A stretch of 64,000 bases of DNA. Source: Clostridia bacterium (GTDB taxonomy: Bacteria > Bacillota > Clostridia > Saccharofermentanales > Saccharofermentanaceae). A program made the position numbers and the translations under genes. Of this stretch, positions 1-64,000 are shown piece after piece. Location: NCBI GenBank assembly GCA_024403775.1, contig JAKSRE010000017.1:1-64000 (forward strand), given 5' to 3'. Each line of letters begins with the position of its first letter. The stretch's first letter is position 1. The notes under the pieces were generated by a model. That model was not told the DNA's origin, searched no databases, and saw only the letters and a list, made by a program, of their open reading frames with translations.

Positions 1-137
1 TGTGTCTATGTTTTTGCGATTTTGTTCTATGTACATCGACACAAAGTAGGGTTTACATAGACACAACTGCCCTGTGTCTATGTTTTTGCGATTTTGTTCT
101 ATGTACATCGACACAAAGTAGGGTTTACATAGACACA
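1..137. repeat. Two tandem copies of a 65-bp inverted-repeat element
   Basis: Copies lie at 1-65 and 73-137, separated by 7 bp. Each begins TGTGTCTATG and ends CATAGACACA, a perfect 10-bp terminal inverted repeat, and has an internal CTATGTACATCGACACAAAG segment that resembles the ends in inverted order. Related copies sit at 39141-39205 (opposite orientation) and 62260-62324. There is no room for a protein. It behaves like a REP- or MITE-like intergenic element. Its mobility is inferred only from dispersal. Confidence 0.85.
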
Positions 138-140
138 ACT

Positions 141-402
141 GTCATTTCAATTCATACTCACAAAAAACATCGATTTCATACACCTAACAGTTGAATGAAA
201 ACGTCATTTCAAGTGAATCTCACATAAAACATTGATTTCATACACCTAACAGTTGAATGAAAACGTCATTTCAAGTGAATCTCACATAAAACATCGATTT
301 CATACACCTAACAGTTGAATGAAAACGCCATTTCAAGTGAATCTCACAAAAAACATCAATTTTATACACCTAATAGTTGAATAGAAACGTCATTTTAAGT
401 GA
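141..402. repeat. 62-bp tandem repeat, about 4.2 units
   Basis: Units start at 141, 203, 265 and 327, with a partial unit at 389. Each reads GTCATTTCAAGTGAATCTCA at its start and CACCTAACAGTTGAATGAAAAC at its end. Unit junctions form a near-palindrome (TTGAATGA / TCATTTCAA). Divergence rises in the last unit, next to the argF promoter. A single diverged copy occurs at about 46874-46947. There are no unique spacers, so this is not a CRISPR array. Confidence 0.9.
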
Positions 403-462
403 ACGCTAAGCTTTACCTGCCAAAGTCCCTACCTCAAAAACCAACCTCAACCCCACAAACAT

Positions 463-490
463 TTGACATTCGCACATATTTAAGTATAAA
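463..490 (+). promoter_or_regulatory. Promoter of the carbamoyltransferase gene
   Basis: TTGACA at 463-468 and TATAAA at 485-490, spacing 16 bp, about 35 bp upstream of the start codon. No arginine-repressor box was recognised. Confidence 0.6.
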
Positions 491-525
491 ATACTTTTTT
501 AAAACCCTAGTAAAGGAGAACACAG

Positions 526-1509
526 ATGGACTTAAAGGGACGCGATTTTTTAAAGCTTCTGGATTTTACAACAGAAGAGATTGAGTATCTTGTAGATTTG
601 GCAGCAGATCTTAAGGATAAGAAGAAGAGAGGAATTCCAGTTGATACATTCCGAGGTAAGAATGTAGCTCTCATTTTCGAGAAAACAAGTACTCGTACAC
701 GCTGTTCTTTTGAGGTTGCAGCACATGATTTGGGTATGGGTACAACTTACCTTGATCCATCAGGATCACAGATTGGTAAGAAGGAGAGTATCGCAGATAC
801 AGCAAGAGTTCTCTCAGGTATGTTCGAGGGTATCGAGTATCGTGGCTATGGCCAGGAGATTGTTGAGGAGCTTGCCAAGTATGCCAAGGTTCCAGTATGG
901 AATGGTCTTACAAATGAATTCCATCCAACACAGATGCTCGCAGATCTTCTTACAATTAAAGAGCATTTCGGTTATATGAAGGGCATTAAGCTCACATATA
1001 TGGGCGATGCTCGTTATAATATGGCAAATTCACTTATGGTTACTTGTGCTAAGATGGGTATGCATTTTACTGCTTGTACTTCACCAAAATATTTCCCAGA
1101 TGCTAAGCTCGTTGAGGAGTGTAAGGCAATCGCTGCTACAACAGGCGCTACAATCACTTTGACAGATGATGTTATGGCTGGAACAAAGGATGTTGATGTA
1201 ATTTATACTGATGTCTGGGTATCAATGGGCGAGCCAGATGAGGTTTGGGCAGAGCGTATTCACGACCTTCTCCCATATCAGGTAAATAAGGCTGCTATGG
1301 ATAACGCAGGCGATAAGGCTATTTTCCTTCACTGCCTCCCAGCATTCCATGACCTTGATACAAAGATTGGTAAGGATATTCAGGAGCGTTTTGGTATCTC
1401 TGAGATGGAAGTTACCGATGAGGTATTCGAGTCAGAGAAGTCTCTTGTATTTGAGGAAGCTGAGAACAGAATGCATACAATTAAAGCAGTTATGGCAGCA
1501 ACACTCTAA
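526..1509 (+). CDS. argF: Ornithine carbamoyltransferase
   Basis: A 327-residue cytosolic enzyme that transfers a carbamoyl group from carbamoyl phosphate to ornithine, giving citrulline (arginine synthesis; the reverse direction operates in the arginine deiminase pathway). Family motifs are present in order: STRTR near residue 55 (carbamoyl-phosphate site), HPTQ near 133, the ornithine-binding loop VSMGE near 230 and HCLPA near 272. Length is normal for the family. The start is supported by AAAGGAG nine bases upstream. The gene is monocistronic: it has its own promoter and is followed by a terminator. No other arginine genes lie nearby, so anabolic (argF) versus catabolic (arcB) use cannot be settled. 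The name argF is chosen because arcA and arcC are absent from the neighbourhood. Confidence 0.95.
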
Positions 1510-1532
1510 TTTATTTCTCGAAAATAATCCAC

Positions 1533-1567
1533 AAAGCCTCAGATCTTCTGGTTCGGGGCTTTTTTTG
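1533..1567 (+). terminator. Rho-independent terminator after argF
   Basis: AAAGCCTC pairs with GGGGCTTT across a short loop and is followed by a T run. Confidence 0.8.
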
Positions 1568-1655
1568 TTGTCAGATTTTTTTAATAAAGTGCATTTTAAT
1601 ATTGCGCCTGATAGTATATAATTCTATATTAGATTAATTTGTCATGGAGTATTGT

Positions 1656-3536
1656 ATGAAGCAGCCAAAAGCAATAGCGGCATCCCTGATAGCCGCATTG
1701 GTTTTAAATTCTTCAGTATTAAATAGCACAGCAGTTCTTGCTTATGATATGGGTCCTTCTGGTAAGGAGGAGACTACCGTTTGTGCTACTCCAAATGTAA
1801 ATGTTAGTAGTGAGAAAAATCTTCGTACTTTTGTCTCAAGAATGTATAAGGCATGCCTTAACAGAGAAGCGTCTACCGATGAGATGGAGACCTGGATTAG
1901 TAGTCTTACAAGTCAGGAGGCAACAGGTTCATTTTTTGCCTATGTGGTTTTTAACAGTCAGGAATTTGTGAACCGTGATTTATGTGATGACTGTTATATC
2001 TCAGCTCTCTATAAAGCTCTTCTTGGAAGAGCGCCAGATTCTGAGGGTAAGAATAACTGGATAAATCTTTTTGATGAAGGTCTCTCACGTAATGAAGTTT
2101 TAAAAGAATTTACTGATTCTTCTGAGTTTCAGACGATGTGCATAAATTCTGGCATTCTTCCAGGTTCTATCGAACTTGATGAGGAAGAACAAGAAGGCGA
2201 CGCATTAGGTGTTTATTCTTATAACTATCTCTATGATCTGGATTTTGGACTTGAGAGATATCTTGTATCTAATCCAGACTATGGTAAAACTCCGGAAGTT
2301 ATTGAAGTCGTGATAAATGAAGGCTGTGAGGAGACAGTTAACGAAGATTCTTCAAGCGATGGATCTTCTGATAATGAAGTTTCTCTGGAAGCGAATGAAG
2401 CATCTGAGTCTGGTGAGGCTCCAGTAGCTCAGACAGAATTAATCACACTTACAAGAAGATATACCAATCCATACTTACCAGTAACAAGAATAAATTCTGA
2501 ATGGTTTATTGATACTTCAACACGTAATAATCTTGACCTTGTTATCTGGGCAAGAATGGCACTTGAAGAGGATTGGGGATATGAATATGGTGCGTATGGC
2601 CAGATTTGTGACGATCAGAAATCTGACTGGTATGGACACCGAGTAGTAGACTGTAGTGGCCTTATAAAATCTTATTTCTGGTATAACTTTGATGAAGGAT
2701 ATTTTTCATGGGGACTTAATGGCTTTGAGGATACTTCATCAGAGACAATGTGGGAACATGCTGAAGTTACTGGAGATCCGGAGGAACTTCCAGATATCCC
2801 TGGATTAGGACTCTGGCATCCTGGTCATGTTGGAATTTATATTGGAGATGGCAAAGTAATTGAGGCTTCAAATTCGACTGATGGAATGCTTATTAGTGAC
2901 TACAATCCTGAGAAGTGGGATGGCTGGTTTGAGATAAACGGGCTTACCTATTTAACTCCTTATGGCGATGTTAGACGAGATTATTCTGAACATATTATTT
3001 TCGGAAATTATCTGGGAATGCCGATGTCATGGACAGTAACCTTTAAGGATGAAGAGAATAACAGGATGATGCTTGTATCAGATTATGCTATTGAGTGTCT
3101 GCCTTATAATAATGTCGGCGATGACTGTAACTGGGAGAATTCAACCTTAAGAACCTGGCTTAATGATGGTTTTTATAATATGACATTTAAGCCTGATGAG
3201 ATTGACCTCATTTTAACTACAACTATAACTACTGGGACGAATTCGCCTATAGTGACTGAGGATAAAGTTTATATCTTAAGTTCTGAAGATATGCTTAGAT
3301 ATTATCCATATAAGGGTGACGCGAAGTGCCTGTTTACGTTTGGAGCGTCTACAATTTTTAATGTTATGAATGGCTATATGACAGATGGTGCTGTCTGCTG
3401 GCTTAGAGATAGTGGATCTATAAGAATTCATAATAGCGTTTCCGTTATGGAAGAAGATGGAACAGTTAATTCTGAAGGCGTGGATGGTTCAGAGTTTATG
3501 GGCGTTCGTCCAGTAATCTGGATAACTATGGAGTAA
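1656..3536 (+). CDS. Secreted DUF4214 / NlpC-P60-like / DUF6273-like protein
   Basis: A 626-residue exported protein. A signal peptide occupies about residues 1-31 (KQPK, hydrophobic stretch, cleavage near AVLA). Residues 55-165 form a DUF4214 module (GRAPDSEGKNNW). A low-complexity Ser/Glu linker follows. Residues 285-440 look like an NlpC/P60 peptidoglycan hydrolase: VDCSGLI holds the candidate catalytic Cys and PGHVGIYIGDG the His. Residues 450-626 resemble DUF6273 (STLRTWLND, GVRPVIWI). The role inferred is cell-wall cleavage, with DUF4214 possibly aiding surface retention. An upstream in-frame ATG at 1644 is rejected because the TGGAG ribosome site lies between it and the ATG at 1656. 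The substrate is unknown. Confidence 0.8.
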   Translation: MKQPKAIAASLIAALVLNSSVLNSTAVLAYDMGPSGKEETTVCATPNVNVSSEKNLRTFVSRMYKACLNREASTDEMETWISSLTSQEATGSFFAYVVFNSQEFVNRDLCDDCYISALYKALLGRAPDSEGKNNWINLFDEGLSRNEVLKEFTDSSEFQTMCINSGILPGSIELDEEEQEGDALGVYSYNYLYDLDFGLERYLVSNPDYGKTPEVIEVVINEGCEETVNEDSSSDGSSDNEVSLEANEASESGEAPVAQTELITLTRRYTNPYLPVTRINSEWFIDTSTRNNLDLVIWARMALEEDWGYEYGAYGQICDDQKSDWYGHRVVDCSGLIKSYFWYNFDEGYFSWGLNGFEDTSSETMWEHAEVTGDPEELPDIPGLGLWHPGHVGIYIGDGKVIEASNSTDGMLISDYNPEKWDGWFEINGLTYLTPYGDVRRDYSEHIIFGNYLGMPMSWTVTFKDEENNRMMLVSDYAIECLPYNNVGDDCNWENSTLRTWLNDGFYNMTFKPDEIDLILTTTITTGTNSPIVTEDKVYILSSEDMLRYYPYKGDAKCLFTFGASTIFNVMNGYMTDGAVCWLRDSGSIRIHNSVSVMEEDGTVNSEGVDGSEFMGVRPVIWITME

Positions 3537-3540
3537 GTTG

Positions 3541-3575
3541 ATATTTACACTATTAAGTGTTGAATATAGTTTTCG
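3541..3575 (+). terminator. Possible weak terminator hairpin
   Basis: ATATTTACACT and AGTGTTGAATAT form an AT-rich stem just after the preceding gene. The T run is short, so termination is uncertain. Confidence 0.35.
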
Positions 3576-3626
3576 AGAAGAAAACAAAAGAAAAAGAAAA
3601 AAGAGTATAAGAGCGAGGGTAAGAAA

Positions 3627-4598
3627 ATGAAAAAGAATCTGACTACTATGTTTGTAGCCTTAATGTGCGTTGGTTTGGGACTGACTTTAAATAGCAAAGC
3701 TGTTTTTGCAGAAGATATTGCTATTGATAGTGCGCATTTTCCTGATGATGAGTTCAGAAGATACTTAAGTGAGAATATTGATTCTGATGGCAACGGTATT
3801 TTGTCTCAGGATGAGATAAATAATACTACAAAAATTAATATCTTTGAGAAGGATGCAGATGGTAATAAGTACGAAGTAAAAGATACAACGGGATTACAGT
3901 ATTTTACTGAGATTACTACATTGGACTGCTATATGTGTGGTCTTGAGAAGATTGATATCAGTAGTAACACCAAACTTCAGTCTGTTAATCTTGCTGAGAA
4001 TAATTTAACTTATATTGATGTAAGTAATTGCACTAATATTTTGAACATTAGTCTGGAATACAATAATTTGTCTTCTATTGATGTAAGTAATAATACTTCA
4101 CTTATCTCATTGGATTTACGCCAAAATAACATTAAAGAAATTGATCTTACTAATAATCTGCAGCTTGGAGATTTGGATATTTCTTATAATTTGTTTACTG
4201 AACTTGACCTTAGCCGTAATTTTAAGCTTAATACACTTAATATTGAAGGTAACAGAATCTCATATCTTGATTTGAGTGTAAATGTTAACGTTAAATTCTT
4301 AAATGCTTCTAATAACGGTATGCTTGGAATCGATCTAGGTAAAGGTCCTATTCAGTTTTTGAAGTTATATGGAAATAATATTAGATCAGTTGATTTAAGT
4401 TCTTTTACCGCTTTAAAGGGAATCGTTGAAGAAGCTCCATTTGTAGGTTCCAAGGAACTATGGCCTTCAAAGCACAAAACAAATTTCTGGGAGATGGACG
4501 AGTATTATTCTGCTGAACTTATCAATCTTGATACAAGTACAAAGATAATTATTAATGGTGTTCAGGTAGTTCTTCCAGAGAGAACTGGCTCCAGATAA
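3627..4598 (+). CDS. Secreted leucine-rich-repeat protein
   Basis: A 323-residue exported protein. The signal peptide ends near SKAVFA (about residue 28). A short N-terminal segment resembles the FPDDEFRRYLSENIDSDGNG motif seen at the front of many Lachnospiraceae LRR proteins, with an EF-hand-like DSDGNG loop. About eight LRR units follow (residues 80-270), with the pattern LxLxxNNLxxIDVSNN of the internalin/BspA type. Unlike the LRR proteins at 16240 and 47857 it has no DUF4214 tail and no obvious wall anchor, so how it is retained is unclear. The start is supported by GAGGG 8-12 bases upstream. The role is probably adhesion or ligand binding, by family analogy only. Confidence 0.82.
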   Translation: MKKNLTTMFVALMCVGLGLTLNSKAVFAEDIAIDSAHFPDDEFRRYLSENIDSDGNGILSQDEINNTTKINIFEKDADGNKYEVKDTTGLQYFTEITTLDCYMCGLEKIDISSNTKLQSVNLAENNLTYIDVSNCTNILNISLEYNNLSSIDVSNNTSLISLDLRQNNIKEIDLTNNLQLGDLDISYNLFTELDLSRNFKLNTLNIEGNRISYLDLSVNVNVKFLNASNNGMLGIDLGKGPIQFLKLYGNNIRSVDLSSFTALKGIVEEAPFVGSKELWPSKHKTNFWEMDEYYSAELINLDTSTKIIINGVQVVLPERTGSR

Positions 4599-4750
4599 GT
4601 AATGTGACATTAAAATCCCCGATATTTAATATAAATGTTTTCATATTGTAAACAACGTGAGAACGTTTGATTAAGATATTGATTTTTATTTGTTACCAAA
4701 GCTATACTCCTAATGTAAACAATTTTCATTTTATAAAAGGAGGAACACTC

Positions 4751-5074
4751 ATGAGAAACAAGAAGATCTTAACAGTAATGGTAGCAGTGGTGATTATGGT
4801 GGTTTCAGCAATTTCAGCAAGTGCGACATCTATTGCATTATCTAATTTAAGAGTTAATTATAATTACAATGGTTCATATTACTATTCTCAGGGTGTAGTT
4901 ACTGCGAGAGCTTCAGGTGGTGGCAAAGGCAAAGTTGTTGTAGGTCTTGTTAAGTCAAATGGTACTACAACATGTACTAAGACTACTACTGTTAATTCAG
5001 GTGTAACAGCAAATTGTTATTCTGGACAGCTTCAGGGACAGCGTGCAGCAAGAGCATACGCTTATACAGCTTGA
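4751..5074 (+). CDS. Small secreted protein, possible exported peptide of the adjacent ABC system
   Basis: A 107-residue protein with a clear signal peptide (MRNKK, hydrophobic core, cleavage near SASA at about residue 26). The mature part of about 80 residues is rich in Gly, Ser, Thr, Tyr and Ala, looks beta-prone, and holds two Cys about 17 residues apart. I do not recognise the family. The start at 4751 is chosen over an upstream in-frame ATG at 4667 because AAAGGAGGA lies directly before it and the signal peptide begins there. It sits immediately upstream of two FtsX-like permeases and an ABC ATPase, the arrangement of lactococcin-972-like bacteriocin loci. Lactococcin 972 itself lacks Cys, so the bacteriocin idea rests on context. 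Confidence 0.7.
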   Translation: MRNKKILTVMVAVVIMVVSAISASATSIALSNLRVNYNYNGSYYYSQGVVTARASGGGKGKVVVGLVKSNGTTTCTKTTTVNSGVTANCYSGQLQGQRAARAYAYTA

Positions 5075-5078
5075 TACG

Positions 5079-5107
5079 TTGACAATATCTCGTGCGAAAT
5101 ATATAAT
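5079..5107 (+). promoter_or_regulatory. Consensus promoter of the permease/ATPase operon
   Basis: TTGACA at 5079-5084, a 17-bp spacer and TATAAT at 5102-5107: a perfect sigma-A-type promoter beginning five bases after the small-protein stop. Inverted arms AATATCTCG (from about 5084) and CGAGATATT (about 5131-5139) flank the -10 element and overlap the ribosome site of the next gene. Confidence 0.8.
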
Positions 5108-5142
5108 TTTTTTGACAATATATTTAAGGGCGAGATATTCGA

Positions 5143-6366
5143 ATGCAGTGGCTAACTAAGTTAAAAAATGTATTTTTTTGCAGAGGAAGACTTTTATCTT
5201 CTTCTGCTTTTTTTGCGTTTTTTTCACTTGTTGTAGTTAGCTTTGTATTCGCTGCTACGGATACGGAATATAACCTTAATCAGCAGATTGCAAGAGGTTA
5301 TATTACCAGGGATGCTATTTTCTTTGAACCACACGATCCATCAAGGATAGGCGCCGCTTCAGTGGTGGTTGAAGTGGATTTTGATGACCCTGATATTTTG
5401 CTAAATAACAATGTTACAGTGGATGAAGACGGTAATCTTGTCTTTGTTCTGGAGCAGACTCCTGCCGAAGATGAAGGCTATTCATTAGCAAACTGGTATA
5501 CGAGAAGTGGTGAGACAAGAATCGAGAGATTCTTAAGTTCGGGCGGAGATAATTATCTTGCCTCAATTCATAATGGCAACACAAGAGGAATATTTTATAA
5601 AGGTAAAATTGTTGAGCCTCCAATTGTTGAAGGAAGATTTTTTACAGAGGAAGAGTGCCTGTTAAGAGAACCTCTTGCCGTGATTGGCAATGACTATAAA
5701 AAACAGACCTATGTAAGAGATGGGGACAAATATATTGAATATGAAGGTCGTGAATATAAAGTAATAGGCGTCACTGCCGTTGCAAGCAGTAGTACTCTGG
5801 ATCACCTGATTTTTATTAACTTTGGTGGAATGACCATTAAAGACCAGATTACAGGAAGATATTATATTGATGGTATAGGCTCCATGGAGCAGGTTTTTAA
5901 TGAACTTGATAAAGCATCACAGGAGATTCTTGATGTAAAGCTTGACCGACTTGAGACGCCAACGACATATATTGATGTTGTATCTGGTGGTATGTATCTT
6001 AAGACTTACCTTAAGGTATTACTTGGTCTTATGTTTACTTTTATTTACATTAGTATTCTTGTTCAGATTGTTAAGCGTCAGAGCGTGAAGATTGCAGTGA
6101 TGTCTATTTATGGAATCTCATTTAAGAGAAGACTTCTTAAAGTCTCAGGGGATACCCTGACAGGAGCTTTGATTGGTATTTTTACAGGTTTGATAACAAT
6201 AATAGTGATAATTTATTCAGGCTTTTTTGTACTTCCATTTGCGACACTTTGGAAGTACGTTGCTATTTTAAGCTGCTGCAGCCTTCTTCTGGTTGGTATT
6301 ATGGTTGCCTCACTGATTATCGGTATGCGTAGAATTGATATTGGGGAGGTAGTAAGACAGGTATGA
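5143..6366 (+). CDS. MacB/FtsX-like ABC permease, first subunit
   Basis: A 407-residue membrane protein. One N-terminal membrane segment (about residues 18-38) is followed by a large extracytoplasmic domain (40-285) and three C-terminal segments (about 287-310, 340-365 and 372-395). This 1+3 topology is that of MacB/FtsX-type permeases, which act as mechanotransmitters or exporters rather than importers. The ATG overlaps nothing upstream; a modest ribosome site (AAGGGCGAG) sits inside a possible hairpin. Its last codons overlap the start of the second permease (ATGA), so the two are translationally coupled, and the ATPase follows 13 bases after that. The substrate is inferred to be the small secreted protein upstream or a related peptide. 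Confidence 0.8.
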   Translation: MQWLTKLKNVFFCRGRLLSSSAFFAFFSLVVVSFVFAATDTEYNLNQQIARGYITRDAIFFEPHDPSRIGAASVVVEVDFDDPDILLNNNVTVDEDGNLVFVLEQTPAEDEGYSLANWYTRSGETRIERFLSSGGDNYLASIHNGNTRGIFYKGKIVEPPIVEGRFFTEEECLLREPLAVIGNDYKKQTYVRDGDKYIEYEGREYKVIGVTAVASSSTLDHLIFINFGGMTIKDQITGRYYIDGIGSMEQVFNELDKASQEILDVKLDRLETPTTYIDVVSGGMYLKTYLKVLLGLMFTFIYISILVQIVKRQSVKIAVMSIYGISFKRRLLKVSGDTLTGALIGIFTGLITIIVIIYSGFFVLPFATLWKYVAILSCCSLLLVGIMVASLIIGMRRIDIGEVVRQV

Positions 6367-7622
6367 TATTTTTTGTTAAAAACTTTCTTCGTTCTGTTTT
6401 TAGACACCTCAAGGTTAATCTGATCATTTTGTTTGATTTGATTTTTTGTGCTTCAGTTGTATTTGTACTTTTGCAGAATTTCTATTTTCTAAAGGAAAAG
6501 CATGATGAATTTTTTTATGATGACAGAGTGGCACAAAACTACTATTTAAGTACTGGTATTGACCGTGTTCAGACAATCGAGAATGATGTCTGGAATAAAA
6601 CGAATATGTATGAGCAGGGACTTAAAATATATAGAGAGATAAATAGTGGTGAACTGGCTTTATATACATATCAGGTTCAGTATTTGAATTTGCAAGGATT
6701 TGACAGTAGTACTTTAAGAAAGCTTCAGAATATCTCAGGTAGCGAAGAGGATTCCCAATCCTATCAGATGATTTATATCTCGGATTACGGAGCTAAAGGT
6801 ATGAATCTTAAGCTTAATGAAGGAAGATGGTTTACTGAAGAAGATTACAATAATCTTAAAGATGTTGAATATTTCCCAGTTATTATGGGAAGTGAATATA
6901 AAGGTAAATTCAATCTGGGAGATATCTTTTACTATAACGATGGTGAGGGTGAGGATAAGGCTGTTGTAGTTGGGTTTCTTGATTCAAATCAGATTGTGGA
7001 AGCTTATGGAATGGTGCAGGAAGACTTTGATAATTCGATTCTGGCGCCGCTCTCGCTTGATTTCCCAAGAACAAATATCGATGAAGATATGCTTAACAGA
7101 ATGAGAGTAAGAATGCTTGGAGAAGGTATTCTTTATTCTCCAGATGATTCACTTGATGTACAAAAATACATTAATCAGCTTACATCTAAGTATGGCTACT
7201 ATACTATTGAGGCATCTCCAGTCGATGGTACAGCATTTTCTGAGACCAAGTCCTTGTCAGAACGTAATATCCTTCTTATTGGAATTCTGGCATTATTAAC
7301 TACGATTATTTGTACTATATCTCTTGGCGGAATCTTATATAACAGAACGCTCGATGACAGAAGAACTTTCTGCATATTTATGAGTGCTGGTATTCCAGTC
7401 TGGAAGATAAATCTCTCCCTTATTATCGAGATGGTCTTCTGGATTATTCTGTCGATTGCACCGATTGTTCTTATATCGATGCATGAATTTGATGCAGTAT
7501 TAATTCCTGTATGGCAGATAGTTTTGTTTGAGTTAGTCGTTATAGGAATATCGATTGCACCTTCTCTTTATCTTAATTCCAAGTGCAATATCGATTTATT
7601 GATTCGTAATCAGATGATTTAA
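6363..7622 (+). CDS. MacB/FtsX-like ABC permease, second subunit
   Basis: A 419-residue membrane protein with the same plan as its upstream partner: an N-terminal membrane segment (about 12-40), an extracytoplasmic domain with a GRWFTEEDY motif that also appears as GRFFTEEE in the partner, and three C-terminal segments (about 310-335, 355-380, 385-410). The shared motif shows the two are diverged paralogues, probably forming a heterodimer driven by the ATPase at 7636. The start codon overlaps the partner's stop by four bases. No peptidase C39 domain is present, so any precursor would be processed by signal peptidase instead. Confidence 0.8.
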   Translation: MIFFVKNFLRSVFRHLKVNLIILFDLIFCASVVFVLLQNFYFLKEKHDEFFYDDRVAQNYYLSTGIDRVQTIENDVWNKTNMYEQGLKIYREINSGELALYTYQVQYLNLQGFDSSTLRKLQNISGSEEDSQSYQMIYISDYGAKGMNLKLNEGRWFTEEDYNNLKDVEYFPVIMGSEYKGKFNLGDIFYYNDGEGEDKAVVVGFLDSNQIVEAYGMVQEDFDNSILAPLSLDFPRTNIDEDMLNRMRVRMLGEGILYSPDDSLDVQKYINQLTSKYGYYTIEASPVDGTAFSETKSLSERNILLIGILALLTTIICTISLGGILYNRTLDDRRTFCIFMSAGIPVWKINLSLIIEMVFWIILSIAPIVLISMHEFDAVLIPVWQIVLFELVVIGISIAPSLYLNSKCNIDLLIRNQMI

Positions 7623-7635
7623 GTGAGGTTATGTT

Positions 7636-8280
7636 ATGGCTTTAATTGAACTTCAGAAAATATGTAAAAGCTTTGGTGAGGTTAAGGTTCTCGAGGACCT
7701 TGATTTTAAGGTGGAAGAAGGAGAGATGGTCGCTATCGTTGGCAAAAGCGGAGCAGGTAAAACAACTCTTCTTAATATCATTGCTGCAATCGAGTTCCCT
7801 GATTCAGGAAAGTACATCTTCGATGGTGGTGAGGTCCTGATAAAAAATACAGGCGACGGAATTAACTTTCGTAAGGACAGAATCTCTCTTGTCGTTCAGC
7901 ACTTTGCTCTTATAAATGATTTTACTGTCTATGATAATGTGGAACTTTCTCTCTGGGAGAGCAATATGAATGCTTCTTCAAGGCGAAAGGTGGTTCACAA
8001 AGTCCTTAAATCTCTTGGTATAGATGAACTCTCTTCCAAATATCCAGCTAGCCTTTCAGGCGGTGAGAAGCAGCGTGTTGCGATTGCAAGAGCTATTGTT
8101 GGAAATCCAAAAATTCTCCTTGCAGATGAGCCAACAGGTTCTCTTGATTCTGATACTGAGAAGGAGATTTTGGCTATTCTTAAAGAACTTAACAAAAAGG
8201 GAATGACGATAGTAATCATAACTCACGATCAGGATGTGGCAAATGTCTGTGACCGAACAGTAGTCTTAAATAAGAATTAA
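7636..8280 (+). CDS. ABC transporter ATPase, MacB / lactococcin-972-export type
   Basis: A 214-residue nucleotide-binding subunit. It has a Walker A GKSGAGKTT near residue 38, the Q-loop in VVQHFALIND, the signature LSGGEKQRVAIARA near 139, Walker B ILLADEPTG and the switch His in ITHD. Length and the QxFALI Q-loop environment fit the compact ATPases of MacB systems and the lactococcin-972 group. It is the last gene of the permease operon (13-bp gap) and would power the two FtsX-like subunits. The start is supported by GAGGT shortly upstream. Confidence 0.9.
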   Translation: MALIELQKICKSFGEVKVLEDLDFKVEEGEMVAIVGKSGAGKTTLLNIIAAIEFPDSGKYIFDGGEVLIKNTGDGINFRKDRISLVVQHFALINDFTVYDNVELSLWESNMNASSRRKVVHKVLKSLGIDELSSKYPASLSGGEKQRVAIARAIVGNPKILLADEPTGSLDSDTEKEILAILKELNKKGMTIVIITHDQDVANVCDRTVVLNKN

Positions 8281-8351
8281 TACCCTCTTTATATTCTACT
8301 TTAAGTCTTATGATAGAATATAACGAATGATTAATAAGGGAGTATATAAAA

Positions 8352-9725
8352 ATGAGATTTACTGAAGGAGAAAAAGACGTTTTTTACAGAATGTATAATG
8401 TTCGTGATGATGTAAGCGAACTTAAGACAAAGTTAAAAAGATTAAGACCAGAAAGATTTTCAAGTTCTATTGTGGTTTTTCTTACAGTAATCATATTCAT
8501 GCTGTATGTGTTTAATAACAAAATCCAAAGTCAATATGTACCTTTGGCATATTTTATTGTAATGATTACTAGTGGTATATGTATCATGCTTGTTCAGGAA
8601 TTATATTATTCTGAACCCAAAACAAAATTATTATATTCGTTTGGTATTGTAGCAACCCTGCTTTGGGGTGGATTTAGCATGATGGTTTATTTTTCGCTGA
8701 TTAATGGAAAGATTAATCTTGTTGAGTCCGCTGGATGGCTTTTTTGGGTTACTTTGGCCGCTAGTATCTTAACGGTTGTTGGAAGTTTTATATTTAGCTT
8801 TTTATATAACAAATCCTGCTCGGAGACAGTAACAGGCGTAGTTAAGGGATATGTTGATGCTGTTGGTAAAAGCGGCAGATATTCTCCATATTTTGCCAAA
8901 ACAGCATTGGTATGTGAATTTGAGTTTGAGGGAAGTAAATATCTGGTTACTGACTATAAGTTTGTCCGTAATGATCAGGACCTTCCTTATATAGGCAGTA
9001 GTGTAGAAATAGACTTTAATCCTGATGATCCTGATACATGCATAATTGAAGGGAAAAAGGCAAAACCAAAACTTGGAATAGGTATAGGCTTTTTTTTATT
9101 GATGTTTGCTGTTTTGGTTTTTAATTATCGAACAAAAATAGATGGCAAGGTAAGCGATGATAACAGAATTCTTCTGAATTCAGATTATATTCATGGTTTG
9201 TTTGGTTCGGATGAGAAATATTATGTAATCGAGCGTGAGATTATTGCTATTGAAAATGGCTATATCTATTTTGATGATTATGCAGGTGCACCACGTTATG
9301 TAAATGATAATTCTGGTAAACTTGAAGCAGGAGATGTTGTATATTATGTTTGTACAGCAAGTCTTCATCAGGCAGTTTTCCCAGTGGATAAATATAGCTG
9401 TGAGGATAATGGCAACCTCAAACTTCATATTGATTATACAGAAGACGGAAAGTTCGTTCTTGACGACTATATGGTTAGCAGAAGTTTGAATGACGATTAT
9501 TGGAATATCTATAAGACACATATTGTTGAGATTCAGAATGATCTGATGCATCTTATGACAGATGACGGAATGGAATTCTGGATGGAATGGGATGAGGGAT
9601 ATCGCTATATATCAAAAGACTATCAGGTAGGCGATGAATTCTATTATGTTCTTGCCTATACCAATAAAAGTCTTGTTTTTGATACTGATATTTACTATCG
9701 TAAGAACCTCGAGAACACAAACTAA
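8352..9725 (+). CDS. Uncharacterised membrane protein with DUF3592-like segment
   Basis: A 457-residue protein of unknown function. After a charged N-terminus (about 1-35) come four hydrophobic segments (about 37-55, 62-80, 92-115, 128-152). Residues 158-235 (SETVTGVVKGYV ... IDFNPDDPDTC) resemble DUF3592-type extracytoplasmic or cytosolic beta domains. A fifth hydrophobic segment (about 240-258) is followed by a long soluble C-terminal region rich in Tyr and Asp. The start is supported by AAGGGAG upstream. Two further small membrane proteins follow closely, and the three may form an operon. Any link with the upstream ABC cassette is only positional. Confidence 0.6.
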   Translation: MRFTEGEKDVFYRMYNVRDDVSELKTKLKRLRPERFSSSIVVFLTVIIFMLYVFNNKIQSQYVPLAYFIVMITSGICIMLVQELYYSEPKTKLLYSFGIVATLLWGGFSMMVYFSLINGKINLVESAGWLFWVTLAASILTVVGSFIFSFLYNKSCSETVTGVVKGYVDAVGKSGRYSPYFAKTALVCEFEFEGSKYLVTDYKFVRNDQDLPYIGSSVEIDFNPDDPDTCIIEGKKAKPKLGIGIGFFLLMFAVLVFNYRTKIDGKVSDDNRILLNSDYIHGLFGSDEKYYVIEREIIAIENGYIYFDDYAGAPRYVNDNSGKLEAGDVVYYVCTASLHQAVFPVDKYSCEDNGNLKLHIDYTEDGKFVLDDYMVSRSLNDDYWNIYKTHIVEIQNDLMHLMTDDGMEFWMEWDEGYRYISKDYQVGDEFYYVLAYTNKSLVFDTDIYYRKNLENTN

Positions 9726-9751
9726 TTCTTATGCGATAAGGAGGAATTATT

Positions 9752-10255
9752 ATGAGTGCGAAGTATGTACGTAAAGAGAACTGGAGAGAACCTAAGGCTG
9801 ATGAGCTTGATACGATAAAGCAGTATGGCAAAGGAGCTTTGGGTAAAGGTATCTTGTTTTTTGTGCCAGTATTCCTCATTTTTGCTGAACTTATCGCTTT
9901 GGAAATTTTCAGATTTAAGGATTATCCTCTGGCGGTATCAATTGTTCTTCTGGTAATCACTATTCTTATATTTGGGTATTTTCTCTTTGCATCTATTTAC
10001 GTATTTATAAAGGATGCAGTTAGAAGAGGCAAGGTTGAAGTTCTTGATGCACGTGTAACTGAACTTCGTACCGCATGGTATAAATATAGCGGAAGAACTA
10101 ATGTTGATCTTCTGGTTGATGGCCATATTAAAAAGACCATCCATGTAATGAACTGGAATATCAGGAATATTAAAGTGAATGACCGCGTACTTATTGTTCG
10201 TGCCAAGAAAGGCTTTGTAAGTACATTGAGATTGTGCGAAGGAAAAAATAACTAA
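9752..10255 (+). CDS. Uncharacterised two-pass membrane protein
   Basis: A 167-residue protein with hydrophobic segments near residues 30-52 and 58-85. Its soluble C-terminal part ends in VNDRVLIVRAKKGF, which again resembles the tail of DUF3592-like proteins. The start follows AAGGAGGAATT, a strong ribosome site. Its last base is the first base of the next start codon (TAATG), showing tight translational coupling. Function unknown. Confidence 0.6.
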   Translation: MSAKYVRKENWREPKADELDTIKQYGKGALGKGILFFVPVFLIFAELIALEIFRFKDYPLAVSIVLLVITILIFGYFLFASIYVFIKDAVRRGKVEVLDARVTELRTAWYKYSGRTNVDLLVDGHIKKTIHVMNWNIRNIKVNDRVLIVRAKKGFVSTLRLCEGKNN

Positions 10256-10770
10256 TGGCTCAGATAATTATTTTGATAATTGTTGCAATTATTTTGGCGT
10301 TTAATGGAATGTACTATCCACTTATTGGAGTGGGTGTCCTGTTTGCTGTATCAGTTCTTATCGTATTTATTGTTGATCTTTTTACACCAGCAGATAAGAA
10401 ACCACCTAAGAAAAAGCGCTTCAAGAAAATCCCTTATGAAGGAACCAGATCTCTCGAAAATAATTTCGACGGTGTGATAAGTAATCCATCATGGGAGCAG
10501 GTTGAGAAATATATAAATAAGATTTTCGAAGATAAAGAAGAGTACGTTATTTTATCGCTTCCACAAAGCGAATACGGTATGAAATATATTCAGGCTGCTA
10601 TAGTGGATAATGTCATTTCAGTTCAGGTTGGACTTTATACTGAATCAGGAAACAGACTTGTTGAGAAACGATTTGCCAAGTCAAGTCTTATGCCTCTTTT
10701 TACTAAGTACTACAAATATGGCTATGTTGATTTGATAGAAGAGTTTTATACGATACAGAGAATTAGTTAA
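10255..10770 (+). CDS. Uncharacterised small membrane-anchored protein
   Basis: A 171-residue protein with two N-terminal hydrophobic segments (about 2-20 and 24-43), a Lys/Pro-rich stretch (KKPPKKKRFKK, cytosolic by the positive-inside rule) and a soluble C-terminal domain of about 110 residues. The start overlaps the previous stop by one base. I do not recognise a family. It closes a three-gene group of membrane proteins and is followed by a strong terminator. Confidence 0.6.
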   Translation: MAQIIILIIVAIILAFNGMYYPLIGVGVLFAVSVLIVFIVDLFTPADKKPPKKKRFKKIPYEGTRSLENNFDGVISNPSWEQVEKYINKIFEDKEEYVILSLPQSEYGMKYIQAAIVDNVISVQVGLYTESGNRLVEKRFAKSSLMPLFTKYYKYGYVDLIEEFYTIQRIS

Positions 10771-10855
10771 TTGCTCTATGGACTTAAATTACGTGAGATT
10801 AAAGATGGATCTGAGGCAGTTAACGAGCCGTATCTTTTGTGTTTTTTGTCAGGTG

Positions 10856-10890
10856 TAGTACCTATGTAATTTCATAGGTGCTATTTTTTT
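10856..10890 (+). terminator. Strong rho-independent terminator
   Basis: TAGTACCTATG pairs with CATAGGTGCTA around a six-base loop, followed by seven T. Confidence 0.85.
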
Positions 10891-10976
10891 CTATAAATCA
10901 GTTGTACCTTTAATTGCTCAACTGTTGTGTAAAATAGCATTATAGAAATACATATTGAATTACGGGAGGTGCTTTT

Positions 10977-11009
10977 ATGGCAATGTTTGAGGTTTGGACA
11001 TGTAGGTAA
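10977..11009 (+). other. Ten-codon ORF with a strong ribosome site; possible gene remnant
   Basis: GGGAGG lies seven bases before an ATG that opens MAMFEVWTCR then stop. In the +1 frame the open stretch continues to about 11073 (RFGHVGKKYKECLNILLNVE as its core), which would fit a frameshifted remnant of a small gene. The rest of the region 10891-11128 is AT-rich, holds the likely sbcD promoter and shows nothing else I recognise. Confidence 0.3.
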
Positions 11010-11128
11010 GAAGTATAAGGAGTGTTTAAACATTCTGTTAAATGTAGAGTTGTTAAAAAATATTGCTACTTAGTTGATTTATAATTTTATCAGCGAAAGT
11101 TTTATTTTATTGTTTGGAGGTTTCTCAG

Positions 11129-12283
11129 ATGAAGTTATTTCACTTATCAGATTTACACATAGGTTTAACCCTTTGTAGTCGCGATATGCATGATGATCAG
11201 GAATATGTTCTTAATCAGATAGTTGATGCAGTATCCAAAGAGAAGCCAGATGCTGTGCTGATTGCTGGCGATATTTATGATCGTTCAGTACCTTCTGCTG
11301 AGGCAGTAAGTCTTTGTAATAGTTTTATTGAGAAATTGGTCGAAGCTTCTGAAGGCCGACCAGTAATGATTATTAGTGGTAATCACGATAACTGTGACAG
11401 AATAGATTATCTTAAAAGTCTTGCCAAGAAAAGCGGCGTATACATGGTTGGTAATCCACCAAGATATGAGGATGAGTTTATTTGTAAGGTTACGCTTGAA
11501 GATGATTTTGGTCCTATAAATTTCTATCTTCTTCCTTTTGTTAAGCCAACGATGGTAAAGAATATCATTGGTGTTGATGATGAAGGTCGTAATTTTTCTT
11601 ATGATGAGACGATTAAGCGTTTGATTGAACGTGAGACTATTGATGCTTCTGTACGTAATGTTCTGGTTAGTCACCAGTTTTATTGTCCGATAAATGGTGA
11701 TACCAGTGAGATAAGACGAAGCGATTCTGAGATTAAAGTTGTAGGTAATCTTGATGCTGTGTCATCCAAGTATCTTGAAGTTTTTGATTATGCTGCTTTG
11801 GGTCACATTCATACACCTATGACTGTTGGTAAAGCTACCAATGTATATTGTGGTACACCTATTGCGTGTTCAGTAAGTGAGGCAGGCCAGAAGAAGGCAA
11901 TAGTAGTTGTTGAATTAGGTGATAAAAAGGACGAGGCGAAGATTACTAATATTCCTCTTGTACCAATGCATGAAGTACGTAAACTTGAAGGAACTTTAAG
12001 TGAGATATTGGATAATTCAAGTGAAGACTACGTCAGCATCATCCTTACAGATAAGGATGAAGGTATTGCACAGTTTAATCTTGATAAAGTAAAGGCGGCA
12101 TTTCCTAATTATCTTGATATCAGTGTTAAGCATGATAAGGAAGACCATCTTTCTGAAGGTGAACTTAAGAATCCAAAACAGTTAAGTCACCTGGATTTTT
12201 GTAAAGAGTTTTACAGTAATATGTCTGATGAAGAACTTCAGATTGTAACTGAGATTATCAATATGATTGAGGAGGAAATCTAA
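11129..12283 (+). CDS. sbcD: Exonuclease SbcCD subunit D (Mre11-like nuclease)
   Basis: A 384-residue metallophosphoesterase that, with SbcC, cleaves DNA hairpins and processes blocked double-strand ends. The metal-binding motifs occur in order: SDLHIG near residue 7, GDIYDR near 50, GNHDN near 86 and GHIH near 227. The ATG at 11129 is preferred over an upstream TTG at 11114 because GGAGG lies between them. The ribosome site of sbcC (GAGGAGG) lies in its final codons, so the two genes are coupled with a one-base gap. Inverted-repeat elements in this genome are the kind of palindrome this enzyme attacks when they extrude. Confidence 0.95.
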   Translation: MKLFHLSDLHIGLTLCSRDMHDDQEYVLNQIVDAVSKEKPDAVLIAGDIYDRSVPSAEAVSLCNSFIEKLVEASEGRPVMIISGNHDNCDRIDYLKSLAKKSGVYMVGNPPRYEDEFICKVTLEDDFGPINFYLLPFVKPTMVKNIIGVDDEGRNFSYDETIKRLIERETIDASVRNVLVSHQFYCPINGDTSEIRRSDSEIKVVGNLDAVSSKYLEVFDYAALGHIHTPMTVGKATNVYCGTPIACSVSEAGQKKAIVVVELGDKKDEAKITNIPLVPMHEVRKLEGTLSEILDNSSEDYVSIILTDKDEGIAQFNLDKVKAAFPNYLDISVKHDKEDHLSEGELKNPKQLSHLDFCKEFYSNMSDEELQIVTEIINMIEEEI

Positions 12284-12284
12284 T

Positions 12285-15200
12285 ATGAGACCAATATCTG
12301 TAACAATGCGTGCTTTTGGTTCTTATCAGAATGAGACAGTAGTTGATTTTAGTAACCTCAATCAGAATTTGTTTTTGATATCAGGAGATACTGGATCAGG
12401 TAAGACAACACTTTTTGATGCAATAGTTTTTGCCTTATATGGTGAAGGAAGTGGTTCAGTAAGTAAACGTCAGGGTGAGACTTTCCAGAGCAGATATACT
12501 GACTATGATGTATCGCCATTTGTTAAATTTGTATTTGAGGAAAATGGCAAAAGATATGAGATAGAGAGAACTCCTAAGCACAGCCTTCGTAAGAAGAAAG
12601 GAACTGGATATACTGAGAAGGGGGCATCAGTATCTTTAATTCTTCCTGATGGTACGGAGTTTTCTGCTACAAAAGAAGTTGATGCAAAAATTGAAGCACT
12701 GGTTGGTCTCACAAAAGAACAATTCATGCAGGTTGCAATGATTGCACAGGGAGATTTTCTTAAAATTATTAATGAGAAAACTAGTGATAAGAAAGTCGCT
12801 TTTCGTAAATTGTTCGGCACAGAATTCTATGACATGTTTGTCAACAGACTTAAAGTTAAGACTGATAGTCTTGAAGCAGAGACTAAGAGTATTAAAGATG
12901 AATGCGCTGGAATTGTAACTAATCTGGAGATTCCTGCTACAGTAGATAACTATGAAGAATTAGTTAGAATGTGTAATTCTATTAAGACTAAGGATTTAAG
13001 CTCAATTGAAGATTTTATTTCCGGGCTGGATTCAGTAGTGACTTCGTTAAGTTCTGAAGAAGAAACTTATAGTGCTAATTTAAATGAATTAAACAAAAAG
13101 AAGGAAGAACTTCTAAAAAAAGAGTCAGAAGCTAAGGCTCTTGCTGGTGCATTTGAGCAGCTTAAATTAGCTACTGATGAACTTGATCAATTAAAGGAAA
13201 GAGAAGCTGAAGTTCTATCCAATAAGGAGCTCTCTGAGAGAATTAATAGTGCTTTCGAAGTAAAAAGTGTTGAGGATAGTTTCCTTAATACCCGAAAGCA
13301 GCTTGTCGAAATGAATTCTAAGTTAGAGAAGCAGAATACTGAATTACCAGGTCTTATAGAGCAGAGAACTACCTTAGAAGAAGAATTTACTACTGTAAAG
13401 AAAGCATTTAATGAGCAAAATGCTATTTTTGAGAATGCAAAGAAAGAGTATGAGAAGAATCTTCAGGAGATTTCCAGATTTAATGAATTACAAAAGCAAA
13501 GAATTGGTTTGGAAGCATCTGTGAAAGAACTTAAAGAAACTGCTGATTCTTTAAAATTAAAGCGCGAGAAGTTTGATGCTGATAAGAAAGCTAAGAATTT
13601 ACGTAAGGAAGAGATTGGAAAGTCTTCTGAAGAATTAACTGGAAAAAAAGCTGAACTAAGGTCAAATGAGATATTTAGTGAGAATGTGAACGAACTTGAA
13701 TCACTCTCAGGCAAAATCGATTCTGGTGCAAAAAATATTGAGGCCAAAGAAAAAGTATATTTGGAAGCTAGTAGAAAGGCAGAAGAAGCTGATAGAAAAA
13801 GAGCAGTAGCTCAGAAGCGTAAGGATGATGCGCGTGCAGGTATATTAGCCAAGGCTCTTCAGCCTAACATGCCTTGTCCTGTATGTGGAAGTCTTGAGCA
13901 TCCGTCACCTTGTGTTCTTGAGAATGAAGATGATGCTGAAATTGATTTGGAAGAATTAATAAATAATGCTGCAGCTGCAATTTCTACACGTTCAGAACTC
14001 TCTAGTTTGTTAGAGTCATTAAAATCTATCAAAAGGGATCAAGAGGAAGAATACAAAAAAGACTTTTCAAATCTTGTAGATAAGATGCTAAATGAAGACT
14101 ATGACATTACGCTTGATACGTCTCTTGATACTATTTCTGAATTGATTGAGACAAGAATTAGTAAAATTAAAGATGAGATTACTAATCTTGAGATTCTGGT
14201 AAAAGAGAATGCTGAATTAGATACTTGGCTTAAGAACGCTGATGATTTATTAAAGAATTTGGATGAGGATATCCAGACTAATCAAAAAGAACTTCAGGAT
14301 AAAGAGATAGAACTTACTACAGTTCTTACTTCAATTCAGAATACTGAAATTAAATTCCAGTCAGAAGCTGAGGTGAAGGCTTGGTTTGAAGATGTTAAGA
14401 AGGCTTTTGATGAAGTGGATTCTAAGCACAAGGAAACAGAGAAAAATTATAATGCTGCTAAATCTTCTGTTGATGCCTGTGAAGCTCTTATTAAAGAATA
14501 TAACGAGAGTATTCCAAAGATTAAAGAAGATGAGGCAAAGGCAAAAACAGCATTTGATTCTAATCTAGCTGATAAGAAATTATCTGAAGAAGAGTATAGA
14601 CAGTTAGTAACGTCACATACAAAGGAAGAAGCGAAGTCTTTTACTGACGAATATAGTACCTTTATCCAGAAGAAGTCCTCTCTGGAAGGAAGTGTTGAAG
14701 CTGCTACAAAGACTATCGATAATCGCGAAATGCCTGATCTTATGATTGTCGAGACTGAACTTAAAGAGGCAGAAGGAAAAGTTCAAGAATGTAATGATAA
14801 GGTTACTTCAATTAAAACTAAGAAGAACAACATTAGTAACGTCATTAAAAGTCTTAAGGTGAAAGTAACTGAAAATGCAGAGCTGGTGGTTATGTATGAG
14901 AGATATAATAACCTTCATAGGCGTTTTGCAGGTAAGATAACTGGAAACAAGATGGATCTTGAGACATATGTTCAGCGATACTATCTTAAGAGTATTTTGG
15001 TTAGTGCTAATCGCCGCTATTCTGAGATGACCAAGGGCGAGTTTGAACTTAGAATGGTTGATATAGATGAAGCTGGAGATGGTAAGAATCAGGGACTTGA
15101 TTTACGCAGCTATTCTTATATTACAGGAAAGAGCAATGTAATTAGTTCTCTTTCAGGTGGTGAATCGTTTATGGCTGCTCTGGCTCTGGCAATCGGTATG

Positions 15201-15446
15201 GCAGATCAGATCTCGTTAAGTTCGAATGTAAATCTTGATATGATGTTTATTGATGAAGGCTTTGGTTCATTAAGTAAGGAGAATCGTGATAAGGCTATTA
15301 CTATCCTTAAGAACTTGGCAGAAGATACCAGCGTAAATGGAAGAATGATTGGTATTATCTCCCATGTTACCGAACTTAAAAACGAGATTGATAATCAGCT
15401 TCTTGTTACCAAAGATGATAAGGGAAGTCACATCAGATGGGCATAA
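12285..15446 (+). CDS. sbcC: Exonuclease SbcCD subunit C (Rad50-like SMC ATPase)
   Basis: A 1053-residue SMC-type ATPase. Walker A is GDTGSGKTT near residue 34. Two long coiled-coil arms flank a zinc hook CPVC near residue 531 that dimerises two molecules. The C-terminal head has the signature LSGGESFMA and Walker B MMFIDEGFGSLS. Length is typical of Firmicute SbcC. The start at 12285 is chosen over an upstream in-frame ATG at 12267 because the GAGGAGG site precedes it at normal spacing. It works with SbcD in double-strand-break end processing. Confidence 0.95.
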   Translation: MRPISVTMRAFGSYQNETVVDFSNLNQNLFLISGDTGSGKTTLFDAIVFALYGEGSGSVSKRQGETFQSRYTDYDVSPFVKFVFEENGKRYEIERTPKHSLRKKKGTGYTEKGASVSLILPDGTEFSATKEVDAKIEALVGLTKEQFMQVAMIAQGDFLKIINEKTSDKKVAFRKLFGTEFYDMFVNRLKVKTDSLEAETKSIKDECAGIVTNLEIPATVDNYEELVRMCNSIKTKDLSSIEDFISGLDSVVTSLSSEEETYSANLNELNKKKEELLKKESEAKALAGAFEQLKLATDELDQLKEREAEVLSNKELSERINSAFEVKSVEDSFLNTRKQLVEMNSKLEKQNTELPGLIEQRTTLEEEFTTVKKAFNEQNAIFENAKKEYEKNLQEISRFNELQKQRIGLEASVKELKETADSLKLKREKFDADKKAKNLRKEEIGKSSEELTGKKAELRSNEIFSENVNELESLSGKIDSGAKNIEAKEKVYLEASRKAEEADRKRAVAQKRKDDARAGILAKALQPNMPCPVCGSLEHPSPCVLENEDDAEIDLEELINNAAAAISTRSELSSLLESLKSIKRDQEEEYKKDFSNLVDKMLNEDYDITLDTSLDTISELIETRISKIKDEITNLEILVKENAELDTWLKNADDLLKNLDEDIQTNQKELQDKEIELTTVLTSIQNTEIKFQSEAEVKAWFEDVKKAFDEVDSKHKETEKNYNAAKSSVDACEALIKEYNESIPKIKEDEAKAKTAFDSNLADKKLSEEEYRQLVTSHTKEEAKSFTDEYSTFIQKKSSLEGSVEAATKTIDNREMPDLMIVETELKEAEGKVQECNDKVTSIKTKKNNISNVIKSLKVKVTENAELVVMYERYNNLHRRFAGKITGNKMDLETYVQRYYLKSILVSANRRYSEMTKGEFELRMVDIDEAGDGKNQGLDLRSYSYITGKSNVISSLSGGESFMAALALAIGMADQISLSSNVNLDMMFIDEGFGSLSKENRDKAITILKNLAEDTSVNGRMIGIISHVTELKNEIDNQLLVTKDDKGSHIRWA

Positions 15447-15469
15447 GTAGATAATAGGTGTCTTTATTG

Positions 15470-15514
15470 GAAGTGGGTTGAACGATTGATTCTTTTAGCC
15501 CACTTCTTTTTTTT
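15470..15514 (+). terminator. Terminator after sbcC
   Basis: GAAGTGGG and CCCACTTC form an eight-base stem followed by a long T run. Confidence 0.85.
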
Positions 15515-15599
15515 GTTTTTCAGATTCATAGCGTTGTACCATTAACTCCACATGCCAGGATTTATAATCTAACCATAAAAAATACGGAGGGATTGAAGC

Positions 15600-15893
15600 A
15601 TGACTAAGAGAAGAACAACAATGACAATTGAATTTGATGGTGGAATGAAGGAAGTAAATAAGATTATGAAGCTTCTTTCGGGTAAGACGCACAATATGTC
15701 TTTTACAATCCGTGAGATTGAGAAGAAGAAAGATGAGTTTGATGATTTCCCTGAGGCTCCTAAGGAGGACGTTCTTTTTGTGAATGGTGGCAAGATTGTA
15801 ACCATTGTAAAAAAGATTGATGAGGATATGGATGAAGATGATTTCTTAGGAAGAAGTGATGCGAATGAGGAGGGCGGATGGAATGAGCTATAA
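15600..15893 (+). CDS. Small acidic protein of unknown function
   Basis: A 97-residue protein that starts with a basic, beta-prone segment (TKRRTTMTIEFDGGM) and ends in an acidic tail (IDEDMDEDDF). No signal peptide or membrane segment is visible. GGAGGGATTG is a strong ribosome site just before the ATG. It overlaps the next gene by 11 bases, so the two are coupled and probably work together. I do not recognise either. Confidence 0.6.
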   Translation: MTKRRTTMTIEFDGGMKEVNKIMKLLSGKTHNMSFTIREIEKKKDEFDDFPEAPKEDVLFVNGGKIVTIVKKIDEDMDEDDFLGRSDANEEGGWNEL

Positions 15894-16107
15894 ACCTTGG
15901 CATTTGGTAGCAATGGAAGATAATGGATATATGGCAACAAGTCATGGCCTTAATATGAAGGTGGCAAGATATCTTGCTAAGAATGGAAGTGAAGATATAG
16001 GAGAGGATGAATTTAACGATGCGTGTGTCACATGTGGTGTTGATCCCTCTTCTGTGACTCCTGAAGATATTGCTGACATTCAAAATAAGTTGGATGAGTT
16101 AACTTGA
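15883..16107 (+). CDS. Small protein of unknown function, coupled to the preceding gene
   Basis: A 74-residue soluble protein beginning MSYKPWHLVAMEDN. Its C-terminal half is acidic and contains CVTCG, one Cys pair only. The start at 15883 is chosen because GAGGAGGGCGG precedes it. An upstream in-frame ATG at 15856 would lie deep in the previous gene. The 11-base overlap in a different frame implies translational coupling. Function unknown. Confidence 0.55.
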   Translation: MSYKPWHLVAMEDNGYMATSHGLNMKVARYLAKNGSEDIGEDEFNDACVTCGVDPSSVTPEDIADIQNKLDELT

Positions 16108-16201
16108 TAAGAAATAGGAGAGATTTCCCTTAAATACGCTGTTTGTAACAATGTTAATCGTGTAAAAATGTCAAAAAGTTTTCATCTAAGTAAAAAGAAT
16201 G

Positions 16202-16207
16202 TATAAT
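16202..16207 (+). promoter_or_regulatory. -10 element of the BspA-like gene
   Basis: TATAAT lies 32 bases upstream of the start codon; the -35 region is poor. About 50 bases further up, at 16142-16157, is TTTGTAACAATGTTAA, a motif that recurs upstream of the esterase gene at 42808 and, inverted, in the csoR leader. Confidence 0.45.
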
Positions 16208-16239
16208 ACCACTGATTATTAAATCTTAAGGAGTATTAT

Positions 16240-19197
16240 ATGAGAAGAAAACTTGATTTGTTTAAAGGGAGCATGCTGTTAGTTACGCTACTTATTTGTA
16301 TTAGTGTAACTTTATTCTCTAAAGCAGTTAATGTTAATGCTGGCGAACAACTTACTTATATAGTTGAAGGCGTAATATATACTGCCAATGCTGAGACTAA
16401 TACAGCATATGTTAGTGGTTACAATGGGAATATTAGTGCCAATGTAACGATTACTAATAATGTGAATTCGTATAAGGTTACAGCTATTGGAGATAATGCT
16501 TTTGAATACTGTGAATCAATAGAGACAGTATCACTTCCAAATTCGATTGTAAGCATTGGAAAAAATGCTTTTTCTGGTTGTCGTGAACTTTATTCCATTA
16601 ATTTGCCTGAGAGCATAACTTCAATCGGCGAAAGCGCTTTTGAGTATTGTAGCAAATTAGAAAGTATTACTATTCCATCAGGAGTTACTACTATAGAGAA
16701 GGCTACATTTCATGATTGTACCAGTCTTGTAGATGTGAATTTACCAAATGGGATTGAAACAATAGGAATAATGGCCTTCTATAACTGCTATTCTTTGTCT
16801 ACTTTGACTTTGCCTGATACGTTAACAGAAATCCAACCATATGCATTTGATACCTGCCGTGCTCTTACAAGTATTACCATACCTTCAGAGGTTACGAAGA
16901 TTGAAGAGTATACTTTTGCATATTGCGACAAGTTAAGCAAAGTAACTTTAAATGACAATATATTAAGTTTAGGCAGAAACAGTTTTTCTGGATGTAAAGC
17001 AATTACAACGATTGATTTACCACAGAGTTTAAATACGATAGATATTTGTGCCTTTGAAAGTTGTTATTCGTTAAAGGAAATCGTAATCCCGGATGGTGTT
17101 ACTAATATTGGAAATAGCGTTTTCCAGAACTGTTATGCCTTGAAGAATGTCTCATTTCCAAAAGATATTAAAGCAATACCATATGGAATGTTTTACAGCT
17201 GCACTGGCCTTGAGAGTATTAAGATTCCAGAAGGCTGTTTGAGCATTGGTGAGAGAGCTTTTTATGATTGTACAAGTCTCAAGTCGGTTGTTCTTCCTAA
17301 TAGTATTGATTTTATCGGTGTAAGTGCATTTAACAAATGTACGGCTCTTGAGACAATTGATTTACCTAGTGAGATCACTTCGATTAGTAATAATACTTTC
17401 TTTGAATGTAGAAATCTTAAAAGTATAGTTATTCCTGAAGGTGTTACCTCAATTGGTTCGGAAGCATTTGACAGCTGTTATTCACTTTCTGAAGTCGTAA
17501 TTCCGGATACCTGTACTTACTTAGGAGATGAAGCGTTCTCGAGTTGTAGTAATCTCAAGAGTATAAATATTCCATCTAATATTTCCGCTATTTATCAAGG
17601 AACGTTTGCCAACTGTGACAGCCTTAAAGTTGTTGATATTCCAAATGGTGTCACAAAACTTATGGCCATGGCTTTCTATGGATGTGACAATCTTGACACT
17701 GTCGTTATTCCTGAGAGTGTTGAGGAATTCCATAATGCTGTTTTTGGTGAATGCGTAAATCTTAACAAGGTTATTATCAGCGAAAGTTCTATTAAAGCAC
17801 TCGACAAATATGTATTTGATAAGGATAGAAATATCGAATATGTCTGTTCAACTGAAAATGGTTTTGCTGAATTCAGTAAGATTTATCCTGATTTAATTTT
17901 ATCAAGACACAGCTATGATTTTGACTGTGATAACGAATGCAATATCTGTAAGGACGTTAGAGATGTTGATCACGAATATACTTTTGGCTGTGATAGTGTT
18001 TGTAAGATTTGTAACGAAGAGACACGAGAAGCAGACCACGCATATACATATGACTGCGACGCTGTCTGCGATTACTGTAATGTAAAGACAAGAGAAGCAG
18101 ATCACACATATACAAATAATTGTGATGCAGTTTGTGATTACTGTAATCAGGAAACAAGAACTGTTGGTGATCATGTTTATGATGATGAGAACGATGCAGT
18201 TTGTAATGAGTGTGGATTTGAAAGAGTTGTTGTTCCAGAGCCAACAGAAGAACCTGAGATAACAAGTACTCCTTCACCAGAGATTACAACTAAGCCTGAA
18301 CCAACTCCCGTTGTTACAGAAGAGCCAACAATTTCAGCTACTCCAGAAGTAACACCAACTTCTGTTCCTACTACTGATCCAACTGTGGCTCCAACTAGTG
18401 TTCCAACGGCAGGTCCGATTCCAACTGCAGCACCAACTAGTGTCCCAACAGCAGCACCAGAACTTAATGTGGGCGCATTTATTGATCGCTGCTATGAAGT
18501 AGCTCTTGGACGTAGCGCTGATGAAGGTGGTTATAACTACTGGGTAGATAACCTTAATAATGGTCAGGCTTGTGGCGCACAGGTAGGCTATGGATTCATC
18601 TTTAGTGGTGAGTATATAAACAAGAACAGAACTAACGAAGAATTTGTAACAGATCTTTATAGTATGTATTTTGGACGTACACCTGATAGTGAAGGCTTTA
18701 ATTATTGGGTAGGTTTACTTAATAGTGGTCTGGATAGAGAAGAGATATTTGCAGGTTTTGCAAATTCACTTGAATTCGATAATCTCTGCGCTAAATACGG
18801 CGTAGTAACAGGAGCATATATTGTAGGTGTTCCAAATGACCAGCAGGGCGGAGTTAATAGCTTTGTTGCAAGACTTTATCAGGTATGCCTTAACAGACTC
18901 CCAGATATGGGTGGACAAAGTGGCTGGGTACAGAAACTCATAGCAGGAGAAGTAACAGGTACAAGTTGTAGCTATGGATTTGTATTCTCACCAGAGTTCA
19001 TTGGCAAGGAACCAAGTAACGAAGAGTTCGTAAACTATATGTATTCCGCATTCTTTGGAAGAGAAGCAGATGAAGCAGGATTTACAGCATGGGTAGAGAC
19101 ACTTAATAATGGTGGATCTTATGAGGACGTATTTAAGGGATTTACTGGATCTGCAGAATTTGCTAACCTTTGTGCTTCATATGGTATTAATCCATAA
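16240..19197 (+). CDS. BspA-like leucine-rich-repeat surface protein with Cys-rich repeats and DUF4214
   Basis: A 985-residue exported protein. The signal peptide covers about residues 1-32. Residues 60-540 form some twenty BspA/LRR_5 units (IPxGVTxIGxxAFxxCxxL). Residues 557-660 hold four to five repeats of about 21 residues with the pattern CDxxCxxCNxxTREADH, whose Cys and His could bind a metal. A Pro/Thr-rich linker (about 663-740) resembles wall-spanning spacers. Two DUF4214 modules (741-985; GRSADEGGYNYW, GREADEAGFTAW) close the protein. There is no LPXTG motif, so DUF4214 may mediate retention. AAGGAG supports the start. The role is inferred to be adhesion or ligand binding at the cell surface. 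Confidence 0.85.
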   Translation: MRRKLDLFKGSMLLVTLLICISVTLFSKAVNVNAGEQLTYIVEGVIYTANAETNTAYVSGYNGNISANVTITNNVNSYKVTAIGDNAFEYCESIETVSLPNSIVSIGKNAFSGCRELYSINLPESITSIGESAFEYCSKLESITIPSGVTTIEKATFHDCTSLVDVNLPNGIETIGIMAFYNCYSLSTLTLPDTLTEIQPYAFDTCRALTSITIPSEVTKIEEYTFAYCDKLSKVTLNDNILSLGRNSFSGCKAITTIDLPQSLNTIDICAFESCYSLKEIVIPDGVTNIGNSVFQNCYALKNVSFPKDIKAIPYGMFYSCTGLESIKIPEGCLSIGERAFYDCTSLKSVVLPNSIDFIGVSAFNKCTALETIDLPSEITSISNNTFFECRNLKSIVIPEGVTSIGSEAFDSCYSLSEVVIPDTCTYLGDEAFSSCSNLKSINIPSNISAIYQGTFANCDSLKVVDIPNGVTKLMAMAFYGCDNLDTVVIPESVEEFHNAVFGECVNLNKVIISESSIKALDKYVFDKDRNIEYVCSTENGFAEFSKIYPDLILSRHSYDFDCDNECNICKDVRDVDHEYTFGCDSVCKICNEETREADHAYTYDCDAVCDYCNVKTREADHTYTNNCDAVCDYCNQETRTVGDHVYDDENDAVCNECGFERVVVPEPTEEPEITSTPSPEITTKPEPTPVVTEEPTISATPEVTPTSVPTTDPTVAPTSVPTAGPIPTAAPTSVPTAAPELNVGAFIDRCYEVALGRSADEGGYNYWVDNLNNGQACGAQVGYGFIFSGEYINKNRTNEEFVTDLYSMYFGRTPDSEGFNYWVGLLNSGLDREEIFAGFANSLEFDNLCAKYGVVTGAYIVGVPNDQQGGVNSFVARLYQVCLNRLPDMGGQSGWVQKLIAGEVTGTSCSYGFVFSPEFIGKEPSNEEFVNYMYSAFFGREADEAGFTAWVETLNNGGSYEDVFKGFTGSAEFANLCASYGINP

Positions 19198-19227
19198 GAT
19201 TATCTATGTACTAAATAGCAAATTAAG

Positions 19228-19260
19228 AATACCAGTCACTTAGTAGGTGGCTGGTATTTT
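19228..19260 (+). terminator. Terminator after the BspA-like gene
   Basis: AATACCAG pairs with CTGGTATT, with a partly paired upper stem, and is followed by a short T run. Confidence 0.75.
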
Positions 19261-19361
19261 AGATGGATAAAAAATGGGACGAATTCACATATTACGTTCC
19301 ATAATAACAGAATAGATATTTGTTTATGTGACATAATATAAATGAGTACAGTTCATTTTAT

Positions 19362-19379
19362 GGGCGGTTGCCTCCTTTA
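19362..19379 (+). promoter_or_regulatory. Toxin mRNA 5' leader element
   Basis: GGGCGGTTGCC at 19362-19372 is complementary, with one wobble, to GGCAACCGTCC at 19608-19618 in the 3' region. The adjoining CCTCCTTT could pair with the purine-rich ribosome site AAAGGGGGGG at 19415-19424. Such 5'-3' pairing and site masking is typical of type I toxin mRNAs. Pairing was judged by eye. Confidence 0.5.
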
Positions 19380-19430
19380 TTTTAAAGTTCGGTTTCTACT
19401 GAAACTATAAAAAGAAAGGGGGGGATGACT

Positions 19431-19550
19431 ATGACGGATTTTGAGATAATAACTTTGGTTATTGCTGTAGTTGGATTACCAATTGCAAGTATGAAACTGT
19501 TAATAGCGATTATCACTTTTCTTGATACCAGGTATACAAGAAAAAGGTAA
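19431..19550 (+). CDS. Small hydrophobic type I toxin, holin-like (Hol_Tox / TxpA-like)
   Basis: A 39-residue peptide (41 if the ATG at 19425 is used). It has a short acidic head (MTDFEI), a single hydrophobic span (TLVIAVVGLPIA ... LLIAIITF) and a basic tail (RYTRKR). This is the plan of the putative holin-like toxins of Firmicutes and the Fst/TxpA class, which insert into the membrane. The run of seven G ends six bases before the ATG at 19431, which favours that start. The stop codon lies in the first repeat, which encodes the candidate antitoxin RNA on the other strand. Confidence 0.75.
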   Translation: MTDFEIITLVIAVVGLPIASMKLLIAIITFLDTRYTRKR

Positions 19551-19638
19551 AAAAACAACCTCACCCATACGGATTGGCGTCCTAGAGTGAGGTAACACTT
19601 ACAAATAGGCAACCGTCCAAATGGACTGTGCTTTTCTT
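19549..19638 (-). ncRNA. Candidate antisense antitoxin RNA, copy 1
   Basis: Read on the - strand, TATTAT (complement of 19645-19650) is a possible -10. It is followed by a hairpin GTCCATTTGGAC, GGACGGTTGCC and a terminator stem CCTCAC / GTGAGG with TTGTTTTTTT. The RNA of about 90 nt converges on the toxin stop codon and is complementary to the toxin mRNA 3' region. Ends are estimates. Confidence 0.6.
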
Positions 19639-19684
19639 ATGTAAATAATAGCATATTTGCTCGCCTTATTCTACAAATTTTTGT

Positions 19685-19748
19685 CGTCACAAAGTACTAA
19701 GCGTTTTCGTCACAAAAATTGTGACGTCTAGAGCAATTCTTTGTGACG
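19685..19748. repeat. Nested inverted repeats CGTCACAA
   Basis: Outer arms CGTCACAAAG (19685-19694) and CTTTGTGACG (19739-19748) are perfect complements. Inside them CGTCACAAAAATTGTGACG (19708-19726) is itself an 8+3+8 palindrome. This could be a cruciform or two stacked operator sites between the two antitoxin units. Confidence 0.75.
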
Positions 19749-19806
19749 CATGAGATTTCATTCTACAAAACCCAACCTGGGTACTAATCAGAGTAATTTT
19801 TACGGT

Positions 19807-19896
19807 AAAAAAACAACCTCACCCATACGGATTGGCGTCCTAGAGTGAGGTAACACTTACAAATAGGCAACCGTCCGAATGGACTGTGCTTTTCTT
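19807..19896 (-). ncRNA. Candidate orphan antitoxin RNA, copy 2
   Basis: Near-identical to copy 1, including the -10-like TATTAT, the GTCC/GGAC hairpin and the terminator. The sequence upstream of the toxin-side end has no toxin ORF, so this would act in trans or be a relic. Ends are estimates. Confidence 0.5.
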
Positions 19897-20086
19897 ATGT
19901 AAATAATAGTATATTTGATTAAGTGTTTCCATACTTCCCCAATGCCGAATCTCTGCTGTTGGTTTGAACTAAGTATAGTATTAGTGAATACATTTCAGTT
20001 TTTTAAGTCTTCGCCTTAATGTACCATTTTTGGTATTTACGTTTTGCCAAAATGAACAATAAAACAATGATCTTTAAGGAGGGAAT

Positions 20087-21469
20087 ATGAAAAAACTGCA
20101 ATGTGAAGCGTGTAATGGGAGAATAATGAAAGTTTCTGACGCCTATTTTGAATGTCAGAGCTGTGGACTTCAATATTCATTAGAGTCGATTAAGAATAGC
20201 ATAGAGGTCAGTATCGATCATTCACAAGAAATTTCTAATCTTAATAGACGTGCCTTGGACTATGAGAAAGCCAAAAATTTTCCTTTCGCAAAGGATTACT
20301 ATAACAAAGCATTAGATTTGGATTCGGTTAATATAACTGCTTTAGAAGGATTAGAGAGGATTAAAAAGGAAGAAAAGTACTCTAATCTCTTTATAGTCAA
20401 ATCAAATGTTTTGCCTCAACAGAATATAGAAAACTTTAAAAGACTCTTAAAGCAGCAAAAAGATATAGAACGCGATATTTATCAAGAGATGAAGATAATA
20501 AATGCTAGTGCTAGTTATATTGTTATCTATGAATTTAGTGGACAAGTCAGAGGTGAATGGTCAGGAACTGCGTGCCATAATCACAGGGAAGCACAAACTG
20601 TTTACAAGCGTAAATACGATAGTAACCTTCATAGAGAGGTAAATCGACCTACTACTGAATATGTTACCCAAGTTGATAGAGTTCCGGTTAGTGGTACGAG
20701 TTATTTCAATGTTGATTTTAGAGTTTTGTCTTCAGCATATCTTTCTCGAAAAATGATGGGAATTGAAGATTCCCAGGTTACTGATATTATGCAAAAGTTT
20801 ACCAAGAATATTAATAATATCAGTGATTTCACTTTGATTCCATTAGAGTCTGGTGATGTACAGACAAATTATATTTTTAATACTTACAAAGATAATGTTC
20901 CTATTGATTTTGATGAAGATGCAAATGTTAGAGAAGAGATGATTGACTATCAAATGGATGATGAGTATGACCGTATGCGTAGAGCTGCTAGGGGCAAAAT
21001 TCATGCTGATAAGGTGGAAAATTTAAATCTGGATTGCAATTTCTTTAATAGTAATGAGAAGAAAATACTGTTACCAGTGCAAATAATTAATTATGTCTAC
21101 AAAGATAAAAATTATATAGCAGTATTTGATTTGGTTACTGAAGAGGGAAATGTAATCACATATCCTATTGATGAATCACTTGAAAAATCTAGGCAGAAAC
21201 TAAAAGAACTAAAAAAACTGAAATTAAATCTTCAATATGAAGGCTTAGGACTAGGTGTATCATTATTTTTGTATATTATTGCTATAGCAGTCCAATCAGA
21301 AGTGATGAGGGGATTTGTATTAGTAATTGCTTTGGCTATTATATTTGTGTTCCTGGCAGATATGATAGATTACATAATAAAATCTCTTAAATATAAGAGT
21401 TGTGTTTTGGATTATAAACGTTACATGGATAGTTCTTACGGTGCTTTTTTTCAACAGGAAAATGTATAA
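20087..21469 (+). CDS. Zinc-ribbon / TPR-like membrane protein of unknown function
   Basis: A 460-residue protein. Residues 5-26 form a zinc ribbon (CEAC ... CQSC). Residues 45-95 look like one or two TPR units (AKDYYNKALDLDSVNITALEGLERI). A soluble middle region contains a Ser/Thr/Arg-rich loop (RPTTEYVTQVDRVPVSGTSY). Two hydrophobic segments near 388-408 and 412-435 place the C-terminus in the membrane. AAGGAGGGAAT gives a strong start. It follows the toxin-antitoxin region directly and has no close downstream partner. Function unknown; a membrane-associated sensor or scaffold is possible. Confidence 0.65.
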   Translation: MKKLQCEACNGRIMKVSDAYFECQSCGLQYSLESIKNSIEVSIDHSQEISNLNRRALDYEKAKNFPFAKDYYNKALDLDSVNITALEGLERIKKEEKYSNLFIVKSNVLPQQNIENFKRLLKQQKDIERDIYQEMKIINASASYIVIYEFSGQVRGEWSGTACHNHREAQTVYKRKYDSNLHREVNRPTTEYVTQVDRVPVSGTSYFNVDFRVLSSAYLSRKMMGIEDSQVTDIMQKFTKNINNISDFTLIPLESGDVQTNYIFNTYKDNVPIDFDEDANVREEMIDYQMDDEYDRMRRAARGKIHADKVENLNLDCNFFNSNEKKILLPVQIINYVYKDKNYIAVFDLVTEEGNVITYPIDESLEKSRQKLKELKKLKLNLQYEGLGLGVSLFLYIIAIAVQSEVMRGFVLVIALAIIFVFLADMIDYIIKSLKYKSCVLDYKRYMDSSYGAFFQQENV

Positions 21470-21692
21470 TGTCAGAACAAGTGAGATACAGAAGTAGCGT
21501 TTGTGTTTCTCATAAATTGGACTTTTCAGACGTTATAATTGATTGAAATTTTTTTCTTTTGATTTTCATTTGATAGTTTTTAGTGGCAAAATGTTGCATT
21601 TGTACTTGTAAAATGTGAAAAAATACGATTTTCGAATAAAAATGTGTGATAAAATATAAAAGTAAAGAAAATAGTGCGAGGAGGATTACAAA

Positions 21693-22910
21693 ATGGCACG
21701 TTTTACATTACCTAGAGATCTTTATCATGGCAAGGGAGCACTTGAGGCTCTTAAGACTTTCGAAGGAAAGAGAGCAATCATCTGCGTTGGTGGCGGTTCT
21801 ATGAAGAAATTCGGTTTTCTTGATAAGGCTGTAAGTTACCTACAAGAAGCTGGAATGGAAGTAGAGTTGTTCGAGGGCATCGAACCAGATCCATCAGTAG
21901 AGACAGTTATGCGTGGTGCAGAGGCTATGATTAAGTTCCAGCCTGATTGGATTATCGCTATGGGTGGTGGTTCACCAATCGATGCTGCAAAGGCAATGTG
22001 GATTAAGTACGAGTATCCTGAGACAACATTTGAAGATATGTGCAAGGTATTTGGCCTTCCTAAGCTTCGTACAAAGGCTCACTTCTGTGCTATCTCTTCT
22101 ACATCTGGTACAGCTACAGAGGTAACAGCTTTCTCAATCATCACAGATTATAACAAGGGTATTAAGTATCCTATCGCTGACTTTGAGATTACACCTGATG
22201 TTGCTATCGTTGATCCAGATCTTGCAGAGACAATGCCTAAGAAGCTTGTAGCTCATACAGGTATGGATGCTATGACTCATTCAGTTGAGGCTTATGTATC
22301 AACAGCTAATTGTGATTTTACAGATCCACTTGCACTTCACTCAATTAAGATGATTCAGAATGATCTCGTTGCTTCTTATAATGGTGATATGGCTAAGAGA
22401 GATTCAATGCACAATGCTCAGTGTCTTGCTGGTATGGCATTCTCAAATGCTCTTCTCGGTATCGTACACTCAATGGCACATAAGACAGGTGCAGCTTTTG
22501 CTGATTATGGTGCACATATTATTCACGGTGCTGCTAATGCTATGTATCTTCCTAAGGTAATCGCATTTAATGCTAAGGACGAGACAGCTAAGAAGCGTTA
22601 TGGTCAGATTGCTGATTTCATGAATCTTGGTGGAGCAAATGATGATGAGAAGGTTACACTTCTTATTAATTACTTAAGAGGCATGAATGATGACCTCAAT
22701 ATTCCACACTGTATTAAGAATTATGGTGCTGATAGCTATCCAACAGAGAATGGCTTTGTACCAGAGGAAGTATTCCTTGAGAGACTTCCTGAGATTGCAA
22801 AGAATGCAATTGGTGATGCTTGTACAGGTTCAAATCCACGTATTCCTACACAGGAAGAGATGGAGAAGCTTCTTAAATGTTGTTACTACGATACAGAGGT
22901 AGATTTCTAA
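21693..22910 (+). CDS. Iron-containing alcohol dehydrogenase
   Basis: A 405-residue group III alcohol dehydrogenase that reduces an aldehyde with NAD(P)H or the reverse. The cofactor-binding GGGSPIDAAKAMW lies near residue 95. Metal-ligand residues are in the D...H pattern (MDAMTHSVEA near 190, HSMAHKTGA near 260, HGAANA near 275). It resembles the C-terminal half of AdhE, including CTGSNPRIPT near the end, and is a paralogue of the AdhE at 24948. GAGGAGG precedes the start. The gene is followed by a terminator, then a LysR regulator. The physiological substrate is not evident; ethanol or butanol formation is plausible. Confidence 0.92.
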   Translation: MARFTLPRDLYHGKGALEALKTFEGKRAIICVGGGSMKKFGFLDKAVSYLQEAGMEVELFEGIEPDPSVETVMRGAEAMIKFQPDWIIAMGGGSPIDAAKAMWIKYEYPETTFEDMCKVFGLPKLRTKAHFCAISSTSGTATEVTAFSIITDYNKGIKYPIADFEITPDVAIVDPDLAETMPKKLVAHTGMDAMTHSVEAYVSTANCDFTDPLALHSIKMIQNDLVASYNGDMAKRDSMHNAQCLAGMAFSNALLGIVHSMAHKTGAAFADYGAHIIHGAANAMYLPKVIAFNAKDETAKKRYGQIADFMNLGGANDDEKVTLLINYLRGMNDDLNIPHCIKNYGADSYPTENGFVPEEVFLERLPEIAKNAIGDACTGSNPRIPTQEEMEKLLKCCYYDTEVDF

Positions 22911-22940
22911 TTTGTCTTTATTAGATTAGATTTAACATTT

Positions 22941-22970
22941 AGTGGGGCTATGATATGGCCCCACTTTTTT
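22941..22970 (+). terminator. Terminator after the alcohol dehydrogenase
   Basis: AGTGGGGC pairs with GGCCCCACT, followed by six T. Confidence 0.9.
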
Positions 22971-23001
22971 GTTTTTAGTAGGTAAATGAAAGGAGAATAA
23001 A

Positions 23002-23928
23002 ATGAATTTACTGCATATGAGATACGCGGTAGAGGTCGCTGAGACAAAGTCGATAAATAAAGCAGCTGAAGCACTTCTTGTTGGAGCACCTGCGTTAAGT
23101 CGTGCTATAAAGGAACTTGAGAGTAATCTTGGTGTTACTTTGTTTGAGAGAAGTGCCCAAGGTATGTTTTTGACACCTAATGGTGAGATATTTGTTTCTT
23201 ATGCCAAAAACATTCTTAAGAAGGTTGATGATGTTGAAGATGTTTTTAAGAAAAATAGCAAATCTATGGCACGATTCTCTATCTCTGTTCCAAGAGCTAG
23301 TTATATTGGTGAAGCTTTCTCTCGCTTTGTAAGTAAGCTTGATAGAACTAAAGAGACTGAACTAGTGTATATCGAAGCAAATGCATACAGAGTTGTTCAA
23401 AGTGTACTTAAAGAAAATTATAATCTTGGAATTGTTCGATATGCTTTAAAACACGAAGCATATTATAAGGCGCTTATGCACGATAAAGGTCTTGATGGTG
23501 AAGTTATTACTGAATTTGAATATGAGCTTTTAATGAATAAAGATTGTTCGCTAGCAAAAAAGGATGAGATTGCTTTTAAAGATCTTAATGGATATATGGA
23601 AATATCTCATGCTGATTCATATTCGCCAAGCCTGCCTCTTGCTGTAGTGAAAAAATCTGAACGTCCTGAACCTGTTGGTAATAAACTCTATGTATTTGAA
23701 CGAGCAAGTCAGTTTGAGGTTCTTTCAAAAGATTCGAATTGCTATATGTGGGTATCTTCTGTTCCACAGGAGCTTCTTGATAGATGGGGACTTGTTCAGC
23801 GAAAGTGTGTGGATGAAATCCGTCGTTATAAGGATGTACTTATTCACCGCGAAGATTACAAGCTTTCAGCACTTGATAAGAATTTTATTGATGAACTGAT
23901 TTCAATAAAGCGTTCATTATTTGAATAA
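23002..23928 (+). CDS. LysR-family transcriptional regulator
   Basis: A 308-residue regulator. Residues 1-60 are the typical winged HTH (AVEVAETKSINKAAEALLVGAPALSRAIKELESNLGVTLFER, positions 10-52), and the rest is the periplasmic-binding-like effector domain. The start is supported by AAAGGAG. It lies downstream of and in the same direction as the alcohol dehydrogenase, which is unusual for a LysR regulator and its target. Its target and effector are unknown. Confidence 0.9.
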   Translation: MNLLHMRYAVEVAETKSINKAAEALLVGAPALSRAIKELESNLGVTLFERSAQGMFLTPNGEIFVSYAKNILKKVDDVEDVFKKNSKSMARFSISVPRASYIGEAFSRFVSKLDRTKETELVYIEANAYRVVQSVLKENYNLGIVRYALKHEAYYKALMHDKGLDGEVITEFEYELLMNKDCSLAKKDEIAFKDLNGYMEISHADSYSPSLPLAVVKKSERPEPVGNKLYVFERASQFEVLSKDSNCYMWVSSVPQELLDRWGLVQRKCVDEIRRYKDVLIHREDYKLSALDKNFIDELISIKRSLFE

Positions 23929-24095
23929 TCATTTTAGTTAATGATATGAGTGTTCAAAAAAAAGCAATACAGATATGAAAAATAAGCAATTCCCGATAAG
24001 TTTTACTGGTGATATTTTATATTTATAACACAATTGCTAACCTCAAAAAACGAATTTTGATAAGTTCTTTCTTTGTAAGAATTTGTTGAATAAAG

Positions 24096-24131
24096 GGCAG
24101 AAATCTTTATGGTTTCTGCCTTTTATTTTTT
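24096..24131 (+). terminator. Terminator after the LysR gene
   Basis: GGCAGAAA pairs with TTTCTGCC, followed by TTTTATTTTTTT. The remaining gap 23929-24309 is AT-rich. It holds two nearby TATCGATA words (about 24199 and 24217) and presumably the rex promoter. I looked for a TTGTTAA-N4-TTAACAA Rex box and did not find a convincing one. Confidence 0.8.
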
Positions 24132-24309
24132 TATGTAAACAATTGTCGTAAATAATCGTCAAAGGGCGTAAAACCTAGGATTTAAAACGATATTGAAGTT
24201 ATCGATAAGAAGTATATCGATATGTGCAATACCAGTTGAGATTTCGGCAATTCCTAACACAATTCAATAGTGATAAAACATATGTGACAAGAAAAAAGGA
24301 GGTAACACA

Positions 24310-24951
24310 ATGACAAAGAGTGAGATTTCAAAAGCTACGCTTGGAAGAATTCCACAGTATATAAGATGCATTGTGAATCTTCCTGAAGATGTTGTTTATG
24401 TATCAGCTACATTGATAGCAAAAGAACTGGGATTAGGTGAAGTACAGGTCCGTAAAGATCTTGCACTTCTTTGTAAAAAAGGTCGTCCAAAAGTTGGATA
24501 TGTGAGGCAGGAACTTCTTGAATCCTTACAAGAGTTTCTTGAGTGTGGTGATGGTAATGCAGTCATCGTAGGAATAGGAAAACTAGGACGGGCGTTGATT
24601 GATTATCCAGAGTTTGAGAATTATGGCACCAAGATACTAGCTGGCTTTGATAAGGAGATTAATGAGGAAATCGAGCTTCCATCTGGAAAGAAATTATACC
24701 CGCAAGAATGTTTGGAAGAGTTTTGTGAGGAAAACAAAGTCAATTTGGGAATAATAGCAGTTCCTCCAAACTCCGCACAAACAGTTCTTAATAGATTATA
24801 TAGCTGTGGTATTAAGCAGATTTGGTGCTTAGCGCCTTGTCGATTATATACACCGGCAGATGTCATCATTCAATACGAGAATATGGCACTGTCACTAGCA
24901 CATTTAAAGTTACAAAGCAATCAAAACAAAACAACGGAGGTTAAAACATGA
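24310..24951 (+). CDS. rex: Redox-sensing transcriptional repressor Rex
   Basis: A 213-residue NADH/NAD+-responsive repressor of fermentation genes. The N-terminal winged helix carries VSATLIAKELGLGEVQVRKD (about 37-56). The C-terminal Rossmann domain has GIGKLGRAL near 94, and the tail helix closes the NADH pocket. Length is normal. The start follows AAGGAGG. Its last four bases overlap the adhE start, making Rex the first gene of the operon it is expected to control, since adhE is a classic Rex target. Confidence 0.95.
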   Translation: MTKSEISKATLGRIPQYIRCIVNLPEDVVYVSATLIAKELGLGEVQVRKDLALLCKKGRPKVGYVRQELLESLQEFLECGDGNAVIVGIGKLGRALIDYPEFENYGTKILAGFDKEINEEIELPSGKKLYPQECLEEFCEENKVNLGIIAVPPNSAQTVLNRLYSCGIKQIWCLAPCRLYTPADVIIQYENMALSLAHLKLQSNQNKTTEVKT

Positions 24952-27665
24952 AGAAGAACGAGAGAACAATTGTTGATGGCGTTGAAGCGTTGGAGACAAC
25001 ACTTGCTCGTATAAGGGAGGCACAGAAAATCTTTGCTACTTATACTCAGGAACAGGTGGACGAGATTTTTAAGGCAGCTGCAATCGCTGCTAACCAGGCA
25101 AGAATTCCTCTTGCTAAGATGGCTGTAGAAGAGACAGGCATGGGTATTGTTGAAGATAAGGTTATCAAGAACAATTACGCAGCTGAGTACATCTACAACG
25201 CCTATAAGGATACCAAGACATGCGGTGTTCTTGAGGAAGACAAGGCTTTTGGTATTAAGAAAATAGCAGATCCAATTGGTGTAATTGGTGCGGTTATTCC
25301 AACTACTAACCCAACATCAACTGCTATATTTAAGACATTGATTGCTCTTAAAACAAGAAATGCAATTATTATCTCACCACATCCACGTGCGAAGAATTCA
25401 ACAATTGCTGCTGCTAAAATCGTTTTGGACGCTGCTGTTAAGGCTGGCGCTCCTGAGGGAATTATTGAATGGATTGATGTTCCAAGTCTTGAGATGACTA
25501 ATATGCTCATGAAGGAGTCAGACATCATTCTTGCTACAGGTGGTCCTGGTATGGTTAAGGCAGCTTACTCAAGTGGTAAACCAGCTCTTGGTGTAGGTGC
25601 AGGTAATACACCAGCTATCATTGATAACACAGCAGATATTGTATTGGCAGTAAGCTCAATTATTCATTCTAAGACTTTTGATAATGGTATGATTTGTGCT
25701 TCAGAGCAGTCAGTTATCGTTCACAAAGATATATATGACGAAGTTAAAAATGAGTTTATTAATCGTGGCTGCTATTTCCTTAATAAGGAAGAGACAGAGA
25801 AGGTTAGAAAAACAATTATTATCAATGGTGCATTAAATGCAAAAATCGTTGGTCAGTCAGCTTGTAAGATTGCGCAGCTTGCTGGTGTTACTGTTCCAGC
25901 AGGAAGTAAGATTCTTATTGGTGAGGTAGAAAGCGTTGATCTCTCAGAGGAGTTTGCTCATGAGAAGCTTTCACCAGTACTTGCAATGTATAAAGCAAAC
26001 GACATCTCTGAAGCATTTGATAAGGCTGAGGTACTTGTTGCAGATGGTGGTTATGGACATACTTCATCAATTTATCTTAATGCAACAACAGAACAGGAAA
26101 AGATCAATGAGTTCGGTAGAAGAATGAAGACTTGCCGTATCCTTGTTAATACACCATCATCACACGGTGGTATTGGTGATCTTTATAACTTCAAACTCGC
26201 ACCTTCTCTCACACTCGGATGCGGTTCATGGGGTGGAAACAGTGTCAGCGAGAACGTAGGCGTTAAGCACCTTATCAATATTAAAACTGTAGCTGAAAGA
26301 AGGGAAAATATGTTGTGGTTTAGAGCTCCAGAGAAAATCTACATCAAGAAGGGCTGCCTGCCAGTTGCTCTTGACGAACTTAAGAACGTAATGGGAAAGA
26401 AGAGAGCATTTATCGTAACAGACTCCTTCTTATATAAGAATGGTTATACAAAGCCAATCGATGATAAACTCGATGAGATGGGAATTGTTCATGAGACATT
26501 CTTCAACGTTGAACCAGACCCTACTTTAGCTAGTGCCAAGACTGGTGCTCAGTTGATGAGTAATTTTCAGCCAGACTGCATTATCGCTTTAGGTGGTGGT
26601 TCTGCTATGGACGCTGCCAAGATCATGTGGGTTCTTTATGAGCATCCAGAGGTAGACTTCATGGATATGGCTATGCGTTTTATGGATATCCGTAAGAGAG
26701 TATACACATTCCCTAAGATGGGTGAGAAGGCTTACTTCATCGCTATCCCAACTTCAGCTGGTACAGGTTCTGAGGTTACACCATTTGCAGTTATCACTGA
26801 TGAGACAAGCGGAGTTAAGTACCCACTTGCTGATTATCAGCTCTTACCAAACATGGCAATCGTTGATACAGATTTCCATATGAGTGCACCTAAGGGACTT
26901 ACAGCTGCTTCAGGTATCGATGCAGTATCACATGCTTTGGAAGCAATCGCTTCTGTTATGGCAACTGATTACACAGATGGTCTTGCACTTAAGGCTTTGC
27001 AGACAATTTTCGAGTATTTACCACGTGCTTATAATGATGGTTTGAACGATGTTGAGGCAAGAGAGAAGATGGCTAATGCGGCTACAATGGCTGGTATGGC
27101 TTTTGCTAATGCTTTCCTTGGTGTATGTCATTCAATGGCACATAAGCTTGGTGCTTTCCACCACATTCCACACGGTGTTGCTAATGCATTGATGCTCGAA
27201 GAAGTTCTCCGTTTCAATTCTTCTGAGACTCCAGTAAAGATGGGTTCTTTCTCACAGTATGATCACCCACACACACTTGCTCGCTATGCAATGGTAGCAG
27301 ATGCACTTAACCTTGGTGGTAAGACAGATGAAGAGAAGTTGGAAAACCTCATTAAGGCTGTTAACGATTTGAAGAAGACTGTTGGAATTAAGGAAACAAT
27401 CAAGGATTATGTTGCTGATGAGAAAGACTTCCTTGACAGACTCGATGCAATGGTTGAGCAGGCATTTGATGATCAGTGTACAGGTGCTAACCCACGTTAT
27501 CCATTAATGAGCGAGATAAAGCAGATGTACCTTAATGCTTACTATGGTGACAAACACTTTACTGAAGTTGAGATGCCAAACACAGTAGTAGCAGAGCCAG
27601 CTGACGATAAGCGTAACTTTAAGCAGCCTTATCGTAGAGCAAAGAGTGGTTTGAATAAGAATTAA
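24948..27665 (+). CDS. adhE: Bifunctional acetaldehyde-CoA / alcohol dehydrogenase
   Basis: A 905-residue fusion that reduces acetyl-CoA to acetaldehyde and then ethanol, using two NADH. The N-terminal aldehyde dehydrogenase half has the catalytic Cys in MICASEQS near residue 247. The C-terminal iron-dependent alcohol dehydrogenase half has GGGSAMDAAKIMW near 550 and the metal site HSMAHKLGAFHHIPHG near 735. The protein usually assembles into spirosomes. GGAGG precedes the start, which overlaps rex. It is the main NADH sink of the operon. The extended C-terminal tail (VVAEPADDKRNFKQPYR) is common in clostridial forms. Confidence 0.97.
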   Translation: MKKNERTIVDGVEALETTLARIREAQKIFATYTQEQVDEIFKAAAIAANQARIPLAKMAVEETGMGIVEDKVIKNNYAAEYIYNAYKDTKTCGVLEEDKAFGIKKIADPIGVIGAVIPTTNPTSTAIFKTLIALKTRNAIIISPHPRAKNSTIAAAKIVLDAAVKAGAPEGIIEWIDVPSLEMTNMLMKESDIILATGGPGMVKAAYSSGKPALGVGAGNTPAIIDNTADIVLAVSSIIHSKTFDNGMICASEQSVIVHKDIYDEVKNEFINRGCYFLNKEETEKVRKTIIINGALNAKIVGQSACKIAQLAGVTVPAGSKILIGEVESVDLSEEFAHEKLSPVLAMYKANDISEAFDKAEVLVADGGYGHTSSIYLNATTEQEKINEFGRRMKTCRILVNTPSSHGGIGDLYNFKLAPSLTLGCGSWGGNSVSENVGVKHLINIKTVAERRENMLWFRAPEKIYIKKGCLPVALDELKNVMGKKRAFIVTDSFLYKNGYTKPIDDKLDEMGIVHETFFNVEPDPTLASAKTGAQLMSNFQPDCIIALGGGSAMDAAKIMWVLYEHPEVDFMDMAMRFMDIRKRVYTFPKMGEKAYFIAIPTSAGTGSEVTPFAVITDETSGVKYPLADYQLLPNMAIVDTDFHMSAPKGLTAASGIDAVSHALEAIASVMATDYTDGLALKALQTIFEYLPRAYNDGLNDVEAREKMANAATMAGMAFANAFLGVCHSMAHKLGAFHHIPHGVANALMLEEVLRFNSSETPVKMGSFSQYDHPHTLARYAMVADALNLGGKTDEEKLENLIKAVNDLKKTVGIKETIKDYVADEKDFLDRLDAMVEQAFDDQCTGANPRYPLMSEIKQMYLNAYYGDKHFTEVEMPNTVVAEPADDKRNFKQPYRRAKSGLNKN

Positions 27666-27680
27666 GGAGGTGCAGGAAAT

Positions 27681-28430
27681 ATGGAATTTGATCGAATTAT
27701 TGCAGTAAGAAATAATAAGACAGTTTATCGCGACGGAGACAAGGTTTATAAGGTTTTTGATAGTAATTACTCAAAGGCAGATGTTCTTAACGAAGCTCTT
27801 AACCAGGCTCGTGTTGAGGAGACAGGACTTAATATTGCCAAGGTTCTTGAAGTTACCATGACAGATGGTAAGTGGATAATCGTATCTGAGTATATCAAGG
27901 GTAAGACACTTGCCCAGCTCATGGAAGAGAATCCTAAGAAGAAAGATGAGTACTTAAACCTTTTCGTAGATTTACAACTTGAGATGCATTCAAAAACTTG
28001 TCCTGGTTTGAATAAGCTTAAGGACAAAATGAATCGTAAGATTAGTGCAACTGATTTAAGTGCAACTGTTAGATATAACTTGCATACAAGACTTGAGTCT
28101 ATGCCTAAGCATAATAAGGTTTGTCATGGTGACTTTAATCCATCAAATATCATTATTGCTGAAGATGGCAGACCATTTATCCTTGACTGGTCACATGCTA
28201 CTCAGGGAAATGCTTCAGCAGATGCTGCAAGAACTTATCTCTTATTCTGGCTTAACGGTGATATTAATGGCGCAAAGAAGTACTTGAATCTCTTCTGCGA
28301 AAAGAGTGATACAGCAATGCAATATGTTCAGAAGTGGATGCCAATCGTTGCAGCTTCTCAGACTGTTAAGGGTAATGAACGTGAACGTGAGTTCCTTAAT
28401 AGTTGGATTGATGTAGTTGATTATCAGTAA
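27681..28430 (+). CDS. APH/choline-kinase-like phosphotransferase
   Basis: A 249-residue kinase-fold protein. The Brenner motif HGDFNPSN near residue 147 supplies the catalytic Asp and Asn, and ILDWSHA near 166 is the metal-binding Asp. The N-lobe is short. It lies 15 bases after adhE with its own AAGGAGG site and 13 bases before a small ferredoxin gene, so it belongs to the hydrogenase operon. The substrate is unknown. Resistance to aminoglycosides is not implied, as many such kinases act on small metabolites or sugars. Confidence 0.85.
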   Translation: MEFDRIIAVRNNKTVYRDGDKVYKVFDSNYSKADVLNEALNQARVEETGLNIAKVLEVTMTDGKWIIVSEYIKGKTLAQLMEENPKKKDEYLNLFVDLQLEMHSKTCPGLNKLKDKMNRKISATDLSATVRYNLHTRLESMPKHNKVCHGDFNPSNIIIAEDGRPFILDWSHATQGNASADAARTYLLFWLNGDINGAKKYLNLFCEKSDTAMQYVQKWMPIVAASQTVKGNEREREFLNSWIDVVDYQ

Positions 28431-28443
28431 GGAGGAAATAAAA

Positions 28444-28686
28444 ATGAAGGTTACAGTTTGTATAGGTTCTTCATGTCATATTAAGGGTTCAAGACAGGTA
28501 GTAGAGCAGCTTCAGTATTTGATTTCAGATGCTAATCTTGACGATAAGGTTGAGCTCGGTGGTACATTTTGCATGGGTAAGTGTCAGAAAGGTGTTTGTG
28601 TAACAATCGATGACAAGTTCTTTTCTGTTACTCCTGAGACAACAAAGGAATTCTTTACTGAGAATATTTTGAATAAGGTGAAATGA
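28444..28686 (+). CDS. Thioredoxin-like [2Fe-2S] ferredoxin, first copy
   Basis: An 80-residue protein of the NuoE/HydC-like thioredoxin-fold ferredoxin type. Four Cys sit in two pairs, CIGSSC near residues 5-10 and CMGKC near 41-45, the pattern that holds a [2Fe-2S] cluster. The start at 28444 follows AAGGAGGAAATAA; an upstream in-frame codon at 28417 lies within the previous gene. It is paralogous to the next gene. It probably moves electrons to or from the hydrogenase proteins. Confidence 0.85.
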   Translation: MKVTVCIGSSCHIKGSRQVVEQLQYLISDANLDDKVELGGTFCMGKCQKGVCVTIDDKFFSVTPETTKEFFTENILNKVK

Positions 28687-28687
28687 G

Positions 28688-28939
28688 ATGAATGTTCAGA
28701 TTTGTGTAGGATCTTCCTGCCATTTGAAAGGATCTGAGAAAATCATTGAACTATTTCAAAAGAGTGTAGCTGAACACAAATTAGAAAACGATGTAACACT
28801 TGCCGGTAGTTTTTGTACTGGCAAGTGCAATCGTATAGGTGTGACTGTCACGATTGAAGATAGTGTTTATACAGGTATTACACCAGAGAATTTTTCGGAT
28901 TTTTTCAATGACAAGATTTTGGGCGCATTAAAGTCCTAA
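28688..28939 (+). CDS. Thioredoxin-like [2Fe-2S] ferredoxin, second copy
   Basis: An 83-residue paralogue of the preceding gene. CVGSSC near residues 5-10 and CTGKC near 42-46 again give a two-plus-two Cys pattern. The start lies one base after the previous stop, indicating coupling. The duplication next to a sensory hydrogenase is a recurring arrangement in clostridia. The partner enzyme is inferred from position. Confidence 0.85.
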   Translation: MNVQICVGSSCHLKGSEKIIELFQKSVAEHKLENDVTLAGSFCTGKCNRIGVTVTIEDSVYTGITPENFSDFFNDKILGALKS

Positions 28940-28951
28940 GGAGTTGATTTT

Positions 28952-30625
28952 ATGGAATGTTTAACACTTAAAAAATCGAATTGTAAAAACTGCTATAAGT
29001 GCATCAGACATTGTCCTGTAAAGTCAATTCGTTTCACGGGTAATCAGGCTTATATTATTGGAAATGAGTGCATAATGTGCGGACAGTGCTTTGTAGTATG
29101 TCCTCAGAATGCAAAGCAGATTGTTGACGAGACTGAGAAGGTAAAAGTTCTTCTTCAGGACAGAGATCCTGTAATAGTAAGTCTTGCTCCATCTTTCATA
29201 GCTAATTATGAAGGTGTTGGAATTGAAGAGATGCGTAAGGCAATCAAAAAGCTTGGATTTGCTGATGTAGAAGAAACCGCTATTGGCGCAACTATTGTAA
29301 AAAGAGAGTATGAGCGTTTGTGTAATGAGGAGAAGCGTGATATTGTAATCACTTCCTGTTGCCACTCTGTTAATTTGTTAATAGAGAAGCACTTCCCACA
29401 TCTTCTTCCATATCTTGCAGATGTTTTGTCACCAATGCAGGCTCATTGCCAGGAGATAAAGAGACGTATTCCTAATGCAAAAACAGTTTTTATTGGACCA
29501 TGTGTTGCAAAAAAGGATGAGGCTGAAAACTTAGGTGACTATGTTGATGCTGTGCTTACATTTGATGAGCTCACAGCATGGTTTAAGAGCGCAGGTATAA
29601 CTCTTGAAGAGAATATGGATAGCTGTAATGAGAGTAAGGCTCGTCTGTTCCCAACAACTGGTGGTGTTCTCAAGACAATGGCACTTGATAATCCTGATTA
29701 TACTTACCTTGCTATCGATGGCACTGAAAACTGTATTGAGGCATTAAAAGACATTGAAGCTGGTGGTTTGAAGAACTGCTTTATCGAGATGTCAGCCTGT
29801 ACTGGAAGCTGCGTTGGTGGTCCTATAATGGAGAAACATCGTCGTTCTCCTGTTAAGGCTTATTCAGCAGTATCCCGTTATGCGGGTAAAGAAGATTTTA
29901 ATGTTATTCAGCCAGTTAATAATGAGATTCGTAAGGAGTTCTCACATGGTTACAATAAGCCAGCTCAGCCAAGTGAATATGAGATAAAGGAAGCACTTCG
30001 TCAGATGGGAAAGGTTAAGCCAGAAGATGAACTTAATTGTGGATCCTGTGGTTATAATACCTGTCGTGAGAAGGCTAAAGCAATCATTCAGGGTAAAGCA
30101 GAAATCTCAATGTGTCTGCCTTTCCTTAAGGATAGAGCAGAGAACTTCAGCGATTATATTACACGTAATACACCAAACGGTATTATCGTACTTAATGATA
30201 AGCTTGAAGTTCAGCAGATTAATACAGCTGCTCTTCGTATTTTGAATTTGCGTTCTCCTTCAGATATTCTTGGTGATCAGGTAGTACGTATTCTTGATCC
30301 ATTGGATTTTATTGAAGTATCTTCTACTGGAAAGGTTGTTAGAGATAAACGTGAATACCTTACTGAGTACGATAAATATGTTGAGAAGACTGTAGTATAC
30401 GATAAGGATTATAGAGTAATACTTTGTATTCTTCGTGATGTTACAACAGAAGAAGTAGCTAGAGAGCAAAAAGAATCTATTAGCCGTCAGACGGTTGATA
30501 TTGCCGATAAGGTAGTTGATAAGCAGATGAGAATTGTTCAGGAGATAGCATCACTTCTTGGTGAGACTGCGGCAGAGACAAAGATAGCATTAACAAAACT
30601 TAAGGAGTCAATCAGCGATGAATAG
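28952..30625 (+). CDS. PAS-containing sensory [FeFe] hydrogenase (HydS-like, group C)
   Basis: A 557-residue protein. Residues 8-52 hold two [4Fe-4S] motifs (CKNCYKCIRHCP and CIMCGQCFVVCP). Residues 70-330 are an [FeFe]-hydrogenase H-cluster domain with diverged motifs: TSCCHS, GPCVAKKDE and SACTGSCVGG. A further Fe-S motif CGSCGYNTC lies near 364, and a PAS domain covers about 400-500, followed by a helical tail. Altered H-cluster loops plus PAS are typical of group C hydrogenases proposed to sense H2 rather than turn it over. The downstream SpoIIE-like phosphatase overlaps it by eight bases and is the likely output partner. No histidine kinase domain is present. Confidence 0.88.
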   Translation: MECLTLKKSNCKNCYKCIRHCPVKSIRFTGNQAYIIGNECIMCGQCFVVCPQNAKQIVDETEKVKVLLQDRDPVIVSLAPSFIANYEGVGIEEMRKAIKKLGFADVEETAIGATIVKREYERLCNEEKRDIVITSCCHSVNLLIEKHFPHLLPYLADVLSPMQAHCQEIKRRIPNAKTVFIGPCVAKKDEAENLGDYVDAVLTFDELTAWFKSAGITLEENMDSCNESKARLFPTTGGVLKTMALDNPDYTYLAIDGTENCIEALKDIEAGGLKNCFIEMSACTGSCVGGPIMEKHRRSPVKAYSAVSRYAGKEDFNVIQPVNNEIRKEFSHGYNKPAQPSEYEIKEALRQMGKVKPEDELNCGSCGYNTCREKAKAIIQGKAEISMCLPFLKDRAENFSDYITRNTPNGIIVLNDKLEVQQINTAALRILNLRSPSDILGDQVVRILDPLDFIEVSSTGKVVRDKREYLTEYDKYVEKTVVYDKDYRVILCILRDVTTEEVAREQKESISRQTVDIADKVVDKQMRIVQEIASLLGETAAETKIALTKLKESISDE

Positions 30626-31790
30626 ACTATGTGCTGATATAGGATATAAGAGCATAAACCATGAGGGAGAACAACTTTGTGGAGATCATGTTGATATCAT
30701 CGAGAGTGGTGAGAATTCAACTGTTGTCGTTCTGGCTGATGGCCTTGGAAGCGGCGTAAAGGCAAGTATTTTGTCTACTCTGACTTCCAAGATTATATCT
30801 ACTATGATGGCTTCTGGTCTCAAGTTAGAGGATTGTGTATCAACAATTGCTGCTACACTTCCTGTCTGTTCAGAACGTGGTGTTGCTTATTCTACTTTTA
30901 CCATTATGCATCTTATAGAGAATGAGACTGTCGAGATTATTCAGTACGATAATCCGAATGTTATCTTCCTAAGAGATGGTGATGTTTATGATTACAATAA
31001 ACAGGAACTCTACATTGATGGCAAGAAGGTTCTTAGATCTGTAGTTAAACTTCAGGAAGGCGATACCCTTATAGCAATGAGTGACGGTTGTCCTCATGCT
31101 GGTATTGGACTTGCTTATAACTTCGGTTGGAAGTGGGAAGATATTGCAGAGTTTATGAGAGGCTTGTCTCTTGTAGGATATACTGCTAAGACCCTTGCAA
31201 CTATGCTTGTGGATCAGTGTAATAAGGAATATGGTTTCCATCCTGGTGATGATGCTACAGCCTGTGTTATGAAGATTCGTAAGAGAGAACCAATGAATAT
31301 TTTATTTGGTCCACCTCGTAACAGAGATGACTGTAATAGAATGATGTCTTTGTTCTTTTCGAAGGAAGGAAAGCATATCGTTTGTGGTGGTACAACTTCA
31401 ACTATTGCTGCAAATTTCCTTCGAAAACCACTTAGAGCAAGCTTGGATTTTGCACAAAGTGATGTACCGCCTATTGCTACTATCGAAGGCGTAGATCTTG
31501 TTACAGAAGGCGTTATTACGATTAATAAGGTTATCGAATATGCCAAAGATGCTCTTGATAAAAATGAGATGTACGAGCATTGGAGTTTTCGTCAGGATGG
31601 CGCTTCTTTGATTTGTCAGCTTTTGTTTGAAGAGGCGACAGATATCAACTTCTATGTAGGAAGAGCAGTAAATCCAGCACATCAAAATCCAGATCTTCCT
31701 ATTACTTTTAATATTAAGATGAACTTGGTTGAAGAATTATCTGAATGCTTAAAACAGATGGGCAAAAGGATTAAGGTTAGTTATTTTTAA
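30618..31790 (+). CDS. SpoIIE-family PP2C phosphatase
   Basis: A 390-residue protein with an N-terminal PP2C/SpoIIE serine phosphatase domain. ADGLGSG near residue 41 and MSDGCPHAG near 154 provide the metal-binding Asp residues. The C-terminal part (about 225-390) is not recognised. The start overlaps the sensory hydrogenase stop by eight bases. Such hydrogenase-phosphatase pairs are known in Firmicute genomes. Inference: the phosphatase relays the hydrogenase's H2 or redox signal to an anti-sigma-antagonist-like partner not seen here. Confidence 0.85.
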   Translation: MNRLCADIGYKSINHEGEQLCGDHVDIIESGENSTVVVLADGLGSGVKASILSTLTSKIISTMMASGLKLEDCVSTIAATLPVCSERGVAYSTFTIMHLIENETVEIIQYDNPNVIFLRDGDVYDYNKQELYIDGKKVLRSVVKLQEGDTLIAMSDGCPHAGIGLAYNFGWKWEDIAEFMRGLSLVGYTAKTLATMLVDQCNKEYGFHPGDDATACVMKIRKREPMNILFGPPRNRDDCNRMMSLFFSKEGKHIVCGGTTSTIAANFLRKPLRASLDFAQSDVPPIATIEGVDLVTEGVITINKVIEYAKDALDKNEMYEHWSFRQDGASLICQLLFEEATDINFYVGRAVNPAHQNPDLPITFNIKMNLVEELSECLKQMGKRIKVSYF

Positions 31791-31802
31791 GGAGGCTTTC
31801 TA

Positions 31803-33227
31803 ATGCACAAGTTTGATACAAACGTTCAACATCTGAAGTATAAAGTACTTCGTGAAGTGGCACGTCTTTCTTGGGCGGATGAGCTTCTTGAGAATATCCT
31901 TGACATTCCTAATCGAATTATTACTGATAAAAAGCCTACAGTGCGTTGCTGTGTATATAAGGAGAAAGCAATTGTTGCTGAGCGTGTTAAAATTGCTATG
32001 AGTGGTAATAAGCTTAATCCTAACGTCATTGAGGTTATTGAGACTGCCTGCGATGAGTGTCCTATGGGTGGTTACGAAGTAACAAATGCTTGTCGTGGAT
32101 GTCTTGCACATCGTTGTATGGACGCATGTAAATTTGGAGCTATCTCTTTCGATAAAAATCACGTTGCATGCATAGATAAAAGTAAATGTAAGGAATGTGG
32201 TGCCTGCGCTAAAGTATGTCCTTATACAGCTATTATCAGTCGTAGAAGACCTTGTGAGAATGCATGTAAGATTAAGGCAATCAGCATGAATGAAGAGAAG
32301 GCGGCTGCTATAGATAACTCTAAGTGTATTGCATGTGGTGCCTGTGTATATCAGTGTCCTTTCGGTGCAATTATGGATAAATCTTATATAATTGACGCTA
32401 TTGATATCATTAAGAAGAGTGAGTCGAATACTAAGTACAAGGTTTATGCTGTTGTTGCTCCATCAATATCAAGCCAGTTCAGATATGCTAAGCTTGGTCA
32501 GGTAATAACAGGACTTAAAGAATTAGGTTTTCACACAGTGGTAGAAGCTGCACTTGGTGCCGACATGGTAGCAGATAGTGAAAGTAAAGAACTGGTAGAA
32601 AAAGGCTTTTTAACAAGCTCATGCTGCCCAGCGTTTGTTCAGTATATTGAGAAAAATTTCCCAGAACTTCTACCTCATGTCTCTCACAATCTTTCTCCAA
32701 TGGCAACAATAGCTAAGTACCTTAAAGATAACGATAAGGGCTGTAAAGTTATATTTATTGGTCCTTGTACTGCAAAGAAGGCCGAAGTTCAAAAGGAGAG
32801 CGTAAAGCCTTATGTTGATGTCGCAATGACATTTGAAGAACTTCAGGCAATGTTTGATTCAAAAGACATTGATATTTCAACTCTTTCTGAGAGTTTTCTT
32901 GAAAATGCTTCTTACTTTGGCAGAATTTTTGCTCGTTCCGGTGGTCTTGCTGATGCGGTAGCTCAAGGTATTCGTGAACATGGTGATACGGAATTTGAAC
33001 TTAAAGCCTGCTCTTGTGATGGAATAGAAGAGTGTAAAATTGCTCTCATGAAGAAGAGTAAAAATGTACTGGATGCAAACTTCATAGAAGGTATGGCCTG
33101 TGTAGGTGGCTGCATTGGAGGTGCAGGATGTCTTACTCATGGAGACAGAAACAAAAGTGAGGTCGATAAATACGGCCGCGAAGCCTTCGAGAAGACCATA
33201 GGAGATGCAATCTCTGTTTTAAAGTAA
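31803..33227 (+). CDS. Monomeric [FeFe] hydrogenase, group B
   Basis: A 474-residue hydrogenase that reduces protons or oxidises H2. The N-terminal region has the group-B hallmark ACRGCLAHRC near residues 97-106 and two ferredoxin motifs (CKECGACAKVCP, CIACGACVYQCP). The H-cluster domain has TSCCPAF near 265, GPCTAKKAE near 313 and the C-terminal MACVGGCIGGAG near 434. AAGGAGG precedes the start, 12 bases after the phosphatase. It closes the operon begun by rex and is followed by a terminator. Electrons probably come from ferredoxin. The maturases HydEFG are not in this window. Confidence 0.92.
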   Translation: MHKFDTNVQHLKYKVLREVARLSWADELLENILDIPNRIITDKKPTVRCCVYKEKAIVAERVKIAMSGNKLNPNVIEVIETACDECPMGGYEVTNACRGCLAHRCMDACKFGAISFDKNHVACIDKSKCKECGACAKVCPYTAIISRRRPCENACKIKAISMNEEKAAAIDNSKCIACGACVYQCPFGAIMDKSYIIDAIDIIKKSESNTKYKVYAVVAPSISSQFRYAKLGQVITGLKELGFHTVVEAALGADMVADSESKELVEKGFLTSSCCPAFVQYIEKNFPELLPHVSHNLSPMATIAKYLKDNDKGCKVIFIGPCTAKKAEVQKESVKPYVDVAMTFEELQAMFDSKDIDISTLSESFLENASYFGRIFARSGGLADAVAQGIREHGDTEFELKACSCDGIEECKIALMKKSKNVLDANFIEGMACVGGCIGGAGCLTHGDRNKSEVDKYGREAFEKTIGDAISVLK

Positions 33228-33255
33228 ATTCTACTTGCGATAATCACTATATATG

Positions 33256-33288
33256 AGAGGATGTATGAAAATGCATCCTCTTATTTTA
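33256..33288 (+). terminator. Terminator closing the rex-hydrogenase operon
   Basis: GAGGATG pairs with CATCCTC around a short loop, followed by TTATTTTAT. The remaining gap to 33477 is AT-rich and shows no other recognisable feature. Confidence 0.75.
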
Positions 33289-33477
33289 TAGATATAAATC
33301 TATGTATTGGCTCGGAACTCAAGTCGTGAGAATCAAATTGATAAGTAACACTGTATATTATTCTACAAGTGTATTATTTGTATTATCGAACGGCAAGAAC
33401 TATATTAACAATTCGTTTATTCAATAATCCCAGTACAGGTGATAGAATGGGTTTATAGAAAGTTTAAGGAAGTACCT

Positions 33478-34455
33478 ATGTCTTTTAAAATACGTGATAA
33501 GGATATAACGAAGATTAAAGCTGATGCAATTGTTTTTAGTGCGAATCCAAAACCAGTATGTGGTGATGGAATGGATGCCGCTATCTATGAAGCAGCAGGC
33601 TATGATGATTTAATTGAAGCACGCAAAGCGATTGGAAGAATTAACAGAGGGGATGCAGCTGCAACTTCTGCATTTAATCTTGATGCCAAAATTCTTATTC
33701 ACACAGTAGGTCCAGTCTGGGACGGTGGAGACCAAGGAGAGTTTGATATCCTAAGATCCTGCTATGATAAGTCTTTGAATCTTGCAAAGATCTCAGGATG
33801 TAAAAGTATTGCTTTCCCACTTATATCAACAGGCGTATATGGTTTTCCTAAGGAGAAAGCGCTCGAGATAGCGTCTCAGGCATTTGAAGATTTTCAGGCA
33901 GAAAATGATATGGATATATACCTGGTAGTTTTGAATCGCAAGAATTTTGTTCCGTCAGGTAATTTCATTTTCGTAAAAGAATATCTGGAAGAAGCCCGTA
34001 ATATGAGAAATAGAAGAAATTTTGTTAGCGGAGTCTACGAAGAAAAGGCAGTTATTTCTTCTTTGCCATCTAAAAAGAAACTACTTGATGTAACAGGTTA
34101 TACAAAAGGTAAGCAGAAGACTTTCCAGGAACGTTTCTTTGAACTTGTTGATGAGCGTAAACTTACAGGACCAGAAGTATATAAAGATTATGTGTCAAAG
34201 CAGGTATATTCCAAAATTTTATGTGATAAAGACTGTAAGCCTAATAAGAAGACGATTATTCTTCTTTCCATGTCACTTAAACTAAGTCTTGAAGAATTAT
34301 TAGATCTTCTGGAACGAGCTGGCTACGCCTTAAGTATGAGTAACGAATTTGATATGGTAATAAGAGCCTGTTTTATAAATGGTGAATATTCAATAAATGA
34401 ACTTAATAAGTATCTGTTTGCCTTAAATCTTGGAGATATAGATTCAGTAAAGTAG
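33478..34455 (+). CDS. Macro domain protein with C-terminal HTH-like domain
   Basis: A 325-residue protein. Residues 5-170 form a macro domain (ADP-ribose or O-acetyl-ADP-ribose binding/hydrolysis): SANPKPVCGDGMDAAIYEAAG carries the conserved Asn and glycine-rich loop, and FPLISTGVYGFP the second loop. Residues 225-320 form a helical domain (TGPEVYKDYVSK, ILLSMSLKLSLEELLDLLERAGY) resembling XRE-like HTH units. The start at 33478 is preferred over GTG at 33439 because AAGGAAG precedes it. A paralogue lies at 50668. It heads a cluster with SseB-like and ADP-ribosylglycohydrolase genes, so a role in ADP-ribose turnover is inferred. Confidence 0.82.
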   Translation: MSFKIRDKDITKIKADAIVFSANPKPVCGDGMDAAIYEAAGYDDLIEARKAIGRINRGDAAATSAFNLDAKILIHTVGPVWDGGDQGEFDILRSCYDKSLNLAKISGCKSIAFPLISTGVYGFPKEKALEIASQAFEDFQAENDMDIYLVVLNRKNFVPSGNFIFVKEYLEEARNMRNRRNFVSGVYEEKAVISSLPSKKKLLDVTGYTKGKQKTFQERFFELVDERKLTGPEVYKDYVSKQVYSKILCDKDCKPNKKTIILLSMSLKLSLEELLDLLERAGYALSMSNEFDMVIRACFINGEYSINELNKYLFALNLGDIDSVK

Positions 34456-34553
34456 TTTCAATTTTGCTCTCTATAAAATGTCCACGCACAATTGACCAAA
34501 ACCTCCTTTATTTTGTTTATCATCTAGACATAACAAAAAAGGAGGAAAAAGAG

Positions 34554-35015
34554 ATGGAAGAAAATTACAAGAATAATGTATTTATTGAGATGGCAGTTGA
34601 AAACTACAGAAAAACATTAGAGCAGGATCATTTACTTAAGCTCTTACAGGTAATCTGGAAAAGAATGAGTGAGAGTGGTGAAGTACCAGTTCACATGATT
34701 GATGTAGAGAATACATTTATGCTTCCAGATGAGATTTACGCTGGCAAGGTCTTCACACTTGATGAGGATGTACGACTTAGAATGGGAACAGTTTCTGATG
34801 AAGACGGAAAGGGCTGGCTTCCACTATATACATCAAGCGAAGAAGCTAACAAAGATGACACCTTCAGAATCACAATGAATTTACCAATTCAGAAAGTCCT
34901 TGAAGTTGGGCTTTGGGATGAAAGTATTCGTGGAGTTGTTATTAATCCTTTTGGGAAGTCTTTTGCACTAACCAAGGAATTATTAAGCGTAATTTTGAAT
35001 TGTTATGAAGTATAA
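34554..35015 (+). CDS. SseB-like protein
   Basis: A 153-residue soluble protein. The middle (VHMIDVENTFMLPDE ... GWLPLYTSSEEA) and C-terminus (VRGVVINPFGKSFALTKELL, within 120-148) match the SseB family of small, poorly characterised proteins. AAGGAGGAAAAAG precedes the start at 34554. An in-frame ATG at 34464 lies before the ribosome site and is rejected. The downstream ADP-ribosylglycohydrolase is 14 bases away, so the two are co-transcribed. The role is unknown; it may bind a partner in the ADP-ribose cluster. Confidence 0.75.
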   Translation: MEENYKNNVFIEMAVENYRKTLEQDHLLKLLQVIWKRMSESGEVPVHMIDVENTFMLPDEIYAGKVFTLDEDVRLRMGTVSDEDGKGWLPLYTSSEEANKDDTFRITMNLPIQKVLEVGLWDESIRGVVINPFGKSFALTKELLSVILNCYEV

Positions 35016-35029
35016 GGGAGGAAAAGAAT

Positions 35030-35839
35030 ATGTTAGGAAGCATTATTGGAGATATTGCAGGATCAAGATTCGAATTTGACAGAGGCGGATGGAGTAAGGA
35101 TTTTGAGTTGTTTACAGGCGAAAGTGAATTTACTGATGATACAGTTATGACAGTTGCGGTGGCAGAAGCGCTAATGAATGCTGGTAAGGATGGAAGCCTT
35201 GAAGATATTAGAAGAGAATGCATTAAGTCTATGAGAAAGTGGGGACACTTATATCCTGATGCTGGATATGGTGCAAGATTTATATACTGGCTTTATGATA
35301 TTAATCCTAAGCCTTATGGAAGTTTTGGTAATGGTTCAGCCATGAGAGTATCACCAGCGGGACTTTTTTATGATTCACTTGAGAGAACAAGAGAGGCTGC
35401 CAGAGCAACTGCAGAAGTAAGCCACAATCACCCAGAAGGAATAAAAGGAGCTGAATGTACAGCTTCGGTTATGTATATGGGAAGAAAAGGATATAGTAAG
35501 GAAGAGATTAAAGAATATGTTGTCAATGAATTTGGTTATGATCTTAATTCGACTGTCGATGAATTAAGAAAGCACCATCACCATGATGAGACTTGTATGG
35601 ATTCACTTCCTAAGGCACTTATATCTTTCTTTGAAGGAGAGAACTTCGAAGATGTAATTCGTAACGCTGTATCACTTGGAGGAGATACGGATACTCTTGC
35701 AGCAATCGCTGGAGCAATGGCAGAAGGATATTATGGAGTTGATAAGAATATCTTGTCAGAAGCAGAATCATATCTTACAAAGGAAATTAGTGAGACTATT
35801 ACAAAATTTGAGAATCTGATAGGCAGAAAACAACTATGA
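35030..35839 (+). CDS. ADP-ribosylglycohydrolase (DraG/ARH family)
   Basis: A 269-residue enzyme that removes ADP-ribose from proteins, nucleic acids or small molecules. GDIAGSRFEF at the N-terminus, TDDTVMT near residue 39 and GGDTDTLAAIAGAMAEGYYG near 212 provide the two-metal site of the family. GGAGG precedes the start. With the macro and SseB-like genes upstream it forms an ADP-ribose-removal cluster. No ADP-ribosyltransferase was recognised in this window, so the source of the modification is unknown. Confidence 0.9.
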   Translation: MLGSIIGDIAGSRFEFDRGGWSKDFELFTGESEFTDDTVMTVAVAEALMNAGKDGSLEDIRRECIKSMRKWGHLYPDAGYGARFIYWLYDINPKPYGSFGNGSAMRVSPAGLFYDSLERTREAARATAEVSHNHPEGIKGAECTASVMYMGRKGYSKEEIKEYVVNEFGYDLNSTVDELRKHHHHDETCMDSLPKALISFFEGENFEDVIRNAVSLGGDTDTLAAIAGAMAEGYYGVDKNILSEAESYLTKEISETITKFENLIGRKQL

Positions 35840-35951
35840 AAATTTATAAAAATTAGTTAAAAGTAACTTAGTTACCAAATGTTAATAAATTAGTTACTTA
35901 TTCTATTATTTTATCAAGGTCTATTTTTTTTGAGCGTGATAAGATGTATTT

Positions 35952-38900
35952 ATGAGAAATGATACACTGACGATAATTTACATAATACTTTCTGTATTTG
36001 CAATAACTGTTGACATACTAACAGCATGTCATTCATTTTGGGAACGTAAAAAATACAGTAACGTTCTTGGAGGAACTTGCCTGATAGCAGCTTCTGTTCA
36101 GGCTACTTATTTATTATCGGTTCTGTCCACAAATTATTTACTGACATCTGTTTTATCAAGTTTGTATTTTATATCGATTAGCTTGGCCAGTGTTTTTCTT
36201 CTTACATTTATCAGATGCATAGCAGGTGGAAGGCGAACAGATCATGACAAGAAGATTATAAGTTTGACCAAGATTTGTTTTGCCATCGATACCTGTATTT
36301 TCTTAGTAAATCCTTTCGCTGAGATAGCTGCAACTTATGTCGAAGAAACAAGTGTAATTGCCAAGTATCAGTTTGAGAGACTGCCTTTATACTGGTTCCA
36401 TCTGGTATTTGTATATTTGCTTTTGTCTTTGGTTTTGTATCACCTTATTAAACGTACAGTTTCAGTTCCTATGGAGTATCGTAACCAGTATCTGTTTACA
36501 ATACTTCTTATTGCGATAGTAGTAGCAATTAATGCAGTATTTCTCTTTGTACCAAATCTCTTTGGGGAGGTTCGACTTGATTATTCTATCTGGGGCTATT
36601 CAATAACAGTATTCTCGTTGTATTTTGCTTATTACAGATACCCTAATGAGGGTATGAAAGCTTATTACCATAAGTGGATTGTCGAGAATGTTGAGCAGGG
36701 TATCGTTCTTTTTAATTTTGAGAATGAACTTTTAATCGTAAATGAGCATTTTCTTAAACTTTTCCCAGAGAAAAATATCAGAGTAGGAATGTCAGTTGAA
36801 GAGTTTTCTGAAGAACTTAAGATTACTAATAAAGTTAAGCCTGATATCGCTAATGATGTATTCCAGATGTATACAAGACTTGACGGAAGAGAAAGATCTG
36901 TACGTGTAGACTGTAAGCTTCTTTTAAGTAAATCTAACAGAAAGCCTATGGGCCTCATGTATGTGTTTACCGATAAGACCAGTGAGATTGATGCTTTAAC
37001 ATCCTTCCATAACTGGGAAGCATTTAAGAGTTATGCAATGGAGAATTCTGAGTATTTCCATTCTCCATTTACCGTTGCTGTCTGTGATATCAATGGCCTT
37101 CGTGAGATTAATTCTGTTCATGGTAATAATGTTGGAGATCAGCTTATTGAGAGCCTTGCTAATACTATTAGAACTCATTTTACTGGGGACTGCCACTTTA
37201 TTCGTGGAAATGAAGCAAATCTTATAGTTTTGTGCTTTGACACTAATGAAGAGGAGACAAAGGATATCCTTAGTAAAGTTCATGAAGAGGTATTAAAGCA
37301 GAATAATACGGGCTGTCCTTTTGATATTCAGAGTGCAATAGCATATGTTACCGATGATAGTATTGGTGTTCTTGATGCTATTGATCAGGCTTCGAAAAGC
37401 ATGCGTAACAAGAAACTTCTTGATGTTAACTCAAGACGTTCTGAACTTGTCATGTCTCTCGTTAAGACACTCGCTGAGTGTGATAACGATACAGAGGAAC
37501 ACGTTAAGAGAACGCAGCTTCTTGGTGCTGAGTTAGGTAAGAGATTAGGTCTTACAGATATGCAGCAGAGTGATCTGGCGCTTTTGTGCCTCCTTCACGA
37601 TATTGGTAAGATTGGTATTCCACTTGAGATTTTGAACAAGCCAGGAAGACTTAATGATTCTGAGTGGAGAATGATGAAAACTCATACCGCTAAAGGTTAT
37701 CAGATTGCAACAAGTTCACAGGAACTATCACATATCGCAGATATGATTTTACATCATCATGAAGCGTGGGATGGTCATGGTTATCCTGATGGATTAAAGA
37801 AAGACGCAATTCCTCTCCTATCGAGAATTATCTCTGTTGTAGATGCCTATGATGCTATGGTTAACGACCGAGCATATAGACAGGCTATGTCAGTTCAGGA
37901 TGCAGTAAAGGAACTTCGTAAGTGTGCAGGAACTCAGTTTGATCCAATGGTTGTAAATGAGTTCATTAGAATTCTTCCTGAGATCAATAAAGCTGAATCT
38001 GAATTCGACTTTGATATCATCAAGGCAGCAACCTCAAGTTCAAATAAGAGTGAAGAGATAATCGTTAATACCAAGGTAAATGAGATTGACACTAATGTTC
38101 ATCCAGTTGCCTATAGCCGTTATGTACTTGATGATAAGATGAGAATCATTGAAGTAGATAGTATGTTTGAGACTCTTACTGGTTATTCGGCAAAGGATAT
38201 TGCAGATAATGAGATTTATCAGGCTGATATTATCCCTGATGAGGATGTTCCTGGATATTTTAGATTGGTTGCAGAGCAGCTTAGTGACAAGCCTCTTGCT
38301 TATTTTGAGCACAGAATTAAGCGTAAGGATGGAGCAATCATCTTCGTATTCTGCTATGGTCGAGTATTCTATGATTCAGCTGTTAAGGCTGAGAGAAGTG
38401 AAATTATTATTTTTGACAGCGCAAATACATATTCTATGAGAATTATGCTCTCGGAAGAATATAAGAAGTCCAAGTTCCATAACGATGAGGCTAGTGATAT
38501 TAGCCATTGTGATTCTCTTACAGGACTTCTTTCTGATGAAGTCTTTAAGCGTGAAGTTATGAATAGTATGAGTGATGATGCCATAAAGATCATGATGCTG
38601 TTGATGGATATTGATGACTTTAAGGGTTATAACGCAAAATATGGCCGCGAAGCAGGTAATGAGTTATTACGAGTTCTCTCAAACGCTCTTACTGGAACAC
38701 TTCGTAAGAAGGATTTGGCATGCAGATTTGTTGGAGATCAGTTCGTTGCAGCTTTATTCTACGATTCATCTGTTGATGACAAGATTATGCTTGAGAGAGC
38801 AAGACAGATTTGCGATAAGATTAATCTGATTTTGGCTGCAAATCAGGGCGGAACAAGTATGTCAATGGGTGTTGTTATCACAGATGACAGTAGTCAGAGT

Positions 38901-38993
38901 TTTGATCATATGTATGAGGGTGCGATTAAAGCTCTTCAAGATTCAAAGAACAAGGGTAAGGCTCTTATGACTATTTATTCTGGTGATAAGTAA
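35952..38993 (+). CDS. 7TM / PAS / GGDEF-like / HD-GYP / GGDEF-like signalling protein
   Basis: A 1013-residue membrane protein. About seven or eight hydrophobic segments span residues 1-235. A PAS-like region lies near 240-330. A first GGDEF-like domain (about 340-480) has RGNEA in place of GGDEF. An HD-GYP domain (about 500-680) is intact: HDIGKIGIP, HHEAWDGHGYPDG and DAYDAMVNDRAYR. A PAS domain covers about 715-835, and a second GGDEF-like domain (about 850-1010) has VGDQF at the signature. The HD-GYP part should hydrolyse cyclic di-nucleotides; both GGDEF-like parts lack the consensus and are probably not cyclases. The start follows no strong ribosome site. Confidence 0.85.
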   Translation: MRNDTLTIIYIILSVFAITVDILTACHSFWERKKYSNVLGGTCLIAASVQATYLLSVLSTNYLLTSVLSSLYFISISLASVFLLTFIRCIAGGRRTDHDKKIISLTKICFAIDTCIFLVNPFAEIAATYVEETSVIAKYQFERLPLYWFHLVFVYLLLSLVLYHLIKRTVSVPMEYRNQYLFTILLIAIVVAINAVFLFVPNLFGEVRLDYSIWGYSITVFSLYFAYYRYPNEGMKAYYHKWIVENVEQGIVLFNFENELLIVNEHFLKLFPEKNIRVGMSVEEFSEELKITNKVKPDIANDVFQMYTRLDGRERSVRVDCKLLLSKSNRKPMGLMYVFTDKTSEIDALTSFHNWEAFKSYAMENSEYFHSPFTVAVCDINGLREINSVHGNNVGDQLIESLANTIRTHFTGDCHFIRGNEANLIVLCFDTNEEETKDILSKVHEEVLKQNNTGCPFDIQSAIAYVTDDSIGVLDAIDQASKSMRNKKLLDVNSRRSELVMSLVKTLAECDNDTEEHVKRTQLLGAELGKRLGLTDMQQSDLALLCLLHDIGKIGIPLEILNKPGRLNDSEWRMMKTHTAKGYQIATSSQELSHIADMILHHHEAWDGHGYPDGLKKDAIPLLSRIISVVDAYDAMVNDRAYRQAMSVQDAVKELRKCAGTQFDPMVVNEFIRILPEINKAESEFDFDIIKAATSSSNKSEEIIVNTKVNEIDTNVHPVAYSRYVLDDKMRIIEVDSMFETLTGYSAKDIADNEIYQADIIPDEDVPGYFRLVAEQLSDKPLAYFEHRIKRKDGAIIFVFCYGRVFYDSAVKAERSEIIIFDSANTYSMRIMLSEEYKKSKFHNDEASDISHCDSLTGLLSDEVFKREVMNSMSDDAIKIMMLLMDIDDFKGYNAKYGREAGNELLRVLSNALTGTLRKKDLACRFVGDQFVAALFYDSSVDDKIMLERARQICDKINLILAANQGGTSMSMGVVITDDSSQSFDHMYEGAIKALQDSKNKGKALMTIYSGDK

Positions 38994-39018
38994 AATTAAA
39001 TCTAATCTGGTGTGTTTT

Positions 39019-39057
39019 ATAGCGGCTGCCTTGGATTCTGAGGCGGCTGCTTTTTTG
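39019..39057 (+). terminator. Terminator after the HD-GYP gene
   Basis: AGCGGCTGCCT pairs with AGGCGGCTGCT using two wobbles, followed by six T. The following 39060-39140 carries short direct repeats of GTGGAGGCAGG and is more GC-rich than its surroundings. Confidence 0.75.
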
Positions 39058-39140
39058 TTGCGGTGTATTGAGTGGAGAATAGCGGTAGAGTTTTTTGAGG
39101 AGCAATGGCAGGCGTGTGGAGGCAGGACGTGGAGGCAGGG

Positions 39141-39205
39141 CGTGTCTATGTAAAACCCGCTTTGTGTCGATGTACATAGACCAAAACTGCAAAAATATAG
39201 ACACA
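39141..39205. repeat. 65-bp inverted-repeat element, opposite orientation
   Basis: Begins CGTGTCTATGTAAA and ends ATAGACACA. It contains the internal TTTGTGTCGATGTACATAG segment, the reverse complement of the copies at 1-137. It lies just upstream of the lipoprotein promoter. Confidence 0.85.
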
Positions 39206-39225
39206 GGGCGGATAGCCCCGCTTAT

Positions 39226-39254
39226 TTTACTAGAATCAACTAATAAGTTATAAT
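39226..39254 (+). promoter_or_regulatory. Promoter of the lipoprotein gene
   Basis: TTTACT at 39226-39231, 17-bp spacer, TATAAT at 39249-39254, about 40 bp before the start codon. Confidence 0.6.
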
Positions 39255-39295
39255 TAATCCAACAAAAATAAGAAACAGGAGTAGGAAATTACATT

Positions 39296-40777
39296 ATGAA
39301 GAAACTCACAAGTATTATATTGATTCTGTCATTATGCGCTGCTTCACTTGTAGGCTGCGCATCAGAGAGTTCGGACAGTTCCAAAAAGAAAAATAAGCAT
39401 AAAAAGCCAAAGGAGACAACTATCGCTGAGGTTGAAGATGAGACCAAGGAGACTGATGAGCCAACTGATACTGATGTAACCCAAAATCAGCAAGATGTTT
39501 CTGAACCAGAGGCATCAGCTGAGGAGTCAGTAGACGAGACAGTCGAAGAGACTATAGAATTAACTTCTCCAGCTACTTCTGAGAGCTATCAGGTAAGCAA
39601 TAACTTTGAATATTTCGTTGAAGTTGATAATCGTGTATATTTCAGAGTTTATGGAGATGCAGCATTTTATAATCCTGTAGTGTTTGGTAATTTTGAATAT
39701 TATCCAACTGGTAACTTGTCCAGTATTTATTATTACGATAAGTCTACGGGTGAGCTAGTTCGCGCTTTCGATGACTGGGGCTTCGGAAATATTGTTTTCT
39801 ATAATGGAATCTTCTATATGAACGGATTTGAGAAGGCACCAAATGGAGACGTAGCAGAGATTGTTTATGCTGTTGATATGGATGGTAACAAAGTTGATTC
39901 ATTTCCAACAGTATACGGAGAGATTGTAGGTAATAACGATGCATGCCACGAGTTCTACGTAGCTTATCACAATTATGATTATGAGACAGGAGAACAGACA
40001 GACCAGCTCTTAACTTATAGTGACGATGGTTCACTTATTTCAGTTTACGATAGTCCTACACACTTTAATTATATTGACTGTTCACCAGATTTTATTTTCA
40101 TAACAGCCAGTGAATATGCTGATAGTGATGATTATGTTGTTGCACTTTATTCATTAACAACTCCTGATTCCGTGAACGGCTATACGGTGACAAAGATTGG
40201 TACTTTTGAGACAGAGCCTATGCAGTCTGTTACTATTGAGCAGTACTGGTATTCTGATCTTTCTGACTTGGAATATATATCTGTAGGTTACTATGAGGGA
40301 ACTGGTCATTTCCTCTCTAAGGTTGAATTTTATTCCATGATTCCTTGGGAAGAGAACTCTCTTGAACTTGAAAAGCAAATAGCTAATGAGGAGACGGACA
40401 TATATTTTTCTGTAATTGATGGTGAGATAGTTGTAACCGACTTCTGCCCAGATACATTCTTCCTTAATACTTATAATAGTGACGAGGATAAAAATCTTAT
40501 GTATGCAAATCCTTATTCTGGCGAAGTTGATACATATTATGTAAATTATGTGCCAGCAAGTGACTATTATGAAGAGCGTTATTTTGATTTCTATGGTGAA
40601 AGAGTAGATGGAATCGGATTCTTTATGAGAGCGAAAGTGGTATTTGACGATTCCGCATCAATTGGATGGCGTGATGGCTTCCGCCTCGTTACCATGGAAT
40701 ATCTATTAATTAATGAGAATGGTGAGCTCATATCTTTGATTAACGTGGATCATAATGTTGTTGAGGAAGACTATTAA
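39296..40777 (+). CDS. Lipoprotein of unknown function
   Basis: A 493-residue surface lipoprotein. The signal peptide ends in the lipobox LVGC (Cys near residue 21). A Lys- then Glu/Thr-rich linker (22-95) is followed by a Tyr- and Asp-rich domain of about 390 residues with repeated strands such as YYYDKSTGELVRAFDDWG and VYAVDMDGNKVDSF, which suggests a beta-propeller. No enzyme motif was found. It has its own promoter. The role may be ligand binding at the surface. Confidence 0.7.
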   Translation: MKKLTSIILILSLCAASLVGCASESSDSSKKKNKHKKPKETTIAEVEDETKETDEPTDTDVTQNQQDVSEPEASAEESVDETVEETIELTSPATSESYQVSNNFEYFVEVDNRVYFRVYGDAAFYNPVVFGNFEYYPTGNLSSIYYYDKSTGELVRAFDDWGFGNIVFYNGIFYMNGFEKAPNGDVAEIVYAVDMDGNKVDSFPTVYGEIVGNNDACHEFYVAYHNYDYETGEQTDQLLTYSDDGSLISVYDSPTHFNYIDCSPDFIFITASEYADSDDYVVALYSLTTPDSVNGYTVTKIGTFETEPMQSVTIEQYWYSDLSDLEYISVGYYEGTGHFLSKVEFYSMIPWEENSLELEKQIANEETDIYFSVIDGEIVVTDFCPDTFFLNTYNSDEDKNLMYANPYSGEVDTYYVNYVPASDYYEERYFDFYGERVDGIGFFMRAKVVFDDSASIGWRDGFRLVTMEYLLINENGELISLINVDHNVVEEDY

Positions 40778-40858
40778 TAATATTCTTTTTACAATTTGTA
40801 GAAAAAACTTATTCGATAAGATAGAATGTAAGAGACTTTATTTTTTATGGAGGTATAT

Positions 40859-42178
40859 ATGAAAAAGTTGATTTCAATCGTCTTAACTGGCGTGCTTGTA
40901 GTTCAGACAATGGCTTTCTCTGCTTTTGCAGCTACAACAAGCGGTGTTGAGAGCTTTGTAACACGCTGCTATGAGATTGCATTAGGACGAGAGCCAGACA
41001 GCGAAGGCCTTAAGGGATGGACAGAGAAGCTTGTAAGTGGTGAAGCATGCGGCGTATCAGTTGCTTACGGTTTTGTTAACAGCCCTGAGTTTAAGAATGC
41101 TGGTTATAGTAATTCGGATTATGTTGAGAAGATGTATAACATGCTTCTTGGAAGAGGATCTGATACACAGGGTAAGGCTTCCTGGGTAAGTAAGCTTGAT
41201 GCTGGTGAAGACAGAGAAGATATTTTTGCAGGTTTTGCAAATTCACAGGAATTCTATAATCTTTGTAATTCATATGGCGTTATCTCTGGTTACTATATTG
41301 TAGGCAGCGGTATGGAGCGTAATGCTAATATTAACAGCTTTGTAGATCGTCTTTATACAATCTGTCTTGGAAGACATGGTGATCAGGGCGGCCAGAGTGG
41401 CTGGGTTAGTCAGCTTGCAAACGGTTCTATTGATGGCGCTACTGCTGCTTATGGATTTGTATTTAGTCCAGAGTTTGTAGGAAAGAAACTTGATAACTAT
41501 GATTATGTAGATACTCTTTATGCAGTATTCCTTGGCAGAACACCTGATGCTCCTGGTATCGAAGCTTGGACAAGAAATCTCGATAATAAATTATATTCTC
41601 GTGAAGGTGTATTCAACGGTTTTGCAAATTCACCAGAGTTTTCTGGAATCTGCGACAACTATGGAATCTTGAGAGGTAATTCTTCTTATGCTGCAAATAC
41701 ATTTACACCAGTAATTAATAGTACTGGTGAGACATATTATCTCTTTGAGCAGGCAAGCGATGCAGCTTATTATGATGGTGCCTATCGTGAATATGATGAA
41801 AATCAGATGGTGGAATTCTATTCAAGTGAATTCTATGATATGTTCTCAGAAGCTAGATGGTGGAGTTATACCGATAATACTCTCAAATATTATAATGTGT
41901 ATAATGGTTCCAATCTTAAAACTATGGCATTCTCTTTGAAGTTGAAGAATGATTCTTCACGTAAGATTTCATTTGATTATTATTACTACGATTCTCAGTC
42001 TTCAACTTATATTCTTAAGTATTCTGATACAATTACTCCAAAAAAATATGTAAATGGTACTTTTTATGATATCGATTACCCTTCTGCCAGCTTTTCAAAT
42101 GGTATGTATCTTCTCGTTGTAACTGACGGTACTGCAAGAACTAATATTCTTATGTCTGCACTTTGCTTGGTTGAATAA
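40859..42178 (+). CDS. Secreted DUF4214 protein
   Basis: A 439-residue exported protein. The signal peptide ends near FSAFA (about residue 26). Residues 30-275 comprise two DUF4214 pairs (GREPDSEGLKGW, GRGSDTQGKASW, GRHGDQGGQSGW, GRTPDAPGIEAW). Residues 285-439 form an unrecognised beta-rich domain with many Tyr. GGAGG between an in-frame ATG at 40847 and the ATG at 40859 selects the latter. The module arrangement differs from the LRR proteins, in which DUF4214 is C-terminal. Function unknown. Confidence 0.8.
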   Translation: MKKLISIVLTGVLVVQTMAFSAFAATTSGVESFVTRCYEIALGREPDSEGLKGWTEKLVSGEACGVSVAYGFVNSPEFKNAGYSNSDYVEKMYNMLLGRGSDTQGKASWVSKLDAGEDREDIFAGFANSQEFYNLCNSYGVISGYYIVGSGMERNANINSFVDRLYTICLGRHGDQGGQSGWVSQLANGSIDGATAAYGFVFSPEFVGKKLDNYDYVDTLYAVFLGRTPDAPGIEAWTRNLDNKLYSREGVFNGFANSPEFSGICDNYGILRGNSSYAANTFTPVINSTGETYYLFEQASDAAYYDGAYREYDENQMVEFYSSEFYDMFSEARWWSYTDNTLKYYNVYNGSNLKTMAFSLKLKNDSSRKISFDYYYYDSQSSTYILKYSDTITPKKYVNGTFYDIDYPSASFSNGMYLLVVTDGTARTNILMSALCLVE

Positions 42179-42200
42179 GTTGGTTTAGTTTAGTGCTTTT

Positions 42201-42238
42201 TGAGCCTGTCTCATACTTTTGAGATGGGCTCTTTTTAT
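42201..42238 (+). terminator. Terminator after the DUF4214 gene
   Basis: GAGCCTGTCTCA pairs with TGAGATGGGCTC, followed by a T run. Confidence 0.85.
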
Positions 42239-42282
42239 TTTGAGCATAAGGTTTATAATAAGCCTTATAAGCGAGGATATTT

Positions 42283-42789
42283 ATGAGTAGTAAAACTAAA
42301 AGGATTGTTATATTAATTGTCTTTTTGACGGCTATATTAATAGGCGTCGTTTTTGTATTTACTAATAATAAACTTAAGGAACAACTGCAAGAAGGTACGG
42401 GATTAGATAGCGGCTCAGTTGAAGCAAAGGATACAACTATGGAAAGTAGTATGATTAGTGATTCAGAAATGCCATTAACTTATACTTCAATTACAATGGC
42501 TGAGGCAGAAGAAATTTTTAAAACACCAGGTGACTATATAATTCTTGATGTAAGACGTGATGATGAATACTCAGAGGGCCACATTCCTGGTGCTATAAAT
42601 ATTGCAAATGAAGATATTGATACTATAAATAAACCAGAGATGCTTCCTGATTTGAATCAGGTGATTTACGTATATTGCAGAAGCGGCAGAAGAAGTAAGG
42701 AAGCTTCTTTTAAGCTTGTTCAACTTGGATATACCAATATTATCGAGTTCGGAGGAATTATTGACTGGAATGGTGAGGTTGAGAAGTAA
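42283..42789 (+). CDS. Membrane-anchored rhodanese-domain protein
   Basis: A 168-residue protein. A single N-terminal hydrophobic segment (about 9-28) anchors or exports it; a Ser/Thr linker follows. Residues 75-165 are a rhodanese domain with DVRRDDEYSEGHIPGAIN and the active-site loop YCRSGRRS (Cys near 128), as in single-domain sulfurtransferases. AGCGAGG lies before the start. It acts outside the membrane, possibly in sulfur or redox transfer. No operon partner. Confidence 0.88.
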   Translation: MSSKTKRIVILIVFLTAILIGVVFVFTNNKLKEQLQEGTGLDSGSVEAKDTTMESSMISDSEMPLTYTSITMAEAEEIFKTPGDYIILDVRRDDEYSEGHIPGAINIANEDIDTINKPEMLPDLNQVIYVYCRSGRRSKEASFKLVQLGYTNIIEFGGIIDWNGEVEK

Positions 42790-42807
42790 TATCAAGTTTT
42801 TTCTGTA

Positions 42808-42823
42808 TTTGTAACAATGTTAA
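42808..42823. promoter_or_regulatory. TTTGTAACAATGTTAA motif
   Basis: A near-palindrome (GTAACAATGTTA) that also occurs at 16142 and, inverted, at about 56549-56566. Possible shared operator; the binding protein is unknown. Confidence 0.3.
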
Positions 42824-42916
42824 ATTGTAAATTCTTATAGTTTGTGAGTGGTATTCATTAAGTTTGTGCGGTTTTAGAATAAGCCTTTCGAAGATATAAT
42901 AGTAAAATCTTTTTGA

Positions 42917-43927
<1,011 letters not shown>

Positions 43928-43949
43928 TTAATGTTTAATTGAATTAAAG

Positions 43950-43990
43950 CGCCTGCACGCGTCCGTTGGATGCGTGCAGGTGTTTTTTTG
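43950..43990 (+). terminator. Terminator after the esterase gene
   Basis: GCCTGCACGC pairs with GCGTGCAGGT, followed by seven T. The rest of the gap to 44237 holds an inverted GGAGATG / CATCTCC pair (44015 and 44074) and the promoter region of the next gene. Confidence 0.85.
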
Positions 43991-44237
43991 TGTGATTTCA
44001 TGGCATAAATGTCAGGAGATGGAGGGAGCGGCGATGGTAATTTAGACTAATGACTTAAACGTGGTCCTTTGAGCATCTCCTCCAAAAAACATTTAATAAA
44101 AGCCAAGAACCTATCCACCCCTACGCCTGCATCATCCAAAAACTATAAAATCTTTAACCTTTCTTAACTGGATTTATACATGGGCGGAGTATAGAATCAA
44201 ATTATGAAAATCTCGAGGGGAAAGAGGATTTTATATA

Positions 44238-46631
44238 ATGAAGAAAATAGCCTTGCTCATGATAATGATTATGGCATTTATCAGTCTGCCATTAACTTCG
44301 TGTAAAAGTAAATCAACAAATGCAGTCGCTTTGGAATCCTGTAGCTGGTTCGCAGCCGAAGACTTAGAAGTAATTCCGCCTTCAGATGATGCGGTAGTTA
44401 ATTTCTTTATACAAAATGATTGTTCCTTTAATGGAAGATATTTCGCTGATTTATTTATGTATGTAGTCGATAATGATATGGTTGAGCGATTTGAAGCTGG
44501 GGAAGATGTTTTTTATGAAACTGAATATGTAAGTTATATCACCGAATATGATATAAGCACTGGAAAGAGTATAAGTAACTTCGACTGGGAATCTCAGATT
44601 GATACAATCAGACCATCAGATTCAATGGTCGATGCATCCTCTATATGCGGCATGCTCCCTGATGGAGATGATATAATCGTATTTTTGAGAAGTTTTTTGC
44701 GCTCGTCCATAATGAATGATGCGCGACTTGATTCATTTAGATACGATCCTGATAAGAAGAAAATCTCAGATTATAAAATCTATGACATTGGCGATGAGAG
44801 TGCCGAATTTACGAATTTCGTTAAGATAGATGATAAGTATGTTTTCGCGGAGAAACATAGTGTTGATGCTGAACTTGTCTTCGACTTTATTGTAATGGAT
44901 AATTCTGGCATTCAGAAAACAATTAGACTTAATAGCAGCAAGGATTTTCATCCTGATGAGATCAAAAATTTTATTATCAATGGTGATGAGCTCGAGGTTC
45001 AGTTTGACGCATTTGAGAATTTTAGCTATAAATCTGTAACTGCGAGAATCAACCTTTCGAGCGGGACAGCAGAAGTTCTTCCTGATGCTGGCCTTTTTAA
45101 TTCTGTTGGCAATACTCTGATTCTTAACGGCAGCGATACCTATTCTGTCAAGGAAGACGGCATATACAGATTTAGCGCCGAGTCCAAGGCTATGGAGAAA
45201 ATGATTGATTTCAATTATTCGGATATCAATATCTATTCGGCAAATAATAGCAGAATCGTAATGACGACCGAGGATACTGTAGTAATGCTCGAAAAGCAGC
45301 TCCATACCGCTTGCATGATGTCAAGCCTCATGAATTATACCTTCCATGTTATCATGGGCTCAGATCAAAGCCCTTATGATGGCAAAACCAAAATCACTGT
45401 CTCAGATATCAATTCATCAATCGACTATGCGACCGCTGAGGCAATCCGTAACTTCAATAAGACAAATGAAAATTACTATGTTGAAGTGAAAATATATGCT
45501 GAAGATGAGAATCTGTCCGGCCTTTATGCCTTGTCAGATATCTCGAACCGCGTCCTTGTCGATATAGCAAGTGGTGACTCAACAGATGTTATCCTTAATG
45601 GTGCTTCCTATTCAGAACTTAATGACTCAAGATATCTTATGGATTTATCCACTCTGATGGAGACCGATTTTTATGATGATGAAATGCTCTTTAGTAATGT
45701 GATTGAGGCTTCTTATGTTGGCGACAGTCTGTATCAGCTGCCTCTTACATTTAACCTGAGAGGAATCAGAACCAATGCTTCTAATAATTCGGATTATGGA
45801 TTTGATTTTGATGAATATAAGAATTTCGTATCAACCGTGACAAATGGCTTTGATCCAATTAATGAATACTGCCAGGGCGATAAATCTATGTATCTTAATG
45901 AACTGGAAGGCCCATTTATCAAAAATAGTATTGACTACTCTACTCTTAAGGTCGATTTTAATACTCCTGAATTTAAGGCGATAGCTGACTATATAAAATA
46001 TCTTGCGGCTATCTATGACGAGAATTATCTGCCATATAGAACGATAGAGCCATATATTGATTATCAGGATGCATACTATGAAGAATTATGGCCTGTTCAG
46101 ATAATGAGAACTACTTATCACTTTGGCGAGACAAATCTGGTTTGTGGTATTCCAACAATGTCTGATTCAGCTTATGGTGCTCAGGCGATCATTAAGACTT
46201 CAGCAGCAATCTCCAAAGACTGTTCGAATGTAGAAGGTGCCTGGGAATTTGTTAAATATCTTATGTCAGAAGAAGGCCTAAGCTGCTGTTCAACACAGGT
46301 TATTCCAGTTAACAGGGCTGCATATGATAATCTTATGGATCATTTTATTGAGCAGCTTGCAGCTGATGTCAGATTACGAGAGATTGAATTTAATTATCGT
46401 ATTGATTTTGACTTTGCTGATTCATTTGTACTTGTTGTGGCAGATGAATCTATGGTAGATGATCTAACAAAGAATATCGAAGCCGTACATCAGATATATT
46501 CAACTGATGCGACGATAATGATTGTTATTAACGAGGAGATTCCAGCATATCTCGAGAATCAGAAGGAGTGGGATGAAGTTGTATCGATAATAAATAACCG
46601 CGTTAATACGATTATTAATGAGCGAGGATAA
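44238..46631 (+). CDS. Lipoprotein with C-terminal solute-binding-like domain
   Basis: A 797-residue surface lipoprotein. The signal peptide ends in LTSC (Cys near 22). Residues 30-375 are an unrecognised, Asp-rich, probably beta-propeller-like domain. Residues 385-790 resemble family 1 extracellular solute-binding proteins (AEAIRNFNKTNENYYVEVKIY, QLPLTFNLRGIRTNAS, EGAWEFVKYLMSEEG). No ABC permease genes are adjacent. The fusion is unusual; it could recognise a glycan or act as a sensor. The downstream terminator marks it as a single gene. Confidence 0.78.
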   Translation: MKKIALLMIMIMAFISLPLTSCKSKSTNAVALESCSWFAAEDLEVIPPSDDAVVNFFIQNDCSFNGRYFADLFMYVVDNDMVERFEAGEDVFYETEYVSYITEYDISTGKSISNFDWESQIDTIRPSDSMVDASSICGMLPDGDDIIVFLRSFLRSSIMNDARLDSFRYDPDKKKISDYKIYDIGDESAEFTNFVKIDDKYVFAEKHSVDAELVFDFIVMDNSGIQKTIRLNSSKDFHPDEIKNFIINGDELEVQFDAFENFSYKSVTARINLSSGTAEVLPDAGLFNSVGNTLILNGSDTYSVKEDGIYRFSAESKAMEKMIDFNYSDINIYSANNSRIVMTTEDTVVMLEKQLHTACMMSSLMNYTFHVIMGSDQSPYDGKTKITVSDINSSIDYATAEAIRNFNKTNENYYVEVKIYAEDENLSGLYALSDISNRVLVDIASGDSTDVILNGASYSELNDSRYLMDLSTLMETDFYDDEMLFSNVIEASYVGDSLYQLPLTFNLRGIRTNASNNSDYGFDFDEYKNFVSTVTNGFDPINEYCQGDKSMYLNELEGPFIKNSIDYSTLKVDFNTPEFKAIADYIKYLAAIYDENYLPYRTIEPYIDYQDAYYEELWPVQIMRTTYHFGETNLVCGIPTMSDSAYGAQAIIKTSAAISKDCSNVEGAWEFVKYLMSEEGLSCCSTQVIPVNRAAYDNLMDHFIEQLAADVRLREIEFNYRIDFDFADSFVLVVADESMVDDLTKNIEAVHQIYSTDATIMIVINEEIPAYLENQKEWDEVVSIINNRVNTIINERG

Positions 46632-46645
46632 GATTTGATTTGTTA

Positions 46646-46677
46646 AGAGCTGTCTCGGTTTGAGGCGGCTCTTTTTG
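46646..46677 (+). terminator. Terminator after the solute-binding-like lipoprotein
   Basis: GAGCTGTCTC pairs with GAGGCGGCTC using wobbles, followed by five T. Confidence 0.8.
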
Positions 46678-47125
46678 TATGGGCGTTTTTTGCTGGAAAA
46701 AGATTAATCTCTTAGATTTGTTGTGCGTGTGAATCTATCTCACTTAAAACAGGCATTTCATTCACTGGAGAGTGAATAGGCAATGCATTTTTAGTGAATG
46801 AGTAGGATAGCTGCTTTCACAGTTATGCTAATGATAAATTGCTATTCTGACAGCCATTGATTGGAACATTTTCGCTTCTATGTGAATCTCACAAAAAACA
46901 TCGATTTCATACACCTAACAGTTGAATGAAAACGCCATTTCAAGTGAATACCCCCTCCTAATCCGCATTCGCCTCCTCAAACGACTCCAGCTCCCAATTT
47001 AACTCTGGCTCAAACAAAGCATCCGCCTCCTCAATCACCCCTGGCTCCGCCTTATCAAGCGGTTCCACCTTTATCTTCAACTCAACGCCTTCCAATGCCA
47101 CCGCCTCCCACCAAGAAATCTCCCA
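46678..47125. other. Non-coding block with diverged repeat copies
   Basis: About 450 bp without a convincing gene. It contains ATTCACT-GGAG-AGTGAAT, a perfect hairpin at 46760-46777, further GTGAATC words, and a single copy of the 62-bp repeat at about 46874-46947. A - strand ORF at 46958-47149 is doubtful (see rejected items). Confidence 0.6.
46874..46947. repeat. Single copy of the 62-bp repeat
   Basis: GTGAATCTCACAAAAAACAT through CACCTAACAGTTGAATGAAAAC and GCCATTTCAAGTGAA matches the units at 141-388, best the fourth unit (GCCATTTC). Confidence 0.85.
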
Positions 47126-47167
47126 ATAACAAAACTGCCTCAAAGTCAAAAGCTTTAAGGCAGTCTC
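47126..47167 (-). terminator. Terminator of the MarR-type gene
   Basis: On the - strand, GACTGCCTTAAAGC pairs with the ACTTTGAGGCAGTTTT side, followed by TTGTTATT. Confidence 0.7.
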
Positions 47168-47187
47168 TATTAATCATACATAATCAA

Positions 47188-47643
47188 TCATTTATTAAGA
47201 ACTTTTTTCGCAGCATCCTCAATATCTTTAAGCGAATTAAAAACGTTCATTGTTTTTTCAGGTCCCCAGAAATCCATAAATTCTTCAACGAGTCTGATGT
47301 TTTTATTGTGCTCCTGAAGAAATAGGCTGAGATTAGTTTTACTAAGTCTTACAGGTGTGCTTCTCTTATCGGAGGTTCCTTCAACATATTCAATGAGGTT
47401 ACGCTCATTAAGAGATTTAAGTGTTCTGTTCATAAGAGATTTCTGAATACCAGTTCTCTTTGAGAGTTCAGAAGGAGTGAGGTAATCTGGAATGAGTTCG
47501 CCCTGATGCATAAGATGGTTGCAGACTAGTGCTTCATTGTATGTAAGATCATTTACGATGCGTTCATTCTGTATAGATGATGTGATACTGAGCCATTTAC
47601 AAAGAATTCTCTCGGCTAGTATGTCCTTCTCAATTGATTCCAT
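47188..47643 (-). CDS. MarR-family transcriptional regulator
   Basis: A 151-residue DNA-binding regulator. Winged-helix region about 50-110: YLTPSELSKRTGIQKSLMNR followed by LIEYVEGTSDKRSTPVRLS, the wing with a DKR motif. Flanking helices form the dimer interface. One of two clear - strand genes, divergent from the LRR/DUF4214 gene at 47857. The intergenic region carries 8-bp inverted arms around its promoter, so autoregulation is likely. Ligand and targets are unknown. Confidence 0.92.
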   Translation of the reverse strand: MESIEKDILAERILCKWLSITSSIQNERIVNDLTYNEALVCNHLMHQGELIPDYLTPSELSKRTGIQKSLMNRTLKSLNERNLIEYVEGTSDKRSTPVRLSKTNLSLFLQEHNKNIRLVEEFMDFWGPEKTMNVFNSLKDIEDAAKKVLNK

Positions 47644-47669
47644 AAAAATCTCTTTTCATTCCAAATTGT

Positions 47670-47720
47670 GTTTATATCTTTTGAGAGTATAACAATAAAA
47701 GTTTTATGTCAAATATAAAC
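47670..47720 (-). promoter_or_regulatory. MarR promoter with inverted arms
   Basis: GTTTATAT (47670-47677) and ATATAAAC (47713-47720) flank a - strand TTGACA (complement of 47707-47712). Candidate autoregulatory operator. Confidence 0.5.
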
Positions 47721-47789
47721 CTTTCTAAGAGCATCTTTTTGCACTAGAAGTGGTGCCTAAATTTGTCTATTCTATAAAATCAACCTTCG

Positions 47790-47818
47790 TTGTAGAAGTA
47801 TAAAATAATTGATATAAT
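47790..47818 (+). promoter_or_regulatory. Promoter of the LRR/DUF4214 gene
   Basis: TTGTAG at 47790-47795, 17-bp spacer, TATAAT at 47813-47818, 38 bp before the start. Confidence 0.65.
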
Positions 47819-47856
47819 TTGGATAATTTGCTACGTTTGTAGGAGGGTATGCGTTT

Positions 47857-50598
47857 ATGAAATTTAAGAAGAAGGTAGTATCGCTTGTTGCAGCAGCAGT
47901 AATGTTATCGCAGTTGCCGCTTCAGTCATTTGCAGAAGAGAAGCAGTATGTTTATTTTTCTGATATAGTGCTTGGAAATGCTATTAGAGCGATTTGTGAT
48001 CTTGATGGTAACAGTAAGATTGATACTGAAGAACTTAAGCTTGTTACAGAGATTAACTTAAGTGGAAAGCAGTATCTTGAGAGTTTGAAAGGGATTGAAC
48101 GTATCCCTAATCTTAAAAGACTTGATGTCAGTTTTACGCCTGCACTTAAAGAGGTTGATTTGAATGGCTGTGTCAGTCTTGTAGATATTAATTTGTCAGG
48201 TTCTGGTGTTGAGACACTTAATGTGGGATTTTGTCCTAAGCTTCAAAAGCTTGATGCCAGTGATACTTCCATAAGTACAATTAATATTCTTAGTGCTCCA
48301 GAACTTTCATATCTTGATATTGGTGGTACAAATATTAATTCTAGTATTGATGTAAGTTTTGCAAGACAACTTGCTATTGCAAAGGATACTTATGCTCCAG
48401 TTGATGGTGAAGGCACTGTAAGTTATGGAAGCGCAGATAGTGTATTTCTTAGAATCAATAAAGGAGTTGAAGTCTTAGGCATTACAGGATATCCAGCTGG
48501 TTCCAAAGTTATTGATTCTGGTAACTTCCCTTCAGAATTATTCAGAGAATATGTTGAAGAAAATTTTGATTTGAATCATGACTATATTCTTGTTCCAGAT
48601 GAGATAAATGCTGTAACAGAGATTGATATAAACCTTACTGATTTTAGTTTTGGATGGGTAAAGTACTATGATATTAAGGGAGTAGATATTTTTACAAATC
48701 TCGAAAATCTTTATTGCAATTATCATGGTCTCACAGAACTTGATCTCTCCAAGAATACCAAACTTAAAAGATTGTCAATATCAGGTAATGATATTGAAGA
48801 AATCATTATCGATATAAGCACTCTTGAGTGGCTTCAGGTTAATGATACAACTACAAAATCATTAATTATTCAGAACTGCCCAAACCTTAAAGAGATAGAA
48901 CTTACGGAGAACTGGGAACTAAATGATTTTGCGATTATAAATTGTCCAGCGGTTGAGAAACTTACATTCGGATATAATTACCTGGAGAGTTTGGACGTCA
49001 GCGCTTTCGATAATTTGAAGGAATTATATGTAAATGCATCGAAAGTATCTTCACTTGATTTAAAGAATAATATAAATCTTCAGATACTTGAAATATACAG
49101 GTGCCCTATAACCGAAGTTGACTTAAGTAGTAATAAGAATCTTATTTCTCTTTCTATTGAGGAAACTGAATTGTCAAAGATTGACTTGTCTGAGAATAAA
49201 GAGCTTGTTGATGTTGATATTTATGATTCAAACATCTCGGCAATTGATGTATCTATGCTCACAAAACTTGATAAGTTTTCTTGTGGAAAATGTCAGGTGA
49301 GTGAGGTTGATTTAAGTAAGAATGAGAATCTTACTTATCTCTCACTTTTCTGTACAGCAATTACGGAACTTGATATAAGTCATAATACTAAGCTGACACA
49401 TTTGAACTTAGCAGGAACTATGTTAGATGAGGTTGATATAACCAATTGTAAGACACTTATTGAATGCTACAAAAATCCAGATGAGATTTTGCCATTTGGT
49501 GGAGAGTATGTGGAGTGGGATGCAATTATGTATTCGATTGGTGATAACAATCTTGGTGTTGAGAAAACAACTAAGGTTGTCTTTAATGAAGATTCTACTA
49601 ATCCGAACGAACCAGTAAACCCAGAGGAACCAGAGAATCCAGATGTTACACCTGTTCCTGAAAGCCCAGTAAATCCAGAGGAGCCATCTGACAAGGATCA
49701 GCCAACAAATCCAGATGTTACACCTATTCCAGAGACTCCAACAACTACTCCAGTCGAAGAAGTAAATCCAGAACAGCCTGTTAACCCAGGAGAGACAACC
49801 GAACCTGGTATTACAACAGCCCCTGAAGTAATACCAACACCTGAAGCTCCAGAGGAACCTACAAAAGACGTTGGTGACTTCATTAAGCGTCTTTATGAAG
49901 TAGCACTGGAGAGAAGTCCAGAAGAAGAAGGATTTGATTACTGGGTAAATCAGCTTAAAATCGGTGAGGCTTGCGGTGCACAGATTGGCTATGGAATTTT
50001 GTTTAGCCCAGAGTATATAAACAGACAAACCACAAATGAGCAGTTTATAACTGATTTATATTCTATTGAGTTTGGCCGTGAACCAGATACAGCTGGATTT
50101 AATTACTGGCTTGATATCCTTAATGAGACACAGGATCGTGAGCACGTTTATGCTGGCTTTGCCAACTCAACGGAATTCAACAACTTGTGTAATGACTATG
50201 GTGTTGTAGCTGGCTTCTATGTTGAAGGTGAATATCTTGGTCGTCAGGGTCAGATAAATGCTTTTGTTGCCAGACTATACAAATGTTGTCTTAACAGACT
50301 TCCTGATCAGGAAGGAATGGCAATGTGGGTAAGTAAACTAGTTAATCACGAGATAAGTGGAACTGAGATTGCAACTAGCTTTGTTTATAGCCAGGAGTTT
50401 ATCAACCAGGATCTTAGTATTGAGGAATATGTAGCTACGCTCTACAGAGTATTCTTTGGTCGTGAAGCGGATACAGAAGGCTATAAATACTGGGTATCAG
50501 TTCTCACTGAGAGAGGTGATAAGGACTTAGTATTCAGAAGCTTTGCGGGTTCAGTTGAATTTGTTATGCTTTGTGGACTATATGAAGTGATAGTATAA
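47857..50598 (+). CDS. Secreted leucine-rich-repeat protein with C-terminal DUF4214
   Basis: A 913-residue exported protein. The signal peptide ends near LQSFA (about 26). Two LRR blocks (about 50-180 and 215-560; LDVSxNxxL pattern) flank a short insertion. In the second block FPSELFREYVEENFDLNHDY repeats the head motif seen in the protein at 3627. A Pro/Glu/Asn-rich linker (about 579-670; NPEEPENP) precedes two DUF4214 modules (671-913). GGAGGG supports the start. The layout matches the BspA-like protein at 16240. It is a probable surface adhesin; retention through DUF4214 is inferred. Confidence 0.85.
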   Translation: MKFKKKVVSLVAAAVMLSQLPLQSFAEEKQYVYFSDIVLGNAIRAICDLDGNSKIDTEELKLVTEINLSGKQYLESLKGIERIPNLKRLDVSFTPALKEVDLNGCVSLVDINLSGSGVETLNVGFCPKLQKLDASDTSISTINILSAPELSYLDIGGTNINSSIDVSFARQLAIAKDTYAPVDGEGTVSYGSADSVFLRINKGVEVLGITGYPAGSKVIDSGNFPSELFREYVEENFDLNHDYILVPDEINAVTEIDINLTDFSFGWVKYYDIKGVDIFTNLENLYCNYHGLTELDLSKNTKLKRLSISGNDIEEIIIDISTLEWLQVNDTTTKSLIIQNCPNLKEIELTENWELNDFAIINCPAVEKLTFGYNYLESLDVSAFDNLKELYVNASKVSSLDLKNNINLQILEIYRCPITEVDLSSNKNLISLSIEETELSKIDLSENKELVDVDIYDSNISAIDVSMLTKLDKFSCGKCQVSEVDLSKNENLTYLSLFCTAITELDISHNTKLTHLNLAGTMLDEVDITNCKTLIECYKNPDEILPFGGEYVEWDAIMYSIGDNNLGVEKTTKVVFNEDSTNPNEPVNPEEPENPDVTPVPESPVNPEEPSDKDQPTNPDVTPIPETPTTTPVEEVNPEQPVNPGETTEPGITTAPEVIPTPEAPEEPTKDVGDFIKRLYEVALERSPEEEGFDYWVNQLKIGEACGAQIGYGILFSPEYINRQTTNEQFITDLYSIEFGREPDTAGFNYWLDILNETQDREHVYAGFANSTEFNNLCNDYGVVAGFYVEGEYLGRQGQINAFVARLYKCCLNRLPDQEGMAMWVSKLVNHEISGTEIATSFVYSQEFINQDLSIEEYVATLYRVFFGREADTEGYKYWVSVLTERGDKDLVFRSFAGSVEFVMLCGLYEVIV

Positions 50599-50667
50599 GT
50601 ACAAATAAAATGAGTACATTTAATCCCTCTTCTATGTGATAAAATAAAACAAAAAGGGATTAACTAT

Positions 50668-51831
50668 ATGCCACTTAAAATTGTTCGTAATAACATAGCG
50701 TTGATGGAGACTGAAGCGATAGTTAATACCGCTAATCCTAAAGTTGCAGTTGGAACTGGATGTGACAAGGCGGTCTATGAGGCTGCTGGCTTTGAAGAGC
50801 TTCTTAACTACAGACGAATGAATATTGGCGAAGTTAGTGAGGGCGATGTTTTTATCACCCCTGGCTTTAATCTTAAAGCTAAATATATCATTCATGCAGT
50901 AAGCCCATTTGCTAATCCAGATGATGAGCAGTTTGAGAATAAGCTTCGTGGCTGTTTTAATAAGAGCCTTAACCTTGCTTGGGAAAATGGCATTAAATCT
51001 ATCGCGTTTCCACTGATATCAACAGGCAGTTTTAAGTTTTCCAAAGAGGAAGGCATGCGTATTGCAGTAGATGAGATAAATGCCTTCCTTCTTACTCATA
51101 CCATGGAAATATTTCTGGTTGTCTTTGATTCTGAATCAGCGGGTCTTGGACATAAGTATTTTCCAAAACTAGAGGATTATATCGATTCGCATCTATATGA
51201 TTCTATGAGTAACAGCTTTATGGCAGAAGCTTCGATGCCAAGAAGTGCACCTTCTATGCCGTCATGTGCTTCTCCTATGATGATGAGTTCCTTTGATGAG
51301 GGAAAGCCTAAAGCTACTCGTCAATCTTCCAAGAAACGAGAAGTCAAAGTTCCAAAGATCTTTAAACGCGAGAATAAAGTTTTGGGTTCTAAGAGTGATT
51401 CTGATGGTGTGATGCCTGAGGAGAGTATGCCTTTGGTTTCTCCTTTCGACGAAGAGAAGGAGAGTAAACTTGACGAACGTATAAGACACATAAGCGACTC
51501 ATTCTCGCAGTATCTTCTCTATATGATTGAGGATAAGGGCATGGAGAATCAGGAAGTCTATAAGCGTGCGATTGTCGACAAGAAGACATTCTCCAAAATC
51601 AAGAATAACAGGGACTACCATCCGACCAAACTTACGGCACTTTGCCTTTGCATTGGGGCTAAGCTGAACTTGGACGAGACACGAGATCTTCTGGCACGTG
51701 CGGGCTATGCATTGTCGCCTTGCGATAAGACAGATATTATCTTTTCTTTTTTCATCGAAAATCAAATCTACGACATGGTTGAACTTGATATACAGCTTGA
51801 AGAACATGGCCTTCCATGTGTAATAAACTAA
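50668..51831 (+). CDS. Macro domain protein with C-terminal HTH-like domain, second copy
   Basis: A 387-residue paralogue of the protein at 33478. Macro domain at residues 3-165: NTANPKVAVGTGCDKAVYEA at the ligand loop and FPLISTGSFKFS near 115. A Met/Ser/Pro-rich and basic linker (about 185-260) is longer than in the paralogue. The C-terminal helical domain (about 275-385) has YKRAIVDKKTFSKIKNNRDY and LCLCIGAKLNLDETRDLLARA, matching the paralogue's tail. An AAAAGGGAT site precedes the start. A vWA protein follows after a terminator. ADP-ribose recognition is inferred. Confidence 0.82.
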   Translation: MPLKIVRNNIALMETEAIVNTANPKVAVGTGCDKAVYEAAGFEELLNYRRMNIGEVSEGDVFITPGFNLKAKYIIHAVSPFANPDDEQFENKLRGCFNKSLNLAWENGIKSIAFPLISTGSFKFSKEEGMRIAVDEINAFLLTHTMEIFLVVFDSESAGLGHKYFPKLEDYIDSHLYDSMSNSFMAEASMPRSAPSMPSCASPMMMSSFDEGKPKATRQSSKKREVKVPKIFKRENKVLGSKSDSDGVMPEESMPLVSPFDEEKESKLDERIRHISDSFSQYLLYMIEDKGMENQEVYKRAIVDKKTFSKIKNNRDYHPTKLTALCLCIGAKLNLDETRDLLARAGYALSPCDKTDIIFSFFIENQIYDMVELDIQLEEHGLPCVIN

Positions 51832-51839
51832 CAAAAATA

Positions 51840-51869
51840 ATGGTCGCTTCACAGGCGACCGTTTTTTTA
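51840..51869 (+). terminator. Terminator after the macro gene
   Basis: GGTCGC pairs with GCGACC around a short loop, followed by seven T. Confidence 0.85.
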
Positions 51870-51930
51870 TTCCTAAGTTGTAGAATTGCCTCATCAAACA
51901 AAAATAATTCATTTGATGGAGGACAAAAAC

Positions 51931-52599
51931 ATGCGTAAAGGTTTAACAGAAGTAGTATTTATTTTGGACAGAAGCGGATCGATGAGTGGGCTCGAGAAGG
52001 ATACAATCGGAGGCTTTAACTCAATGATAGAGAAGCAGAAGAGAGAAGAGGGGGAGGCTACTATCTCTCTGGTTGTTTTCGATGATGTAAGCGAAGTTAT
52101 CTATGACAGAGTTAATGTGAATGAGATAAAGAAACTTACTGATAAAGATTACTTTGTAAGAGGCTGTACTGCTCTTCTTGATAGTGTCGGCGGTGCAATT
52201 CATCACATCGGTAATGTACATAAATATATAAGAGAAGAAGATCGCCCGGAAAAGACTTTATTTGTTATTACTACTGATGGTATGGAGAATGCAAGCCGCA
52301 AATATAATTATCTTAAGGTAAAAGAAATGGTCGAGAGACAAAAAGAGAAATACGGCTGGGAATTTTTGTTCCTCGGTGCCAATATTGATGCAGTTGAGGT
52401 CGCTGGAAGATTTGGAATCTCTGAAGAGCGTGCAATAAATTATGAATGTGACAGTGAGGGAACTAAGCTTAATTTCCAGGTGCTTGCTAATACTGTATCC
52501 GCAGTCAGACGTTCAAAATCAAAGGATGAACTTAATGATGCGATGGCAAACTGCTGTGCTCCAATTATGGCCGACTATAAGAAGAGACATCGTCGCTAA
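51931..52599 (+). CDS. von Willebrand factor A domain protein (TerY-like)
   Basis: A 222-residue protein consisting almost wholly of a vWA domain. The MIDAS metal site is DRSGSMSG near residue 13, with T in GCTALLD near 70 and D in TTDGMENAS near 105. GGAGGA precedes the ATG at 51931; an earlier in-frame start at 51886 overlaps the terminator region and is rejected. Such stand-alone vWA proteins occur in Ter-type stress clusters and near macro domains. The neighbour here is a macro protein, but a terminator lies between them. Confidence 0.85.
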   Translation: MRKGLTEVVFILDRSGSMSGLEKDTIGGFNSMIEKQKREEGEATISLVVFDDVSEVIYDRVNVNEIKKLTDKDYFVRGCTALLDSVGGAIHHIGNVHKYIREEDRPEKTLFVITTDGMENASRKYNYLKVKEMVERQKEKYGWEFLFLGANIDAVEVAGRFGISEERAINYECDSEGTKLNFQVLANTVSAVRRSKSKDELNDAMANCCAPIMADYKKRHRR

Positions 52600-52654
52600 A
52601 TAAAATATTGTAATTAGTACATTACTATAGTAAAATCACGGAAGAAATAAAACG

Positions 52655-52745
52655 AATTACGGGGAGCTGGATTAATCTGGCTGAGAGGAGATTATTTATC
52701 TCGACCCTTATTACCTGATACGGATAATGCCGACGTAGGAAGTTA
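52655..52745 (+). promoter_or_regulatory. TPP riboswitch (THI element)
   Basis: The conserved parts occur in order: GGGGAGCTG, GGCTGAGAGGA, GACCCTTATTACCTGAT and GGATAATGCCGACGTAGGAAG. It binds thiamine pyrophosphate and should stop expression of the thi genes when thiamine is plentiful. Confidence 0.95.
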
Positions 52746-52787
52746 ATGCGTTTGTCTGATTTAATAGATTTGATGTATTAGTTATTT

Positions 52788-52819
52788 ACAGGGTTTCCGT
52801 TAAGGTAGCCCTGTTTTTG
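52788..52819 (+). terminator. Riboswitch-controlled terminator
   Basis: ACAGGG pairs with CCCTGT, followed by TTTTTGTTT, between the TPP aptamer and thiE. It is the likely expression platform. Confidence 0.8.
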
Positions 52820-52853
52820 TTTGCCTGAATCTTATAACAGTAAAGGACAGAAT

Positions 52854-53504
52854 ATGAGCTCAAGTAATTGTAAGGCAGAAGATCTTCTTCTTTATGCAGT
52901 AACAGACAGAAGCTGGCTTAAAGGAAGAACTCTTAAGGAAGTGGTAAAGGAGAGCCTTGATGGCGGTGTAACCTTCCTTCAGATTCGTGAGAAAGATCTG
53001 GATGAGGCTGATTTTATTAAAGAAGCAAAAGAAATTCAGGCGCTTTGTAAAGAGTACAAGGTACCATTTATCATAAATGATAACGTTGATATTACTTATA
53101 GCCTGGATGCCGATGGCGTTCATGTTGGACAAAGTGACATGGAGGCAGGGGACGTAAGACGTAAGTTGGGTCCTGATAAGATTATCGGTGTATCAGCGCG
53201 AACTGTTGAACAGGCACTTCTTGCTGAGAAGAATGGTGCAGATTATCTGGGTGTTGGTGCAGCATTTCCAACAGGCACCAAGAGTGATGCCAAGGCGGTT
53301 ACTTTTGAGACTATTAAGGCAATCTGTGAGGCAGTATCAATTCCAGTTGTTGCTATCGGTGGAATTAGTAGTAGTAACCTGATGAAGCTTAAGGGCACTG
53401 GAGTTAATGGTGTGGCAGTAGTATCAGCAATCTATGCCGCTGATGATATAAAGGCTGCAACAGAAAATCTTAGAAATCTCGCAGAAGAGATGGTGAAGGG
53501 CTGA
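52854..53504 (+). CDS. thiE: Thiamine-phosphate synthase
   Basis: A 216-residue TIM-barrel enzyme that joins HMP-pyrophosphate and the thiazole phosphate to give thiamine phosphate. Family motifs: QIREKDLDE near residue 43, INDNVD near 73, DGVHVGQSD near 84, GVGAAFPTGTKSDA near 135 and AIGGIS near 170. The start at 52854 follows AAAGGAC and is the first ATG after the riboswitch terminator. A longer frame opens at 52821 in the leader and is rejected. Its stop overlaps the HAD gene start by one base. Confidence 0.93.
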   Translation: MSSSNCKAEDLLLYAVTDRSWLKGRTLKEVVKESLDGGVTFLQIREKDLDEADFIKEAKEIQALCKEYKVPFIINDNVDITYSLDADGVHVGQSDMEAGDVRRKLGPDKIIGVSARTVEQALLAEKNGADYLGVGAAFPTGTKSDAKAVTFETIKAICEAVSIPVVAIGGISSSNLMKLKGTGVNGVAVVSAIYAADDIKAATENLRNLAEEMVKG

Positions 53505-54166
53505 TGAGTTCTTTTGATTTTGAGGCTGTGATATTTGATATCGATGGAGTGATTCTTGATTCGATGAGCCTGTGGGAAGATTTGGGAGTCAGATATCTCA
53601 GATCTTTCGGAATTACTCCTGAGGAGGGCTTGAACGTTAAGCTTTTCGCGATGAGTATGGAGCAGGGAGCTGAATACCTATCTTCCAATTATAAGGAACT
53701 GGGTAAAAGTGCTTCAGAGCTTCTGGTGGAGCTTCGAGAACTTATCAGAAACTTCTATCTCGATGAGGTTCTGGCGAAGAATGGTGCGGCGGAATTTCTG
53801 GAGTATTTAAGCTCCAAAGAGATAAGAATCACTGCGGCAACTTCAAGTCCGCACGATTATGTCGAAGGTGCTCTTGGAAGACTTAATCTTCTAAAGCACT
53901 TTGAGAGAATATTTACTACTACCGAAGTGGGTGAGAGTAAACATTCTCCGCTCATATATAATCTGGCTTGTAGAAGCATGGATGCGACACCAGCCAGGAC
54001 TATAGTGTGTGAAGACTCGCTTTACGCACTTAAGACTGCTTCGAAGGCAGGATATATAACAATTGGAGTCTTTGATGCTTCAGGGGAGAAGAACCAGGAA
54101 GAACTTAAGACTTCAAGTAGTATTTATGTAAGAGATTTATCGGAGGCTATAAAGGCTCTGGCTTAA
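53504..54166 (+). CDS. HAD-superfamily phosphatase in the thiamine operon
   Basis: A 220-residue HAD hydrolase of the beta-phosphoglucomutase/phosphatase type. The nucleophile is in FDIDGVILDS near residue 11, motif II Ser/Thr in ATSSPHD near 113, and motif IV Asp in CEDSLYALKTA near 170. The start overlaps thiE by one base (TGATG), so it belongs to the thi operon. Inference: it may dephosphorylate thiamine monophosphate or another pathway intermediate. No thiL or thiN is seen here. Confidence 0.85.
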   Translation: MSSFDFEAVIFDIDGVILDSMSLWEDLGVRYLRSFGITPEEGLNVKLFAMSMEQGAEYLSSNYKELGKSASELLVELRELIRNFYLDEVLAKNGAAEFLEYLSSKEIRITAATSSPHDYVEGALGRLNLLKHFERIFTTTEVGESKHSPLIYNLACRSMDATPARTIVCEDSLYALKTASKAGYITIGVFDASGEKNQEELKTSSSIYVRDLSEAIKALA

Positions 54167-54241
54167 TAAATCTGGTAAAGAAGACTTAGGGCACGACTTT
54201 CTTGCTGCTATATAAAGTGAGAGTGCAAAAGAGGTAATCGA

Positions 54242-55057
54242 ATGTATAAAGCATTAACGATCGCGGGAAGCGATTCCAGCGGAGGCGCTGGTATTCAGGC
54301 AGACATTAAGACCATGATTACAAATGGTGTTTATGCCATGAGTTGTATTACAGCTCTGACCGCTCAGAATACAACGGGCGTATCAGGGATAATGAATGTG
54401 ACTCCTGAATTTCTTGCGTTGCAACTAGATAGTATTTTTACAGACATCTTTCCTGATGGTGTAAAAATCGGAATGGTATCGGATGCTGAACTGATTAAAG
54501 TTATTAGTTCAAAACTTCGTGAATATAAGGCGGTAAATATAGTTGTCGATCCCGTGATGGTCGCAACAAGTGGCGCGAGACTAATAAGCGAGAATGCTGT
54601 AGAAGTATTAAAGTCTGAATTATTTCCACTTGCGACTCTTCTGACTCCAAATATTCCAGAAGCAGAGGTTCTGACTGGATTAACAATTAAGACAGCTTCT
54701 GAGATGGAGGCTGCGGCAAGAGAGATTGCTGGGATATATAACTGCTCGGTTCTTATAAAGGGTGGTCATCAGATTAATGATGCAAATGATCTTTTATTTG
54801 ATGTTAAAGACCAAAAGACAACCTGGTTCAATGGCAGAAGAATAAATAATCCTAATACTCATGGAACTGGCTGCACTTTAAGTAGCGCGATCTGTTCTAA
54901 TCTTTCGAAGGGGTTCAACCTGGAGGAATCTGTTAGAAGATCCAAGGACTATATCTCAGGCGCACTTGAAGCCATGCTTGACCTTGGTAAAGGTAGTGGG
55001 CCGATGAATCACGGCTTTGCAATAGATAATAAATTTACAGTAGTAAAAGGAGAATAA
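54242..55057 (+). CDS. thiD: Hydroxymethylpyrimidine (phosphate) kinase
   Basis: A 271-residue ribokinase-fold enzyme that phosphorylates HMP and HMP-P to HMP-PP. Motifs: AGSDSSGGAGIQADIKT near residue 8, DPVMVATSGARL near 103, TPNIPEAEVLTG near 138, and the anion-hole sequence THGTGCTLSSAI near 208. It lies 75 bases after the HAD gene and three bases before thiC, under the TPP riboswitch. Confidence 0.95.
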   Translation: MYKALTIAGSDSSGGAGIQADIKTMITNGVYAMSCITALTAQNTTGVSGIMNVTPEFLALQLDSIFTDIFPDGVKIGMVSDAELIKVISSKLREYKAVNIVVDPVMVATSGARLISENAVEVLKSELFPLATLLTPNIPEAEVLTGLTIKTASEMEAAAREIAGIYNCSVLIKGGHQINDANDLLFDVKDQKTTWFNGRRINNPNTHGTGCTLSSAICSNLSKGFNLEESVRRSKDYISGALEAMLDLGKGSGPMNHGFAIDNKFTVVKGE

Positions 55058-55060
55058 ATT

Positions 55061-56368
55061 ATGGATTACACAACACAAATGGACGCTGCTCGTAAGGGCA
55101 TCGTAACACCAGAGATTGAGACAGTAGCAAAGAAAGAGAACATGGATGTAAATAAACTCATGCAGCTCGTTGCTGAAGGTAAGGTTGCAATCCCATGTAA
55201 TAAGCACCATAAGTGCATCAATCCAGAGGGCGTTGGTTCAATGCTCAAGACAAAGATCAACGTAAACCTTGGTGTATCAAGAGACTGCAAGGATTACGAT
55301 ATCGAGATGCAGAAGGTTATGAGTGCAGTAGAGCTCGGTGCCGAGGCAATCATGGATTTGTCAAGCCACGGCAATACTCAGCCATTCAGACAGAAACTCA
55401 CAAGCGAGTGCCCTGCAATGATTGGTACAGTTCCAGTATATGACAGTGTAATTCACTACCAGAGAGACCTCGCTACACTTACAGCTCAGGACTTCATCGA
55501 TGTAGTTAGACTTCATGCAGAAGATGGTGTTGACTTCGTAACACTTCACTGCGGAATTACAAGAAAGACAATCGAGCAGATTAAGAAGCATAAGCGTAAG
55601 ATGAATATCGTAAGCCGTGGTGGTTCACTTATCTTCGCTTGGATGAGCATGACAGGTAATGAGAATCCTTTCTATGAGTATTATGATGAGCTTCTTGAGA
55701 TCTGCGAAAAGCATGACGTAACCATCTCTCTCGGTGATGCATGCAGACCAGGATGTCTTGCAGATGCTACAGATGTTTGTCAGATTGAAGAGCTTGTTCG
55801 CCTTGGTGAACTTACAAAGCGTGCATGGGCACACAATGTTCAGGTAATGGTTGAAGGCCCAGGTCATGTACCACTAGATCAGGTTGCTGCTAATATGAAG
55901 GTTCAGCAGACTATCTGTATGGGTGCACCATTCTATGTTCTTGGACCTTTGGTTACAGATATCGCTCCAGGTTATGACCACATCACATCTGCTATCGGTG
56001 GTGCTGTTGCAGCAATGAACGGTGCAGCATTCCTTTGCTATGTTACACCTGCTGAGCACTTGGCTTTACCAAATGTTGATGATGTTCGTCAGGGTATTAT
56101 CGCTTCAAAGATTGCAGCTCATGCAGCTGATATCGCTAAGGGCGTTCCTGGCGCAAGAGATATTGATGACAAGATGGCTGATGCTCGTCGTAACCTTGAC
56201 TGGGATGCTCAGTATGCATGTGCTCTTGATCCAAAAACAGCAAAGGCAATTCGTGACGATCGTCTTCCAGAAGATGACCACTCAGATACATGTAGTATGT
56301 GTGGTAAGTTCTGCGCAGTTAGAAGCATGAATAAGGCATTGTCTGGTGAGTATATCGACATTTTGTAA
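55061..56368 (+). CDS. thiC: Phosphomethylpyrimidine synthase
   Basis: A 435-residue radical-SAM enzyme that rearranges aminoimidazole ribotide into HMP-phosphate. The C-terminal cluster motif [11 protein letters not shown] (residues near 414) holds the [4Fe-4S] cluster. Substrate motifs [10 protein letters not shown] near 187 and [10 protein letters not shown] near 266 are intact. Length matches the short anaerobic form without an N-terminal extension. AAAAGGAG precedes the start. It is the last gene of the thi operon; a terminator follows. Confidence 0.97.
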
Positions 56369-56398
56369 TTTAGAGATTAATAGTTAATTGAATAATAG

Positions 56399-56443
56399 TC
56401 ACCCAGCTTGTGGTTTTAAGCCGAAGCTGGGTGATTTTTTTGT
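56399..56443 (+). terminator. Terminator after thiC
   Basis: TCACCCAGCTT pairs with AAGCTGGGTGA, followed by seven T. Confidence 0.9.
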
Positions 56444-56491
56444 TGTCTTTGCTAAGAATAATATACCTCAAAAATGCCCTACTAATTCCAC

Positions 56492-56520
56492 TTGCAATAT
56501 ACCCCTCGGGGGTATATAAT
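56492..56520 (+). promoter_or_regulatory. Copper-responsive promoter with CsoR operator
   Basis: TTGCAA (56492-56497), 17-bp spacer, TATAAT (56515-56520). The spacer is TATACCCCTCGGGGGTATA (about 56498-56517), a near-perfect palindrome of the CsoR G-tract type. Repressor binding would block polymerase directly. Confidence 0.9.
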
Positions 56521-56574
56521 CACCTAGGATACTAACGAAGAAATTACTATAACATTGTTACAAAGGTAGTAAAT

Positions 56575-56907
56575 ATGGACGATAATCAGAATTCGGAATA
56601 TATGTGCCCTCATTGTTGTGAGAACTCAGGCAAACACAAAGATAGAACAGATAAAGAGTTTAAAGATCTCATGAATCGCCTCAAAAGAATTGAGGGGCAG
56701 GTCAGAGGGGTTGAAGGTATGCTTGAAGATGGAGCTTATTGTACTGATATCATTATCCAGGTTCAGGCTGTTACTTCTGCTCTCGATAGTTTTAGCAGAG
56801 TTCTTCTTGATAATCACATAAGAAGCTGTGTTGCCGATAATATTAGACAGGGTAATGATGAGATAATTGATGAACTGATTACTACAATTCGTAAGATGAC
56901 AAAGTAG
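56575..56907 (+). CDS. csoR: Copper-sensing repressor, CsoR family
   Basis: A 110-residue helical repressor. LKRIEGQVRGVEGML is the family core (about 36-50). The Cu(I) ligands Cys-His-Cys are visible: CTDII near 58, NHIRSC near 82-87. The N-terminus (CPHCCENSGKHK near residues 11-22) adds a Cys/His-rich extension not needed by the minimal fold. The gene starts 54 bases after the -10 and lies 14 bases before copA. It is expected to bind the palindrome in the promoter spacer and release it with Cu(I). Confidence 0.93.
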   Translation: MDDNQNSEYMCPHCCENSGKHKDRTDKEFKDLMNRLKRIEGQVRGVEGMLEDGAYCTDIIIQVQAVTSALDSFSRVLLDNHIRSCVADNIRQGNDEIIDELITTIRKMTK

Positions 56908-56921
56908 GGGCAGGGTAACTT

Positions 56922-59453
56922 ATGAAGACATTTAATGTAACTGGAATGAGTTGTGCTGCCTGCAGTGCAAGAATAGAGAAAGCGGTATCCAAAGTTGATG
57001 GCGTTACAGTTTGTTCTGTTAATTTACTTACAAATTCGATGAATGTTGAAGGTGATTTTAAAGTAGAAGATGTCATAAAGGCTGTAACGGATGCTGGTTA
57101 TGGTGCTTCTGTTAAGATCGATAAAAGCTCAGTTAATAAAAATTCTTCATCTTCTTCGGGTTTGACAGATGAAGATGAGTTTAAAGATACCGAGACTCCA
57201 AAGTTAGTTAAAAGACTTATCTGGTCACTTCTGTTTCTTATTCCACTAATGTATGAATCCATGGGCCATATGCTCTGGGGCTGGCCATTACCCAAGTTTT
57301 TACATAACAACCATATTGGAATGGGACTTTATGAATTAGTTTTAACTACTATCATCTGTATTATTAACCAGAAGTTTTTTATTAGTGGTTTTAAGGGACT
57401 AATAAAGAGAGCTCCTAATATGGATACACTTGTTGCTGTAGGAGCAAGTGCTGCTTATATTTTTAGTTTATATTCACTTTTTAAGACCAGCTATTTGATA
57501 ACGATTGATGGTATTGACAGTGCCACATCTTTAATGGATAGTTTGTATTTTGAATCAAGTGCTACGATTCTAACTCTGATAACTGTAGGTAAAACTCTTG
57601 AAGCCAGATCAAAGGGGAAGACAACAGATGCACTTAAGGGCTTGATCAAACTTAAACCAAAGACTGCAACTATTATTAAAGATGGTGTTGAGACAGAAGT
57701 ATCAGTAAAAGAAATAAGAATTGGTGACAAGTTTATCGTAAAACCAGGAAGCTCCATTCCAGTTGATGGTGTAATTATTGAAGGATTAACTTCAATAGAT
57801 GAATCAGCTTTAACAGGTGAGAGTATTCCAGTAGATAAGAGCATAAATGATGAAGTCTTTGAAGCAACAATTAATCAGGAAGGCTATGTAGTTTGTGAAG
57901 CAACAAGAATAGGTGAGGATACAGCTTTATCCAAGATAATAAAGATGGTAACTGATGCATCTTCAACAAAGGCTCCAATAGCTAAGATAGCAGATAAAGT
58001 ATCTGGTGTTTTTGTTCCAGTAGTATTAAGCCTGGCTCTTATTACATTAATTATCTGGCTTATTACAGGAAATGGCTTTGGCTTCTCACTTGAGCGAGCA
58101 ATATCTGTTCTTGTTATTTCATGTCCATGTGCATTAGGTCTGGCAACACCGGTAGCTATCATGGTTGGTAGTGGAGTTGGAGCAAGAAATGGAATACTTT
58201 TTAAAAATGCAGTAAGTCTTGAAGGAACTGGTAAGGTAAATACCGTTGTTCTTGATAAGACGGGAACAATAACAAAAGGTAAGCCAGAAGTTAAAGATAT
58301 CATTACTGTCGGAAATATTACTGATAGCGAACTATTAAGAATAGCCTATTCTGTAGAAAATAAAAGCGAACATCCTCTTGCAAAAGCCATTATAGACTAT
58401 GCATCTACTAATAAAATTACTCTTTCTGAAGTAAGTGATTTTAATGTGGAAATTGGTAATGGAATTACAGGTAAAATAGATGGCAAAGAGATTAAAGCAG
58501 GAAGCTTAGGGTTTATTTCAGAAATGGTAGCAATAGATCAGAATATAAAGATGAAAATCGATGAATTATCTGATCAGGGTAAGACTCCAGTTTTATTTAC
58601 AAGAGAGAATACCCTCATAGGAATTATTAGCATAGCTGATTCAATCAGAGAAGATAGTAAGGAAGCAATAAAGAGACTAAATGAACTCGAAATTGATGTT
58701 GTAATGCTGACTGGTGATAATAAAAGAACTGCTAATGCTATTGCAAAAGAAGCGGGAGTAACAACAGTCATATCAGACGTTCGTCCTGAGGGTAAGGCTA
58801 ATGCCATAAATGAACTTAAGCGTAATGGCAAAGTTATTATGGTAGGAGACGGAATTAATGATGCACCTGCGCTTATGAATGCTGATATAGGAATAGCAAT
58901 TGGTGCGGGCTCGGATATTGCAATTGATGCAGCAGATGTTGTTCTCATGAAGAACAGCCTCATAGACGTAGTAGAAGCAATTCGTATCAGCCGCAAAACA
59001 TTGATGAATATCTATCAGAATTTGTTCTGGGCATTCATCTATAATATTATTGGAATTCCACTTGCCATGGGCGTGTGGTATCCATTATTTGGATGGAAAT
59101 TAAATCCTATGTTTGGTGCTTTTGCAATGGGCTTATCCAGTTTTTGCGTTGTATCAAACAGCTTAAGACTTAATTTGTTCAAAAGACAGAGTGTTGATTT
59201 ACCAGAAGAGGTAAGACCTGCTGTTGCCAAAAATATACAAAAGGAGAATAGAACTATGGAAATTAAAGTAAAGGGAATGATGTGTGGTCACTGTGAGGCA
59301 CATGTAAAAAAAGCACTCGAGGCAGTTGATGGAATCACATGTGCTATTCCAAGCCACGAGACAGGCATCGTTAAAATTACATGCGACAAAGAAATCCCTT
59401 CAGATACTTTGAAGTCTGTTATCGAAGAAGCAGGTTATGAGTATATAGGTTAA
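56922..59453 (+). CDS. copA: Copper-exporting P1B-type ATPase with C-terminal CopZ-like domain
   Basis: An 843-residue membrane pump that exports Cu(I). N-terminal HMA domain (1-68; GMSCAACSAR). Eight membrane segments, of which the sixth carries SCPCALGLATP near residue 400. Actuator loop with TGES near 305, phosphorylation site DKTGTI near 446, and GDGINDAPA near 645. Residues 779-843 are a second HMA domain (GMMCGHCEAH) placed at the C-terminus, which is unusual. Directly before it lies AAAAGGAG and an in-frame ATG, so this part may also be made separately. It is co-transcribed with csoR. Confidence 0.95.
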   Translation: MKTFNVTGMSCAACSARIEKAVSKVDGVTVCSVNLLTNSMNVEGDFKVEDVIKAVTDAGYGASVKIDKSSVNKNSSSSSGLTDEDEFKDTETPKLVKRLIWSLLFLIPLMYESMGHMLWGWPLPKFLHNNHIGMGLYELVLTTIICIINQKFFISGFKGLIKRAPNMDTLVAVGASAAYIFSLYSLFKTSYLITIDGIDSATSLMDSLYFESSATILTLITVGKTLEARSKGKTTDALKGLIKLKPKTATIIKDGVETEVSVKEIRIGDKFIVKPGSSIPVDGVIIEGLTSIDESALTGESIPVDKSINDEVFEATINQEGYVVCEATRIGEDTALSKIIKMVTDASSTKAPIAKIADKVSGVFVPVVLSLALITLIIWLITGNGFGFSLERAISVLVISCPCALGLATPVAIMVGSGVGARNGILFKNAVSLEGTGKVNTVVLDKTGTITKGKPEVKDIITVGNITDSELLRIAYSVENKSEHPLAKAIIDYASTNKITLSEVSDFNVEIGNGITGKIDGKEIKAGSLGFISEMVAIDQNIKMKIDELSDQGKTPVLFTRENTLIGIISIADSIREDSKEAIKRLNELEIDVVMLTGDNKRTANAIAKEAGVTTVISDVRPEGKANAINELKRNGKVIMVGDGINDAPALMNADIGIAIGAGSDIAIDAADVVLMKNSLIDVVEAIRISRKTLMNIYQNLFWAFIYNIIGIPLAMGVWYPLFGWKLNPMFGAFAMGLSSFCVVSNSLRLNLFKRQSVDLPEEVRPAVAKNIQKENRTMEIKVKGMMCGHCEAHVKKALEAVDGITCAIPSHETGIVKITCDKEIPSDTLKSVIEEAGYEYIG
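59256..59453 (+). CDS. copZ: Candidate internal CopZ-like copper chaperone
   Basis: An in-frame ATG at 59256 inside copA is preceded by AAAAGGAGAA (about 59239-59248), a ribosome site as strong as those of real genes here, nine bases away. It would yield a 65-residue protein beginning MEIKVKGMMCGHCEAH, the size and motif of the free copper chaperone CopZ. Alternatively it is only a remnant of a former separate copZ gene fused by loss of the copA stop. Expression is inferred. Confidence 0.5.
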   Translation: MEIKVKGMMCGHCEAHVKKALEAVDGITCAIPSHETGIVKITCDKEIPSDTLKSVIEEAGYEYIG

Positions 59454-59596
59454 TTTTTTATATTCTTTTCGAGCATTATCTTCGAAAATGGGCACAAATG
59501 CTCTCATACTTCTACAAAAAGAATTACCGTTGTGATATAAAGTTACATGGTAAATAATGTGCTTTGCACAAAATAAAATATAAGAGGTATCTAGTA

Positions 59597-60706
59597 ATGT
59601 CTAAAAAGATATTAGTAATTAATCCAGGTTCAACTTCAACAAAGGTTAGCCTTTTTGAGGACGAGACTTCACTTTTCGAGAGAAATTTGTTCCATGACTC
59701 TTCAGTTCTTTTGAAGTTCAATCATGTAAATGAGCAGCTTCCATTCAGATCAGAGGTCATTTTGGATATGCTTAAGGAAGAGGGTTATGATCCTAACGAG
59801 ATCGATGCATTTGTTGGTCGTGGCGGTAGTGCCTGCACACAGACTGGCGGTGTAACTCATGTTGATGCTAAGCTCTTTGACGATACAGTTAAGGCAGTAG
59901 GTGGTTCAGAGCATCCAGCTAAGCTTGGTGTAATGATTGCATGGGAATTCTCACAGAAGTTTGGTAAGCCAGCATATACACTTAATCCAACAAACGTAGA
60001 TGAGTATTGTGATTACGCTCGTCTTACAGGTATCAAGGGCATCTATCGTGTATCTCACTCACATGTTCTTAATCAGAAGGCTGTTGCTGATTATCACTCA
60101 ACTAATGTTCTTAAGAAGAAGTATGAAGACTGTAACTACATCGTAGCACATATCGATGGTGGTATCACAGTAAGTGCTCATGATCACGGCCGTATGGTTG
60201 ATGGTAATATGGGTGCTGACGGTGAGGGTGCATTCACACCAACACGTATTGGTTCTGTACCAGTTCTTCAGCTTCTCGACTATATTGATGAGCACTCTAC
60301 AGCAGATGTTCGTCTCAAGTGTTCACGTGCTGGTGGCTTCGTTGATTTGTTCGGCACATCAAATGCTGATACAATCCACGATCTCGTAGATAAGGGTGAT
60401 CCTAAGGCAACACTTATCTGGAATACACTTATCTATCAGGTATGTAAGATGATTGGTGAGATGAGTGCAGTTCTCTGCGGTAATGTAGATGCAATTCTTC
60501 TTACAGGTGGTCTCTTAAGATTTAATGATGTATATGAGACAATCCAGAAGCGTTGTGGATTTATTGCACCTATCACATGTTATCCAGGTGAGATGGAGCA
60601 GGAAGCAATGGCTATCCCAGTTCTTCGTATTATGAATGGTGAGGGCGAGGCTCTTACATATTCAGGTAAGAATGTATGGAATGGCTTTGAAGGCATGGAT
60701 TTATAA
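59597..60706 (+). CDS. buk: Butyrate kinase-family acyl kinase
   Basis: A 369-residue ASKHA-fold kinase that forms ATP and butyrate from butyryl phosphate. NPGSTSTK near residue 8, VGRGGS near 75, HIDGGITVSAHDHGR near 185 and LTGGLLRFN near 305 fit the family. The ATG at 59597 follows AAGAGGT; an upstream in-frame ATG at 59564 has no ribosome site. It is slightly longer than typical Buk. It is coupled to a phosphate acetyltransferase 26 bases downstream rather than to ptb, so the natural acyl group is uncertain. Confidence 0.85.
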   Translation: MSKKILVINPGSTSTKVSLFEDETSLFERNLFHDSSVLLKFNHVNEQLPFRSEVILDMLKEEGYDPNEIDAFVGRGGSACTQTGGVTHVDAKLFDDTVKAVGGSEHPAKLGVMIAWEFSQKFGKPAYTLNPTNVDEYCDYARLTGIKGIYRVSHSHVLNQKAVADYHSTNVLKKKYEDCNYIVAHIDGGITVSAHDHGRMVDGNMGADGEGAFTPTRIGSVPVLQLLDYIDEHSTADVRLKCSRAGGFVDLFGTSNADTIHDLVDKGDPKATLIWNTLIYQVCKMIGEMSAVLCGNVDAILLTGGLLRFNDVYETIQKRCGFIAPITCYPGEMEQEAMAIPVLRIMNGEGEALTYSGKNVWNGFEGMDL

Positions 60707-60732
60707 TTTATTTCACATAGGGGGATATTACT

Positions 60733-61728
60733 ATGAGTATGATCGAGATGGTTAAGGCTAAGGCAAAGAGCTGTACCAAGAATATCGTTCTTCCAGAGGG
60801 TGATGAGGTACGTACAGTAGAAGCTGCTTCTATTATCAAGAAAGAGGGACTTGCAAATCCAATTCTTATTGGTAATCCAGATAAAATCGCTGCTGTAGCT
60901 AAGGAGATTAATGTTGATATTACTGGTATTGAGATTCAGGATCCTGAGACAGATTCAAAGGCTGAGCGCTATGCAAATGAGCTTTATGAGCTTCGTAAGG
61001 CTAAGGGCGTAGATGAAGCGAAAGCAAAAGAAATGATCAAGGACCCAATGTACTACGGTATCATGATGGTTAAGCTTGAGGAGGCTGATGGTCTCGTATC
61101 AGGTGCAGTTCATACAACAGGTGACATGCTCCGTCCAGCTCTCCAGATTATTAAGACAAAGCCAGAGATGAAGCTCGTATCATCAAGCTTCCTTATGGAT
61201 TGTCCAAATAAGGAATTAGGTGAGAATGGTCTTCTCGTTTACGCTGACTGCGTAGTTAATCCTTGTCCAACAGCTGAAGAACTCGCATATATTGCAGTTG
61301 CATCAGCTGAGACAGCTCGTGTTCTCTGCGGCTTTGATGAGCCACGTGTAGCAATGCTTTCATTCTCAACAAAGGGAAGTGCTAAGCATGATCTCGTATC
61401 TAAGGTTCAGGAGGCAGTTGAGATTGCTCACAATATTGCACCAGACCTTCTCCTCGATGGTGAGATGCAGTTCGATGCAGCATTGGTTCCAAAGATTGGT
61501 GCAAGCAAGGCAAAGGGTTCACCAGTAGCTGGTCGTGCTAATGTCCTCGTATTCCCAGATCTCCAGGCTGGTAACATTGGTTATAAGATTACTGAGCGTA
61601 TCGGTGGTGCTGACTGCTTCGCAGTTCTCCAGGGCTTGAAGAAGCCATGTAACGACCTCTCACGTGGTTGTTCTGTAGACGATATCGTTAATACAGTAGC
61701 AATGACAGCAGTTCAGGCACAGGGTTAA
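60733..61728 (+). CDS. pta: Phosphate acetyltransferase
   Basis: A 331-residue enzyme interchanging acetyl-CoA and acetyl phosphate. Length and motifs ([11 protein letters not shown] near residue 18, [18 protein letters not shown] near 115, [13 protein letters not shown] near 212, [18 protein letters not shown] near 270) match Pta rather than phosphate butyryltransferase. GGGGGAT precedes the start. No acetate kinase follows in this window; the upstream partner is a butyrate-kinase-family protein. The two together could give acyl phosphate-driven ATP synthesis. Confidence 0.92.
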
Positions 61729-61734
61729 TGACAT

Positions 61735-62202
61735 ATGGATATAAGAGTAGCTCGCGAAGAAGATATTGATGGAATTCTAAATCTTCTTCTTCAGGTAAAT
61801 CAGGTTCATGCAGATGGTCGTCCAGACCTCTTCAAAAGTGGTGGTACCAAGTATAATCACGAGAATCTCGCGATTAAGCTTCAAGAACCAAATGAGAGAA
61901 TCTTCGTCGCTGTAGAAGATGGTCAAGTTCTTGGTTATTCCTTTGTAGTAATGGAGGAGGATCCAGAGACCATTAACACATATGCACATCGCACACTCTA
62001 TATTGATGATTTGTGTGTTGACGAGGTTCAGCGTGGAAAGCACATAGGAACAAGTCTTTTTGCTGAGGTTAAAAAGTATGCTTCATCGATTGATGCATAT
62101 CGTGTAACTTTAAGAGTGTGGGAATGTAATCCTACCGCTCGTAAGTTCTATGATTCGCTTGACATGAAACCGCTTTACACTGAGATGGAATATATTTTAT
62201 GA
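61735..62202 (+). CDS. GNAT-family N-acetyltransferase
   Basis: A 155-residue acetyl-CoA-dependent acyltransferase. The acetyl-CoA loop lies at VDEVQRGKHIGTSLF near residue 97-111 (R/Q-x-x-G-x-G/A variant), with ALRVWECNPTARKFYDSL-like tail RVWECNPTARKFYDSLDM near 125-142 typical of GNAT. It starts six bases after pta and shares its transcript. The substrate is unknown; an RNA or protein amine is possible. A strong terminator follows. Confidence 0.85.
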   Translation: MDIRVAREEDIDGILNLLLQVNQVHADGRPDLFKSGGTKYNHENLAIKLQEPNERIFVAVEDGQVLGYSFVVMEEDPETINTYAHRTLYIDDLCVDEVQRGKHIGTSLFAEVKKYASSIDAYRVTLRVWECNPTARKFYDSLDMKPLYTEMEYIL

Positions 62203-62210
62203 TTTCAATA

Positions 62211-62252
62211 ACAGCCGCTGAAGTTAGAATGGCTTCAGCGGCTGTTTTTTTG
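62211..62252 (+). terminator. Terminator after the GNAT gene
   Basis: AGCCGCTGAAG pairs with CTTCAGCGGCT, followed by seven T. The 65-bp repeat begins eight bases later. Confidence 0.92.
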
Positions 62253-62259
62253 TTTTATG

Positions 62260-62324
62260 TGTGTCTATATTTTGGACATTTTGTTCTATGTACATCGACA
62301 CAAAGCAGGGTTTACATAGACACG
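62260..62324. repeat. 65-bp inverted-repeat element overlapping a gene end
   Basis: Starts TGTGTCTATA and ends CATAGACACG, with the internal CTATGTACATCGACACAAAG segment. On the - strand the element supplies the last codons and the stop codon of the hydrolase gene. Confidence 0.9.
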
Positions 62325-63073
62325 CACCCGCGCACAAACTTAACGATTCTGTCAACGAAGTCAGGCGCCTCATCATAGACTGCATGGCCATAGTTCTCAT
62401 ACATATAGATCTCGCAGGAGAGAAGTGATGCAGTAGTAAGCGGACCTTCTTTACCAACAACTTTATCTTCGTTGGCGCCGAGAACCAGCACAGGGCACTT
62501 AATCTGATTTAATCTTGCTGTGACATCAAATGTGGAACATGAATCAATGAGCTTAACAAATCTGTCGCACTGCTCTTTGGTACCATCAGCTTCGTGTTCC
62601 TTAAGATATGTGGCAAAAAGGTTTCTAAAAGTATCAGTATAAACTCTGTCAGCAAATGATCGGTTAAGTCCGACAACATCATAAGAGGATGCCAGAGTCT
62701 TCCACAGGTTCAAGGTATCAATTGCTACAGAAGTTGGGGCAGAGCAGCTTGAACAAATTATAAGTTTTTCTACCATCGATGGATTTGTGATCGCAAATTC
62801 CTGAGCAATCATGCCACCCTGAGACATGCCAGTCACAACGCATGATTTAACATTCTCTATATCAAGTGCTGCCTTAATCTCAGAAGCCATGTCGGAGATT
62901 GAATAGCCGTCTGGCAAAACTTCAGCTCTGTCGAATAAATAAAGGGTATATTCGTCGAGAAGTTTCTTATACATCTTGCCAACTGAATCAATCGCTGGAA
63001 GAACGCTTGTCATTCCTATTCCTGATATGAGAACGAAGGCTTTGGAGCCTGAACCTGTCTTTTTATATTCCAT
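62312..63073 (-). CDS. Alpha/beta hydrolase
   Basis: A 253-residue alpha/beta-fold hydrolase. Oxyanion region SGIGMTSVLPA near residue 17, nucleophile elbow GMSQGG near 90, an acid in NEDKVVGKEG near 210 and His in NYGHAVYDE near 235. Length is normal. AGGAG precedes the start. The C-terminal residues VSM and the stop lie in the 65-bp repeat, so the original end may have been replaced by the element. Convergent with the GNAT gene. The substrate is unknown. Confidence 0.88.
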   Translation of the reverse strand: MEYKKTGSGSKAFVLISGIGMTSVLPAIDSVGKMYKKLLDEYTLYLFDRAEVLPDGYSISDMASEIKAALDIENVKSCVVTGMSQGGMIAQEFAITNPSMVEKLIICSSCSAPTSVAIDTLNLWKTLASSYDVVGLNRSFADRVYTDTFRNLFATYLKEHEADGTKEQCDRFVKLIDSCSTFDVTARLNQIKCPVLVLGANEDKVVGKEGPLTTASLLSCEIYMYENYGHAVYDEAPDFVDRIVKFVRGCVSM

Positions 63074-63197
63074 ATTTTTCTCCTAATATTCGAAAAGCGT
63101 ATCAAAATAATATTCAAATCATCTGAAAGTTGATTATAACACTTTCGAGAAAGAAAAAAGTAGCGATATAAGACGCTGTAATTCGCATTGGAATTCT

Positions 63198-63226
63198 TTG
63201 ACAATAATTCTCAAATATTCTAATAT
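63198..63226 (+). promoter_or_regulatory. Promoter of the Ser/His-rich gene
   Basis: TTGACA at 63198-63203, 17-bp spacer, TAATAT at 63221-63226, 36 bp before the start codon. Confidence 0.7.
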
Positions 63227-63261
63227 CTTACAGGATAATGAAGTTAAGGGGGGGAGACAGA

Positions 63262-64000
63262 ATGCCACCATCACATAGAAGTTCATCTTCACATCACAGT
63301 TCTAGTCATTCACACTCAAGCCATAGAAGCTCGAGTCATTCACATTCAAGTCATAGAAGTTCAAGCTATAGTAGCGGATCAAGCTCTAGATCATATACTC
63401 CAACTTACAGACAGCCTAGAGCGAGAGTAAATCAGCCAACTGGTTTTAGAGGAACACCTAATACATATAGATGTAAAACTCATGATTACTCATACTACAA
63501 TACAAACTGGATGGATGAGGATCTTGGTAAGAGCTACAGACGTGGTTATTACGATGAGAATGGTACATATTATGATGCCCTCATTTTGAAAGACAAGGGT
63601 AAGTTTATGTCCCATTTCCAGTGCGCTTATTGCGGCACTGAGAAGAAGGCTGTATGGGAAGAAGGTTCAATCCCACGCTGCGATAACTGTGGTGCTAACT
63701 TCACCGAGATGTATACAAATCCAATTATAGATGAATTGGATTCTGGTTTTATCTCATCTGGAAGCGGTTCCCGCCCTTCAGGCTCAAATGATAAGGCAGC
63801 AGGCTGTCTTATTAAGGCTGTTATAGGTGTTTTTCTTTTACAGTTTATCGGTGGTTTGCTCGTAACTTGTGCAAGTGTTTTTGCTGGGCCAATCTTATCG
63901 CATTTGGGCTCATCATCTGGAAGCAATAACAAAGTTGTAAATTATGATAATAATTCTTATGTAGATGATAACGTAGAGCGCTTTGGCACAAGTATCTATG
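63262..64000 (+). CDS. Ser/His-rich zinc-ribbon membrane protein, cut by the window end
   Basis: An open frame of at least 246 codons that runs off the window. Residues 1-60 are a Ser/His/Arg repeat region (SSHSHSSHRS units). Residues near 118-145 hold two Cys pairs (CAYCG, CDNCG), a zinc ribbon. A hydrophobic segment (about 186-212, IKAVIGVFLLQFIGGLLV) suggests a membrane anchor. AAGGGGGGGAGA precedes the ATG. The layout recalls the zinc-ribbon/membrane protein at 20087 but is not obviously homologous. Function unknown. Confidence 0.75.
   Translation, partial: MPPSHRSSSSHHSSSHSHSSHRSSSHSHSSHRSSSYSSGSSSRSYTPTYRQPRARVNQPTGFRGTPNTYRCKTHDYSYYNTNWMDEDLGKSYRRGYYDENGTYYDALILKDKGKFMSHFQCAYCGTEKKAVWEEGSIPRCDNCGANFTEMYTNPIIDELDSGFISSGSGSRPSGSNDKAAGCLIKAVIGVFLLQFIGGLLVTCASVFAGPILSHLGSSSGSNNKVVNYDNNSYVDDNVERFGTSIY

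Follow-up and report, generated by a model that had tools for sequence, protein, structure and literature searches.

A conserved in-frame start predicts a copper chaperone nested within the copper pump gene copA of Clostridia

Introduction

In a Clostridia bacterium (Saccharofermentanaceae; assembly GCA_024403775.1, contig JAKSRE010000017.1), the gene for a copper-exporting ATPase, copA, does not end after the last transmembrane helix but runs on into a small metal-binding domain. Does this tail serve only as part of the pump, or is it also made as a separate protein? The initial annotation pointed out that copA continues without a stop codon into a 65-residue CxxC HMA domain, and that a Shine-Dalgarno (SD) sequence and an in-frame ATG at gene-like spacing lie immediately before it. 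It proposed that one gene may give both the pump with a tethered chaperone and a free CopZ, an outcome similar to that of the E. coli copA frameshift but reached by a different route. We analyzed the first 64,000 nucleotides of the contig, here called the window, and compared the locus with hundreds of related genes. The layout described in the initial annotation is confirmed, and comparative evidence independent of this sequence supports its interpretation. The arrangement is also not a quirk of one gene but the usual architecture in the Clostridia and Treponemataceae sampled.

Results

The copA locus and its C-terminal domain

The features of the locus are listed in Table 1. The product of copA contains an N-terminal HMA domain, the P1B ATPase core and a C-terminal HMA domain. 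The CPC, DKTG, GDGxND and MxxSS motifs are present in the translation as SCPCALG, DKTGTI, GDGIND and MGLSS, identifying the protein together with the copper subfamily model as a Cu(I) P1B-1 ATPase, although Cu(I) transport was not assayed. The internal ATG is in frame, 778 codons after the copA start, and 9 nt separate it from the last G of AAAAGGAG. csoR precedes copA, and a perfect palindrome resembling CsoR boxes overlaps a strong promoter-like site upstream of csoR. This arrangement matches the usual layout of a copper-sensing CsoR operon. The genes after copA appear acetate kinase-like and phosphotransacetylase-like from their translations, which were not searched against databases. No Rfam match above threshold was found in the region. 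The copA of the window is 57-63% identical to Lachnospiraceae and Treponema genes, but its tail is mostly under 50% identical to copA tails of its own genus, suggesting horizontal exchange.

Table 1. Features of the csoR-copA locus, in window coordinates
Coordinates	Strand	Feature	Evidence
56492..56520	+	sigma-70-like promoter TTGCAA-17-TATAAT of the csoR-copA operon	consensus scan, 10 of 12; not evidence of function on its own
56498..56516	.	palindromic CsoR-operator-like box TATACCCCTCGGGGGTATA overlapping the promoter	exact match; 0 expected by chance
56575..56907	+	csoR, metal-sensing repressor (110 aa)	PF02583, E 1.7e-30
56922..59453	+	copA, Cu(I)-exporting P1B-type ATPase with N- and C-terminal HMA domains (843 aa)	TIGR01511 597.8 bits, cut-off 397; PF00122, PF00702, PF00403 x2
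56928..57101	+	N-terminal HMA domain (GMSCAAC)	PF00403 61.3 bits
59178..59255	+	divergent linker between last ATPase helix and C-terminal HMA; carries the internal SD	sequence; linker comparison
59239..59246	+	internal Shine-Dalgarno AAAAGGAG	duplex energy -8.9 kcal/mol; conserved in 271 of 295 fused genes
59256..59258	+	internal start codon ATG of predicted nested copZ	in-frame ATG conserved, usually 8 codons before GMxC, 6 here
59256..59453	+	nested copZ-like cistron (65 aa, about 7 kDa, MEIKVKGMMCGHC...)	PF00403 residues 3-62, 45 bits, cut-off 24.8; best PDB sequence match CopZ 6ff2, E 9e-10
59262..59441	+	C-terminal HMA domain (GMMCGHC)	PF00403 43.8 bits

The product expected from the internal ATG is a single, complete HMA domain with a GMxCxxC motif, and its best sequence match among solved structures is the chaperone CopZ. 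It scores below the cut-offs of the curated CopZ models (NF033795, 49.2 bits against 91; NF047957, 48.6 against 85; NF033794, 35.2 against 95), and we therefore refer to it as CopZ-like. To test if the genome encodes another CopZ, we searched it for HMA domains. Only three matches were found in this 97%-complete assembly: the two in copA and a separate 72-residue protein with an LDCANC motif, which lies in a row with an ArsR-like gene and a second heavy-metal ATPase. The best models for the 72-residue protein are of the ZntA type, and it was rejected as CopZ. Thus, no other CopZ-like gene was found.

Strength of the internal start

We asked if the internal SD is stronger than expected by chance. 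SD strength was computed as the duplex energy with the 16S tail piece ACCUCCUUU over positions -20 to -4. Gene starts in the window have a median of -8.6 kcal/mol, and the start of copA itself scores -7.7. Of 395 internal in-frame ATGs in 39 long ORFs, a background drawn from the 64-kb window only, the ATG at 59256 is the only one at or below -8. The internal SD is the stronger of the two copA sites in 41 of 67 measurable relatives as well.

Conservation of the fusion and the internal start

The initial annotation had specified that a stop codon before 59256 in related strains would expose the fusion as a sequencing error. This is not what the relatives show: the in-frame fusion recurs in 76 loci of the genus and in most Clostridia sampled. 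A search of 85 genomes of the genus, which has at least 85 sampled species, found fused copA-HMA genes in most of them, and the linker DNA of 76 loci was read. All but three (73 of 76) have an in-frame ATG with an SD just before the HMA domain. The linker protein diverges, but the SD remains and moves between codon phases: AAG GAG (KE), AAA GGA GAT (KGD), ACG GAG GAT (TED), GAA AGG AAA (ERK) and ACA GGA GGA (TGG); KGE also occurs.

The arrangement extends beyond the genus. Eighty GTDB loci with organism names include Lachnospiraceae, Ruminococcus, Oscillospiraceae and rumen Treponema. In the first pooled set, 135 of 147 fused genes have the ATG, and 134 of these 135 have an SD energy at or below -5 kcal/mol, which other internal Met codons of the same genes reach in 18% of cases. 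In an evenly drawn sample of the class, 191 of 393 genomes match the fused-tail profile. Of 111 fused loci read from this sample, 106 have the internal start, two of them with GTG in place of ATG and the SD kept. In Treponemataceae, 39 of 41 fused loci have the ATG and SD. In five fused loci the motif is DMSC or EMSC. Taken together, 271 of 295 distinct fused genes from the genus, other Clostridia and Treponemataceae have ATG plus SD, three have GTG plus SD, and 21 have neither within the set limits; one of the 21 (L260) has an ATG with SD one codon beyond the limit. Windows of the same size elsewhere in these genes contain the combination in 6.8% of cases.

Most of the 21 fused genes without the start also lack an SD there, and the 12 fused genes without an ATG in the first set mostly lack a usable SD. 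Eight fused copA loci of the Ruminococcus flavefaciens type have lost both the nested ATG and the SD but keep the C-terminal HMA domain. We asked if loss of the start goes with gain of a separate CopZ; small HMA proteins occur both with and without the internal start, so the comparison does not favor either answer. Some relatives with the internal start also carry another small HMA protein, and there a free chaperone may not be needed from this gene.

Selection at the nucleotide level

To test if the SD is maintained beyond protein constraint, the seven codons upstream of the start were recoded with each gene's own synonymous codons. The mean SD energy is -9.1 kcal/mol as observed and -5.5 after recoding, and the strongest of 100 whole-set recodings is -5.9; this control assumes independent codons within a gene. 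Lys-Glu at the site is written AAGGAG in 140 of 159 cases but in 112 of 795 elsewhere in the same genes (Fisher p 4e-75; the sequences are related, so the p value overstates independence). On a FastTree tree of the ATPase core, the SD changes codon phase at least 22 times while being kept, and the start is gained or lost about 14 times among fused genes. These counts are approximate because the alignment is short. The ATG follows the SD core at 3-13 nt, mostly at 10 nt.

The site is also unstructured. The mean MFE of the region from -30 to +30 is -2.4 kcal/mol, compared with -13.5 at other Met codons of the same genes. Low GC explains most of this difference, as composition-matched shuffles differ by only +0.8 kcal/mol. 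Taken with the codon phase changes, the biased synonymous codon choice and the mostly joint loss of SD and start, the data show that the SD and start are under selection at the DNA level in hundreds of genes.

Comparison with separate copA and copZ genes

The initial annotation had also named relatives with separate copA and copZ as a comparison to make. Such relatives exist: 15 loci of the class sample have separate genes (among Clostridia loci L317-L332), and four Treponemataceae loci have separate neighboring genes. In two of the latter (L365 and L366), copA and copZ overlap by 4 nt out of frame, a possible intermediate between separate and nested genes. The separate copZ genes start 8 codons before GMxC, with SD energies of about -6 to -13 kcal/mol. 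The nested starts lie at -8 codons in 199 of 271 cases and at -6 in 34, including the window. The arrangements thus run from separate genes, through a 4-nt overlap, to in-frame nesting. The tree gives 11 changes between fused and separate genes, whose direction was not determined. Within the fused genes, the C-terminal motif is GMMCGHC in most, while the N-terminal domain carries GMSCAAC, which fits a chaperone-type domain plus a pump-type domain.

Discussion

Based on these observations, we suggest with high confidence that the last 66 codons of copA are a copZ-like cistron nested in the same reading frame, with its own ribosome-binding site and start codon inside the linker. In this model, two initiation sites lie on one mRNA. 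Ribosomes that start at 56922 would make the full pump, carrying a C-terminal chaperone-like HMA domain on a flexible tether, and ribosomes that bind AAAAGGAG in the unstructured, AT-rich linker would start at 59256 and make a free 65-residue CopZ-like protein. Both would be induced together by copper through CsoR. The free protein would carry Cu(I) in the cytosol to the pump, and the tethered copy would serve as an extra metal-binding or docking domain. The gene layout, the domains and the conservation of the start at the nucleotide level are established by the analysis; that initiation occurs, how much product is made and what each form does are inferred, and production of the 7-kDa protein has not been measured. 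SD energies are a proxy that predicts initiation without measuring it, SD-like sites inside genes can be silent or cause pausing, and no ribosome profiling, proteomics or mutant data entered this study. Because the internal SD is at least as strong as the start of copA in the window, free CopZ may be made in similar or greater amounts.

Could the site be fortuitous, with only the fused pump being made? The linkers are rich in Lys, Glu and Asn, Lys-Glu can be written AAGGAG (77 of 84 such sites in the first set are), the Met could simply belong to the HMA domain, and 21 fused genes do without a start. However, the SD is kept when the residues are KGD, TED, ERK or TGG, in other codon phases, and codon choice is strongly skewed to AAGGAG only here, making chance very unlikely. 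A programmed pause that helps the last membrane helices insert is equally improbable. The site lies about 26 codons after the last helix, and internal SDs have been proposed to pause ribosomes, but a pause needs no start codon, GTG replaces ATG in two genes with the SD kept, and the encoded product is an exact HMA domain. Nor is it likely that free CopZ comes from a separate transcript or from proteolysis of the linker, with the SD only helping. Differential transcripts are reported for E. coli copA (Drees et al., 2017, cited in PMC10187127), yet no promoter-like site lies on the plus strand within 500 nt upstream of 59256, and the strong SD and start would be unexplained by proteolysis.

A less remote alternative, though still unlikely, is that only the free CopZ matters: the stop codon of an ancestral copA was lost, and the fused tail is a harmless read-through product of two adjacent genes. 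The shared start geometry of separate copZ genes, some with 4-nt overlaps, makes stop loss an easy route. On the other hand, the frame stays open in most sampled genes although the linkers diverge in sequence and length and single changes in Lys/Glu codons would restore a stop. This is suggestive only, as the fused genes were found by their open frame and its retention is not an independent test. Together with the 21 genes that keep the fusion without the start, it suggests that the tethered form is probably useful too, which is not shown.

The closest comparison is the programmed frameshift of E. coli copA, which yields the pump CopA and the chaperone CopA(Z) from one gene (Meydan et al., 2017; Drees et al., 2017, cited in PMC10187127 and PMC7558416). 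There the free protein is the N-terminal HMA domain, made by a frameshift and an early stop. The locus described here is not of that type: the CopZ-like domain is C-terminal and in frame with copA, and no slippery site or alternative frame is needed. Separate copA-copZ operons, as in Bacillus subtilis and the loci above, have the same two protein modules, in the loci above in the same order and with the same copZ start geometry and SD, but copA ends in a stop and the pump carries no C-terminal chaperone domain. Archaeoglobus fulgidus CopA is a Cu-ATPase with an HMA domain after the last helix (Agarwal et al., 2010, cited in PMC7558416); a separate CopZ fused to an iron-sulfur domain exists there (PMC7558416), and an internal start was not looked for. 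In aspartokinase II (alpha/beta), CheA (long/short) and SctQ/SctQ-C, an in-frame SD and start inside a gene give a shorter C-terminal product, but to our knowledge none is a membrane transporter releasing its own metallochaperone. Literature searches for a CopA-CopZ fusion or internal start, limited to open-licence papers, found no earlier description. In-frame internal starts and a copA gene giving two proteins are each known; what differs here is the C-terminal position of the chaperone domain and the route to its release.

A broader possibility, which we put forward only tentatively, is that a large part of Clostridia and the Treponemataceae make CopA and its chaperone from one gene by a nested in-frame start, that both forms are selected, and that the ratio of tethered to free chaperone is set, perhaps copper-dependently, by competition between elongating pump ribosomes and internal initiation. 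This would be a second, independently evolved one-gene-two-proteins solution for copper export.

CopZ appears absent from many anaerobic gut and rumen genomes because it is hidden inside copA, and annotation pipelines list only the pump. The two public records with a fused gene that we examined, from Roseburia and Butyrivibrio plasmids, name a single ATPase product although both have the internal start. The 21 fused genes without the start and the families with separate genes form a natural experiment on what a tethered chaperone does compared with a free one. If the nested start is confirmed, the E. coli copA frameshift becomes one of two convergent ways to get pump and chaperone from one gene, which points to selection for making them together.
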